Below, piece by piece: positions 1 through 64,000 of a stretch of DNA of 64,000 nucleotides (positions are counted from its first letter, which is position 1; each line of letters begins with the position of its first letter). The translations under genes were made by a program, and so were the position numbers. This DNA comes from Owenia fusiformis. Taxonomy: Eukaryota > Annelida > Polychaeta > Sabellida > Oweniidae. The DNA is taken from positions 11,063,278 through 11,127,277 of the forward strand of contig CAIIXF020000008.1 in the NCBI GenBank assembly GCA_903813345.2, written 5' to 3'. The notes under the pieces were generated by a model. It had not been told where the DNA came from. It did not search any database and was given only the letters and a program-made list of their open reading frames with translations.

Positions 1-165
1 TTCTGTTCCACCTGTTCATCAAGGTTTCAGATCCGTTGTTTCATCTCTAACTGAAGCTAATTTATCAAGCGATGCATTTACGTCCAACTACACTTGTGGA
101 AACTTGCTTTCAATTTTTTCGATTTTGTAGACACGACGGCAGATTTCGCAGCCCCAGCTGGCCAT
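1..165 (-). pseudogene. Possible decayed LINE ORF1 / PHD-like fragment
   Basis: Read on the minus strand from an ATG at 165, the frame gives MASWGCEICRRVYKIEK, reaches a TAG after 25 codons, then stays open in the same frame for 22 more codons (LDVNASLDKLASVRDETTDL) until TGA. A W-x-C-x-x-C start followed by a polar, helix-prone stretch recalls the PHD-like finger and coiled coil at the front of ORF1 in some CR1-like LINEs. That resemblance is from memory of the family, not an alignment. The in-frame stop and later frame loss argue for a relic. It could also be the first exon of an unknown minus-strand gene running off the left edge. Confidence 0.25.
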
Positions 166-1916
166 TTCAATTTATGCTTTTGACGCACGGAGTAATTGAT
201 AGATAGCGCTGTTTTTATAAAATCGATAATCACGTGATAATAAACTGTACCAATTCGAGGAAAACTACGTCACAAATACGTAGGCGAAATGTACATGCAA
301 ATCTTTAAATCTGTACTGTAGTACTGTACAGCCGAAAATACATTTTAATCCAATCCAGCTGTTTGTTAGAGCATGAACTAGGCCTATACTGCAGTACTGT
401 AAGTGTTAATTCATTTGTACTGATGAGGAAATCAAACTGGGCCATATGGGACAAAATCCCAGGATTAAATAATAAGTACGCCATCTTGTTTTTTAGCCCT
501 CGCGTGATAGGGATATTTAGACTCTTGATCTCCCATAAAATTGTTAAGTGAGATAAATTAACAAAGTTGATTTTTTGATGAATCAAAGATCAAAAACAAT
601 TTCTGTGATTTTAATTTTTTAAATAAAACCATAAATTTCTCAAAAGAACATCATAAAAGCGACGTATTACCCGCGTAATTCTACCTTATCTTTCACAGAA
701 TGTAACTTGAGAACGAAATGACGCCCGGAGAAACGGTAAAAAGCACAACAAACCTTGAAAAAAGTTGAATTCTGTACAGAAATCTTGCAAACGGAAGTCA
801 TTCTATGACAGAGTAATCACCGTTCCTACGGGGGCTAAATACTTGAAAATATGTTACAGCGACATCTATAAAATAGTATGAAAACCTTTTCATGTGGCCA
901 GATCAGAGCACCAAATCGGACATCGTGAGATATTTAGAACAAGCTTGATTCATGCAGGTTATTAACTAGGAGAATTTAAATATAGGTTTTATTCCCTGGG
1001 ATAATATCATACTCTCCATGGATAAAACCCACATTCAATGATGATCAGAAATAACCCGTTTATTCCATATATTATCTGTCTGATAAATTTCTAAAGACCC
1101 AATTCAAGCAAATCCGAAAATTATTCCCCATTAAATACGATTCAAAAGAATATTTATTCCTATATATTTCCCTTGGAAAACTGAATTACTAATACAATAT
1201 CATCATTTAGTATTGTCACTCTAACCTCCTTAGATCCTTAAAGTTATCACAAGATATAAATCACTGCCACAGTTCTTCCTCAATCAATATGTCTATACAG
1301 CTGATAACTCAAAAACCGATAGACTGATTTTGTTTTTGTTTAAATTTGGAATGCCATAACTTCCATGATAATACAGTCAATATATTATGAATATATTAGA
1401 ATATGGAAGATACTATTATATGTGAAGTTCACTGTTTAAGAAGTTTTTTATAAAGAGTTATTCTGTTTTGGCATTGCTATGACCAGTTATTGAATAGGGT
1501 TAATCATTCTGAAAAGTGAAAGTGTTAAGCAATCAGACAGACATGAAAGCACCCCTGATGAATTGATGAACTTTTAAAGGGTCTTGTTACTTGAAAAACG
1601 TTTTTGAAATCATTTGCATTAGCGATTTCTTCTTTGATATACAATTGTATGTATTATGGAAGGTTTGGCCTTGCGTATGCCTATAGTAATTGAAATCTCT
1701 TCCATGTTTATATATTAATCATCACATTTTTATTTGTCATCAATACTTGCTGGATCTTACATGAATCAATTGTTGAAAACAAGTTCCTTTAACGAGGGAT
1801 AGGTTATACATACCTATCATGTCGAACACTCATCACCTCTGAGACGTACCTAACATGGCATATGCATTTGGGATTATTCAATTTCACTTCGCTAATTGTA
1901 AATCCTTCAACCTTAT
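166..1916. other. Non-coding, no feature recognised
   Basis: AT-rich sequence with stop codons in all frames. The two short overlapping open frames at 305-586 are mirror images of each other and look like chance. No RNA gene or clear repeat seen. Confidence 0.6.
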
Positions 1917-2041
1917 TATGTCACCGCCACAAGTGGTGATGTATTGTGATAGTTTCACAACTGTTTTGTGGCAGTGGTTGGTGTTTGGTGGTTGGCATCT
2001 GTAACAAATGGCATGTGACATTTTGCTTGTTTATGCCTTGT
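1917..2041 (+). repeat. Interspersed 130-bp family, copy 1
   Basis: Starts with a short palindrome (TCACCGCCACAAGTGGTGA), has a middle with repeated TTGGTGTTTGG motifs, then GTAACAAATGGCA, and ends near TTATGCCTTG. This layout recurs eight more times in the window. No transposase and no pol III A/B boxes were recognised, so it is better called a MITE-like element than a SINE. Confidence 0.75.
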
Positions 2042-4989
2042 TGTTTATTGTAAACATGCTATGATATAATAACTGACATCCGAAGTGGTTATTACACAAT
2101 TGGAACAACTGAGCCCTTTGTGAATGTGACAATAACCAATGGAACAATATTTTATCATGGTTTGTTTGCATCCTTTTCACTTAGTAAATTGACACCGCAG
2201 CCTAGTCTCCCTACAAGGCCTTGTGACCCCCCCCGCCCTCTCATTACACCACACTTTCTCTCACACAAGTGAGTTAAGAAAACAGGGGGGGGCAGAGTCC
2301 TGAAGCAAGCAACCAGAGCCTTTAGTCGGAAATATAATGAAACACTTAAAACTTGTGTTTACTGAGATGAGCATATACTTGCATGATGTTAAATAAGGAG
2401 CTTGTCTCATTCATCAACAATTCACTTCTGGGATATATAAGAGGTAATACTTAGAGTGGTTTCCTTTGTGGCAATGAAACTTCAGTCTTACTTCAAGACT
2501 ATGGACCTCCACAACAAATATCAAAAATACCATAATAGACAAGCCAAAAGTTTATTCCTACAGGTCAAATTGACAAAATTGTACTCAGTCAACCATGAAA
2601 ATGATTCTACATTGATATTGATGTTCTTATTATATAAGGCATTATGTTTCATTTCAGTTCATTAATATGTGAAGTTTATCACTAACATTTCAAAATCTAA
2701 GAAAAACTGGTGTTAATTGTAGTGGGTAGCTAGGTTTCACTTGGTCAGATAAACCAACAATGCATGATTAAGCCTTGTTTTGAGTGGCTAGATTTCTATT
2801 AGGAAATCTGTCTCTTTTATGTATGGTTATATCAATCATGATAGGCCAGGGGGAGGGATCTATCATACACATTTGATTTATTTCTTGAACATTTGGTGTC
2901 TTATTTGGACAAAAAAAACTTATGTCACATAGAATTGAAATATGACACCCAGAGGGGGAGAAACACCAGGGTTCAAAGATGACATACGCTTATAATGTAA
3001 ATCTGTATTGATTAAAAGTCGACAAACAAATGACGTCATCAATATCATAGCTTCTCATTTTACATCAAGATAAAAAAAGGTGTACGGAATATGCCTATAT
3101 CAATTAAAACATCCCATCGAAGTGTAGTATTTGATAACTAGCCGATGAAAATTTGAAGGAACGAAGGTGGTAAGCAAGAGACGTTATTATGTCTGTCATC
3201 TTTAAACTCTGGGGCTTTCCCTCCTCTTTATGACACCTAAAGATTAGATTTGGAGAGGTCAATGATATGAATTCAAGGTCAAGGTTACGTATGAAGGTCA
3301 AGGACAGTGGGATTGTGATTCTGATTATTCTCTTGTGACTGATTTTGCTTAATTAAAAGTGGATTTATTTGTTTGATGGTCTTTGTGCACTTTTTAACCT
3401 TGTGAAATGGAATTGCTTCATAGGTGTGACAGAACTACAATGATGAAGCTACAAGTGGCATAATGAAAAATATGTAAAACTTTGCGTTTATTTTTTATAT
3501 ATAGCTTATAGACCTTATTAGAATTGCATTGTGACATCATATGACTGTTTCCGAGGATACCAGAGAAACGAAACACCTGAGAATGAAGTTGGGAAATAAA
3601 TCAAAGATACCCACATTGGCACTCCCACATGTAATAAAACCCAATAAATAAAAACATAATTGCTATGTATGGGAAGACAACGACCGGAGGCTAACACTTC
3701 CCATCTGTACCCTTCTATTGTATCTCTAACAGCTTAACGACTAGATACAGATCTAACTAATCTTTTAAGCTAATTTATAGCAAACGTATTCGTGTAGATA
3801 TCACCTAATGATAGTATTTCTATGGTCAGAGCTGTTAAATACAGGAAAATCATTCAATAAAATACAATCAAAAGCATTGACTCAACAATAATAGGGGATT
3901 ATATCATGATTCAAATTGTTGTTAATCGCTATGTTTTTTCATTAAGATCAAGTATATGGGGACAATTCATTCACCTGGAAATGATTATAGCTTATTACTA
4001 ATTGAATGGCTCCCATAAAGTTCTTGAGTACTTTTGTATCATTATATTCACCATAATGTGTTTATTTATCAATTATTGCTGTATTAATGGTATTGGGGTT
4101 TTAACAATTTTCATTGTAACAAAATGTGCTGTTTATAAGTTCCATTTGATTGTACAGGTGAAGCAGACTATTCTAGGGTAAATGTCGTGTTATAATGACC
4201 ATATATTCAGAGTTCAATAGGTCAAGGTCATCAAGAAGGTCGAAGGGGAAGAGTATTTGTACTATCTTACCAATTCAAAATCACAACCAAAACTTACTGT
4301 TACCAAGATCCAAGATGAAACATTAAAACAGATATTCTATAGTATTTGTTTTGGATCTCCTAGGGTCAAGGTCAAGATGAACGGGGTCATTCAAGGTCAA
4401 GGTTTAAATTCAAGACAAAGGGATAAGAACCGTGATTTCATATGAACTCATACTCTGAGTGTTTACAGGGTGACCTAAAAATAGAACTACTCAAAGTTGT
4501 AATTTCTTCTTGACAATATCTGTGTAGCCAACCTTATTTTGGGGTTAACCAATTTTGAAGAAATTCTATTACTTTGTTGATTCAAGTCATATAATAGATA
4601 TGACTGATGAATTATAGAAAATTGATAGACATCTTAATACCAAACTACAAAGTAAACTTGAACTGTTATTATATTTGATAAATGATTTAATAAGTTGGAG
4701 ATCAAAGAATAATCCGAAATGATTTTTGACTTTTCGGAAAAAAACACATAAATAAGTCTGTTTGAACATTTATTTTTTCCTTATTTGAAGGTCAGTGACA
4801 CAATAAAAAATGAATGGTTATAATAATTTGATGCTTGTCAGGTTTCTGTTACTTAATGGTTTATAATTTTATAAAATGAGAAAAGTGTGGAATATTGCTC
4901 TAAGTATGTAAACACTAATATCATATTATCTGTTGACTAGTGAAGTCAAAGACCTCTCGTTAAGTCAAGGTTGTCTCTGTGAACCTGGG
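2042..4989. other. Non-coding; scattered AGGTCA runs
   Basis: No gene recognised. Contains C-rich and G-rich runs at about 2228 and 2285. TCAAGGTCA/AAGGTCA runs occur at about 3270-3300 and are denser at 4219-4405. The short open frames here (2456-2665, 3104-3301, 4257-4445) carry no recognisable domain and are treated as chance. Confidence 0.55.
4219..4405 (+). repeat. Cluster of AGGTCA / TCAAGGTCA motifs
   Basis: AGGTCAAGGTCATC at 4219, AGGTCG at 4237, GGTCAAGGTCAAG near 4369 and TCAAGGTCAAGG near 4391 make a run of direct half-sites. TCAAGGTCA is the classic extended half-site of NR5A/ERR-type nuclear receptors. The same run recurs near 3270, 13055, 23540 and 48245, which suggests a dispersed repeat rather than a tuned enhancer. 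Confidence 0.45.
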
Positions 4990-5725
4990 CTTGAAAGGTC
5001 CATGTGCAGTATGCCAAGTGATTTTAGATGGTCATATCTTTCACTGTGAGTACTTTCTGGGCATAAATACAGTGGTTTTTATTAAAAAAATATGTTTTCT
5101 TTCAAGTGAAGTGCCCATGATGATAAAAATATCAATCGGAACAATTTGAAAAATTATAAATAGGGACCCCATGTCAACAATTTTTTCAAAATGTTGAACT
5201 TATTTGCTCAAAAGAGGATCTTCTTTTGCTGATTTTTATTGCATGAAAATATTATTCAACAAGGGGTCTAAAACATCTTCAAAAGATGGTAGAATGGTAT
5301 TGAAAGTCTAGTTTTGAAGATACCAATTTTCGATGACCACAATCATGCTGAAAACAATGGATAGCATGAGTTTTCCCTATGGGAAAATAACATGGGAAAT
5401 GTGGTTTTTAACTTTATCACATTTCAATACCCATCCCCTTTTCAGAAGTAATTAATATAGTGTAGAAGAAACTTTTGATGCATTTAAATTGAGAAAAACA
5501 AGATCCTCTTTTTAGAGAATAAGCCTTAGATTTTTAAAAAAGTGACAAGGGAGGGTCCTAATTTCCAGAGAGTTGTATTGATATTTTACTATCATGGGGA
5601 CTTCACTTTTAAGAAAACATATTGTTTTAATAAAAACCACTGTATTTATACCCAGAAAATACTCATGGTGAAAGATATGACTGTCTAAAATCACTTGCCA
5701 TACTGCACATGGAGCTTTGAAATTT
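4990..5725. mobile_element. Foldback element (giant imperfect palindrome)
   Basis: The left arm (about 4990-5260) is matched in inverted orientation by the right arm (about 5470-5725). Shared blocks include CAGTATGCCAAGTGATTTTA on the left against TAAAATCACTTGCCATACTG on the right, and GTGGTTTTTATT against AATAAAAACCAC. Similarity fades towards a centre near 5378, where TTTTCCCTATGGGAAAA is itself palindromic. No coding capacity. No clear target duplication was found. Confidence 0.8.
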
Positions 5726-6282
5726 AAAACAAATTTTGGATGCAGTACTATTGAGTACTGACCATCTGTGCCCTTAATTCAAAGAAATATATGTTTGTCC
5801 ATTCTGAAGTTCACAGGTCCCTTTTAGGTGGTAATATTCTGATATCATGACAGTTTATTTCTTTATGCAAATATAACTTTATTACATTTCATTATAACAT
5901 GATTTATGCGTTCTTGTAGTTCAATGACATATCTTTTTTTGTATTATATTCGCCATGCCCATAGATCTGAAAACTTTGAGTCACTAAAATTTATTGTTAC
6001 CCGTATGTAATCTACACCCGGTAATTCAGTTTTTCTTCAATGCACTTAAAAGTGATCATTAATCCAAATATGAAACAGCAAAATTAATTACCTTTAACTA
6101 TCTGTGCACTTACTGAATGTTCTGTTATTAGGTTAATAGAAATATGTAAATCTGATCTTTAGTTCATCATACAATCTGCTAAATGAATCTATGTCGAGCG
6201 GAAACGCAGGCAATCTATAAGGATCAATCAATTTCAAAGGATTAGTATTTCAAGCATACTATCAAATTTGAGTTGCACTACA
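5726..6282. other. Non-coding, no feature recognised
   Basis: AT-rich spacer between the foldback element and the large minisatellite. No open frame, RNA gene or repeat recognised. Confidence 0.6.
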
Positions 6283-7878
6283 AGGCTTCTACTCATAGAG
6301 ATAGTACAGGCTGTGTGTTCTACAAAGGTACAACTCCTTTGGTAGGAACATTACAGGGCTATTACTCATAGAGATAGTACAGACTGTGTGTCCCACAAAG
6401 GTACAACTCCTTTGGTAGGAACATTACAGGGCTACTTCTCAGAGATTGTACAGGCTGTGTGTCCCACAAAGGTACAACTCCTTTGGTAGGAACATTACAG
6501 GGCTACTACTCATAGAGATAGTACAGACTGTGTGTCTCACAAAGGTACAACTCCTTTGGTAGGAACATTACAGGGCTACTACTCATAGAGATAGTACAGA
6601 ATGTGTGTCTCACAAAGGTACAACTCCTTTGGTAGGAACATTACAGGGCTACTTCTCAGAGATTGTACAGGCTGTGTGTCCCACAAAGGTACAACTCCTT
6701 TGGTAGGAACATTACAGGGCTACTACTCATAGAGATAGTACAGACTGTGTGTCTCACAAAGGTACAACTCCTTTGGTAGGAACATTACAGGGCTACTACT
6801 CATAGAGATAGTACAGACTGTGTGTCTCACAAAGGTACAACTCCTTTGGTAGGAACATTACAGGGCTACTTCTCAGAGATTGTACAGGCTGTGTGTCCCA
6901 CAAAGGTACAACTCCTTTGGTAGGAACATTACAGGGCTACTACTCATAGAGATAGTACAGACTGTGTGTCTCACAAAGGTACAACTCCTTTGGTAGGAAC
7001 ATTACAGGGCTACTTCTCAGAGATTGTACAGGCTGTGTGTTCCACAAAGGTACAACTCCTTTGGTAGGAACATTACAGGGCTACTACTCATAGAGATAGT
7101 ACAGACTGTGTGTCTCACAAAGGTACAATTCCTTTGGTAGGAACATTACAGGGCTACTACTCATAGAGATAGAACAGACTGTGTGTCTCACAAAGGTACA
7201 ACTCCTTTGGTAGGAACATTACAGGGCTACTTCTCAGAGATTGTACAGGCTGTGTGTCCCACAAAGGTACAACTCCTTTGGTAGGAACATTACAGGGCTA
7301 TTACTCATAGAGATAGTACAGGCTGTGTGTCTTACAAAGGTACAACTGCTTTGGTAGGAACATTACAGGGCTACTACTCATAGAGATACTACAGGCTGTG
7401 TGTTCCACAAAGGTACAACTCCTTTGGTAGGAACATTACAGGGCTACTACTCATAGAGATAGTACAGGCTGTGTGTCCCACAAAGGTACAACTCCTTTGG
7501 TAGGAACATTACAGGGCTATTACTCATAGAGATAGTACAGGCTGTGTGTCCCACAAAGGTACAACTCCTTTGGTAGGAACATTACAGGGCTATTACTCAT
7601 AGAGATAGTACAGGCTGTGTGTCCCACAAAGGTACAACTCCTTTGGTAGGAACATTACAGGGCTATTACTCATAGAGATAGTACAGGCTGTGTGTCCCAC
7701 AAAGGTACAACTCCTTAGGTAGGAACATTACAGGGCTACTACTCATAGAGATAGTACAGGCTGTGTGTCCCACAAAGGTACAACTCCTTAGGTAGGAACA
7801 TTACAGGGCTATTACTCATAGAGATAGTACAGGCTATGTGTCCCACAAAGGTACAACTCCTTTTGGTAGGAACATTGG
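6283..7878 (+). repeat. 71/73-bp minisatellite with higher-order structure
   Basis: About 22 near-identical head-to-tail units. Each contains CAAAGGTACAACTCCTTTG, an imperfect hairpin, then GGTAGGAACATTACAGGGCT. Two unit types are present: A (73 bp, ACTACTCATAGAGATAGTAC) and B (71 bp, ACTTCTCAGAGATTGTAC). In the left part they alternate mainly as A-A-B; from about 7300 all units are type A. A few units carry private changes (for example CCTTAGGTAGG near 7715 and 7788). The array ends exactly at a hAT insertion. It has no coding role. Confidence 0.95.
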
Positions 7879-8673
7879 CAGAGTTGCAAATCCCCGGTCA
7901 TATGGACATAATTTTACGACTTTTTTTCAACTTACGACCAATGAATTGGACCTTTCAATATCGGGACATTAATTCCTTGCTATAAAATGCACCAAACGTG
8001 TATGAATAGTGAGAAAGACCTCCGAATTCGTTCTGATGTTTTTACTTACCTCATACCTCGATAACACTTCTTCGCAATGAGGAGTGTTGATAGCGGACCC
8101 GCTATTTTAGGTAGATGGTAATACCCGTTCGTAAATTTCTTGCATTATCGTTCGCAAAACGAGGGCACTTATCAGTATGACGGATGTAGAAAAGAAATCA
8201 AAAAATCTAGCACCTAAGTCGAAAAAGTCGGCAGTTTGGAAGTACTTTGTGATTCTGATATTAAAACACAAGGTAAATGTATTGGTGATATCACAGCATG
8301 CAAATTATGTGAAACGCCAATCCCATTCGCGACATCATAGTTCGTTTCAAAATAACGGTCAGAGTATTAAGAGTCAACTGAAGTTGAAAAATACTTGATG
8401 AAATGTACACCAATGATTATGACTAAATAAAAATGCCCATAAATAACTAATATCGATATTGTTAGGGGGAGAGGAAACATAAAGGACACTAATGGGTTTA
8501 AAATTTTAAAAAGCCCTTGAGAATTCATAAAGATGTTTTGGTGGTTATTACTATCTTTTAGTGATAATTAGTCGTAGTGCAACCTTTTTGTGGGAAAAAG
8601 ATTCATCCAACCTTTTTTCTTTAAAAGGTTGCCATTCATGCAACTATTGTTTTGAGGAGGATCTGCAACTCTG
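7879..8673 (+). mobile_element. Non-autonomous hAT transposon with 8-bp duplication
   Basis: The 795-bp element starts CAGAGTTGCAAATCCCC and ends with the inverted equivalent GGATCTGCAACTCTG. Perfect 8-bp direct copies of AACATTGG flank it at 7871-7878 and 8674-8681, the target duplication size of hAT elements. Inside is a BED-finger remnant (8177-8397). No catalytic transposase region remains, so it would depend on a transposase supplied elsewhere. It sits at the last unit of the 73-bp minisatellite. Confidence 0.9.
8177..8397 (+). pseudogene. Remnant of BED zinc-finger (hAT transposase N-terminus)
   Basis: From the ATG at 8177 the frame gives a Lys/Ser-rich leader and then SAVWKYF, the typical opening of a BED domain. 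A one-base frame change follows. The neighbouring frame continues with GKCIGDITACKLCETPIPFATS in two parts: the C-x2-C pair of the finger, then a TAG stop at 8338. The paired histidines expected about 20 residues later are not readable. Known family: BED fingers are the DNA-binding front ends of hAT transposases and ZBED proteins. The position inside an element with hAT ends supports a transposase relic rather than a host gene. Confidence 0.75.
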
Positions 8674-8681
8674 AACATTGG

Positions 8682-9617
8682 CCATGTATGTGTGACAGTA
8701 TTTAATGAACAAGAGGATGAAGAAAAGAATCCTTGAATACTGATTGGTTCCTTTGTTTACTAATAAATGTTCAGCATTGATATGTCATTGAGATTAACCG
8801 TATAAGGGATGCTCGCTAAAAATTCATAATGGCCACTGGATGTTGAAATTCGCAGTAATTTGCAGTAACTGTTCAAAGTATGGCTATATCATACTCAAGA
8901 TATTTTAAAGCAGATCACAATTATTGTATCATTTATCTTATTCATGCTTCAAAAATCCCAAACTGTACCTTGCGTGCAGAGTCTTGTTAAGCTACAAAGC
9001 TCTCTTTTAAGAAGCAAAGTCAAACGAATGGAAAGGTTAACCAAACCGCCATCTATAGGGAGAATTCCTAATAATTAGGTAATTTGTTTAAAAAAATGGC
9101 AAAATTATATTGAAATATTATTTTTTGTCAGATTTCAGAATAATGAATAACTTTTGTTCATTGGGATTTACTTCTCTGTATTGTCCCAGTTTTCTAGTTG
9201 ATGAGATAAAAGAATGGGATCAGTAGGTCAATAATTCATGATCATTACTAAGATAAGTTTGCATAAGTTCATCTTGGGTATTCTATGAATAGATTTTCCA
9301 TTCATCAATAAACGCAGTACAATCAGATAACCTTAAGCTTGTTAACGGAATGTTTGATAAGGAGATTTTATATACTGTCTTTTAACAGGTTCTTTACATG
9401 GATTAAGTTCATGATCCTGATGAGTAGCTTTTAGGTTATTAACCTAAGAAGCATTTTTTATCTCATATTGTTTTTTATATTATATTGTCTTTTATTTAGT
9501 TTTTGTTTCAGTCATAAACATGACATCTTCCGAATTATTTATCAATACAATAAAACCATTTATCGTATGATCTGTAAAATGAAGCCTTCTGATTGGTCAG
9601 TTCTTGTGCTGTACCAA
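8682..9617. other. Non-coding; one dispersed-repeat fragment
   Basis: No gene recognised. Positions 8971-9040 (TGCAGAGTCTTGTTAA ... CTCTCTTTTAAGAAGC ... GTCAAACGAATGGAAAGG) are a minus-orientation copy of the family that forms the 112-bp tandem array at 22430-22735. Confidence 0.55.
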
Positions 9618-9697
9618 TCTGTATTGCTACTGAGATCATCTCCGCCGCAATACAGAAAATATTGGTACGGAAGAGACAATCTCAGTAGCAATACAGA
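9618..9697. repeat. Perfect 19-bp inverted repeat (hairpin 1)
   Basis: Arm TCTGTATTGCTACTGAGAT at 9618-9636 is perfectly inverted at 9679-9697 around a 42-base loop. Partly palindromic sequence (ACCAAT / ATTGGTAC) also lies in and beside the loop. It shares the CAATACAG word with hairpin 2 just downstream. Confidence 0.85.
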
Positions 9698-9719
9698 GGA
9701 TCACACAATATAAATGTTG

Positions 9720-9841
9720 TTGAATGATTTGAAGTGCAATACAGGATATATTCTGTTCTCGACTGGCACACGACTTTGTCTCATTCCAATACAGAATTTC
9801 TCAAGCAGAATATATCCTGTATTGCACTTCAAATCATTCAA
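9720..9841. repeat. Perfect 36-bp inverted repeat (hairpin 2)
   Basis: The 36 bases at 9720-9755 are the exact reverse complement of 9806-9841, around a 50-base loop. Perfect arms imply either recent origin or ongoing correction. The dimensions could suit a short hairpin RNA or a small foldback element; nothing shows transcription. Confidence 0.9.
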
Positions 9842-9858
9842 TAACTTATAATGCATTT

Positions 9859-9985
9859 TTGTTATAGTCTCCAAATTTTTTGTGGCAGTGTTCAGCAATT
9901 GGTGTTTTGTGCTTGGTGTTCAGAGTTTGGTGTTCAGCATTTGTAACAATTGGCAGGTGGTGACATTTTGCATGTTAATGCCTTG
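9859..9985 (+). repeat. Interspersed 130-bp family, copy 2 (5'-truncated)
   Basis: Begins at the internal GTTATAGTCTCC block, lacking the opening palindrome, and continues through GTAACAATTGGCAGGTGGTGAC to ATGTTAATGCCTTG. It directly abuts the 80-bp tandem array on its right. Confidence 0.75.
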
Positions 9986-9994
9986 CTGCTATGG

Positions 9995-10320
9995 TGTTTT
10001 GAGTTTGATTTGTTTTTCTCACAAAAGATTGCTTAAAAACCAGACTAGACTTGGCAAGTAAAAAACTGAATAATTGTTTTGAGTTTGATTTGTTTTTCTT
10101 TCAAAAGATTGCTTAAAAACAAGACTAGACTTGGCAAGTAAAAAACTGAATAATTGTTTTGAGTTTGATTTGTTTTTCTTACAAAAGATTGCCTAAAAAC
10201 AAGACTAGACTTGGCAAGTAAAAAAATGAATAACTGTTTTGAGTTTGATTTGTTTTTCTTACAAAGGATTGCTTAAAAACCAGACAAGACTTGGCAAGTA
10301 AAAAAACAGTAAAAAACTAA
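9995..10320 (+). repeat. 80-bp tandem repeat, four copies
   Basis: GAGTTTGATTTGTTTTTCT recurs at 10001, 10081, 10161 and 10241, an exact 80-bp period. Each unit continues with AAAAGATTGC and AGACTTGGCAAGTAAAAAA. Copies differ by a few substitutions. No coding role. Confidence 0.95.
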
Positions 10321-10968
10321 GTAATTAGCTGAGTAACATCAAAGTAAAAAAGCAATTAATTTGGATCAAGAATAGAACTTTGATCATTATGACTTTTCAT
10401 TTGTAGCTATTTTTGGTTTGATACTTATTAAGTCATCATCATTGAAACTCTATTGATGTCACGGTGATAAGACATGCAAAACTAAAACCTGTCTTGTCCA
10501 TATGCCATGAATACACGATTCCTCACTATACGCGATACCAAGGTGTATATGAAGTGGTAGCTAGTGATGTAGATGATTACGCTTGCTAAGGAATGTAAGT
10601 CATTTAATATTGTAACTGTTTTGTCATCAAGATAAACCATGACATTGATGTATCTTTCATTACATGCGTTGCAAGACAAATGTGCTGAGTATCAGAATGT
10701 TTTCCCTTTAATCAGCATATTTCATTTGCTACTGGTTAACATGAGACAATAACGTAAATGGGTCTTTGATCTAAACCATCTTAGATTCTTGTTTTTGTGA
10801 AATATTTCTTGAATTATGGATGAATATCATTTGAGGTTGAAACAGCAATACATTTGGAGTTTATTCTTGGTAATTCATGTTCACATTTTGTGGTTTACAA
10901 CTTTTTATGTGCAAATTTGCTTTTGACAATCATGATATCAATAGTATAGGAGGCTAGAATGGTTGTTA
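10321..10968. other. Non-coding, no feature recognised
   Basis: AT-rich sequence. The minus-strand open frame at 10482-10679 has no recognisable domain and is treated as chance. Confidence 0.55.
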
Positions 10969-11101
10969 TGTGATCACCAGAAGTGGTGACACATTGTTAG
11001 TTGAAACTTTTTTTGGCTGGTTTTCAGCATCTGTAGCAGTATTCAGTTGTTAGAATTTGTAACAAATGGTAGGTTGTGACGTTTTGCATGTTGATGGCTT
11101 G
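10969..11101 (+). repeat. Interspersed 130-bp family, copy 3
   Basis: Opens with GATCACCAGAAGTGGTGAC, includes TTTTCAGCATCTGTAGCAG and GTAACAAATGGTAGG, and ends near TTGATGGCTTG. More diverged than the other copies. Confidence 0.7.
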
Positions 11102-12328
11102 TTTGTAGCATATTATGAAGTATTGTGCAACAGTCAATTATGCTTCGTCTAGTCCATTTGATCCAATCAATTGACCTCTTTTGTTTGCTATAACAACCAA
11201 TTGAGGCCTAGATAGAGGATTAAAACATCTTCAAATGGTCTGATTTCACTGCAAAGTAAACGGAGCCAAGAAGATGGGATTATGATGAGCTCTCCAAGTC
11301 TTCTTGATTTTCTTGTGTTGTATATAAATTAGTTTTGGCAAAAGATTATCGAATCAAATGAAAAAGCCATTTATTATGTTTAATCAAATGTACTTGTTGT
11401 AAAGATTGGCTATATATACATACAACTATGTCAATTCCAATTTATGTGCTGTTTTATTAAATTACTGTTGACCATAAAATAGATTTCAATGCCATTTTTT
11501 TTCTTTCATATCAGCATGAAATCAGTTCTATTGGTTTTATATGATTTATATGGGGCTTTTATACGTTTCATTATTTCTTTTCAAAACATTCCACGTTTTC
11601 TCACTTGGAGGTTCTCAACAGAATTTTTGATATTTGATACACAGAATCATTTTGATTGCAGATTCGTACAAATAAATGGAAATTGGGTATTTATAGTTTC
11701 AGAGGAGCATACAAGAGTCGATCCAGATATTCTGATAAAAATGCTCTCATTTTTATTTTATTTTTGGGAGTTATAACATCAAACTTGCACAAAATGAGGA
11801 TAATTTAATTGCTCATAAAATATGTAAGTTTAGTCAACATACGGGCACTAATGCGTTGCTAGGGTAAAAAATTGGTAACCACGGAAACGGGACCTAATTA
11901 ATTACTGAGTCTAATTATGACACAAAGGGTGATGCTGATACAATATATCTTATAATCTAGAAAATGAATCACTTTTTCAATGAATATAAATATTTCAACA
12001 TATTGAATTCACGATTTGAAAAAGTTAGTAAATGAAATATGTGAAAGATAGCAAAATGATCAATGGCATTTCATAGTTTTATTCGCATCGATGGCGACGT
12101 ATGTAATCATTCATTTCCCATTGGTGGCAGACTGATTTATTTTCATGTCATAGTAATTTATCTTAACCCATTATGGTGTATGAGCTCCATTGTCGCAGTT
12201 GACTTAACAATAGGTACGCAGCAAATAATTAGATAGCTATAGGGTTTCTCTATGATACAGTGATCCATCAAATTTGAATTAGTTATACTTTAAGTTCGGA
12301 TCGACCCGCAAGTTGAAAATAATGAAGC
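11102..12328. other. Non-coding, no feature recognised
   Basis: Includes a 95-codon plus-strand open frame (11489-11776) that is hydrophobic and AT-driven, with no domain I recognise and no splice context. I see nothing else in this stretch. Confidence 0.5.
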
Positions 12329-12476
12329 ACAGTGAAACCTGTAAACCCGAACACCTCTCATCCGAACACCTCTCAAAGTAACTCACATATTTGAGAAATT
12401 GCAAAGTGTCAACACATGCTAATCTGAACACTTTTGGCTGGCTCCAGTAGTGTTCCGATCAGACAGTTTTTACTGT
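12329..12476. mobile_element. pogo/Tc1-like MITE, CAGT ends
   Basis: Begins ACAGTGAAACCTGTAAACC and ends GACAGTTTTTACTGT, an inverted CAGT...ACTG pair. The interior repeats GAACACCTCTCA. Four related copies occur elsewhere in the window (13947, 35920, 49755, 59567). CAGT termini and TA targets are typical of Tc1/mariner and pogo elements; no transposase is present. Confidence 0.65.
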
Positions 12477-13946
12477 TCAATAAACTTCTGAACTGTATTG
12501 GGAGATTATATCCATTTTTCTATTGCATTGTTATTAACATCTAACAATTATAACTATTATCCCTATACAAAGAAAAATATGACAACTGCTGGAAATATAA
12601 TCCCTTCCTGGAATATATTTATCTTGTTCTTTATATCAAGGCCACATGTATCAATTTTATAAGATGTTTGCTCTACTTGTAAGTCTCGTATAGATAAGCC
12701 TTTACTGATGAGTTCTTTTTCATATTTCATTAATCATAAGTCCTGTTGATTATATATTCCTACATTAGCATTGTGATCTATCAACATTTTAACATGGTCA
12801 GTTGATCTGATCTCTAGGTGGTTCATTCTTAATTAAATGTTGATTTAAACTTTTTTGCTATTCTTAAGGATGATTAAGGTAGTTTTCATTTTAAGGTCCC
12901 AGCTGATCAATTGCATGATAATAGTAGAGGAAGAGATTTTTGAAATGTGCACATCGTCTTGCTTATATCCTGAAATCAATGATAAAAGCAACATCCAGAG
13001 AGCAGTGCCATCCGATAAGAATGAGCCATAAGGGTAATTTAAAACTATATAAGGTCACATCTTTATATTTTCAAGGCCATATCAGGTCATCAAGGTCACA
13101 AAAATTCAAGGTCATAGCAATTTAAATTCAACCAAGGTCATAACAAATCTTCACTGAGATAACCACAGAATAATATAATGGTTGACAAGTTAGTTACCCA
13201 AGTTGATCATACTACATCCTGGACCGTGTGTTGATTGACAAGAATAGTGCTCACTTTGAATGAGGCTTTGTTGTTGTTTGGTTTAGTTGAGGCCAGGAGA
13301 TCCCAACATTAATTAGCCATATTAACTATAACCTGTTGCCTCCTAAAGAAGAAGGCTCTCAGCTTGATGCCTCCCATTTGCCATTTCCCTAGTCCCCCTT
13401 ATCTCCTTACCTAACTAAGCCACCCCCCCCCCCCCCATGATACTCATCTTATGTAAGGGTAATCATGTATTATTTCAGTCCCAATGCTCACTTATTAGTG
13501 AATTTGTATTGAGTGTATTGAACAGAAGGACATTTTTAATTGATCATTATTCTTATATTAATGGAATATTATCCTTTAATGGAAATCCAAGCAACCATGG
13601 TCTATCATTATCTCATTCCAGTTTCATAAAATATCACACAATATTTGTTATTTTTGTGTAAATGTGATCTTAAGATACTGCACTCATAGAAACCTAAATT
13701 ATCTATCCTGATTGAAACTGGAAAATGTATTTAGCACTAGAATAGATACATTACAGAATCATCCATCAAATTGTAATTTTCCGTTTCCGTTAACAAAAGT
13801 TACGTAACTCTTCCTAATTATCTGAATTATGGAAATGATTGAGATGGATTTGTAACTAGATTGTGTAAATTGTTCCACAGCGCACCGATGTGAACGGTTT
13901 ATGTAATCTACCCCTATTAAGAAATATATCTAAAACATAAGTCTAT
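12477..13946. other. Non-coding; AGGTCA cluster and poly-C run
   Basis: A run of AAGGTCA, CAGGTCATCAAGGTCAC and TCAAGGTCAT motifs spans 13055-13140. An uninterrupted C run lies near 13422-13436. No gene recognised. Confidence 0.55.
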
Positions 13947-14113
13947 TACAGTAGAGCCTGTCTAAGTGGAACACCTTTGGTACCTCTGATAGTGTTCAAC
14001 ATGGGAGGTGTTTCACTTTTCCACTTATAAGGGTTTATTTAACATTTAGTCAGTCGGTCTTGGGATTCTGAAAAGTGTTCCACTAAGGTCTTCCACTTTA
14101 CAAGTTTTACTTT
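13947..14113. mobile_element. pogo-like MITE, CAGT ends
   Basis: Starts TACAGTAGAGCCTGTCTAAG with GTGGAACACC repeated inside, and ends ACAAGTTTTACTTTA, an inverted but partly decayed right end. Same family as the elements at 12329 and 35920. Confidence 0.6.
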
Positions 14114-15569
14114 ATATTAGTGATAGAATCCCAGTATTCTGAATGGTTAATGTGATCAAAAGTATCATAACATGATCAAAGCTTCCTCAATTTTTGATTT
14201 GATTAAAGCATTACATATTACCTGGGATGTGCCTACTCATTGATTCTGAACTTAAGAAATGCCTCGGTATGATATGATAAAACAAATATTTCATTCTATA
14301 TTTGGGTCTGTATTCTCCCCGAGTAAACAATATACATCTTCCATCACCAGAAAAATCAGGAGCATGTGAAATATGCTTTGCTATTTTTAGTCACATGATA
14401 TAATAAGATTAACATTAAAAACATTAATCAAATTTCGTCAGTTATATGATAAGAAATCATATCTACTGTTTTATTAATCAGATTTAATCACATTCTCTTA
14501 TATTTTATTGTTTTCACCACTCACATGTATTTTTTTTAAACAATTAATTTTGAAACAGCTTCTATAAATAAGTTCTTTGATGTTTAATCATGCTTTGCTT
14601 TGTTGGGGTGTGTGGGCATAATTGTTCTTGCATCATTTATCTCACTGTGCATCTGCAACAGTTGTTCACTTAAAGGTATGAAATAGATTCCGGATATGTT
14701 GCGTTGAAGCACTTAATCGATTTTACTCATTTTCAAATTGATAGTATGAAGATGTAGAAATCGTGTTTTGTTTCGTCTGGGTTTCAACTTATCTAAGATC
14801 AAAAGATTTCCGATCCACGCTAAGAGCAATGTTTTTGTTTTGCGCTGAAGTTCCATGAAGGTCATTGGCACCTATAACTCAAGGTTTTTTGAAATCTCGA
14901 ATCTGTACGTGACAGTAATTGTGAGTGACTTTACCTGAATCTTCAATCGGAAATGATGCATAAAGCTTTTAATGTCATATTAATAGATGAATATACAAGG
15001 TTACATCTTAAGATAGTGTTAAGGGACTGAAGAAATATAAGACATCATCATATTTCTCAAGTCCCAGATTATTGTGTTAGTTTAGGTATCAGTATGGTTT
15101 TCTTGCAGAACCATCAGAAATTTAAGATATTAGGTGTGCTTGCTTTTAGAACTGTGAAAATAAACATCAAGGCTTCAATACCAAAAGCCATGTTCCCTCA
15201 GGTGGTATAACAAGTGAAATAGCCGTGAGAGAACAGCCAGAATGTTGTATGATACAGACATATAAGCCATTAACACTGTAGATATATGAAATATTAAGGC
15301 TTGCTTTTTTGATTAATTCATCCCCGTATAATACATGGAATTTTTAGAAATCTCCCAAATAAGGTTCTTTTTAATTCCAAAAAGAGACTTTGTTTTTAAA
15401 ATTCTTCACTCTTGTTTGCATTTCTAATTGTTCCTGTCAGATATCAGACAGCCTCTTCAGGTTTTCAGCTATACCTAAATGTAATAGCCATTCTTTGATT
15501 TTTCAGTAGATTATTATGTCAAAACTACAATTGTTATAATCTTAAACTTTTCTGGATGGGTTTCAGGGG
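14114..15569. other. Non-coding, no feature recognised
   Basis: AT-rich sequence with no long open frame, RNA gene or clear repeat. Confidence 0.55.
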
Positions 15570-15644
15570 GGTCGGCATTTGGAGTTTGGTGTTTTTAACA
15601 AATGGCACGTGCCATGTGGTGATATTTTGCATGTTAATGCCTTG
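15570..15644 (+). repeat. Interspersed 130-bp family, copy 4 (partial)
   Basis: Retains only the right half: GTCGGCATTTGGAGTTTGGTG, a TAACAAATGGCA block, GGTGATATTTTGCATG and TTAATGCCTTG. It forms the start of the open frame at 15579-15851, which is therefore not a gene. Confidence 0.7.
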
Positions 15645-17220
15645 TTTCAATATTTTTATGTTGCTATCAAAAGTGAACATTATATTGCCACGATTTTTGG
15701 AGTAGTATTCAGTGACATTGTAACAATTGTTACAGCGTTACTCTTTCTAAGTGATGACATTTCAACCTTATGTTTGACCTCAAATATGATTGGGATTCCT
15801 GACAAGTTGCTCTGCCCTAACACCATTTATCTTGGCGCATGCTTGCATTAACTTACTGTCGAAGATGAGTGACTCAACCATTTGGTAGAAAAGATGCACT
15901 TCAAGAAGTACCTTTACCTCAAAGGTTATCTTAATTTCTGATATTTCTTGTTATTATGACCTGCTGAGGTATATATCAATAAACTGTTCAAACTTGTTAC
16001 GCAATGTTTTTTCTGTATAGTGTTATTTTCAACGTCTCAGTTGCAGTTATTGAGTAGTGTGTAGAAAGGGAGTTCTAAATGTGCCTGTTTCCATAGCACT
16101 TTTTCCCATCAATTAATTGTGCACTTTGTTTGCAAATATAAATATGATTGATGAACATATAATACTTATTGAGTCTTTACATATTCCCCATGGCATAGGA
16201 AATATTATGAAAGCTTTTAAGAGCTTTTAACTCTCACTAACAGTTCTGTATTTATTTTCCTTGAAATGAACTAAAATTGTTGGTAATTCAATCTCTTTGG
16301 TCATAATATTCGGATGGCAATTCCGTGAGCTAATAAAGCTTTGGCAGAAATAACCAGGCAAAACTCAATAATTTTCATTACTTAAGAAATGTTGACATGT
16401 ACATATTATTATATACCTTATATATTTAGTGCTATCTAATGGCATAAGGGGCTATTAAATATTACTTAATGTATTATACCTCAAGAAGTGCTAATGTATG
16501 TATTAATATAGAGGGTCACGGCATGTCCAAACATTTTCTGCTAAAATTGCACTTGATATAAATAAATTCAATAAATCAGGGGGTACTTCAGGGGTCAAAT
16601 AAATTACAGATTGTAATGCTTAGGACATTTCCTCTTTGAATTTCACCAAGTTCATTGAGATAATTTGATATGGTTTTACTTTTGTGTTTCACATCTTCCC
16701 ATCTTCCAATGAAAGTGTTAACAGATTTGTATAATGTTAACCTACTTTTGTTTTGGTCAGTACAAAAAAACGCTGCACTTAAGATTGGTCTATATTTAAA
16801 CGCAAAAGTGGAGTATGGTTAGAACACCAAGTGTTTTCTATTATATAAGTGAAACGTTATGATATCCCATGGGGTATTGAGTACTATTGAGTGCTTCTAA
16901 CATGATTGTGGGATTAATGGCTAAGAATCCCAAAAGGAGTTATAAAACTAAAACAGTCAAATGCCAAGTAGAATCCCCAAAGGTGTTATTAGTTGGTGAA
17001 ATGAGTAGAAAAACCTATACAGTCATAAATATAAGTTGGCTAAATGACTTAGGGGGAATCTTTAAAGGAATTGTTAAAAGTTAACAGTCATAAAAAAATA
17101 AAAGGAAAACCTTAAGAAAAGTTTAAGTTGAAAAAATAAAAGGAACACCATTAGAAAAGTTTAAGTTGGGAGCTCTCGTAGAATCTTTCATTATTTATAT
17201 GAATGTAAAATGACACCTGT
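15645..17220. other. Non-coding; one short local duplication
   Basis: A roughly 45-bp local duplication (AATAAAAGGAA ... AGAAAAGTTTAAGTTG) lies at about 17090-17168. No gene recognised; the 16887-17084 open frame has no domain. Confidence 0.5.
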
Positions 17221-17390
17221 CAGGCCCATAACCAGTTTTTTGCAAAGGGGGTTCACTTTCTGGAAATTCCTGGAGGTTCAGATTTGACTGCCCAAAATGG
17301 TGAAAACTGCATGATTTTAAGAGGATTTTTGTTGGGGGAGGGGAGAGGGTCGTCCGCACCTCACTAACTCCTTTCCTACTAGCTTCAGAC
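17221..17390 (+). mobile_element. CAGGCCC element, decayed copy
   Basis: Starts CAGGCCCATAACCAG and shares AAAATGGTGAAAACTGCATG with the better preserved element at 41408-41607. The right end is too decayed to place exactly. The minus-strand open frame over it (17195-17416) is a by-product. Confidence 0.6.
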
Positions 17391-17922
17391 TTGTCTATAC
17401 CAAACATTGACTGCATAATACAATTTCAACTCTATATCTGGATTTAGATTAAGTCTAGCCAAATTGCCCTTTTCCATCAAGTGTTATTAATAATTAAAAG
17501 ATAAGATTTCTTATTATATCCTCGGCTATCAGAACTTATTGAACTGATGAACTTGACCCATTTGAATAAAGATATTACAAGTCAGTAAACCATTCTCATC
17601 CTATACAATCGTGTATACAGACAATGTTTGCATACAAGAGTCAAGTCCCAAGCAATAGATCATGATCCATCATGGCTCGCACCAAGTCATCAAGCAGACT
17701 AGCCAATTAGTTTGATACAATGTTAAGTTTAACATGAAACGTTTTCCATATAATCAATCAAGTGTGATGATACAGTATCATTCAGTGAAGCGATTATTTG
17801 CATGTTTTAACATTCTTGCAATTAAAGATTTATTCATTACATTCCAATGATGAAACACATGCATTTTTAGACAAGGGTCTTGTTTCACTGTTTCTGAATG
17901 TCGATTCCCAAGATTGTAATTA
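17391..17922. other. Non-coding, no feature recognised
   Basis: Nothing identifiable beyond AT-rich spacer. Confidence 0.5.
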
Positions 17923-18112
17923 TCTCATGGCCACAAGTGGTAATATGTTGTTTTATGATATCACTGTCATATTCCTCACTCTCTGATTGGTTCATGTCCT
18001 ACACGTGACTAAAAAATAACAAACGACATACAACGGAAGTTAGTGGTCAGCGGTTGGCATATGGTGTCTGTAACAAATGGCAGGTTGTGACAGTTTCCAT
18101 GTTGATGCCTTG
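17923..18112 (+). repeat. Interspersed 130-bp family, copy 5 (with insertion)
   Basis: GGCCACAAGTGGTAATATGTTG on the left, in two readable parts, and GTAACAAATGGCAGG to TTGATGCCTTG on the right belong to the family. About 85 bp of unrelated sequence, including CTGATTGGTTCATG and CACGTGA, separates them. Confidence 0.65.
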
Positions 18113-18800
18113 TTTAAGAAATTAATATCATATAATGCATTTGATATTGAGGAATTATTTTTGATATTCTTTGCAAAAGTCTACAGATTAGTAACAATCC
18201 CATTATGATAAACCATGACATCTCATTTCTTCTCAGCCCTGAGATGCCATGATATAATGAGCTTGATTTGGCGATCCAGGATAGCCCAAAATTGAGGATT
18301 TTTGAGATCTTTCATCCCAGCTCATATTTCATCTAATTGGAGTGATAAAACTTGTGTACCTATGCCTGTTCTAATATCTGCTGTTAAATACAATGCCTAT
18401 TATGTAATGTATTGACATTAAGGTACATGATTACATGATAACTATCACACTTATTGACAGTTATAACTCTTCCCATCTGATGTGCTCAGATCGCAGAATA
18501 TGCCTCATAATATCAGAGCATGTTTCAGGTGAAACAGAAAGATGCTATGAGTATCAGAACCTAAATAGTATTGATCTTACTTTGTTTGAAACCATCTGAC
18601 CATGAAAAGATCCAATCTATTTAATAAGTGTATGATAACAGTATAGAAAATATTTATTCAATTACATTACCAACAATTGACTATTAGGTATTCCTTTTCA
18701 TACAAATTGCAATGCCTTTTTGATCTTTCTTGAATAGCGATGCTAAAGATGACTGTATATGATACGACTGTAGCATCCCTTATAAAGTAGAAACTATTTT
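18113..18800. other. Non-coding, no feature recognised
   Basis: AT-rich spacer without open frames or repeats that I can identify. Confidence 0.5.
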
Positions 18801-18807
18801 GACCCAT

Positions 18808-19251
18808 TCAATTACCCAAATGCGAGTAGGTAGTTACCAGTTTCACCACCAGGTGGCTGATTCGGGTCAATTAACATGGCAGGTATATAAGAAAGTTCCC
18901 TTAAACTTGAATATTATCAATTTAAGTGGCTTAATTTTAATATAACCCTTATGTGTCTGATACTTATACTAATGAAAATATGTCCAGTAAAGCAAAATAT
19001 TATCTGTCCACTAAAAGAAAATATATTTCATTTTTTGTGATTTTATAGCATGGGGTCTATGGGGAATCTCCCCGAGCTAGAAGTCACATTTTCAAAGAAA
19101 ATTAATTTTTCAAAGTTGATAAACACTTTTTAAAACCACATTTCTAGATGTAATTTTACATGTAGATTTTAAATATGATATTACTTTGACTGACTTTTGA
19201 ATTTTTAATGACGTAAATCAAGATTATTTCTACTCGCATCTGGGTTATTGA
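18808..19251. mobile_element. Inverted-repeat element with 7-bp duplication
   Basis: The left end TCAATTACCCAAATGCGAGT is inverted at the right end (ACTCGCATCTGGGTTATTGA), 22 bp including the next bases with two mismatches. Perfect 7-bp copies of GACCCAT flank it at 18801-18807 and 19252-19258. The 444-bp interior has no open frame. A 7-bp duplication is uncommon (reported for some P-like and Dada elements), so I leave the superfamily open. Confidence 0.85.
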
Positions 19252-19258
19252 GACCCAT

Positions 19259-22089
19259 AATTAACGATTCATAAGACTGATATATATAGATATCAGCGAA
19301 CTTGACCTTAAAAATGTCAACCGTGAAATTTATTAGGAGGGAAATGAAGAATACTATTGATATGAAAATATTATTCCATTAGGAATCATGTAAGATGTCT
19401 CATACATCAGTGACATTTTACTTGATTGGAGATATTTCTATTTATGTTGTCATCTTGTCATATATTCATTGACCTCCCTGAAGCAAGTTCAACATTGCAA
19501 AGTCTATTGGGACTGGATATGTAGAGGCATGATAGATGGACTGCTCAAGAATTGGTTAGAAATTGCATGATTTCATTGAAGTTTTGCAGTTTTAGTGTGG
19601 TTAAGTGATATTTGGAAGTGGTCACTCATTGTTGATAAATAGTCAGCTTCCAAGAATGCATTATTCAACGGATATGTAAAGATTTGTGACCTCACTGAAT
19701 GAATGCATGACTACATTTTATTGGAAGATGTGTAGAATAAATACTCATCTTCCATTTGGAAAAAGGAAATGGGGATCAATCAATGATTGATCATATTGGA
19801 GTGATTACTACAGTGTCCTCTCATTTTCATTATTTTTAGCAAGTGCCATCTCATGAGCTGAATTGTATTATAGGAAGCCCTTTATAAAACCACATGAAGA
19901 TTTGACTTTATATCAAATTTTGAGGGTTTGTTTCTTCAATGTCTGTAAAACTTTTTAGTTCTGAAATCGTAAAGAATCATCAACATATGTACATTGTATA
20001 AGTAAATATAAACAAAAGCATGAGGATATGTTGTTGAGAATCCCTATTCTATTGTAACGATGTCACTGACCCTGTCAACGATCACTTTACATTTCTGTTG
20101 AGAATCCTCATAACGTTCAATTTCATTAATGTAACTGTATCCATCGGGTTATTGTATCACATACTAAGGGATGGTGTCGAATGGTGTTCTAATTGTTCAA
20201 TTTCATTATTGCAACTGTGCCCATGGTATCAAGTTATTATATTACATAGGGAAGGGGAGGCGGTAAATGAAAATATTGTTAGTAAAAACATTGAAATTCG
20301 GGAGTATGAGTTTCAACTACATTATAAAATTAACTTCATTTTCCCACAACTATCAATATTTGGACATAGAAGCGTTGATTACATGTAAAATAGTAGGAAT
20401 ATCTAAGCACAAGTGCCAAAGGTAGAGGACCAAAAACTTTAAAGAAACCTAGCAAGAAAAGCAAACTCTAATAGACCTTATTATTATATCGCAAAACCAT
20501 GATCCAACTTGAAAAGAAAAAATGTGTATACACCCCTGTATAGTTCAGCAGTTTAATCAGCCAACAAGAGCTCTATGTGTGGCTATCTCGAATAATTTTT
20601 CTAATCCTTTAATGACGACATTGATAACTATAAACAACCTTTAATAGACAGTTAGGTGTGTTTTAACATCTACCAGTTTCTAGGAAATACAGTATAACCT
20701 GTAGTTAAAAGTAGAAGATCTCAATAAACCCGGACTGAAGACATAAAAAACTTCTGGGCTATGTATCATATCAACCGCTACATCTCATGAGCTGAAGTGT
20801 ATTGTACGAGAAGCCCTTTATAAAACCACATGAAGACTTGACGTGGGTATTCCTTTATTAAAGGTAGACATGGGCAATTTTGAAACTTGCGTTTTATTAT
20901 CTTATGGGCAATTTTAGTCATTTAGGTTAAATGAGTTTGACACTCCATTAAGAAAAAATCTTGTGGAGTTCTCTGCATTATATGGAACTTTTCGATGGAT
21001 CCTTCATGATGTCAAATAATAATAAAACATTGTCATTAATTATCTCGATTAAAACTTTTTTAATACTTAGTTATGAAAAAGAAAACGTAACTTCATATTA
21101 TTTAGTCTACTGATTTGAAGTGTTATATTGTGGAAGACACGCATATATAAACAATTTATAACATGGAGGTGTCTGAAAATTACTGAGTTACTGAGATGTT
21201 TGACTTCTATGTGGTTTAGTGTACTTAACTTCTCCTAATCTGTGAAATAAATGTTACCATCAAACCAGGATTCTGATTTATATACTCCCTCTTCATACTA
21301 AAACTTGTGAAACATCTATCTAGTTCTTTTCCAGACATATTAGAGACTGTGGCTAGTAGAACCATAATGTTATACCAGGGGCTCGAGGAAATGCATTGGA
21401 AACTCATTAAAGCTTGTCTCAGCCTTATTTTGCCACTAGAGGCGCTATAGTTTTCACGGCCTACTTGCGCATGTTTGAAAACTACTGCGCCTCTATGGTT
21501 CAATGGACATCTCCTAATCATTATTCTTCAGATCCATGGTTATACAACGGATATGTAAAGATATGTGACCTTACTGAATGTCATGTACCTAAACTATAGT
21601 TTATGCATTTAGAGCAACCTCTTATGCTTAAACTCTGAAAAAACTATAAAAATAAACTGATCTAATTTATCCCAGTTATCTTGTCTCTATTTGACAAAAC
21701 CTAATCCCCAAGAGCGTAACATGTCTCAATCAAGGAAATGCAAGAGGAAATGTTTATGATATAAATGAAAATGAATAGGTGACACATACAATGTTGAAGA
21801 TTAGACGTCAAAAACCTCATTTTGACGCAACTCGTTTCATAACAATGAAAAACAGGATGTTATTCCAAGGGAGCCCGCCTCTGAAGTCAACCTTTACGAT
21901 GTATCTCACCCATTAGGAGTGTCAAAACAGTAACACCCATGGGAAAATTAAACATGTCTTTGTGCTTTATTTAATTGAGAATCAGTATCAATGCGACCGT
22001 AGGTTTACACCATGTTCAATTCCATACCACCATATTGACCTTTAACACATGTTATATCACCATATTTTTTCTGTCACCACCACATTGTT
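19259..22089. other. Non-coding; dispersed duplications and a small palindrome
   Basis: A roughly 65-bp block (CATCTCATGAGCTGAA ... AAGCCCTTTATAAAACCACA) occurs at 19847 and again at 20780. A second block (CAACGGATATGTAAAGAT) occurs at 19667 and 21546. An imperfect 100-bp tandem duplication at about 20098-20250 creates the open frame 20098-20388. No gene recognised. Confidence 0.55.
21433..21498. repeat. Small palindromic element
   Basis: CCACTAGAGGCGCTATAGTT is inverted as AACTACTGCGCCTCTATGG around a short centre. It is GC-richer than its surroundings, like a miniature element. Confidence 0.6.
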
Positions 22090-22229
22090 TATGTCACCAC
22101 CACAACTGGTGACAAATTGTTCTGGTTTTTAACTTTTTGTGGATGATGTTAGTGTTTGGTGGTTGGCAGTTGGTATTTGTTGTCTGTAACAAATGGCAGG
22201 TGGTGATATTTTGCATGTTAATGCCTTGT
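22090..22229 (+). repeat. Interspersed 130-bp family, copy 6
   Basis: Nearly full length: ATGTCACCACCACAACTGG at the left, GTAACAAATGGCAGGTGGTG and ATGTTAATGCCTTG at the right. A second partial opening block (GTCACCACCACATTG) immediately precedes it at about 22073. Confidence 0.8.
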
Positions 22230-22429
22230 TATATCATTTTCAGATAAAGAAGCATCACTTAATTAAGAAGTTTTCTGAAAGGTACTGATAATGACCAAAT
22301 TGCCTTTAAGATTTATTGCTAATCATCTCAATTTGATGAAGGAAGATTAAGGCTCTTGTATTGCTGTCTATATCTTCTTCTTTCCATGTCTATCAATATT
22401 TTACTAGAGACCCCATACTAATGGCCACA

Positions 22430-22735
22430 TTTACCCTTTGCATTCGTTCAACTTCGCTTCTTAAAAGAGAGTTTCGTCTTCATTTAACTAGACTCTGCAT
22501 GCAGGCTAATCACAAAGTTCAAGGGCCAAATGCTCACAAGCTGTACCCTTTGCATTCGTTCGACTTTGCTTCTTAAAAGAGAGTTTCGTCTTCATTTAAC
22601 TAGACTCTGCTTGCAGGCTAATCACAAAGTTCAAGGGCCAAATGCTCACAAGCTGTACCCTTTGCATTCGTTCGACTTTGCTTCTTAAAAGAGAGTTTCG
22701 TCTTCATTTAACTAGACTCTGCCCGCAGGCTAGGC
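22430..22735 (+). repeat. 112-bp tandem repeat, 2.7 copies
   Basis: ACCCTTTGCATTCGTTC starts units at about 22433, 22545 and 22657. Each contains TTCTTAAAAGAGAGTTTCGT, AACTAGACTCTGC and GTTCAAGGGCCAAATGC. Single diverged units of the same sequence lie at 8971, 29660, 29990, 30335 and 31876. The open frame 22361-22576 arises from this repeat. Confidence 0.9.
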
Positions 22736-22984
22736 CGCATTGGGCACTGCCACATAAATACAAATGATACTGTTTAATATTACAGTTGAACATAATGAGT
22801 GCTTATAATCTGGTATCTTTAAGTTTGTTCATGCTTTTTATAAAGAAGTGATCTGTTAATGTATTGGCTCATTTGAATAAAACATTAGGATTTGCCATTG
22901 AAAGTAATCTTTTAATATTCAACCAATGTGTTCATGATGTCTAAAATATAGTTTCTGAAACAGATCCACCCCAACTTATACAAT

Positions 22985-23066
22985 TAAATGCAATACAATG
23001 CGATGCAATACAATACAATACAATACAATACAATATAATACAATACCATACAATACAATACAGTGT
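22985..23066 (+). repeat. (AATAC)n microsatellite
   Basis: An imperfect run of ACAAT/AATAC pentanucleotides. It creates the Tyr/Cys/Ile/Leu/Val tail of the minus-strand open frame 22984-23316, which is not a gene. Confidence 0.9.
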
Positions 23067-24308
23067 CAAGTGAATATGCCTTTACATGAAAAAACTTTGT
23101 GTAGTTAAAACAATTTTGGATCATAGAAAAAAGAAAAATAGCCATGAAACAATCTGGATCTTCAAAAGGAATTGCAATCTTACATCTGATTTGCACCTTT
23201 ACATATACTGGTATACTTGATCCTTTCATATATAATTTCGTATATAATTGACATATCTTATCATTAGATTTCAAAATGTATAAATATATATATATATTGA
23301 TTGGCCCTTTCAACACAAATTAATCACCTTATATTTGCAGTGACACAAATGATTATGTTTTTATAGATCTAAATTCCTGGACATACTTCAACTCCTCCAC
23401 AATTCAAGTCTCTAATTATAATGATTTGATTAGTCATCTTGGATTTGTTCACTGGCTATTATTAAAGAAAGTGGCATGCTTTATATAACATTTAAGATTT
23501 TTACATGGTGCGAGCAAAACCCAGCTGTTTAAAGTCAAATGTCAAGGTCAAGTCCCAAAATGTTGTTGAAGTCTCATGGAAGAAAATAAGGTCAAGGTCA
23601 TACTAGTATAAGGTCAATGTCATACTAGTGTAAGGTCATAATAATGTAAGGTAAAGGTTACTGAACCTCTTGAAAACACATAGGTCAAAAGGATTTAAAA
23701 CCAGAGCATATTTTATTGTTTATCTACAGATAAAATATGTGATATTCAATTTTGTCAAAGTCGTAGATCCATCACACACGTCTAAAGCTTAACTAGTGTG
23801 GATTAGATACAAAATTGCCAAATTGAAAATTAAGTCTGGGTTCTAGGGGGATTTCCTTTACATATAAATACCTGTCATTCTGGGTAGTCAAGTGGTGAGG
23901 TCAGGATAACCCTACATGCTTCTTAGACAGAAGAATTGACCTATATTATTTTTTATTGCCTGTCATCTTAAAGCCTCTGGGGATTTCCATTCTCATTTAA
24001 TTGAATAGTCTTGTTTCTGTTTTTGTTTCTATTTTTATTGAACAGAAACAGGGATGTAAGTACTGTATTTTATGCTGACAAGTAATTTAGTATTATTTAT
24101 GGACATTTCCTGCCTTAATGCAGTGTTTGCAAATACATGATTCAAAATTATTGCAATCTAAATCATTGCAATAAACCCGATGAAGTCTAAATAAATATAC
24201 AAGTCAATACAAAGACATAAAATATGTGTTTACAGGTATTTTTTAGAATAAAAGCTTAATCTAGTCTGTCATAAGAAGTGTGCACTGGTGCATGAACACA
24301 AAACACTT
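23067..24308. other. Non-coding; AGGTCA cluster
   Basis: Positions 23540-23680 carry repeated TCAAGGTCA, AAGGTCAAGGTCATAC and CTAGTGTAAGGTCAT words. No gene recognised. Confidence 0.55.
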
Positions 24309-25138
24309 ACTTATTTAAGGAGGCATATAGGTAAAATGCACACTTGTCGACTTTAAAGAGGCATAAAGCTAAAATGTTCACTTATCTAATAAAGGGGAAT
24401 ATAGCTGAAATTGTCACTTGTTTTGTATTCACTAGTCTAGTTAAAGAGGCATATAGCTAATATATTCAATTGTCTAGTTAAGGAGGCATATAGCTAATAT
24501 ATTCATTTGTCTAGTTAAGGAGGCATATAGCTAATATATTCATTTGTCTAGTTAAGGAGGCATATAGCTAATATATTCAATTGTCTAGTTAAGGAGGCAT
24601 ATAGCTAATATATTCATTTGTCTAGTTAAGGAGGCATATAGCTAATATATTCAATTGTCTAGTTAAGGAGGCATATAGCTAATATATTCACTTGTCTAGT
24701 TAAAGAGGCATATAGCTAATATATTCAATTGTCTAGTTAAGGAGGCATATAGCTAATATATTCAATTGTCTAGTTAAGGAGGCATATAGCTAATATATTC
24801 ACTTGTCTAGTTAAGGAGGCATATAGTTAATATATTCAGTTGTCTAGTTAAGGAGGCATATAGCCAATATATTCAATTGTCTAGTTAAGGAGGCATATAG
24901 CTAATATATTCAGTTGTCTAGTTAAAGAGGCATATAGCCAATATATTCACTTGTCTAGTTATAGAGGCATATAGCCAATATATTAACTTGTCTAGTTAAG
25001 GAGGAATATAGCTAATATATTCACTTGTCTTAAGTTAAAGAGGCATATAGCTAATATATTCACTTGTCTAGTTAAGGAGGCATATAGCCAATATATTCAC
25101 TTGTCTAGTTAAGGAGGCATATAGCTTGTTCATTTGTC
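24309..25138 (+). repeat. 37-bp minisatellite
   Basis: About 20 head-to-tail units built on TCTAGTTAAGGAGGCATATA then GCTAATATATTCA and ATTG or CTTG. Left units (24309-24440) are strongly diverged and the centre is uniform. Alternation of CAATTG, CATTTG and CACTTG endings marks sub-types. No coding role. Confidence 0.95.
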
Positions 25139-25510
25139 CACCTTTTCATAGCAGATTTCTCAAACCAAGTGATGCCAATACACAACATACAATAATATAC
25201 AGTAATACCTTCAGTTGAAATAAACAGTAAAACAATGTGTATATTTGACAACCATTCGTCTTTAACTGTAAAGTCTTTTGATGAGCTTTATTAAGAGGAG
25301 GAAAATAACCCAGAATTCTAATTCCTCTTGAAGTTAATCTTTTTATGAATTTTGGGGTAATTCCCCTTCTTACATTATGATGGTGAATGATAAAATTGTG
25401 TCACTGTTCTATTTATTGTTGCTGAAACAAACACATTACCATGCCATCACAGATGATCAGGACACTGTGATACCTTGGAGAGAGTAAAGCAAATGAAAAG
25501 TATTTTCTCG
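25139..25510. other. Non-coding, no feature recognised
   Basis: Nothing recognisable between the minisatellite and the minus-strand reading frame. Confidence 0.5.
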
Positions 25511-26040
25511 TTAATCTGTATCAAATACTCTAGTTAATATAGATTTGTTTTTTAAAAGTTTGAACTTTCTAAAAGTTTTACTAACTTCAATACATACCCA
25601 GAGCTCCTCTCTTATTGAATAGGACATCGTGAAATTAAAATTTAATCCAGAGAAAAAATCTTCTTTTTCACCCTCCATGTTTTTTATCTTATTATCCGCT
25701 CCCTCCTTGGAACTTGTTGTTACTCCAATTGTTTTATATGTCATAGTAGAATCCTACACCTGTCTCCAACTTCATTGTTCAGCAGTTCGATACACTTACT
25801 AGCTAGATATTTATGTATGAACTGCAGGCATATTTTAGATACATTTATCCTTAGATTTATCCATAATTTAAAAAGACATGGAGATATTTCATTACTTTCA
25901 ATGAGATCTGGCAAATTCTCCGTGTTGATTGGTAATATATTAACACATGGCTTGTCCACTGGTCGTATCTCTAAGCGAATCTTTATGACATCATCAATTG
26001 ATGTAACGAGCTCATATTATCTGTTTTTAATGGCTCCCAA
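25511..26040 (-). pseudogene. Unrecognised minus-strand reading frame, probably decayed
   Basis: Read leftwards from 26040, the minus strand gives a protein-like stretch: one early TAA at about 26017, then 91 open codons to a TGA at 25741-25743. It contains YELVTSIDDVIKIRLEIRP, DLIESNEISPCLFKLWINLR and [21 protein letters not shown] second open frame (25744-25511) overlaps that stop by ATGA and carries SSKEGADNKIKNMEGEKEDF. Mixed charged and hydrophobic composition is less biased than typical chance frames here. I do not recognise the family. It may be a retrocopy or mobile-element relic, an exon of an unknown gene, or chance. The plus-strand open frame 25775-26131 is its mirror. Confidence 0.3.
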
Positions 26041-27765
26041 TCATCTGTGTTATGCTTCGGGACTGCAGCTTAGAATTATAGGATTTCCAATATTTTATTT
26101 ATATTATTTAGAAGATTATGACTGGTGTTGATTCTCGTTCTATTGCTTGTTAGTTGATTAATGCCAAAGCTGTTGATTCAATGAGCCTGATGCTTTTGCA
26201 GTTTGCTTAGTACTGACACACTAACAATTTGCAATTTCATTTTATCTCAAAATTAAATCTTGAATGCTTTTCAACTTTTCTGCTTTAACTTGTTTTTGAT
26301 TTAAGCTGACGTTAATTATATTGAATAGGTTTTTAGTCTTCCGTCAAATTTGACATTTTTCCTTTGACTTATTTTTTCCTTGACTAACACAAGGATTTGA
26401 TACAACAAGATTAACTGACCACATGTGTTATGCCTTTAAACAATTGGTTCCTAAGGCCAAGAATATTAAACGTTTTGTTTCAGTCACATCTCAGGCAGGA
26501 GGCAGATATTGTAAAGAATGATTTTTTTAATTTTTTTATTTTTATTTCAAATGATTATAAGAGAATGATTATTATTTGAGTTGGATAAGTCACTGGTAAA
26601 ATGTTTATCATTGAAGACTAAATATTATCATTGAAAAATGATATTTATCTAAACCTTTCATCTAAATGTAATATCAATGCATTATATCGAAGCAGATAAA
26701 AGACATCAAAAGCATTTTTCACAACTTGGAAAAAGTCTATACTAGTTTTTTAAAGAGTATTATTTCTAGATGTACCATAAAATACATATACATTGATAAA
26801 CTTGGTAAGAGGCCAGATAAAGAAGCAAAATGATTGTCTGTCAGTGGTATCTATAAATCTGGTGAAACACATAAACATTTTTTCCCCTGGCCTAATTTTT
26901 CCTTGGCCTTGTTCTATAACTGTGATTGATCTAGGCTATTGAAGTAAAACAGGGTTAGCATATAAGTCTGTGTTGGCAGTTTAACAGGGAATGAGCAATG
27001 TTTTAATTACCAGACTTGTTATTTAGGCTGGTTATTACATCTTAATTTCCCGCAAGTCTCTTTAAGATTGATATTAAGGCCAGTCTTGTAGAACAATTTT
27101 GAGTTCTTTGCATGATGTAAGTCTGCATTTAAAAGTTAAAAATTAATTACTCAGATATAACTCACGATTGCTTACCTTAAAACTGTTTCATTTACTCTAA
27201 TCTCCTGACCCCCCCCCCTATTTACTTTACCTCAGAGGTAAGGTGTGTAAGGGGTGGGTTCCAAGGGCATAAAGCAAGACTGTTTCATTAATTATCTCAC
27301 AAGGGCTATGAGTGATGATGTGTTCCTTCTCAATGTAGCAGATGGGGGGTGGGTGGACAGGTAGTGGGATCAACGATCATTAAGAGTAATTAGTTTTTTA
27401 TCCACTTTACATAGTCAAGTAGCAACTTAAGTACATAGATACCGATAGCAATTAATATAAAATATACATTGTGTAATATCTGGTACATTTTCATTAAGAA
27501 TTCTTGATCATGGTGTTCACCATCTTCCACTGGCGGATCTTGGATCGTCCTCTGTGTATCCAGTCCTTGGTTAAGTGTTGCTTACATGAATATAGAATAT
27601 ACATTAATGGAATATTATTGTAAAAAAGATGACCTTATCCTAGTGTGTTTGCAGGGTCATATAACATAGCACATGCTCAGGGGGATTTATTGCACTTTCT
27701 TAAGATAACAAATATTCATCTGTTAATATAGAAAGTAAAAATCCTTAATTGATTTCAAATATCAA
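26041..27765. other. Non-coding, no feature recognised
   Basis: AT-rich spacer with a poly-C run near 27210. No open frame or RNA gene recognised. Confidence 0.5.
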
Positions 27766-28997
27766 CGACAGGTTTTTAGTTATGCATGAATTGACAGGTA
27801 TTTTAGTTACCGTATTCTCTGTAATTACCACCCACTCTCTAATAAGCGCCCACCCCGCTTCACAAAGTTCAAGAAACATCGAGGAATCATAATAATCCAT
27901 AATGAATGAAGGAATTGTTCTTTATCGGCATTCAGAAATTTCAAAAGCTACTGCACAGATGTTCTGCGCATGTCAAGGTCGTGAACTTTCTGGTTTCTTT
28001 TTAATGTTTCTCGACTTTTACACGACTTTTGCACGAATAATGATGATCTCTCATCAAATTAGAAATAATGTATAACTTTAGATCGATATCCAGCAGTCTC
28101 TAGTAGAAATATTGAAGGTAATCGGCGATAATGACAAAGTGGGCGTGCCGGAAATAAATTAGACATAGACGGGTCTTCAACCACTGTCAATATTGTCTAA
28201 GCGATCTTTACCGTATTCTCTCCAATAACAGCACTTGTCATATTATTATAAAAATATGTTGAAGAAAATGCATTCTTGTCAAGAAAAATTGCCATACATG
28301 AAATTCCTCGGGATTTCTGATTTCTTTCATACATGGGCGCTTATTAGAATGGTCTAAATAATGTATTTTCAATTTTCTAAACGCCCTGGGCGCTAATTAC
28401 AGAGAATATGGTATATATGAATTGACAGGTATTTTAATTATACATGGATCATCAAGTATTCTAGTCATACATGTACCGATAGGTATTTGAGTCACATATG
28501 AATTGACAGGTATTATAGTCATACATGGATCAACAGGTATTCTAGTCATTCATCAATCAATAGGTATTTTTATCATATTTGAATTGACAGGTATTCTAGT
28601 CATACATGAATTGACAGGTATTCTAGTCATACATGAATCGATATATATTTTAGTCATATTTGAATTGACAGGTAATCTAGTCATCCATGAATCGATGGGT
28701 ATTTTAGTCATACATGAATTGAAAGGTATTTTAGTCATACCTGAATTGATAGGTATTCTAGTCATACATGAATTGTCAGCTATTTTAGTCATACATGAAT
28801 CAACAGGTATTCTAGTCATACATGAATTGACAGGTATTTTAGTCATATATGAATTGACGAGTAATTTAATCATACACGAATTGTTATTTTAGCCATACAT
28901 GAATTAACAGGTATTTTAGTCATCCATAAATTGACAGGTATTTTATACATGAATTGGTTATGTATGAATTGACAGGTAGTTTATACATATATGAATT
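27766..28997 (+). repeat. 27-bp minisatellite, split by an insertion
   Basis: Units are built on GAATTGACAGGTATTCTAGT then CATACAT (27 bp). About 1.5 units lie left of the insertion (27766-27809) and about 21 right of it (28414-28997). Because 27 is a multiple of three, both strands read through as artificial nine-residue repeats (ILVIHELTG on plus, MTRIPVNSC on minus), giving false open frames at 28503-28892 and 28553-28873. Confidence 0.95.
27810..28411. mobile_element. TA-flanked inverted-repeat element inside the minisatellite
   Basis: Left end CCGTATTCTCTGTAATTACC and right end TAATTACAGAGAATATGG are inverted copies. TA dinucleotides flank both sides (27808-27809, 28412-28413). Inside, TAAGCGCCCACC near 27843 is inverted as TGGGCGCTTATTA near 28336, and a third ACCGTATTCTCT lies at 28211. 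The interior has no transposase. TA targets indicate the Tc1/mariner-like mode of insertion. Confidence 0.85.
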
Positions 28998-30714
28998 GTG
29001 CAGGTCAATATCTGTAAAATCTCAAAACAAAGGATTTCACCTGATGAAGATGTTTGACCCAAATAAGGCATCCTAGGTTGGTACAAAGGTTCATCACCTT
29101 GGAAATCAAAGATGAAGACTGGGGCCCAATTGTTATAGATGTATTAATATCTGTTACATAGTGATCAGATTACCTGGTATTACTTAGTGACCCGACTGAG
29201 ATTCCCAAAGGTTACATTCAAGACTGTAACGTATAGTTACCCCAGAGATATTTTGACACTATGGCAGCTTGGAATCGCCAATTACCTCTAATCAGATTTA
29301 TTGTAATCTAATATGCAGAAGAGGCATAGCAATTGTTGTAAAATGTGATTATATCTGTTTATTATGTAAGTTATCCGTCAGTGTTGATGATGAGGATAAC
29401 ATGGAATATCCTGTTTTGCTTGATTGATCATCTTGTTAGGGCTATTTGTACCAGAGGTGCTAAATATTAACATATACCCACAGCCTAGAGTTTAGTTCTA
29501 AACTAACCCCATAATAGGTTAGACAATTTTGCAGTTTAGCAGCCCCGCCCCGCCCTATTGAGTCAATCAATTGAAGTCAATCACGCTGACATTTTCTCAA
29601 CCAATCAGCGAGCAGAAACAAACATATCAATGATGTTTCAATATCGGTGAATTCTGCTTTTTTTAAGAAGCGAAATTAAACAAATGCAAAGGGTAATCCA
29701 TATACTATATGAGGCTCACAGAGAAATATTTACATATGATTTGTATCATTTTAATGTTTATAATCTTAATTATCTTAAAAATGCTTAAAGACACTTAAAT
29801 GGATGGAAATGGTTCTCTGTAGGGAGGTTAATACATTCTGTTTTTCTCTTTTTATGCTCTTCTCTGACTCATCTTTCAGTTTCATGAGTAACATGCATTC
29901 TGATACTCAAACAATCTTCATCAGAAAGAAATGACAGCCAAACTATCAGCTTTCTAAAGCTTACTTGAAAGAAACAGATACAATGCTCTACCCTGCAAGC
30001 AGAGTCTAGTTAACTACCCTCTGTCTAGTATAGACTATATTATAGTTAAGTTGCATATGTATATTGTGTGTGTTTTGTGAAATAAACAAATTGAATTGAA
30101 TTGAAAGTAGCACCGCCCCACAGCCTATGCCCGTGACAGCCCGTGTCATAAATCACTTCAAATCTACCGTGCTGACTTTTTCTCAACCAGACAGGAACCT
30201 GTTAAATGCGTGCTCCTTAACTATGCAATGATGTCAGAGAAAGTGACCATATATAGAAAGTCCTTCGTATTTCGACAACGAATTCTGATTAGCTCGGTGA
30301 ATTCAGAGATTCATTGTAAACTGAAAGAGTGAAGACGAAGCTCTCTTTTATGACGCATAGTCAACCAAATGAAAGGGTAAAAAGACTGTGTTCTCTCATG
30401 AGGAACAACTTCCAAATGGCTGAGAAGAAATTGGATGATATGGTAGATCACAATGACATGTAATTCCCTGATGTGACTTCCTTCTTACTGCATCTTGTCT
30501 TATTTGTAGGGTACTCTATCCATCTCAATTATACAATAAAGGACTTAAGTTGTCATTCTCGCTAGGTCAGTTTAACTTCATAAAATGTTAAAAGTTCCTA
30601 AATGCATAACTAGTGGTGCTAAAGAGTCTTGACTATGTTACTCATGGCCCATTCCGATTAAGAGTTTTTTATATGAATATGGTACTATGAATATGGTATA
30701 TGGTTGGGTATTTT
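28998..30714. other. Non-coding; fragments of the 112-bp family
   Basis: Single diverged pieces of the 22430 repeat lie at about 29655-29695 (AAGAAGCGAAATTAAAC), 29990-30015 (CCCTGCAAGCAGAGTCTAG) and 30335-30380 (GACGAAGCTCTCTTTTATGA). G/C-rich AGCCCCGCCCCGCCC is at 29540. No gene recognised. Confidence 0.5.
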
Positions 30715-31245
30715 TATCGTACCTAATAACTTTTCAGCTTGTCTACAGGTTTCCAGCCAAACCATTCGACAGATTCATCTGAAATTTTCAGGAATGTTTT
30801 TACGTATCAAAGTTAAGAACTGATTAGTTTTTGGGCATTCTGGGTAAATTTTAAGGTGGCCATTTTGGATTTTCCGTCCTAAAATCGTCACTTTCAAGAC
30901 TTGTCTACAGGTTTCCAGCCAAACCATTAGACGGATTCATCTGAAATTTTCAGGAATGTTTCTACGTATCAGAGTTAAGAACTGATTAGTTTTTGGGCAT
31001 TCTGGGTAAATTTTAAGGTGGCCATTTTGGATTTTCCGTCCTAATATCTTCACTTTCAAGACTTATCTACAGGTTTCCAGCCAAACCATTTGACGGATTC
31101 ATCTGAAATTTACAGGGATGTTTCTACATTATCAAAGTTAAGAACTGATTAGTTTTTGGGCATTCTGGGTAAATTTTAAGGTGGCCATTTTGAATTTTCC
31201 GTCCCAAATTCTTCACTGTCACACTGCTGTGTTTTAGGTACGATA
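30715..31245. mobile_element. Triplicated 162-bp unit bounded by 12-bp inverted repeats
   Basis: Three units of 162 bp start at 30741, 30903 and 31065 (CTACAGGTTTCCAGCC ... GGGCATTCTGGGTAAATTTT ... AAGGTGGCCATTTTG). The set is enclosed by TATCGTACCTAA at 30715-30726 and its exact inverse TTAGGTACGATA at 31234-31245. Together this looks like a small element whose core was tandemly amplified. No coding capacity. Confidence 0.85.
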
Positions 31246-31390
31246 TTGTTCATGTCTGTGCCTTGTTTATTTTTTTACACAGAGGCATTTCACAATCTAA
31301 CCACAATCTAGCTACAGTAATGTATGCTGAGTATAGATAATATGATGAAAATGAGTGCCTTTCTTACTTAATAATAATGAAACATAGTTG

Positions 31391-31585
31391 TCTCCCCAGC
31401 ATTATAGCAAGTGGGTGCAGCACCCACCTGAGATTTTGAAAACAGCCTTGCACCCACCTGAAGACCCATTTGCACCCACTTGAAAATGAGAAAAAACATG
31501 AAAAATTGGCATATTTTGACCTATTTTGGTCTGAATTGTGAAAATGAGAATTTTGCACCCACTTTAGACAAAAATCCTGGGGAGA
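31391..31585. mobile_element. Small inverted-repeat element (TCTCCCCAG ends)
   Basis: Left end TCTCCCCAGCATTATAGCAA then GTGGGTGC is inverted at the right (GCACCCACTTTAGAC ... CCTGGGGAGA). GCACCCACCTGA repeats inside. No clear target duplication. It accounts for the minus-strand open frame 31364-31558. Confidence 0.7.
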
Positions 31586-32907
31586 TCACTGATAGTACTA
31601 ATTATCTATGAACATTCTAAGTGTCTACTATAAACTACCTTAATGCCAACTAATAACATAACAATAATACAACTTTTTTCTTCTGAATTCAACACAAATT
31701 CCTAGGCTTTGAAAAGAATTGCTGCATGCATTTTTGCGTAATTAGTTTACATTCCGTTTTATATATAGCATGTAACATTTGCCATAATTGATTGAGTTAG
31801 CTACAGGAATCTCAATCTTCACTGATGATTATCTAATCACCAGAATACAAACTTGACACATCAGAATAAAATTGACAAAAGAGAGCTTCGTCTTCATAGC
31901 TTTATCACTAGACTCTGCTCACAGTGTATCATAATCGAGAAAACTTCAAAAATTAGAGGTTTGCTCTGACTTCCTCAGCAACCTGAGATCCCTGAAGTTT
32001 GACTGCCTCTTAAGGTAGGCAAAGTGGATAGACTAGTTAGTTAGCAAAGCTGTTCGTGCCTTAACCTTGCCTTACCTAAACAGGCAGGCCTGATTGATAG
32101 ATGGGAAAATGATCAAATTTGGCGCGAGAAAGTTCAGCCCTAGAAATGAATTTACCATTCATACTCAGATGACTGAGCTGTCCTACAATAGCCGATGCCC
32201 TGCTGGGTAGATTCCAATGAGTTGGCCAAAAAACTCATTAGGCGGGCACTAGATCAGAAATCAGAGCAAAGGTACTTTAAGGATTTCAGTATGAGCTGGT
32301 TTTGGTTAACTTGAGGCTGACGCTTATGATATTATCCATTCATTAAATTTTAAGAAAATTTTTGAGTCGAAGCAAAAAGGGGACAAGGGCGTTTGGTTGT
32401 CAATTATGTACTGAAATAGCTAATTAAACAGCCATTTATAGTTATTGGAAAGAAGAATGGTCTTCTTGAGGCACATATACTTACCAGAACTTAATTATAC
32501 CATCCCGTTTACTTGGAGGTACCAAAGCTAAGGAGATATGTGTATTTGTGAACTGGGGGTATAATCAGATCAATGTGGTGCCTAAAATGCTTATGTTATT
32601 GATGAGTTCTTGTAATTACCCAATGATAAGGGGATGGTTGAAGCATATTTCATCTATTGTAAAGTTGTCTATTTTAATTACTTTTTCCCTGATAATCACC
32701 CTTAAATGATTACAACATATTGCTTTTGTTAAACTGGATTTACATTATAACATGGAACATAATAACATTATAACAATTCTAATATGATATGTGATGTCAT
32801 AATAGCTACAACAATTGATTTACTGGTCTATATTTGAGTATGTATGACTGCTAAAATTCATAAATGCAAAAAGTTGTTTTTCTTGTCTGTTTATCATATC
32901 AGAATCA
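31586..32907. other. Non-coding; one repeat fragment
   Basis: A diverged piece of the 112-bp family (AAAAGAGAGCTTCGTCTTCA) lies at about 31876-31925. No gene or RNA recognised. Confidence 0.5.
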
Positions 32908-33043
32908 TAACAAAGACCTCGATTTTATGATTTATGTCAAATATATGACCTCAAATTTTATTCTGGCCATTTCCTTTTAACAATGAACAGAATAATATTT
33001 TCGGTCATATATCGCGCCATAAATCATGAAACCTCGGTCTTAA
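32908..33043. repeat. Palindromic element, about 136 bp
   Basis: AAAGACCTCGATTTTATGAT on the left is matched by the inverse of ATCATGAAACCTCGGTCTT on the right. Arms of about 60 bp continue inward (ATATGACC / GGTCATAT; TTATTCTG / CAGAATAA) with several mismatches. Confidence 0.75.
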
Positions 33044-34146
33044 AATTCATAATTAAAGCTTATGAAATGGCCCCCAAAAATGGCTACTTAGGTATGTAGC
33101 ATGTATTGATGAATGGCATTTTTGGGGAAGTTATTGAATCTGTGCATAAGACTGAATATAATTGACCTTCAAAAATGTCATGTTTCAGGGAAATTAATAG
33201 GCTTGTTCATGACAGCATATTGCAATATATTATCTTCAGTAATATTTGTTTACATCCCTGCACTAGCTAGCTGCCTATTTTTTAATCCTCATGTCTTTTT
33301 TCTATGATTTACATTGTATACTTAGTACTATGTGTATCATATCTATAAATGCACCAGTGAAAAAATGATTTGCAAAGGTATTCCAGGTATGCAGATGTGA
33401 GTACTATGTATCAGTTGACATTGGTCCTTAATCCAAACCCTCTGTAAAATTTATTTGATTCAGGCAAAGTTTGAGAATTAACTTGAAATTTTTTCAATTA
33501 TATGCAATTGCGCAGCAGTAATAGTTTATATGTCTGTTGTATACATGATAGGGGACTGTGACCTAAAATGATGTCATCTTTCATTTTATGAAATCATAAA
33601 TAACAAATAAAATTTCTATGCAACTACCTGCTGAATAAATATAAATATAACATATCAATAAAATGCATCAGTACTTATTTCATTTAGCATTTTATTTCTT
33701 TTTTTATCACATTTGAAAGCGCCATATAGTTTAATTGTTTTGTGCTGCAATACCTCGTCGGGCAAGTGTCATCATTTTCCCAACTAGATAATTCAAGATA
33801 TGGATTTCAAATTCCTTGGTAAATTATAATGCACATTTTTGGAATTTTCCCGCAAACATGATTTACATCTTCAAGCAAAAAGCTCTCCATTCTCCTGTAA
33901 ACATTTGTAATTTACCCCATCTCCTCTCATACATATCCTTTTTACCAAAAATATGAACCTTTTTATCCCATAACACGCGATCATATTTTCCAGAAAAAAA
34001 CATACTAGGGATCAATTACAAATTTCTATGCAAAGAAGATGTGAATCCCCTTTTATTTTGGGCACACAGGGTTAATTTCCATATGCTCGCTTAGAATAAT
34101 GTAACGAATGAAAATTTGTCATTTGAGCAATTTTCAGTAGTTATTA
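33044..34146. other. Non-coding, no feature recognised
   Basis: AT-rich spacer. The 33113-33307 open frame shows no domain. Confidence 0.5.
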
Positions 34147-34286
34147 TATCATCACCACAAGTGGTGACATATTGTTATATTCATCAACTTTTTCTGTGTT
34201 TGGCATTTGGGGTTTGGCATTTTGCGGACAGTGTTTGTTGTCTGTAACAAATGGCAGGTTGTGACATTTTGCATGTTAATGCCTTG
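34147..34286 (+). repeat. Interspersed 130-bp family, copy 7
   Basis: Full-length copy with the clearest opening palindrome, TCACCACAAGTGGTGA. It continues through GTAACAAATGGCAGGTTGTG and ends ATGTTAATGCCTTG. Confidence 0.85.
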
Positions 34287-35919
34287 ATACGCCTTGGCGT
34301 GATAGGCAAATATGTCCTTGTGTTTTAATAACTTGATAAGATCAGTCACTTAACATGATACAGGTAAATGTTAATTAACAGGTGGGTAGGTGAACATATG
34401 TGGTATGTTTATCATCAACACATCAGAATTAAGAATCAGGATGGTATTAATGGTAAATCTTTAACCTTTAAAGAGCATTTCCGCCTTCATGTGTCATTGG
34501 ACAAACCACACCCAACAAAGTGCTTAATCTTGTATATGTCTGTATGTAAAATACCACTGAGAATTTATATTCAGATTGTGGTATATCATACATGTCATAT
34601 TAGAATAATCGGCACATTTCTTTTATGAAAATACATTAAGTATGAATATAAATGGTGGTGTTAGCATTAAGTTTATTTCAACAGAAATGTGGTATCAACC
34701 ATGAATGTACAGGTGGGATGTTATCAACCTTAAATCAAGTGGGGCCAGCCATGAATTAGTTTAAGTCTTGGTTCAAGGGAATGTGGTCCCTAACGCCTCG
34801 GGAAAGTGGGGTAGAGGAGGGGGGTTGGTGTGTCCAGAAACTTGATGTAAAACATAATCGGGTCATGTTTATACTAGCTTAACAGAATGACTTATCAAAG
34901 ATTAAATCTAGAATCTAACCAGGCTTAAGGGTTCAGAAGATCTGGATAGATAATATAAGATGTAATTTTAGGAAAACCGTGTCTGGTCTAGCATGTATCC
35001 TGGTGCATATCCTCGATCTTGTGCCAGCCAGACATTTTTTACATACACTGGAGAAATAGATAAAATCTACCTTGATTAGAATTAAGTGGATTACCTGCAT
35101 TTTTATACCTGGAATTGTAATCTAATTTGCCAAGGATAATTCTTCAAATTGTTCACTTAAATTGAGATGAGGCTGATGTTAAAGAAGGTCAAAATGCCTG
35201 GTTCCATGACCTATATGAAAATTAGGTCATAATTGGATATTATTTACATTTTTTGGTTTCCATTCTTGAGTGTACATATTTTAGTAAAACCACATCCAAA
35301 CTTATCTATAATCCAAACACCGTTCAATGTGAACCCATTTTTAGATATCCCATTAGCTTTCATGTTAAAAAATTTTATTATGTGTGCCACCTGTTTTTCC
35401 CAACATGTTTGCCTGGTTCCAGTGTTCGAATAAGGCAGGTTCGTTTTCTTATTCTTAGTTATCATTGGTTCATTATCATCGAAGTGAAGAATGTCCCTGA
35501 ATGAACATCACAATTAAGTTAGCGTGATTTGTCGATTGGAGCAATCTAATTAGTGCAATTTGTCCAATTAGTCAAGGTCTCTTTTTATAACGAGATTGTT
35601 TACACATACTCTAAAGATATTCATCAACAACAGAATGTCCCTCTTCCCACTTGACTGCCTTTTTCAGCTGTTCACTTTCCCGGCCTGAGAACATTATTGA
35701 TGAAAATAGATCATACACTTCAGGCTTTATTGAGCTGATAATTAGATCTATTATATCATGGGTAGTAAATAGATATTTACATCCTCTGAACACAGGTCTC
35801 CAGAACGAAGAAGATGGAAAAAATGTAGTGGATGATGTCTAGAGCCCAGCGTTTAAATATTAATGATTAAATATTAAAATATATTATGGGCACATGGTAT
35901 GATTGCCACAGCAAGGGAC
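34287..35919. other. Non-coding, no feature recognised
   Basis: Several short open frames on both strands (34368-34628, 35233-35504, 35611-35842) overlap as mirror images and show no domain. A G-rich patch lies near 34800. Nothing else is supported. Confidence 0.5.
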
Positions 35920-36102
35920 TACAGTAAAACATGTCTTAGTAAACACCTCTCTCTAGTGAACATTTATGTTTAGCGAACACCACTTCAAGACACATTTTAC
36001 ATTGACTCCTGCATAAAATCCCCTCTCTATAGTAAACACCTTCCTCTAATGAACATTTTTTGTGTGGCTCCATAGGTGTTCACTAAGAGAGGTTTTACTG
36101 TT
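35920..36102. mobile_element. pogo-like MITE, CAGT ends
   Basis: Begins TACAGTAAAACATGTCTTAG and ends CTAAGAGAGGTTTTACTGT, a good inverted pair. TAGTAAACACCT and TAGTGAACA repeat inside. Same family as 12329, 13947, 49755 and 59567. Confidence 0.8.
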
Positions 36103-39100
36103 TATTTTTCTTTTTTTTTTAATTGACATATTTTGATATTAACAGATACTGCACATTGCATCAAAGCTATTCTATGGCACTTCTGAGATTCAGGTATCAC
36201 TATCAGAAAAACACATCTGATTTTAATATATTTCATGAATGAATATTGAGAGTTGTTTTGGGAATAGAAATGGGTTGCCTTGACAATACTTGTCATGATC
36301 AATGATATATTTGATATACACTATGATTAAATACATTTATAATTTTTCTAACCCTAAACACTGAGTGAATTTTTGCCTATGATTCAAAGAAATATTTCAT
36401 AGCTCTATAGCAATGCACTATAGAACAAAGTGTTTTTCATAAGAAAATACTTGCAAAATAAAATTGACATTTTAAGTCCTGTACAAGAACTGTACTTGTA
36501 CGTGCAATTCTGCATCCGCCAAGAGCTCATATCTTAACTCTTATCAGATTCAGTACCAATTTTTGATCGAAAATATGATTGTGTGAAGATATTTAAAGAG
36601 TGTCCATTTCACCCTATCATGTGACGCAGTTTATGGAATCGATCGATTAGTGACATTCTGTGATGTGATGCCTTTGAGATTTCACTGTGTAAAAAGGATT
36701 TTGTATCACACAGTAGGCGAATGCTCCAAGCATAAAGAAAAAATTCTAAAAGTGGCAGCTTGGACGTAGCTGCGGGAATCTATGAAACGTTGACATTTTC
36801 AATATGTGGTTTTGTGATTTTGTGCCAATGAACTGTCACTAACACAAAGGCCATAATCAATCTAGGCTTTCATCTCCTCTTCTTGTAAAGTCTTCTATTA
36901 ATCCATCAATGTTTCACTAAACTTCCTAACCAAATATTTCACATTATCCCTTATTGTTTACCTGATTTGGACCAAGGAAAGGTGAACTGAGGTTTACTGG
37001 TACATTGTTTCAACTGGTAATGCTGTGACATGAGGGTATATATCCAAAATCTAAATTAAAGAGTTTTCAGCTATTGTTACTGAAAATGATTATGCTCGAA
37101 TGTTGAGTATTGTTTTACTTGTCATCTCTGAAAACTTCTGATTTAAGTTTGTATTATACCATGGGTGATATACTTATGGTATGGTGCTATGGTAACCTCG
37201 AGGTAGGCGCTTTACTGTTTTAGTAAATGCCTGTACAAAATATAAGGTTCTTTTCTATGGGATTATTTAATAAGACATTTTATTGACCATTATCTCATCC
37301 TAAATTCTCTTAATATTCATAGCGAGCAAGGTTAAAAAAGTAAATCTATTAAAGAGAGTTTGTAAAAGGATTTATGCCCCAGTTAATGTACTACTTTGTG
37401 GTCTGCACTTCCTTTGTCATGGGATTAGCATACAGAAGTCTGGTATCATTGTGTACTTTGGAGTTGTGAGGAGAATTGCAATATTTTTTACCTACGTTTA
37501 TATTCTCAATTTCTTCATGCTTATTCCCGTCCATTTCTCTATTTTAATTGAATTGATTGTCTCATTTTCCTGGATTTCTATAGAATTTACAATCTCAACT
37601 GTGTGACTCTGAACTTTATTCTTTTTGGATTTCTCTCATTTTGACACTATTTTGTATTTCAAAAAACAAACCCATTATATTTTATCTGTGCGTTGAGTTA
37701 ATCAGTAGTTACATCTAAGTAGTGCTTAGAATATCAAAGAAACTATTATGCCACCTTTTATCATCGGCGATCAATGCTAGATGTGTTTAGCTTCATGGAT
37801 CATGATCTTTATAGTCTCAAATGTTTGTCATCTTTGACATTTATAAAGTGAGAGAATATCTCATTCCTCCAACCACTTTCTACTACTTTTTCTGCTCTCT
37901 TCTCTATGAAGGTACATACGTGTACTTTGAAACCATAATGGAAAACATTAGTAGCATGGTGTGCTCTTCGTCATTAGGTGTAATGAGAATCTTAGGTTTA
38001 TTTGAAATCAGTTGATTTTAGCCTTGTTCATGCAAAGACCCTTTTGACGTAATTAATGTTGTACATGTTGTCACTTATATGAATAATAGCAATCTGATGA
38101 TTATCTTTGCGATTCAGATTTTGATTTTCTCACATTCACTTTCTAGTGTAATATTTTCATATAAAAATATCATAACTTGGAATTCTGAGCAAGGATTTCT
38201 TGTGGCCAATGCTTTATTAATGCTTACTTGTCTGGCACTGGAAGATTACCTTTGGTGTTGATTTAGAAAAGTCATGCGGCATGGCTTATTACATTTGATA
38301 TGTTCTTGTTCTTTCATTCACGGAAATGATTATTAAGCTGGACACACTTTGTTCTTCTGTTGATTTAGAAATGGGAAAACTGCTTCATATATAAACACAG
38401 AATCTAAATGACATTTAATGAATGTAATTAAATGGGAGGGAAAGACCTTTGAAGGACAGTATGATAGTGATCAAGGAAAATTTATTGCTCAATGGCCTTA
38501 TACTGAGAGTCAGTATTATATTGTCTGTGGTCGATATTACATTGTCTCAGGGAATAAAATCCATATTTCATCCCAACCATAAATAACCTTTATATTCCAT
38601 CAATACAACAAAGAAAACAGTCTGAGACAGGATTCAATACAGGATTTTTCACTGATAGATATTACATATTTCACCAATAGTCAAATTGTAAAAATTAGTT
38701 TGAGCTTAGAGCTTAATCTTGTTTCCGGATCATTTTGTAATTTAAATATCTTATTTTGTGTCTGAAAATAAAATTATTCATGATGGGAGCCTCTGAAACA
38801 TCAGTTCTTTATTTACTATATTTCTCAGGATTGACTTATTCTTGGGACAATTAAATCTTCAAAAGCTCTTGAACTAAGATATGTAATAATGAAAAAACTT
38901 TATATTGATGAGGCATTGTATATACTGTGAAGTAAGTGGAAGGAATGTACATTTAATCTGCTTATGAATAAAAACATATTTTTACAATATCTATCTAGTA
39001 TGTGGATAAATCTATAAAAACTCTGAATTGAGGAATGTAATTGTTAATGTATCAAATAAAACAGGTAAGGTAAGATGCTTGCTAAAAGATGGAAACTGTG

Positions 39101-39445
39101 TTTTGGAATCTAATGAGCTAACTCTTTAAAAACTTAAAAAGATGGAAACAATGTTTTGGAATATACTGCAAAGAAGTCTAAGGATGATGCAGTTCTCATG
39201 CCATCTATAAGAACACATTCTACAAAAGAACGCAAGAGTTACACTAAATTAACAAAAGAGTACAATAAATTCACTTTAATCTCTCTTATCCCTCTGTTAA
39301 ACACTACTTCGATGTGATTTACTTTCCTTACCCCTAGTAGGCCCTGAAAAATAACTTCTTACTACCACATGGTTTTATTAGCTCTGCCAAGAAGACAGGA
39401 GGTTCAACATCATACATGTAATTATCCCATCAAATAAAGTTTGGA
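36103..39445. other. Non-coding, no feature recognised
   Basis: Longest stretch without a recognisable element. It is AT-rich with short chance frames (37821-38015, 38079-38261). No exon, RNA gene or tandem array found by reading. Confidence 0.5.
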
Positions 39446-39968
39446 GGGGTATACGGGAACGCCTCCATCAATCCATCCGTACGTACGTCTGTCCGTCCAT
39501 CTGTCCGACCGGGTAATAATTCAAATACCATTGGCCCATTTTTTTCATAATTTGTACACATGTACTATAAAAGGATAGCAGTTCTGCTCGAAAGCCGATT
39601 TTTAAGATGGCCGCTCGTTCAAAAATGGTGGCCATTTTAGTGCCAATTTTACAGTTATTTAGGTACAATATATAAAACTGTAATAGCAATATGTTTTAAA
39701 TGTAAAAAGTTATATATGACATTAATAAAGCTAATTGTTGCCATTCATATGTATGTGAATGTGATTGTGTTGAAATTTTATATGGGCCTACTTAAAAGCA
39801 TATTACAATTTCTGATGTCAATTTGGCTAGTGAGCAACCCTTTTGCAAATGGTGGTCATTTTTGTGTGTTATTTTACGATTTTTACGATATACTTCGTTT
39901 GTAAAAATGCCAGCCATGGCTGTTCAATGGGATTTGCTTCGCTTTGGCGTTGCTGTTGTCTAGTTGGT
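39446..39968 (+). repeat. CCGTCC / ATGGCCGCC interspersed repeat, internally deleted copy
   Basis: Starts near GGTATACGGGAACGCC, followed by GTCTGTCCGTCCATCTGTCC, then GTTCTGCTCGAAAGCCGAT, AAGATGGCCGCTCG and AATGGTGGCCATTTT. It ends GCTTTGGCGTTGCTGTTGTC. A longer inverted copy lies at 63171-64000. The open frames 39468-39689 and 39716-39904 are parts of it. Confidence 0.8.
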
Positions 39969-40691
39969 TAATTTTGGTGCATTTTGGTTAAAAAGGATGA
40001 TAAAGACAGGGGAACCACCCTGGCCAAGAATTATTTCAAAATCATGCACCATTTTGACCATTTTCACCATTTTGAGGACTTTTCAAGTGAATTTGGGCCA
40101 AAAATGTCTAGGAATTTTAGAAAATGAACTGTCTGTTCTATGCTACCAAGATGATGTCAGGCAAAATCATCAATCAGTCTTTAAGAATTTTCAAATATCA
40201 TCACTTTGAGAGAAGGACACTATATATATAAAAGACCTCTAGAATTGAAAGTAAACCATATGCCTTATACTCTTCATAAGAGCTTAACCTTCTCTCTATG
40301 CTTTAAATTAGAAATAATCCCTTGATCTGTTAATGCCAAACAAGGATAAGTAGTCAGAAGATCATGACACTACATTTTCTACCTACAAGCCGCTAACATT
40401 ATTTCCATTAAAGGCATTGAATGCGTCATTACATTTGAGATCAATAAGACTGTCTCACATTAAAACTGCCAAATAATCAGTAACAATTTACTATTATTGT
40501 GATATATTATATCGTAATTATTATGATAAGACTGAAATGATTCTAGTTGGAGATTCAGCTTTGATATTTCATCAAAACTCAATTATCAACAACCCTTCTT
40601 CAATATTTATTGATAGTTAATTTAGGGGGATTAAGAAATGTCTGAATCGTATCATTCTATCCTTACAGCTGCTCATCTCATTCTAATTATC
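39969..40691. other. Non-coding, no feature recognised
   Basis: AT-rich spacer. CACCATTTTGACCATTTTCA near 40048 is a short simple pattern. No gene recognised. Confidence 0.5.
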
Positions 40692-40860
40692 AGTCATCTT
40701 ATATAAAAGGGACACTGCCTTTTGATATTAAAGGGCCACTATCTTTAACTCATCTTATCTTATATTAAAGGGACACTGTCTTTAACTCATCTTATCTTAT
40801 ATTAAAGGGACACTGTCTTGAACTCATCTGATATTAAAGGGGAACTTCCTTTAACTCTGA
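40692..40860 (+). repeat. 37-bp tandem repeat, about four copies
   Basis: AAAGGGACACTG followed by CTTTAACTCATCTTATCTTA recurs with a period near 37 bp. The outer copies are shortened. Confidence 0.8.
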
Positions 40861-41402
40861 TTCATTAATACGCCAAAATACGCCAAATTTTTTTAAAGGA
40901 ATGTCATGCCAAAGCAATTTTATGTTGCTTCTTTTATGTTGTTTCTTACTATTATTTTAAAAACTAGATGTAAACCCAAAAATGTGAGCCAAATAGTAAA
41001 ATCAGTGTCAATGGGCTGTTTGTGTATTAGCAATACAGAAATAATTTTGGTTGTTCTTTATTTCACAACTTTCAAAGCTTGCACTCAAAGCTTGCACCAT
41101 CTGCAGACTTTAATACAAACCTTATTTTCTGTAAAAATCGGAGAGTTGAAATGAATTGCTTACCTACTAAACAAGATTAGTTTTAGGTGTAAGTAAAAGG
41201 TTGCTACAATTTTTGTGGATTTATTTAGAGGTATAGCAATTTTATGGCACAATGAAATAGAGATTTAGCAATTTTATGGCATGGTTATTTTGAAGTATAT
41301 CAATTTTATGGCGTAGTGACCATGGCTTGATTTCTTTCATTTGTATTATTGTTCATCTTTAGATATTAAAAGTAAAACAATAATATTTACAATTTGATTT
41401 AG
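40861..41402. other. Non-coding, no feature recognised
   Basis: Contains short local repeats of AGCAATTTTATGGCA near 41236-41310. The 40906-41154 open frame shows no domain. Confidence 0.5.
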
Positions 41403-41407
41403 AGTGT

Positions 41408-41607
41408 CAGGCCCGTAGCTAGGATTTGCCAAGGGGGGGTTCAGTTTTCAAAAATTTCCAGGGGGGTTCACATTTGACAATTTTGGCCCAAATATGGCTA
41501 AAATCACCTGAGAAGTGCTCAAAATGGTGAAAACTGCATGATTTTGAAAGAATTTTTGGCCAGGGGGGGGGGCCCGAACCATGCGAACCCCCCTGGCTCC
41601 GGGCCTG
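41408..41607. mobile_element. CAGGCCCG element with 5-bp duplication
   Basis: A 200-bp element. It begins CAGGCCCGTAGCTAGG and ends GGCTCCGGGCCTG, inverted copies. AGTGT occurs on both sides (41403-41407, 41608-41612). Long G and C runs lie just inside the ends. CAGG...CCTG ends are seen in hAT-like elements, and some of these make 5-bp duplications. There is no open frame. Confidence 0.8.
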
Positions 41608-41612
41608 AGTGT

Positions 41613-42183
41613 ATACATGGAACTTTAATATATATCCACAATCCCTTTTAGTTGAATAAACTTTAATGCCTTTTTGTACAACAATCCTACTAGATCCTGA
41701 AAGATCAACCTAATTCTACATCTTGATTGCTATAATACATCCTGCTTGGCTAACAAGTCCAACTGCTATCTACTAAAGTGGAAGATTAATACCTTACATA
41801 AAGCATGGCTAATGTTTGCTGGTGACATTATAATGCTTCCTTCATCAATGTATTAATTGATTTAAGAACCATTTTAACCTCAACCTTGAGTGTTGCAATC
41901 TGAGCTGTTTACCATCTTCCTGAGTACCCCAGTCTGTTCATCAAAAACTTTGGGGCAATATTAAAGGGCCTTTATGAAATGACTGATCAACTATCATTTC
42001 AACCCTCAACCGCGAGTCTTGCAATCTGAAGATTAAGGTGTTTACCAGCATCCAGGTTACCCCTAAACTTGCTTACCCATTTGATTTTCAATGAAAACTT
42101 CACACCCCGGTAATCCAAAATGGGTTAACCCAGTCTTTTGCATCAAAAACTGTGAGGCAACGTTAAAGGGCCATTTCTTCACT
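41613..42183. repeat. Imperfect duplicated segment
   Basis: A block containing CAACC, a GTGTTGCAATCTGA-like word, GTTTACCA, TTTGCATCAAAAACT-like sequence and TTAAAGGGCC occurs at about 41869-41972 and again at 41992-42176, interrupted in the second copy. It is an old local duplication without coding signals. Confidence 0.5.
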
Positions 42184-42595
42184 TGGGGCAACCTGCGGGA
42201 GGTTCCATTTTTGGTTCAGTTTTTTGCGCATGTGTATTTATTCCAGCAATTTGATTGGTTCACATTATTAAAATGCATGCACAGCCAATACCTTAATAAT
42301 TACATATATTTTTAGATAGATGCCACTTATGTCTATTTTTCAAAGCAGTTCCCATCCATAATGCACCATATATATCAGGAATATTTTCGTTTATGTAAAA
42401 ACAAAAAGCATACATCCAATAGAAGTGTAATGATAGAATATCAACTGACTTCGAATTTGTGGACGTTTGAAGGATCAAATAAAACTCAACCAATTGCAGG
42501 AAAGCAATCTGAATCATGGGAATGAGGTACTTCCATTACTGCGCATGGAGGAGAAACGGAACCAAGTTAAAAGGAACCTCGTCCAGATTGCCCCG
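42184..42595. mobile_element. Harbinger-like MITE with 3-bp duplication
   Basis: The left end TGGGGCAACCTGCGGGAGG, followed by TTCC and TTTTTTGCGCATG, is matched in inverse at the right (ATGCGCAGTAATGG side, then GGAACCTCGTCCAGATTGCC). Arms are about 50 bp. ACT flanks both ends (42181-42183, 42596-42598). A 3-bp duplication with G-rich ends fits PIF/Harbinger-type non-autonomous elements. The superfamily call is inference. Confidence 0.75.
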
Positions 42596-42598
42596 ACT

Positions 42599-43014
42599 CT
42601 ATTTCTTACTAGCCTGTTGTGAATGTCTTGATATGGTTATGAATAATCATATCAGTATAAATTTAATATAAAAAAGACCATATAAGATCCATATGAGATT
42701 ATGAAATGACTTATCCATTTACATATTTCTATGTGTGGCCTTAGAGATCAAATCAAAATATTAGGGACTTTAAGCTTGCATTTAAATCGAAATGCCAACT
42801 TATACGTATGACCAATCACCCATAAAAATGCATCGCTTAAATAACTTACATTCACATTTAGGTTATGAAAAACAGTGCTAGCTTAAACTCCCTATTATTC
42901 AATACCTACCTCAATGCAGATCCAAAAATGCAAACACTGTTACGGGTATATGTAAAATATAGATCATTTTTATTTGGTCTGTTCAGATATAGCTAGTTAT
43001 TCCCAATATACTGT
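42599..43014. other. Non-coding, no feature recognised
   Basis: AT-rich spacer between two mobile elements. Confidence 0.5.
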
Positions 43015-43019
43015 ACATT

Positions 43020-45287
43020 CACGCGGTAGTATCTCTTCGGGACGTATCGAAACCACTCCGTCCCGAAAAACCGTTAATTTGAATTTAAAACCTACCCCAG
43101 TGTTTGAAAATCAAGGATTGTAAGTCTCACACTTCACCGTTTTTCTTCAAACTTGTTCCGTACAAAGCTTCACAGAAATACCTTTCAGTCGATACATTGT
43201 TTTTGTGTACAAAGTACCTCGTTTTAGCGGCGTTTTGGTCCCCAGCTGTGAGATAAAGCAAATTTTCATAACTTTCAACTGTAAGTCAAGTTATCTCGCC
43301 AGTCTTTTACCCATTCTCGCCCATAACTTCAGAATGGACTCCCATTACAACCTTCCATCGCTACGTCTTGATTTTTGGGCATCAAACGCAGCAGTTTCTA
43401 AATCATCCACACATCTCTTCAAATTTGACCAATACGTCCCGTCATCTTCCACTACGCCCCGCCGAATCTATCACTATACACGTAGAGTTGCATTCTAAAA
43501 CAATTTGTCCATCGATGTGTCCGTTTGTAGGTTGCCATTGTCGATTCTAAATACCAATCGGATTGTGTTTTAAGATTTACCCATTCTTGTCCATTTTCAA
43601 TATACCTATAATAGGGTGGTCCAAAATCTCCCTATATTGCAATATAAAGATTTTAATTACTGAACAATTGAAAATATTTTTAAGAAACGTTTAAAGTGCC
43701 CTATCCTTGAAAAAATGTTAAAATGCGAAAGGATGGGTGATGTCAATTATATTATTTTCGGCATAACGTTAGAAACATGTATCATTTTATATGGTACACG
43801 TTTCATAATGTAATCCAATGGAATCATACAGAAGAAAGGTTGACACACAACAGTTAAAATCTTTATATAACATTATCAGACCAAGTCAGTAGATGTTGTT
43901 TATATACCAATTAGTGTTGTATGATGATGCATTCTTTATATGAATCTAGAAACGTTTTTGTGCCAATATTGCTCAATTTTGATAACATCTCCGTTATTTT
44001 GAAATTAAACGTGGCAAAGTTTCCCGATGGATTTAGCTAAAAAAAGTGGTGCCTGTAGGGTTATTGAAAATCATACATGATGAAGAAAAAATACATATTC
44101 CTGAAATACAACAGTTTAATTTTGAGTTATAAACCATTTATGAAAACGGCATATTTGTCAAAATTACCAAAACTTCAAGTGAGACGCGAGGCAAAATTTC
44201 CCAGGGGTCTAGAGTGGAAATATTTGTACCAAGAGTCAATTTGTAACTAGAATCTATCAGATGACAGATTTTTGGAAAATTTTGCAGATTTGGACAACCC
44301 TAACCTATAACTTTGTTGAACCTGAAGAAACGTATCAACTTTTTGTTAAATAAAGATAGCAAATTCAGCTGTCTACTGTAGCTAACTTGTACTTTTTGCT
44401 AGTACTCAGATTGATGGATATTCTGTCGTATGACATGCGACAAACATATCAATTCTCATGGGTTTACATGGGAATGTCGATTTTCAAAAATTCATCAGAT
44501 TTATCATCCATTTCCGATCTATTGTAATTGAGGAAAAACATCAAGAAAATTTGGAGGTATTGGGAATAAAGTCAAGTTATATTTCCGTCAATTTATAACC
44601 ATTTATTGTTGCAAAACAAGATTCCAGATTTTATTGTGTTTCAAACCAGACACTTGGTTTCCTCACAAAATCAAATACAGGACAATTACATATAATTAAA
44701 GTTAAAAAGCAACATCTTCACAAACATTTAAATTATCTATTTCATGCAATCAGTTATAGTTATACTCCGTATGTATGCTAAACTTAAGACTGGTGTTAAG
44801 AATCGACCAATGCAAACCTATGTAAAATTACACAACGATGAACAAAATGTTTTAGAATACAACTCCACGCTTGTAGTCATAGACTCGGCGGGGCGTAGTG
44901 GAAGGTGACGGGACGTATTAGTCAAATTTTAAGAGATGTGTGGATGATTTAGAAACTGCTGCGTTTGATGCCCTAAAATCAAAACGTAGCGATGGAAGGT
45001 TGTAATGGGAGTCCATTCTGAAATTATGAGCGAGAATGGGTAAAAGACTGGCGAAATAACTTGACTTACAGTTGAAAGTTATGAAAATTTGCTTTATCTC
45101 GCAGCTGGGGACCAAAACGCCGCTAAAACGAGGTACTTTGCACACGAAAACAATGTATCGACTGAAAGGTATTTCTGTGAGACTCACAATCCTTGATTTT
45201 CAAACACTGGGGTAGGTTTTAAATTCAAATTAACGGTTTTTCGGGACGGAGTGGTTTCGATACGTCCCGAAGAGATACTACCGCGTG
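43020..45287. mobile_element. Element with 450-500 bp inverted terminal arms
   Basis: Left arm 43020-43520 and right arm 44838-45287 are inverted copies, about 95% alike by eye. Both ends read CACGCGGTAGTATCTC. ACATT flanks both sides (43015-43019, 45288-45292). Just inside each end, TTCGGGACG and CGTCCCGAA form a hairpin. The right arm lacks about 44 bp present in the left (near 43118-43161), bounded by TCAC words. Each arm carries the same open frame (43205-43498 plus; 44918-45187 minus), but most differences change residues, so it looks neutral. The 1.3-kb AT-rich middle shows no transposase. The superfamily is open. Confidence 0.9.
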
Positions 45288-45292
45288 ACATT

Positions 45293-46763
45293 GAATATTT
45301 AAATGTTTATAACTTTATTTTTAAAAAAATTAAGAAGAACAATAGAGAATAATTTGTAATAAAGATGACATGAAAACTATGTTCTTTAATTAATCATAAC
45401 ATTTTAATTAATTGTTCACGACATGTATTTGCAAGATTTTGTAATATCAATAATATAAAGATAAAATACATTTTCGACTCACCCTTGCATGACTAGAGGT
45501 TGTCATAGCGTCCATTTGTTATGTAATCTACAATTCAATCCTGTCTAAAAACTTGTCAAAAGTTGTTGTGAAGTTGTTGTGTCAAGCTGTTTTATATGCG
45601 AATCTTAATAGTCATCAATGCATCAATCGATGGTGCCCAATCAATCACCCATCAATCACACTGCAAGAGGGCCATTCTCCCGATAAGCTTTCACTGGCTC
45701 AAGAAAATCAGTTTCTTGATGTTTTGTTACTTTTTCAATCATGCATTTTGTGAGGTTTTATTTTAGATCCCTTTATTGTTGTCACTTCAGTCTTTATATA
45801 TGTCTAAGAATGTAAAACGGTTGCTCCGGGTTAAATTATTTCTTAGTTCGATTTTGTGTGTGAACCTCTATAGCCTCGATTCTGTATATTAGGACACTTG
45901 TTGCCCAGATATATTTATCAACCTACGTACAGACGATCAGTGGCAAAACAACATAAAACAGAAGCTTAGATTCTTGAGACCTTTTTAATGATGGCTATCC
46001 CCAGGTAGAACTTCGCTTAACAAACAGTTAATCAATTGCTTAATCAAATCTCAAGTTATCTATCTTTATAGTTTATGTATTAAGAATGTCTATCCATGCA
46101 TAGGCTATACATCTTTTTACTAATTCTCTTTAATATAATTTAAGTTGATTTACTGGTTCTTTCATAATTGAACAAATTACCATATTTCTTTACAATTCAT
46201 TTTTCTGAACAATTTAAGATATGATTTAATGAAGCAATACTTTTTAATGATAATTAGTTTTCTTATACTGTAAAACCAAGAAATATCTTTATAGAATGAA
46301 TTCCTCTATAATCCATGCAAACACTTTTTGCACAGATTTTATAATTATCCATTGTCTTCATTTTGTACGCAGAACCTATAAATATGAGTGCCTATCAGTA
46401 AAATAGTCTCAGTCGATTTCTACAATTTTTTTCTGCAATCAGGTATTATTGTACCAGAAAAAGCAATTTTCTAGATAAATATTTTCATTGCTATATTTGA
46501 TAAATGTGTAGCATTATTTTTCTAAATGGAAATTGTTTGTTTGGATTACATAATTAAGACATGTGTCATCCTGTCTTTTATTCCCCCTGGGCAAAGATTG
46601 AAAATAGATTTATTAAAACACCTTTGGATATATATAATAGGACTTATTTGTACGATGCTCTTTTAGGGTCAAACGTACATCCAATATACAATTTTTAATA
46701 ACAGTAAATATAGCAATTAAGTAAAGAAAATAGGATTACATTCTTCAAATGACATATAAAATA
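45293..46763. other. Non-coding, no feature recognised
   Basis: AT-rich spacer. The 45553-45753 open frame shows no domain. Part of this stretch could be 3' untranslated sequence of the LINE that follows; no boundary is visible. Confidence 0.5.
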
Positions 46764-49500
46764 TTACTTTGATAGAAGAATCCTGTCTCTACCAATCATT
46801 AGATAATTTATCATGTCAGTAGATTCTTTTAATATGTTCCCCTCATTCGTCAATAGAAAAATTGTCTTTTGATGGTCATTCATGTTGTTAAAGTTACTAC
46901 ACAGGTTTTCAAGTTTTTCAAAATGAGATTTTCTGATATACTGTACTCCAATTGTTTACATTGAATAAAAGTGTGTTTCATCTTCTATAACCGAGTCCTT
47001 GCATATTTTACAAAATCTACTATTTAGATCAGTAATGGGTCTTGTATATCAGCCTCTCTCTATCTCTAGATTGTGGGCGCTTATACGTAATCTAGTATGA
47101 TGTTTAGCATTTGAAAGGATTGTTTCTGAAAGGTAATTGTTCAAATCCAAAGTGCGTTTTTAGTTGTTTAAATAATAAAAGTTTACCCTCATCCCCACTT
47201 ATAAGATTCTTCCAATATACTTGATACCTCTCTATTAATTTCTTTTTGACTTTAATTGCAAGCATATTAATACTCTCCTCTATGTTTACCTTATCTTAAA
47301 GATTTAATTCATCAGACATTTTTATTTTAATATTACAGGTATATTTTTGAGTTGTTTGTGCCATGTAAATGTGCTGTTTGTTAAATCAAATGTTTTACTC
47401 AACTGTAAATGACCGAGGTATTTAATTTGTCTTTTTGGCTCACACAGTGAGCCTATGGGATCAACCAGGCATCCGTCTGTCCATTGGTCCATCCGTCCAT
47501 TGGTCCGTCCGTCCATCCGTCAACATTGGCCGCACAAATTAAAACTGCTATTCGGATTGAGTCATATCCACATTCATTTTATGCATATCCATAATGCCTA
47601 TTTGACCTATCATCGCCATTTCCCAAGTTTGCCCGGTTTCCGAGAAATTGCTGATTTTGACGTCAAAAAGTCAAATTTTCTGTAAATACAAGACACTTTG
47701 TTGAAGAAGAACTTTCAAATAACTTGTAATAGTTGCTTTATATGCAACTATGTCCTCTGAAGATTTCAAAGCTCTTGGAATTACAGTTTTTGGTGTTAAC
47801 TCTATATTTGACAAAAAGTAGGACTTAGTCATTTTCAGGAAACTTTCTCATGTATAAAGTCAATGGCAGGTTTTGTGATTGACAAGTTTCTCAAAGTTTG
47901 CCCTATACTTGATCATTTCTTGCAATGAATTACATTGTTACTAGATTTAAGCATTCCCTACATATTGCTCAATATATGTCAGCATCAAATTTTTACCGTT
48001 TTTGAGATATTTGACGTAAAAAAACAGTAAAGATACTTGCTTGCTTCAATCTGACCAATTTTTGGAGAAAATCATCTACATGTTGCCAGGAGTTCAAATC
48101 TGACATTAGTTTTAGGATTTGACCTTTACTTGACCTTCAGTGACTTTCGAAAGGTCAAAAAGTTGATTTTTCAAATTGATTTTTGGATGTAAATTTTGGT
48201 CAGCTTAATCTCAAAAGACCTTACTGAGCTCTAAGTACAATTTTCAAGGTCAAAGGTCATCAAACTAGGTCACACAACTGTGCTATCTAAGTTTCTCAAA
48301 GTTTGAGACTACAAATCCAAATCAATATTTTTGTTTGAAAGTCATGGTTATACATTCCTCTGAAGGTTCCAAACTGTGTGAGCACGGGACTGTGGATCCT
48401 TTATTATAATATAAACTTCCAAAGGTACTCTTCCCAATTCTCCTCTTACTGCCATGTTTGTGACATATTTTTGAATCGAATATGATTGTTTTCAATTAAA
48501 GCACTTTCGTAGTTCTGTTCAATATCTCGATTAATTAGGCAGTCATGCTTGATATATATCATTACACCATATTTACGAACCGTTAATAGCGACGGGTTTG
48601 ATAAGTTGATCATACAATTTCAATTTCAGTGAAGAATCTCTGCGCCACTTGTCAATAGATAAACTTTAAACATGCCTTTCTTTTCTTTTTCTTTTATGTT
48701 TTGCTGATCCTGAAGCACATAAGACAATTCCTAAATAAGTATACTTTTGAACATTTTGTATATTCTTATCATTTATTTGAAATCGTTCTTGACAAACTTT
48801 GCCACATTTCCAGAATTTTCAGAATTTTGTTTTATCATTGTTAATTTCAAGTTTCCAGTCATTACAGAAGGATTCAAGAGTGTTTAGTTTTAGTTGCATT
48901 CCTTCTTTACTAGTATCAAGTATAACTAAATCGTCTGCAAATAGCAAACTGCTAACATGTTGAGTTTCAAGGAATGGAGATTTTCCAACATTATCAAACT
49001 TTTTTATAATATCATTTATATATATGTTAAATAATAACGGACTGAGCGAGTCTCCTTGTTTTACACCCCTAGCACATGAAAAAGATTCTGTATAATTTGA
49101 GTGATTAATTTTCACACACGCCTTGCCATTTTCATACATTGTTTTAATGATTCTATTGAAATGACCTTTAATTCCCGACTTTTGTAGCTTGTCCATAAGG
49201 CCTGTATGCCATATCAAATCGAATGCTTTCTTTAGGTCCACAAAGCAGACATAGAAATTACATTTATTTTGATGAACAAGTTTGTCAATAAGAGACCGAA
49301 TTATAAATATATGGTCGGTCGTTTTTTGCTTTCTTTGTAAAACCTGCCTGGTTTTGTGAAATTATGTTATTCGATTTGACAAATGTATCAAGGCGATTAT
49401 ATAGCACATTAGAGAAAATTTTCGATAAGCGTTCTGAAATAAATATGCCACGATAATTTTTCTTATAAATTGTAACAATATAGGACTCATTCCACGTTAC
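46764..49500 (-). pseudogene. Decayed non-LTR retrotransposon (LINE) reverse-transcriptase region
   Basis: On the minus strand from 49500, sequence like NESYIVTIYKK and NYRGIFIS begins a reverse transcriptase. VKSNNIISQNQAGFTKKA follows, then a frame change. An open block at 48819-49241 carries MDLKKAFDLIWHTGLMDKL, the CARGVKQGDSLSPLLFNIY motif and the catalytic LLFADDLVIL. Past 48819, in shifted frames, come LYDQLIKP and RGELGRVPLEVYI. After the nested insertion, MLAIKVKKKLIERYQVYWKN, RISAHNLEIER and NYLMIGRDRILLSK follow, with a stop at 46764-46766. It is truncated at its 5' end, frameshifted, and missing a piece between YKK and NYRG. The endonuclease and ORF1 are absent. It resembles Jockey/CR1-type elements. 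Confidence 0.9.
47430..48405. mobile_element. Element nested in the LINE (GCTCACACAGT ends)
   Basis: The LINE reading is broken between EVYI (near 48412) and the sequence left of 47430. The interruption begins GGCTCACACAGTGAGCC, itself a perfect hairpin, followed by repeated CCGTCCGTCCATCCGTC. It ends ACTGTGTGAGCACGGG, so GCTCACACAGT is inverted at the two ends. An AAGGTCAAAGGTCATC run lies at 48245. There is no coding capacity. Exact borders are approximate. Confidence 0.7.
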
Positions 49501-49754
49501 TGGGTATTGGGATATATGGGGAAGGGGATGCCCAAGTCCATTTTTACATGTAATTGGAAATCCAAGATTTGATTTCAGGATTTAATTAATTAGCACATGA
49601 TTGTGTTCACATCTTTTAAGACTCTCTAGTCTTGTCAATGACATTCTATTTGAACAACAGTATATCATTATACTCTGATAATATAATTATAGGTGTTGTG
49701 TTGTTATGAATGTATCTTTTGAAACAAATGGTTCTAGCATTCTCATAATACAAG
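49501..49754. other. Non-coding, no feature recognised
   Basis: Short spacer containing GGGGAAGGGGATGCCC immediately beyond the LINE break. Confidence 0.5.
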
Positions 49755-50209
49755 TACAGTAAAACTTGTGAACAGGGAATGCTCTTGGGAATGGAGGAAA
49801 GTTTCATTGCTCAGAGGTTTTCCCTATAGAGAGGGGCCACACTTCCAGCAAACTCAAACTTGCCGAATAAGCATTTTTTTTGTATATATATGGGCATGTA
49901 AGAATTGAATTTCAAGTTTCATCAACCCCATTTTATATCATTGATAATCTAGAAATCACAACTGATTAGATGTAATTAGGTTTGTTGAAAGGAAGAATTA
50001 GTGTCATGATAATAATTGAATTGATTGATTGACAGATTGAATTTTCATAATTTGCCTGATAATAGTGTTCCTAATGTTCCCTGTTCACAGGTTTTCCCTG
50101 CAGAGAGGGTCCATTAACATATAAGTCAATGGAAAAATATTTGGTTCTTTTGAAAAGGATTTCTTGTTTTCCCTACAGAGAGGTATTCAATCAGACAGGT
50201 TTTACTGTA
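49755..50209. mobile_element. pogo-like MITE with TA duplication
   Basis: Begins CAGTAAAACTTGTGAACAGG and ends AGACAGGTTTTACTG, flanked by TA on both sides (49755-49756, 50208-50209). TTCCCT.CAGAGAGG words repeat inside near both ends and once in the middle. Largest (451 bp) of the five related elements in the window. Confidence 0.85.
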
Positions 50210-51517
50210 TATTAACTTGTCGAGCAGGACCGTTCAATGTTGTGTAAATTCATGTGTTTTTTCTGTCGAAAAAATTAACAAAATGTGTTGATAAGTTAAA
50301 TAAGAAAAAAGAACTAATCAATGCTTGTTGTTTAGAGAAAAATGCATTCAAAATTTTAAGTCTCATAGAAACCAACGGTGCAATAATATTTAAAACATAA
50401 TATATCCTTCTTTTCAATATAGTTTAAAACAATCAATGTTGGTTTATTTTGAAGATGAGCAAAGAAATATTGACATAGAATTATTTTCAAAAAATGTTTG
50501 CCACCTGAGTGACATCATGATGATGTCACAGTAGCGATGTTACTTAGCAATGGTGTTAGAAACCTTATGTGTTTTGCATTGTGTATAGTAGAATTTTTGA
50601 TGGTTAAAAAATTTCAACTTTTATTTGGAAAATGGTGGAAAATTTGAATATTTAAGACATAGAAACCTAACAATTTTTTTTTAAATCTCTAAATTAACTT
50701 TTAAAGACTTGAAAAATAGTAAATGAATGATAAAAACATATTTCCAAACTTTCCATGGGACCTTTAAGACGAGAAATTGTTTGAAAATAAATAGCCCATA
50801 CGCTTTGAGAAAACACATTTTATGTTTTTTAGGAATCGCATCCTTGGGGAGTAGTTGTTTTCTATTTAAACATTGTAACCTTAGCAACTCAAGACTGAGG
50901 ATTGAATTTATGGGACAATGCTTTTGTATTTTTTGTTCCATTCGGGATAACCACTAAGATTTGTGGGCTATTAGTGAGGTATCTAATTGGTACCTGTCGT
51001 TTATTTATGATGATTGACTTGCCCATTGAGCCATTACCCCCATGTGTTGAACTTCCTTTCGCTAATTTTATCGGATTTATTGTGTTATTGACCCAAGTTA
51101 GTGATGTCATCATGGTTCAGTTCAACAAAAGCATTAAGTAATTAAAGGTTTCATTTCAAAGAAAGATGTTGTAATGTGCATCATCCTACACATGTAATTA
51201 GTTTCATGCTTCTCAACAACACTAAACATATTCATTAATTTCACGCTTCCCAATTTCTTCAAATGAAAATAGGTTAACAAACATTTATTAATTCAATTCC
51301 GGTATTTCAATTCCAGACGCTAGGCCTGAATCTAATAAACATGGCTTTCAGTGATTAAATGACAATTCACATTTAAATTTTATCTTTTTTCCAGGATCTG
51401 ACTTGATTACCTCAGGATATATATCATTAGCTGGGCTTAATTTTACTGTCTTAATGACATCTCGTTTTTGTACATGTGGAGATTTTCTACTAAAAAGATA
51501 AATGTCCTTTATTTCAG
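50210..51517. other. Upstream/intron sequence before the first visible CPSF2 exon
   Basis: Expected to be CPSF2 intron, since the exon at 51518 starts in mid-protein. I looked for the preceding coding sequence (a segment ending in a Lys codon in phase 0) and did not find it. The open frames at 50681-51141 are mirror pairs without domains. Confidence 0.45.
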
Positions 51518-54500
51518 GTTGTTTTGGCGAGTAGTCCTGATCTACAATGCGGTTTTTCTCGTGATCTCTTCATTCGCTGGTGTCAGAATAATAAAAACAC
51601 GATTATATTGACCAATAGGACTTTACCCGGAACTTTGGCTCGAGACCTCATCGACAATCCAAATAAACAGGAGATTACTCTTGAGGTAACTATAGTAACG
51701 TCACATTTTGACAATTATATATGTCATTTTAATAGTTACGCTTGATGAGTTATTTGATATGTTTTTTAATTAAGGATAGCATGTAGAGGATTTAGGCATG
51801 ATCGATTCTAAATCCTTTGCACCTGTATTGTATAAAGAAATGAGGATTTCTTCATTTCAAAAGAATAATCACTAGGCACAATTTTCCAATAAGTCTAAGC
51901 AAACATTTATACTTTATTATTGTCAGTCTTTTTGTTACAGTTCTCTATCCCTGAATTGGAAAATTTGTTCATTCTTCTTGGGACTTCAGGTCAGTTGTCT
52001 GACCCCCAACCAAGTAAAAATATATTTGCCCTTTAATAAAGTCCAACGAGGGAATTTAATATGAGCTTTAATTGAGAGAGGATGAAAAAGCCTTTTACAG
52101 TCAACCTCTTCTCTCTGTCTCGAAGCCTTTTAAATTTTCCCATTCTTCTGTGTCCCCCAATCTTTCATCGGAGTTCCTATTCCCTTCCATTTAAGCCCTT
52201 AAAATGATCCCTTTAGTTTTTTAATGTACATACAATTGATTCTTTTTAATAATAATAATATTTATTTCCTTTAAAGAATTTTGTAAGATGTTATTATTAC
52301 ATGAAGTGTAAAACCCCCTTTTGGGGATATTATCCACAAAGTAGGAAATTACAAAATGAATTGATCAAATCAAATCAAATCAAATTGATTACTGTACCAT
52401 TGTTTTGTGTGTAAATAACCAGAACCTGTAGAACATTATTTTAATTCAAGGTTTCTCGGAGGATCAAACTTGATGGCTTTGAATTGGATGAGTTTCTCAG
52501 AGAGGAGAAGGAAAAGAAACAAAAGTTGGAAAAGAAAAAGCTTGACGAATCAAGGTAAAAATACTGTTTTTATCATTCAATTCTGTATGGAGTCTCTCTT
52601 GGGGAGTCAGGGGCTTGTTGTGAGACTGTAAAAAACAAAGATAATCTGCTTACATGCATATCCTGAACAGTGCCGAGGATGAACAGTGCCCAGGATGAAC
52701 AGTGCCCAGGATTAACAATACCTATGCCTCCAGAGATAAGACTGGCATTTTGAGCATGTTTTTTAAAATGGCCATAAAATCTTGACCATTTTGATTGGAT
52801 CAATAAAACTTGAAAGAATGAAGAAACATTGAACAAGGTTCAATTTTTATTGGCTCACCCTGTATTTGATACAAATGACTTTTCATTCTAATTTTCAAGG
52901 GGCTAACATTTAGGAACCATGTAAGATAATATCGAAGGGGTTTACATATTTGATAACAAGGAACTATGAAAAGATGATATATCTAAGGGGTTTACATATT
53001 TGATAACAAGGAACTATGAAAAAGATAATATATCTAAGGGGTTTACATAATTGATAACAAGGAACTTCAATTTATGCATTTTGCTTACAGGGAACTACAT
53101 GAGGATGAATCTAGCAGTGACAGTGAGGAAGAAATGGAAGTTGACTCGGCATTTATGACATCTAAAGGAAAACATGATCTGATGTTGAAAACTGACAGTG
53201 TGAGTTCATCTCTTGAATGGGTCGTATTCAAGGAATACTGAGTCCCCCCCTTTTTGTATTGTCATATTGTAGTGTATAAAACAGTATGGTGGTATAGCTC
53301 AGGGCCATATTGATCTGGATGCAATCCATGTCTTAGATAAATACAGTGAAATAGATTTTTCTGTTTGTATTATCTCATAGTTGTCAAATCTGTATGATAA
53401 CATGCTATTATATACAAAATTTCAAATCTGCAGAAAAGGCTTATCGATATCTGCACTTGCTCATCCAGATTTATGATGTCAACTCTCGGGTAAATATGTT
53501 ATTACTCCAAATTATAGGATATCCTGTACATCTAAAATAACAAATTGCCTTTTGGGAAATTTACAAAGACAGACTTCTGAAGTGGTTCGGTACATTTGAA
53601 TGATTTGGTAGAAGAGAATACCTTAATATAATGAAAAACATAATTCTCCAAACCTGAAATTTTGGTCAGGCTATTTTAACCTCTTGACTACCCAGAGTGA
53701 TGAGATTTCTTGTCATCTAAGAAATGACCTTGAAACCTGAGTGACGAGAAAATCTGTCACAAAATTCTTCACTAAGTGCTCTAATTTGAACAATTTTCAT
53801 CCAATTTACTCAAAAATGTTTCTAAATGTGTAGAAATAATCTCTTTTGACTAATTTCACTAAATAGAGCATCGCCTGTTTTCCATGTATGTACAAGTAGT
53901 AAAATGACTAAAAGTAAAAAAATGAAAAATTCTCTGGTTTCAAACCAATTTTAGAGCCTTGAATTCAAAAGGTCAAGTAACCTCGGTCTCTTCTATTTCA
54001 TCAAAAAGCTTTTAGAGGATTCCACCTTTCAAAATGATGGTTGTATTTTTGGGTGACCTTGTCTTGTTTATATTGGCACTTTGTCTATGTCTTCTCTTTC
54101 TGTCAAATACAAAGTCATCTTTGGATGCATCCACTTTTCAAGTCATCTTCTCTCTCATTGCTTATGCCTCAGTCACATTTGATCTACGGCAATTGTATGG
54201 TGGCTGTAGCTTCCCAAAATCGAGAGAAACATGCAGCATGAAATATCGGGATAACCACTATGATGTAGATTTTCTGTATCCATTTTTCGAAGCTACGGCC
54301 ACTGATACGGCTGCCATAGGGCAAATGTGACAGAGGCTTAAGCCTTCATCTGTACATGTAGCCTTGATAATTTCAACCAACAGATAAATGACCCCCTATT
54401 TGTAATAATTCATACTATAGGACAATGGCTTGATATTTATGTCTTCTGCTTTACAGACTAAGTCTACAAAGGTTGGATTCTTCAAACAAGTTAAAAAATC

Positions 54501-57500
54501 ATTCCCTATGTTCCCGTTCCATGAAGAGAAAGTAAGATGGGATGATTATGGGGAAATAATACGGTAAGTTTGCTCAATTGGCAATACAGCTTTTTTGTCA
54601 ATTCGAGTTGAAGAACTCATACAGTGAATCCCTAATGAACCATAACAAATGATTCAAGCCATCACCCAAGATGAGATTTATGAACTACAAAGGAGCTATT
54701 TAGAAATATTAGGAAATATACAGTACCATAGATAATTCACTCGCACATAATTATAGAAATTAGGAAAACAATGACTTGTAAAGTAATGACATATTAGTGC
54801 TGTTTGGTTTCACTCGAGTGTAAGACTCATTTCTATGATTAAAACAATGGAAGTCAATCTTACCTTACCATAGAACATAGATTCATCCTTTTTTGAATCA
54901 TCTTGGCGTAAAATTAAAATCATTAAAATTTGGGGTAAAAATTAATCACTCGCCTATTGCTTACTGGATCAGGAATTTTGCTGCACTTTGAATATAATGC
55001 TTAAAGCTAACAATTGTTTTGAGTTACTGATTTTTTTGCATAGAATATAAACTTGTTTGAATTTTACCTTTTTAGACTTGAAGACTACACAAGTGCTGAA
55101 CCTGCTATTCTAGAAGAGGAGACTAGTAAACAACAACCAATTAAACCACAGAAAGAGAAAGAGCCAGAGGAGGAAACTGTCCAAGGTCATTACTATTTCT
55201 CCCCACTTTGTCTGAATAATTTATTATTTATTTTAAAATGTGTTCTGTTTAACATTTTAGTATTATTCACAAAATGTTTGATTTATAGCACATTGTACTT
55301 TATTTCAATATGTTAATTATTTTACATTTGTACATCTATTCAAGAAAACTGAATAGGTTTGATTTTTATATAAAAGAAATATTGTAATTCTAACACTTTA
55401 TTGGTTAAAAACTTTAGTTCATTAAAATATTATGTAATTTCATTTCATAAATATCTTTTAACAATGTTATAATATAATAATTAAATATGTAAATTGTAAC
55501 ATCAGAACATTAATTTTGAATAATTTATTTCAAGAAGGTCATTCTTTCCTATTTTCCAGAAGTGAAAACGATCCCAACAAAATGCATAGTTGACTCTGTG
55601 AACCTTAAGATCAATGCAAATATCATGTTCATTGACTTTGAGGGAAGATCTGATGGCGAGTCTATGCGCAAAATTCTCTCACAGATAAAGCCAAGAGAAC
55701 TTGTAAGTACGACGCATGTACGGGGGATCCAATAAATAAAGCAAAGGTTGTTTTAAAACTAAAGATTAATTAGTATTTCTAAACTAAGGACTTTTTTCAC
55801 CATCAATATAAACTCTATTGACTTGAGCAATAGATGGAGCCACAGTGCCTGGCCAAAATGCTGGACATAGTGGTCATTATCCACTCTGGTCCAGGGGGTA
55901 AGACAAAGTACTTAGTCCTCTAGGGCCATGATTTCACTATGTTGCCCTTTGAAATTAGGTTATTGGTTACACTGTATATTCTTTTTCAGATCGTAGTCCA
56001 TGGAAGCCCTGAAGCTACTAAGTCTTTGGCGGACTACTGTGAACACTCTGGCATTGTATCTGGGAAGATTCACACACCAATGCTCAATGAAATGCTTGAT
56101 TGTACCAAAGAAGGCTCAATATTTCAGGTACATTATATCCTCCCACTGACTAAAAATAAGTATAAGTAAAATAGAGATATGTTACATGTATCCCTTATAT
56201 ACATTTTATTTGGCAGCCCAGTCCTTATTCCAGGTTTAAATGGCTGTTCATTGTATCCTATTTAAAAAGAAAAAGTTTGATTCAATTTATGAGATATTAG
56301 AAATTCTAAACTGATACTTAAAACATGATTTACCAACAATGTTCATAATAGAAGATTTTGTAATTGCATCTTTTACTTGTATTACGGTACATTATGGTAT
56401 TGTATGACATTATTGTATTGTATTACACTATTGTATTGTATGACATTATTGTATTACAGGTGAGGTTACAGGACAGTGTGATGAGTGCACTGACGTTCTC
56501 CAAGACGAAGGATGCTGAGATGGCCTGGATCCAGGCTGCTATAGATAAGAGTGTTGCAAAGACAGATACATCAGCAAGGTGGGCAAATTAACTATTTCAA
56601 ATGGATTGGAAAAATGTTATATTTTGCATAGTGTGGTACTTTATTGAATGTGAAATTATTTGTTTGGTTTTGATTTGGCCAAACTTTATTTGACTTTTTG
56701 AAGTTTTGCAAAATGTAAAATTACAAGAGGAAATCTTGTATTGAAATAAACTTCTTATAAAAATGTATCCAAGGAAATATGCATGATAATAATGTGCATT
56801 CACTGTATATGATAAAAAATACATGCAGCAAAAGACATTCAGATTCCCAGGGTTTAACATCAGAAATTTGTGGCAGATTTTCATGTTATTTATATTCTAT
56901 ACTTTTGTAGTAAGACTTTGTTTGCAGTTTATACATAAATACTTAAATAGATCATTGCCTTAAAAACCTTTGAAACAAATATGTGTATGTTTTTCAGGCA
57001 AGATGAAGGAAATTCGAAGGATGATGATAGGGAAGACAAAATGGCAGTGGATGACCAATTGACCGATCAAACACCCACCTTAGTGGCATTGTCCAACCAG
57101 GTATAAGGCTTAATATATATATACACTCAACAGTTTCAACAGTTGCTCTTGTAATTTTTATCATGACATTGAAATTTGAGATTGGTGATACAATGGTAAT
57201 AGTCTACACCTTTGAATGTCATTTAAAAGACTTATGATTTGTAGGCAGATTGTACAACTGGGCGACATTACCAACATACTTCCTGCATCGTCCCAGTGAA
57301 TCAGCTTAGTTCATCATTCTTCAGAATTTTAATGGACAATCTTATTTTTGACATGCTTGATTAAAAATCAAGAAAACCACAGTTTACATATGAAAATCAG
57401 AAATAAAAGAGCAATTCTAACTTACAGATGGAACAGTGTGCTGGACATGAAGCAGTGTTCATTGGAGAGTTGAAGCTCTCTGATTTCAAGCTGGCACTTA

Positions 57501-58005
57501 TTAAGGCAGGGGTACAGGCAGAGTTTGCAGGTGGAGTTCTCATATGTAATGGCACAATTGCAATAAAAAAGGTAACTATCCATATCGTGATGAATGCATC
57601 TAACATTAAGAAATTACAGTTTGAAATTCTTAGAATGCACCATTTATAATGCAGATTTTTAAATATTTCCGGAGTGAACTCCTTTTTCGGGGCTCGCTTT
57701 GCTCAGACTGATGCAAATCAAATAAATCGCACCCCCTTGACATTTGCTGGCTATGTCGTATATATGTATATGACACACGACTCAATGAAACCTCTTCTAA
57801 GTTAATTATTTGTGAAATATGTTTTATGAACATACATTGTTTTGTGGCCAATATTCTTTCATTGATGAAGATAACATAATTAAATCAAAATATTGCTCTT
57901 TTATTTTTTCAGAATGAGGCTGGTAAAATCCAAATAGAGGGCGCTCTTAGTCACGATTACTACCAAGTCCGGGAACTCCTATATGAACAGTTTGCCATAG
58001 TCTGA
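51518..58005 (+). CDS. CPSF2: CPSF2 (CPSF100), C-terminal half, eleven exons, partial
   Basis: Cleavage and polyadenylation specificity factor subunit 2, the non-catalytic metallo-beta-lactamase partner of the CPSF3 endonuclease in nuclear pre-mRNA (and histone mRNA) 3'-end processing. Exons: 51518-51685, 52451-52554, 53091-53199, 54457-54563, 55076-55185, 55560-55702, 55990-56127, 56460-56578, 56998-57100, 57428-57571, 57913-58005 (TGA). All have AG/GT borders and reading phase carries through, giving about 444 residues, matching the second half of the roughly 780-residue animal protein. Recognition strings: [86 protein letters not shown] and the C-terminus [11 protein letters not shown]. 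An acidic Ser/Glu stretch lies in exon 53091. Exons for the N-terminal beta-lactamase fold were not found in the window. Confidence 0.95.
52922..53073 (+). repeat. 50-bp tandem repeat in a CPSF2 intron, three copies
   Basis: GGGGTTTACATATTTGATAA followed by CAAGGAACTATGAAAA recurs at 52937, 52987 and 53038. It ends 17 bp before the exon starting at 53091, so it lies in the region that usually holds the branch point. Confidence 0.9.
54165..54337. mobile_element. MITE in a CPSF2 intron, 58-bp inverted ends, TTA flanks
   Basis: The left end GCCTCAGTCACATTTGATCT ... GGTGGCTGTAGCTTCC is inverted at the right as GAAGCTACGGCCAC ... GCAAATGTGACAGAGGC. TTA occurs on both sides (54162-54164, 54338-54340). 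A 3-bp TTA target suits PIF/Harbinger-type elements. It explains the long open frame 54034-54330, which is not an exon. Confidence 0.75.
56377..56459 (+). repeat. TGTAT/TATTG simple repeat at a CPSF2 acceptor
   Basis: Imperfect TATTGTATGACAT and TATTGTATTACAC units run directly into the TTACAG acceptor of the exon at 56460. They replace a normal pyrimidine tract. Confidence 0.8.
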
Positions 58006-58157
58006 GAGTGTGGAATTTTACTATTCTGTTATTGAATGGACATGATTAATATAGGGGCAACATGCATCAAGATGTGTTCACAATTTAGGCATTTTTACCA
58101 ATACTATGGTTTGGGGGGGGGGGCTATGAGATCTGGAAGCTAGAGTCAAATAATCTG

Positions 58158-58163
58158 AATAAA
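58158..58163 (+). terminator. Candidate CPSF2 polyadenylation signal AATAAA
   Basis: First canonical AATAAA after the CPSF2 stop, 153 bp downstream, preceded by a long G run near 58112. Further AATAAA words occur near 58518, so the site in use is not certain. Confidence 0.45.
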
Positions 58164-58980
58164 TTGGTCTCTTGTGATCCTTTGATTACTCTTGTCACCT
58201 TGAAAACACTTCTGAACCTATTTGTATGTGTCAGAAGCTCTCAGTATTGGCGCAATGTAACTATATTCAAGTCGCCACACAATAGATGTCATATCAGAGC
58301 AACTATTAGGATTTGAGATAGTTAAGATGTGGAATTAGGAACTTCCTTATAAACTTGTATGACATGAAGTAGCTTTTTCATATTTAAAGCAAGGATTCCA
58401 TGTGTAAAGGAAGGATTCCAAATTCAAGAGCCAAGATTGTACATTATAAAGATATGAGTATTAATTATCAACTGGATCATAAGTAAGTAACTGAGAAGTG
58501 TTCTATAGGCATTTTTAAATAAATTCATAAGTCTGATATTATGATGTCATAATATGCATAATTCCAACAATGGACTTATGAATTTCTTACCAAATAATGC
58601 TTCAAAAATCACCCTGTGGTAATCCATTATCACTTTTCTAAATACATGTACGGAACTTCTGAAACATTTAAAATAGAATTTATCAATTCTATCTTGGACT
58701 TTAGAAAATATTTTAATAAATGAATTTTAAATGTCAAATGGTCTTATATTTCATTGTATTTTATTTGTATTTCATTGTATTTTATAATATTATACACTAT
58801 CAAGGAAAAAATAAAAAAAATATGTTTTTTAGAGCACTTTTCTATAGTAGTAACTCTGGTAACATATGATGTTATACTTGAGGTTTATACTGTTTCATAT
58901 AAAGAACAAATAGGAAAGTTTATGATTCAATTCAGGTCAGCCATCTTGAGTAGGTAATTGAGTCCCTGGTTACTGTTGAT
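58164..58980. other. Convergent intergenic region, no gene
   Basis: AT-rich 3' flanks of CPSF2 and TRMT6. TTTCATTGTATTTTAT repeats near 58751 could contain minus-strand AATAAA signals for TRMT6. The 58754-58957 open frame shows no domain. Confidence 0.5.
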
Positions 58981-59500
58981 GCAGATATTCTAATGTAGCA
59001 CTCTTGTCAATGTAGACTCATTTAATCCCTCATAACCATTGTGGCTGTTAGCAAATATCCCCCTGTAGCACTCTTGTCAATGTAGACTCATTTAATCCTT
59101 CATTACCATTGTAGCTGTTAGCAAATATCCCCCTGTAGCACTCATGTCAATGTAGACTCATTTAATCCTTCATTACCATTGTAGCTGTTAGCAAATATCC
59201 CCCTGTAGCACTCATGTCAATGTAGACTCATTTAATCACTCATTACCATTGTGGCTGTTAGCAAATATCCCCCTGTAGCACTCTTGTCAATGTAGACTCA
59301 TTTAATCCTTCATTACCATTGTAGCTGTTAGCAAATATCCCCCTGTAGCACTCATGTCAATGTAGACTCATTTAATCCCTCATTACCATTGTGGCTGTTA
59401 GCAAATATCCCCCTGAAGCACTCATGTCAATGTAGACTCCTTTAATCCCTCATAACCATTGTGGCTGTTAGCAAATATCCCCCTGTAGCACTCATGTTGA
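58981..59500 (-). repeat. 70-bp minisatellite derived from the TRMT6 3' coding end
   Basis: About 7.4 units with a 70-bp period (CCCTGTAGCACTC at 59061, 59131 and every 70 bp to 59481). On the minus strand each unit reads GGYLLTATMVM-x-D then a stop, the same frame as the genuine carboxyl end of TRMT6. The rightmost unit is the real exon (stop at 59442-59444); units to its left are extra copies beyond the stop. Unit differences include MRD, MKD and MSD before the stop. No acceptor site lies inside the unit, so the extra copies are probably 3' untranslated or flanking DNA. Confidence 0.9.
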
Positions 59501-62500
59501 TTAATGGATGTGTCCTGCCTGGTAGCACCTGCAACAAAATATTAACCTTAGAAAGCTATACCTAATTACAGTGAAACCTGTAAAAGTTAACACCTCTAGA
59601 AATGGAAAGAGAAAGTCCATGGTGGAACACTTCAGAATCCCATTTAGACCAACTATGTACAATGAATCTCTGTAAGTGGAAAACCTCATAAGTGGAACAC
59701 CTTTTGGAGATACCTTAATATACATCAAATCAAGGAGTATGACTGAATAGAAACTGAGTTGCAATCCAGAAGTCAAGAGTTATCGCACTTTCAGTCCAAT
59801 AACAGTATTTAGCATAGAGCTCACTGTGGGACAGTTATCTATGGTGATCACAATAATTCGTGTTTATGTACAAGTTCAGCTAAAAATGTGGAGCTTAACC
59901 CCATTGATGCAAGATTACCAATTACATTGCACAAGCCTAGTCTCTACCTGATGTTCCCTGAGCCAAGTCTCTGTCAACCTCAGATTCAACACTCCACCTC
60001 GACTCCTAAGTTTAGAGAAGCAGTCCATTAGAGGCTGAAAACCAAACATATATGAACATTAACACCGAGTATGATGTGCCACTGCCCTGGAATTCTATTT
60101 CTAAAGATTTTAAAGCAAATCTCTCCAAAGAAAGTGACACAGATTTTATAATGGTAAAATTCAATTCTTGAAAAGGGATTCATTTGTACTCGTACATGAT
60201 AATTGATAACTTAAAAGATAATCTAAACTAGTGGTCGGGAGACTTACCTCTTTGTACTGTGAGAACACTACAATAGGCCTAGATGGCGCCACATACTCAA
60301 TCAAATCCATCACAATAGGGGTTGGATGGAACTTTGATGCAACTATTAAACTGAAAAAACAATAAAGTGAAGAATTATTAGACATACGAGTACTTTTTAT
60401 AAACACACCTTGTAAAAAAAGACATTAACATGAAAAATGTCACCTCCTGCCATTTGATACATACACAGAACATCAGCTGCCCACTGATAATAATTATGAC
60501 TGGAAAATTAAACTTAATTCATCACTGCATAAATGTTACTTTTTAATGTAGTTCAACTACATAATTTCATACATAATACTAATTGTGTTAAGGTTTTTTG
60601 GGTTGATATTATAGATATTTTCATCATTATTTTCTGATTTTTGAACTCACCTATCAAAGTCACCAGCCTTGAGGATCTTTCTGGTCTCTTCCACCTTATT
60701 GCGCCACTCTGCCTTCTTCTCTGAGTGTTCCTCTTTCTGTAAAAACAACATTTAGAGTTTTGTCTTACAATACTAAATAAATATGTATGTGAGTGCATTG
60801 CAAGTGCCAAAATGGAAGACTAAAGAAAAGGGATTTGAGAACACAGCCTGATATATAGTAAGGAACAAACCCCCACTATCCCAAACTTTGAGGTGACAAT
60901 TAAACAAGTCTTACATCCCCCCACCAATTGGGATTTGAATGGAAGAGAGAGTTCAGCAAGGAACGAAGTGGACTGGGATAAAAAATATATTGTCTGGTTA
61001 TGCAAGTGTTTTGTTCAAGCAACTAAATTCAATTAACATTCCCTTAAAACAAAACCCTTCATTCTCAAACTCCTACTGAACAAACCAGAGTCATATAAAT
61101 TCAGTTTTCACAAAAAGGTATTAAAACAATGGAAACAAACCTCATAACGGAATCGCTTGCTCTTGTTGTCACCGTTTGTTGCTTTCTCTTTAGTCTCTTT
61201 TGTAACACCCTGTTCAGTATCTGTATTCTTTATAGCAACTATTGCTTCATTCTTTTCTGTAGTATCCCCTTTTGAATTGTCTTTAATAATTTCATTCTCA
61301 TTTGTTTTGTCTTTCCCAGATTCAATTCCTGTTTTGTCAGAATCATTTTCCATAGCAACATCACTTGCTGTTGCCATAGCAATGTCAGTAGATTTCTTCT
61401 CTATAGTAACAGTGTCCGTATTAATGGATTGTGGGTTTGTATCTGCTATATCTGTGTTTACTGTGTCTAGTTCATGAAGTGGGTAGTGGTGAAGAATGGC
61501 TAACTGTTCTTTGGTAAAGTTGAACACTTCTACTGCTGGCCTGTAAATAAATAAAAAAACATACATTCATATCATCATTCAAAGGAATTTGCATTATTTC
61601 TATCTATGATGAATCACATTTTGAAGTAGTTTTATGTGAACATTCCTACACACACATGTAAGGGACAAGAGCATCTGTTCGAACATGTAATTCAAATAAA
61701 TATGAATTTGTCAACTTTCAAATATGGAAGGAAAAAAGGCTGCGAGGAAAAAATATCCAAGAGCACAAGCAACTATAAGGAAAATAAATACCCCCAATAT
61801 TACAAATTACATGTATGATCTAATGCACAAGGAAAATATGTGGGACACTCCCTCAACATTACAGGAATCAGGAAACATGTTCTGAGGAAAAACCTCCCTG
61901 TGTTGTACCACAACATTTTTATGACATTTTTTGATATGTAATCTAAGTAGAAAAAAAGACTTCAGTTAAAAGACTAATCAATTTGGACATAAAAGTAGCA
62001 TAAATAATTTCAATTCAGTATTATCAATAGCCTTTCTACACACATGTGTAGAGGACACTACTCGAGTTTACCTTGATCCATGCACATCAGTCCCAGAGTA
62101 TACGCTTACGACACATCCCAGTCCAGAGAGACGTTCAAGCACAGCTCCTAATACCAAGCCCAGTGTGTTTTCCATGACGATGACGCGACTATTGGCACGA
62201 ACATTAGCTTGAGACAAAATCTGACCAAGGCTATCAATTCTTAGATTCCTGTGAACAAATGAAATGGTCTGAATGAGAAGATGGCAATTTGCACTCAGTG
62301 GGCCCAGGGCCAGCTCATGTATCATTGCCATGTTACTTAAGATATTTCATATTTATATTAGGTATTTGATCCGTCGAAACCTCAATAAAATACTTTGAAA
62401 TATAATTTTACAAGGCATTAACATGCAAAATGTCACCACCTGCCATTTGTTACAGATGCTGATTGCCGAATGCCAAATGCTGACAGCCAGACACAGTGCA

Positions 62501-62721
62501 CAAAAATATTGGAGACTATAACAATATGCCACCACTTTGGTGGTGACATAATAAAAGAATATGATCTGTCCATGTTTGATTATTTGATTATACAAGACTT
62601 GAATATCTACCTAAACTATAAAACACTATAAACTCACAGTATGCGTGCAGGCCCTTTGTTAGTGTACATATCACTGATGAGGCGAGTGCAAGGCCTTAAT
62701 ATAGTATACACTGAAACATGC
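59442..62721 (-). CDS. TRMT6: TRMT6 (tRNA m1A58 methyltransferase non-catalytic subunit), C-terminal part, seven exons
   Basis: Partner of TRMT61A in the nuclear complex that methylates adenosine 58 of tRNAs; this subunit helps bind tRNA. Minus-strand exons in order: 62721-62638, 62248-62072, 61540-61141, 60736-60651, 60350-60248, 60034-59948, 59528-59442 (TAA). All have AG/GT borders and phases join, giving about 340 residues. Recognition strings: SRVIVMENTLGLVLGAVLER, RPAVEVFNFTKEQL, LIVASKFHPTPIVMDLIEYV, APSRPIVVFSQYKE, GGVLNLRLTETWLREHQVLP and GGYLLTA at the end. The 400-bp exon encodes a polar Thr/Asp/Asn/Lys linker, variable in this family. Amino-terminal exons lie beyond the right edge. 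The terminal 70 bp is amplified as a tandem array. Confidence 0.95.
59567..59712. mobile_element. pogo-like MITE fragment in the last TRMT6 intron
   Basis: Starts TACAGTGAAACCTGTAAAAG and has GTGGAACACTTC and AAGTGGAACACC inside. The right inverted end is missing. It produces the minus-strand open frame 59501-59776, which is not an exon except for its last bases. Confidence 0.7.
60419..60481 (-). repeat. Interspersed 130-bp family, copy 9 (partial), TRMT6 intron
   Basis: Inverted orientation: GACATTAACATGAAAAATGT followed by CACCTCCTGCCATTTGATAC. Only the right half of the family sequence is present. Confidence 0.65.
62411..62550 (-). repeat. Interspersed 130-bp family, copy 8, TRMT6 intron
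   Basis: Full-length inverted copy: CAAGGCATTAACATGC, GTCACCACCTGCCATTTGTT, TGACAGCCAGACACAG, GGAGACTATAACAATATG and the closing palindrome CCACCACTTTGGTGGTGAC. It sits wholly in the intron between exons 62638-62721 and 62072-62248. Confidence 0.85.
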
Positions 62722-63170
62722 CTGCAATTATAAAAATAATCATTAAAGATATAAAACAGATAATCAAAATACAAGATAATTACAAGTTTCATGGCTATTG
62801 TACATGTATTACACTTTCTCTAATGAACATTTGGTGATGTACTGAGATTGAATATTTATCATTATAATTTTAAGGTATGAGAGTTTGATATTTATCAAGG
62901 GAACAAAGTTACTGACAGACTGAGTGTGGTACCATATTATCAGAAATAACCCATTTTCTATAAATACGTGGAACTTTATGGCAGTGAATAAATTGTAAAA
63001 TAAAAACTGTTCTCAGTGATCGCATGATGTTTTCCCAGTGTATACAGTTCAATACAAATTTTATCTAAAATCTTAAACTGGTCCTAGTACATATATAGGT
63101 ATTTTAAAAAAGCAAAATCAAATAATTGGGAAGAGTTCTAATTCCTTAATAATTTCGATGAAAACAAACT
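62722..63170. other. TRMT6 intron, no feature recognised
   Basis: AT-rich sequence upstream of the exon acceptor at 62722. I found no further exon. Confidence 0.5.
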
Positions 63171-64000
63171 GCACATGTTTAACCAGAACAACGGCAACGC
63201 CAAAGCGTAGCGAATCCCATCGAACAGAAATGGCTGGCATTTTTACAAACGAATAGCAAATATCATAAAACAACACACCAGAAAGGCCACCATTTTCAAA
63301 ATGGTTGCTCACTAGCCAAGTTGTCATCAGAAGAAATAATATGCTTTTCAGTAGCCACCTCTAAAATTTTTGAAAAATCGCACACGTATTTGTAAAATAA
63401 CACACATAAAAATGGTGGCCATTTTTCAAAATGGCCGACTACTCCCCAAAGTTTTATTAGACAATGTGCCATGCTTAAAGTATTCACATATCAAATATGA
63501 ACAAAATTGCTCCACTACTTTTCGAGTTATAGTAAAATACATTAAAATGGCGGCCATTTTTCAAAAAATTTTCAAAATGGCCGCCTTCTACCAAAAGTGT
63601 CATAGGACAGTGTGCCATGGTTATAGTATTCACATACCAAATATGAACAAAATCGCTCCACTACTTTTCAAGTTACAGCAAAAATCGTAAAATAACGAGT
63701 AAAGGCCGCCATTTTTCAAGATGGCTGCCATGTGCTTCTTTAATATCTACATTTGTAGCATTATTAATGTCCTTTATAATTTTTTTACATTTAAAACATA
63801 TTGATATAACAGTTTTACATATTGCACCTAAATTACTGTAAAATCAGCACTAAAATGGCCGCCATTTTGAAATGAGCAGCCATTTTGAAAATCGGCTTTC
63901 GAGCAGAACTTCTACCCCCATAAGGTATATGTGTACAAAATATGAACAAAATCGGGCCAACGGTATTTGAGTTATTGCCCGGACGGACGGACAGACGGAC
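63171..64000 (-). repeat. CCGTCC / ATGGCCGCC interspersed repeat, long copy
   Basis: Inverted relative to 39446-39968. It begins AACGGCAACGCCAAAGCGTA, contains at least five AAAATGG(C/T)(C/G)GCC blocks, the block ATCGGCTTTCGAGCAGAACT, and ends in GGACGGACGGACAGACGGAC at the window edge. Two internal sub-units (near 63410 and 63550), each with a GTGCCATG word and an ATATGAACAAAATTGCTCCA-like word, show it is internally duplicated. Open frames here (63118-63690) are by-products. It probably lies in a TRMT6 intron. Confidence 0.8.

Follow-up and report, generated by a model that had tools for sequence, protein, structure and literature searches.

Minisatellites are head-to-tail arrays of units of about 10-100 bp, present in several copies of high identity. 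In 3' UTR VNTRs such as that of SLC6A3, the units are tens of bases long, lie behind the stop codon, diverge little and carry variants common to several units. The units of Prdm9 are in-frame and translated. In the model of Haber and Louis (1998), a minisatellite is reportedly born between short direct repeats.

We analyzed a 64,000-base stretch of the Owenia fusiformis genome, referred to here as the window, in which an array of 70-bp units begins inside the last coding exon of TRMT6. The array is very probably a single-locus minisatellite derived from the gene end, with unit 1 serving as the true C-terminal exon and units 2-7 being neutral. Among the titles and abstract openings searched, we found no report of a minisatellite founded on the stop-codon segment of a gene, which is not proof of absence.

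The TRMT6 gene end and its array

Reading the minus strand from 62721 to 59442, we laid out seven TRMT6 exons with AG/GT splice ends, the last of which ends in a stop codon. The window does not reach the 5' part of the gene. The terminal exon has the acceptor attttgttgcag and an in-frame TAA, and is joined in phase to the exon at 60034-59948. The seven joined exons encode a 340-residue sequence matching TRM6 from human (5ccb_B, E 3.7e-64) and from yeast (5eqj_A, E 1.7e-15). Homology to the human protein includes the last exon (VLPGRTHPLINMSATGGYLLTATMV versus VLPDRSHPKLLMSGGGGYLLSGFTV), which aligns with residues 435-459 of the 497-residue human chain and with residues 436-455 of 488 in yeast. 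As a 28-residue query the last exon alone gave E values of only 0.027 and 0.85 against human and yeast, respectively, so the strong support for orthology comes from the joined protein. Past the aligned part the human chain continues for 38 residues and the protein here for three. In the yeast structure, the Rossmann domain spans residues 197-451 of 478 and residues 453-478 are unobserved (PMC5007650), suggesting that the residues encoded by the terminal exon are close to where the folded domain ends, though the chain numbering may be offset. Three exons in the genome match the Gcd10p domain, two of them above the cut-off, and all are at the TRMT6 locus; the open reading frame at 62068-62346 scores 51.7 bits against the Pfam cut-off of 27. 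A second TRMT6 gene was considered and rejected as there was no Gcd10p match elsewhere in the genome, a search that may miss weak matches.

Two other features of the gene were seen. The exon at 61141-61540 encodes a long polar stretch, at about query residues 118-190 of the joined protein, and the human TRM6 alignment breaks between its two parts there. Motifs resembling AAAATGGCGGCCATTTT recur by eye between TRMT6 exons at 63300-63900, perhaps as part of a dispersed repeat.

Tandem Repeats Finder places the array at 58994-59497 (score 910), and its period of 70 bp, 7.2 copies and 95% matches fall within the definition of a minisatellite in unit size, copies and identity. Seven full units lie in register on the minus strand, from 59497 down to 59008. 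Each differs from the consensus at one or two positions; units 3, 5, and 6 are identical to one another, and the mean pairwise difference among the seven is 4.2%. Seven near-identical 70-mers arranged head-to-tail are far beyond chance. The unit that starts at 59497 consists of the last 56 bases of the exon and 14 bases past the stop, that is, two nucleotides of an Asn codon, 17 codons, the stop codon and a 14-nucleotide spacer. Following unit 7 are 14 bases that form the start of an eighth unit, with 13 of the 14 as in unit 1. Tandem Repeats Finder, the unit register and the human TRM6 alignment together confirm the first-pass annotation in its reading of the TRMT6 terminal exon (59528-59442) as running into a seven-copy 70-bp array.

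Table 1. Features of the TRMT6 gene end and its array (positions in the window)
Feature	Positions	Strand	Basis
Penultimate TRMT6 exon (PLMDCFSKLRSRGGVLNLRLTETWLREHQ)	59948..60034	-	Splice ends and phase; TRM6 alignment
TRMT6 terminal coding exon, VLPGRTHPLINMSATGGYLLTATMVMRD then TAA	59442..59528	-	Splice acceptor, phase, human and yeast TRM6 alignment
Unit 1: TRMT6 gene end and 14 nt past the stop	59428..59497	-	Unit register
ATTAAA, poly(A)-signal-like hexamer overlapping the stop codon	59441..59446	-	Candidate, from sequence only
Units 2-7, 70 bp each, 3' of the stop codon, predicted 3' UTR	59008..59427	-	Tandem Repeats Finder and register
Start of an eighth unit	58994..59007	-	13 of 14 matches to unit 1
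Possible decayed rest of unit 8	58938..58993	-	Anchored gapped alignment; moderate evidence
AATAAA, first 3' of the array, candidate poly(A) signal	58760..58765	-	Candidate, from sequence only

Tandem arrays are error-prone in assembly, and the copy number here could be an artefact. We consider this highly improbable. The array is 504 bp long with several distinguishable units, both flanks are in the window and the array lies within a 39-Mb contig. Its existence is hardly in doubt, though the exact copy number might be.

A search of the 498-Mb genome with the 70-mer, in which common words were skipped and some stretches were read as N, returned seven matches, every one at the TRMT6 locus. A dispersed repeat or satellite family was rejected on this basis. 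No array copies were found upstream of the exon, where 124 of 300 shuffles (59600-59529) and 139 of 300 (60000-59529) scored as high. A pre-existing repeat that supplied the TRMT6 C-terminus has nothing found in its favor beyond the overlap itself, and is scarcely credible given that the C-terminus matches human and yeast TRM6 at the corresponding place and that the unit occurs nowhere else in the genome search. The alignments and the single location thus argue for the direction from gene end to array. They also bear out the earlier proposal that a minisatellite was born from conserved coding DNA, as unit 1 is the orthologous TRMT6 end and the unit is confined to one locus. In neither human nor yeast, the only two species matched, is the TRMT6 C-terminus unlike the repeat unit.

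Variation among units and the effect of unit loss

As 70 is not a multiple of three, successive copies fall in successive frames. Stops are present in all three forward frames across the array, and every unit has its own. If the gene is spliced as predicted, only unit 1 is therefore translated. A coding minisatellite with a translated repeat was rejected for the same two reasons. The first-pass annotation had every copy keeping the frame and its own stop, which holds inside each unit but not from one unit to the next. Splice-like sites are found within the units, TGCTACAG/G and ATG/GTAATG; by hand reading, the TGCTACAG/G acceptor joined to the penultimate exon would give four residues and then a stop.

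Among the seven full units, four variable sites are nonsynonymous, two are synonymous and one is in the spacer. Synonymous changes make up 22.9% of the possible single changes in the 51 coding bases, and the probability of two or fewer synonymous changes out of six is 0.86, with that of two or more being 0.42. This mix fits neutral drift, in a small sample. With only seven variable sites, weak selection on the copies may still be acting. Units 2-7 as clearly constrained coding units were rejected since the substitution mix is compatible with neutrality. The residues GGYLLTATMVM are unchanged in all seven units. Constraint on the copies is not supported, four of the six variable coding sites being nonsynonymous. 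Nor are the changes solely conservative, as put forward earlier: units 4 and 7 have K in place of M, and unit 4 also has S in place of R. Along units 3-7 the unit types run C-D-C-C-E, with D and E having one variant in common, an order that suggests block-wise exchange.

We modeled losses as the in-register removal of one to six units placing the join in turn at 71 points of the first unit. All 426 products keep the 28-codon exon and an intact GGYLLTATMVM core. They encode six distinct C-termini, which differ only by T/S, R/K/S, and M/K changes with at most two at once. The effect of array instability on the last residues, proposed earlier, is limited in this model, as the exon is always complete and no more than two amino acids change. 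The array should be fail-safe for the protein, whole units being lost without frameshift or truncation, because each unit brings its own coding end and stop. Whole-unit gains are probably likewise harmless. Events out of register could do harm. The chief effect of losing or gaining a unit would be on the length of the 3' UTR, by 70 bases per unit, if the array is transcribed. A potentially unstable array may in this way overlap a conserved gene without obvious danger to it. It is otherwise an unusual but minor feature.

It is also conceivable that the array serves as a reservoir of variant C-termini, from which conversion or unequal exchange would supply unit 1. The units do carry T/S, R/K/S, and M/K variants, and exchange in the model produces the six C-termini. 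The variants are few, however, and unit 1 encodes no amino-acid difference from the consensus, has at unit position 58 a spacer G found in no other unit, and has GTT in common with unit 7 only. From these features of unit 1 no recent conversion is visible, and we regard such a reservoir as very unlikely.

The 3' UTR, the far edge and the genomic background

All seven units have one ATTAAA, at 70-bp spacing, with the first overlapping the stop codon and the last beginning at 59026. Together with the AATAAA at 58765, they could make the array a functional 3' UTR module, in which repeated poly(A) signals or protein-binding sites set the ends or stability of the TRMT6 mRNA. This explanation appears unlikely. 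One hexamer present at the founding would simply be copied along with the unit. No RNA fold was clearly better than shuffles: out of 200 in each case, 198 fold at least as well as unit 1, 186 at least as well as unit 2, and 37 at least as well as units 2-3 together. There was also no Rfam match at the gathering threshold in 57600-60100, and arrays are common in the genome. A structured RNA element was rejected on the comparable folding of shuffles and the Rfam result. We saw no positive sign of array function, and the array presumably has none.

To determine the background we counted arrays with a period of at least 20, at least 2.5 copies and a score of at least 100, merging those that overlap. 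In 120,000 sampled bases there are 12, covering 5177 bases (4.3%) and found in eight of 12 pieces; as 10 of the 12 pieces come from the contig of the window, this is not a random sample of the genome. The window has nine, covering 4703 of its 64,000 bases. With minisatellites this common in the genome, an occasional overlap with a gene end would be expected. The longest array in the window, at 6279-7876, has 22 copies of a 73-bp unit with 94% matches. Others are at 24426-25126 (37-bp unit, 18.9 copies) and 28413-28945 (27-bp unit, 19.9 copies).

A plus-strand open reading frame at 57407-57649 matches the CPSF2 C-terminal family (CPSF100_C). As it faces the minus-strand TRMT6, the TRMT6 array lies between two convergent genes. 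An array of a 51-bp unit with 2.7 copies at 52929-53066 stops 24 bases short of what looks like the start of an exon at 53091 (acceptor tttgcttacag), probably one of the CPSF2 gene, so a second array in the window adjoins a likely exon.

Past the start of the eighth unit, the next 56 bases can be aligned, if gaps are allowed, with the remainder of the unit. Anchored in this manner, the alignment is equaled by 5 of 2000 shuffles and by 84 of 18,072 window pieces, which were taken every seven bases on both strands and hence overlap. An anchored ungapped prefix is equaled by 46 of 5000 shuffles. Unanchored tests are weaker, with 13 of 1000 (50 nt), 66 of 1000 (100 nt), and 301 of 1000 (301 nt) shuffles scoring as high. 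In a register control seven other registers (17-20) do better than the true one (16), the highest being at offsets 8-9; the eight listed as best are all at -5 to +13 of the true register and may be one alignment. The tests were selected post hoc with the sequence already seen. The evidence is mixed, and tips slightly towards a decayed eighth copy past the array. A further copy downstream of 58930 was rejected: 7 of 300 shuffles attain the local score there, but among 290 other pieces of the window 15 equal or exceed that alignment.

A decayed eighth copy suggests that the array may be older than its inner units look. If it is real, units would be homogenized inside the array and decay at its free edge, with the other edge held by selection on the gene. 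Taken further, unit 1, fixed in place by purifying selection on the gene end, would act as a clean master anchoring a long-lived, much older array that decays at its far edge and carries a ladder of ATTAAA poly(A) signals overlapping the stops; its long life would follow from the harmlessness of losing units. We consider this version of events unlikely. If relatives carry the array at different ages, they could be used to test whether an array stays homogeneous through selection at one of its edges.

Origin and comparison with known systems

We favor an origin of the minisatellite from the TRMT6 gene end. The founding segment, the last 17 codons with the stop and 14 bases, would have been duplicated in tandem, after which unequal exchange or replication slippage would have increased the copies to seven or more. 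The true C-terminal exon is still unit 1, presumably under selection. Units 2-7, behind the stop of unit 1, would be untranslated and free to vary neutrally, with exchange keeping them alike, and the array would be transcribed as 3' UTR. At its two ends the founding segment may have carried stretches alike at 13 of 14 bases. No other such 14-mer, with up to two mismatches, is found in the remaining 63,462 bases of the window. This is a clean case in which the founder of the minisatellite can be named, as the array was founded on conserved coding DNA whose orthologue is known.

The Haber and Louis model would expect such a similarity, 13 of 14 bases, between the ends of the founding segment. 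The 14 bases past unit 7 might just as well begin another copy, now decayed. The Prdm9 zinc-finger array is likewise built of tandem coding units in which unequal exchange can occur (PMC3890296). In contrast to Prdm9, every TRMT6 unit closes with a stop, and no translation is predicted for units 2-7. Like the SLC6A3 3' UTR VNTR, the TRMT6 array has tandem units behind a stop codon with low divergence and variants common to units. It differs from SLC6A3 in that the terminal codons and the stop are inside the TRMT6 unit, and the coding exon forms the first of the units.
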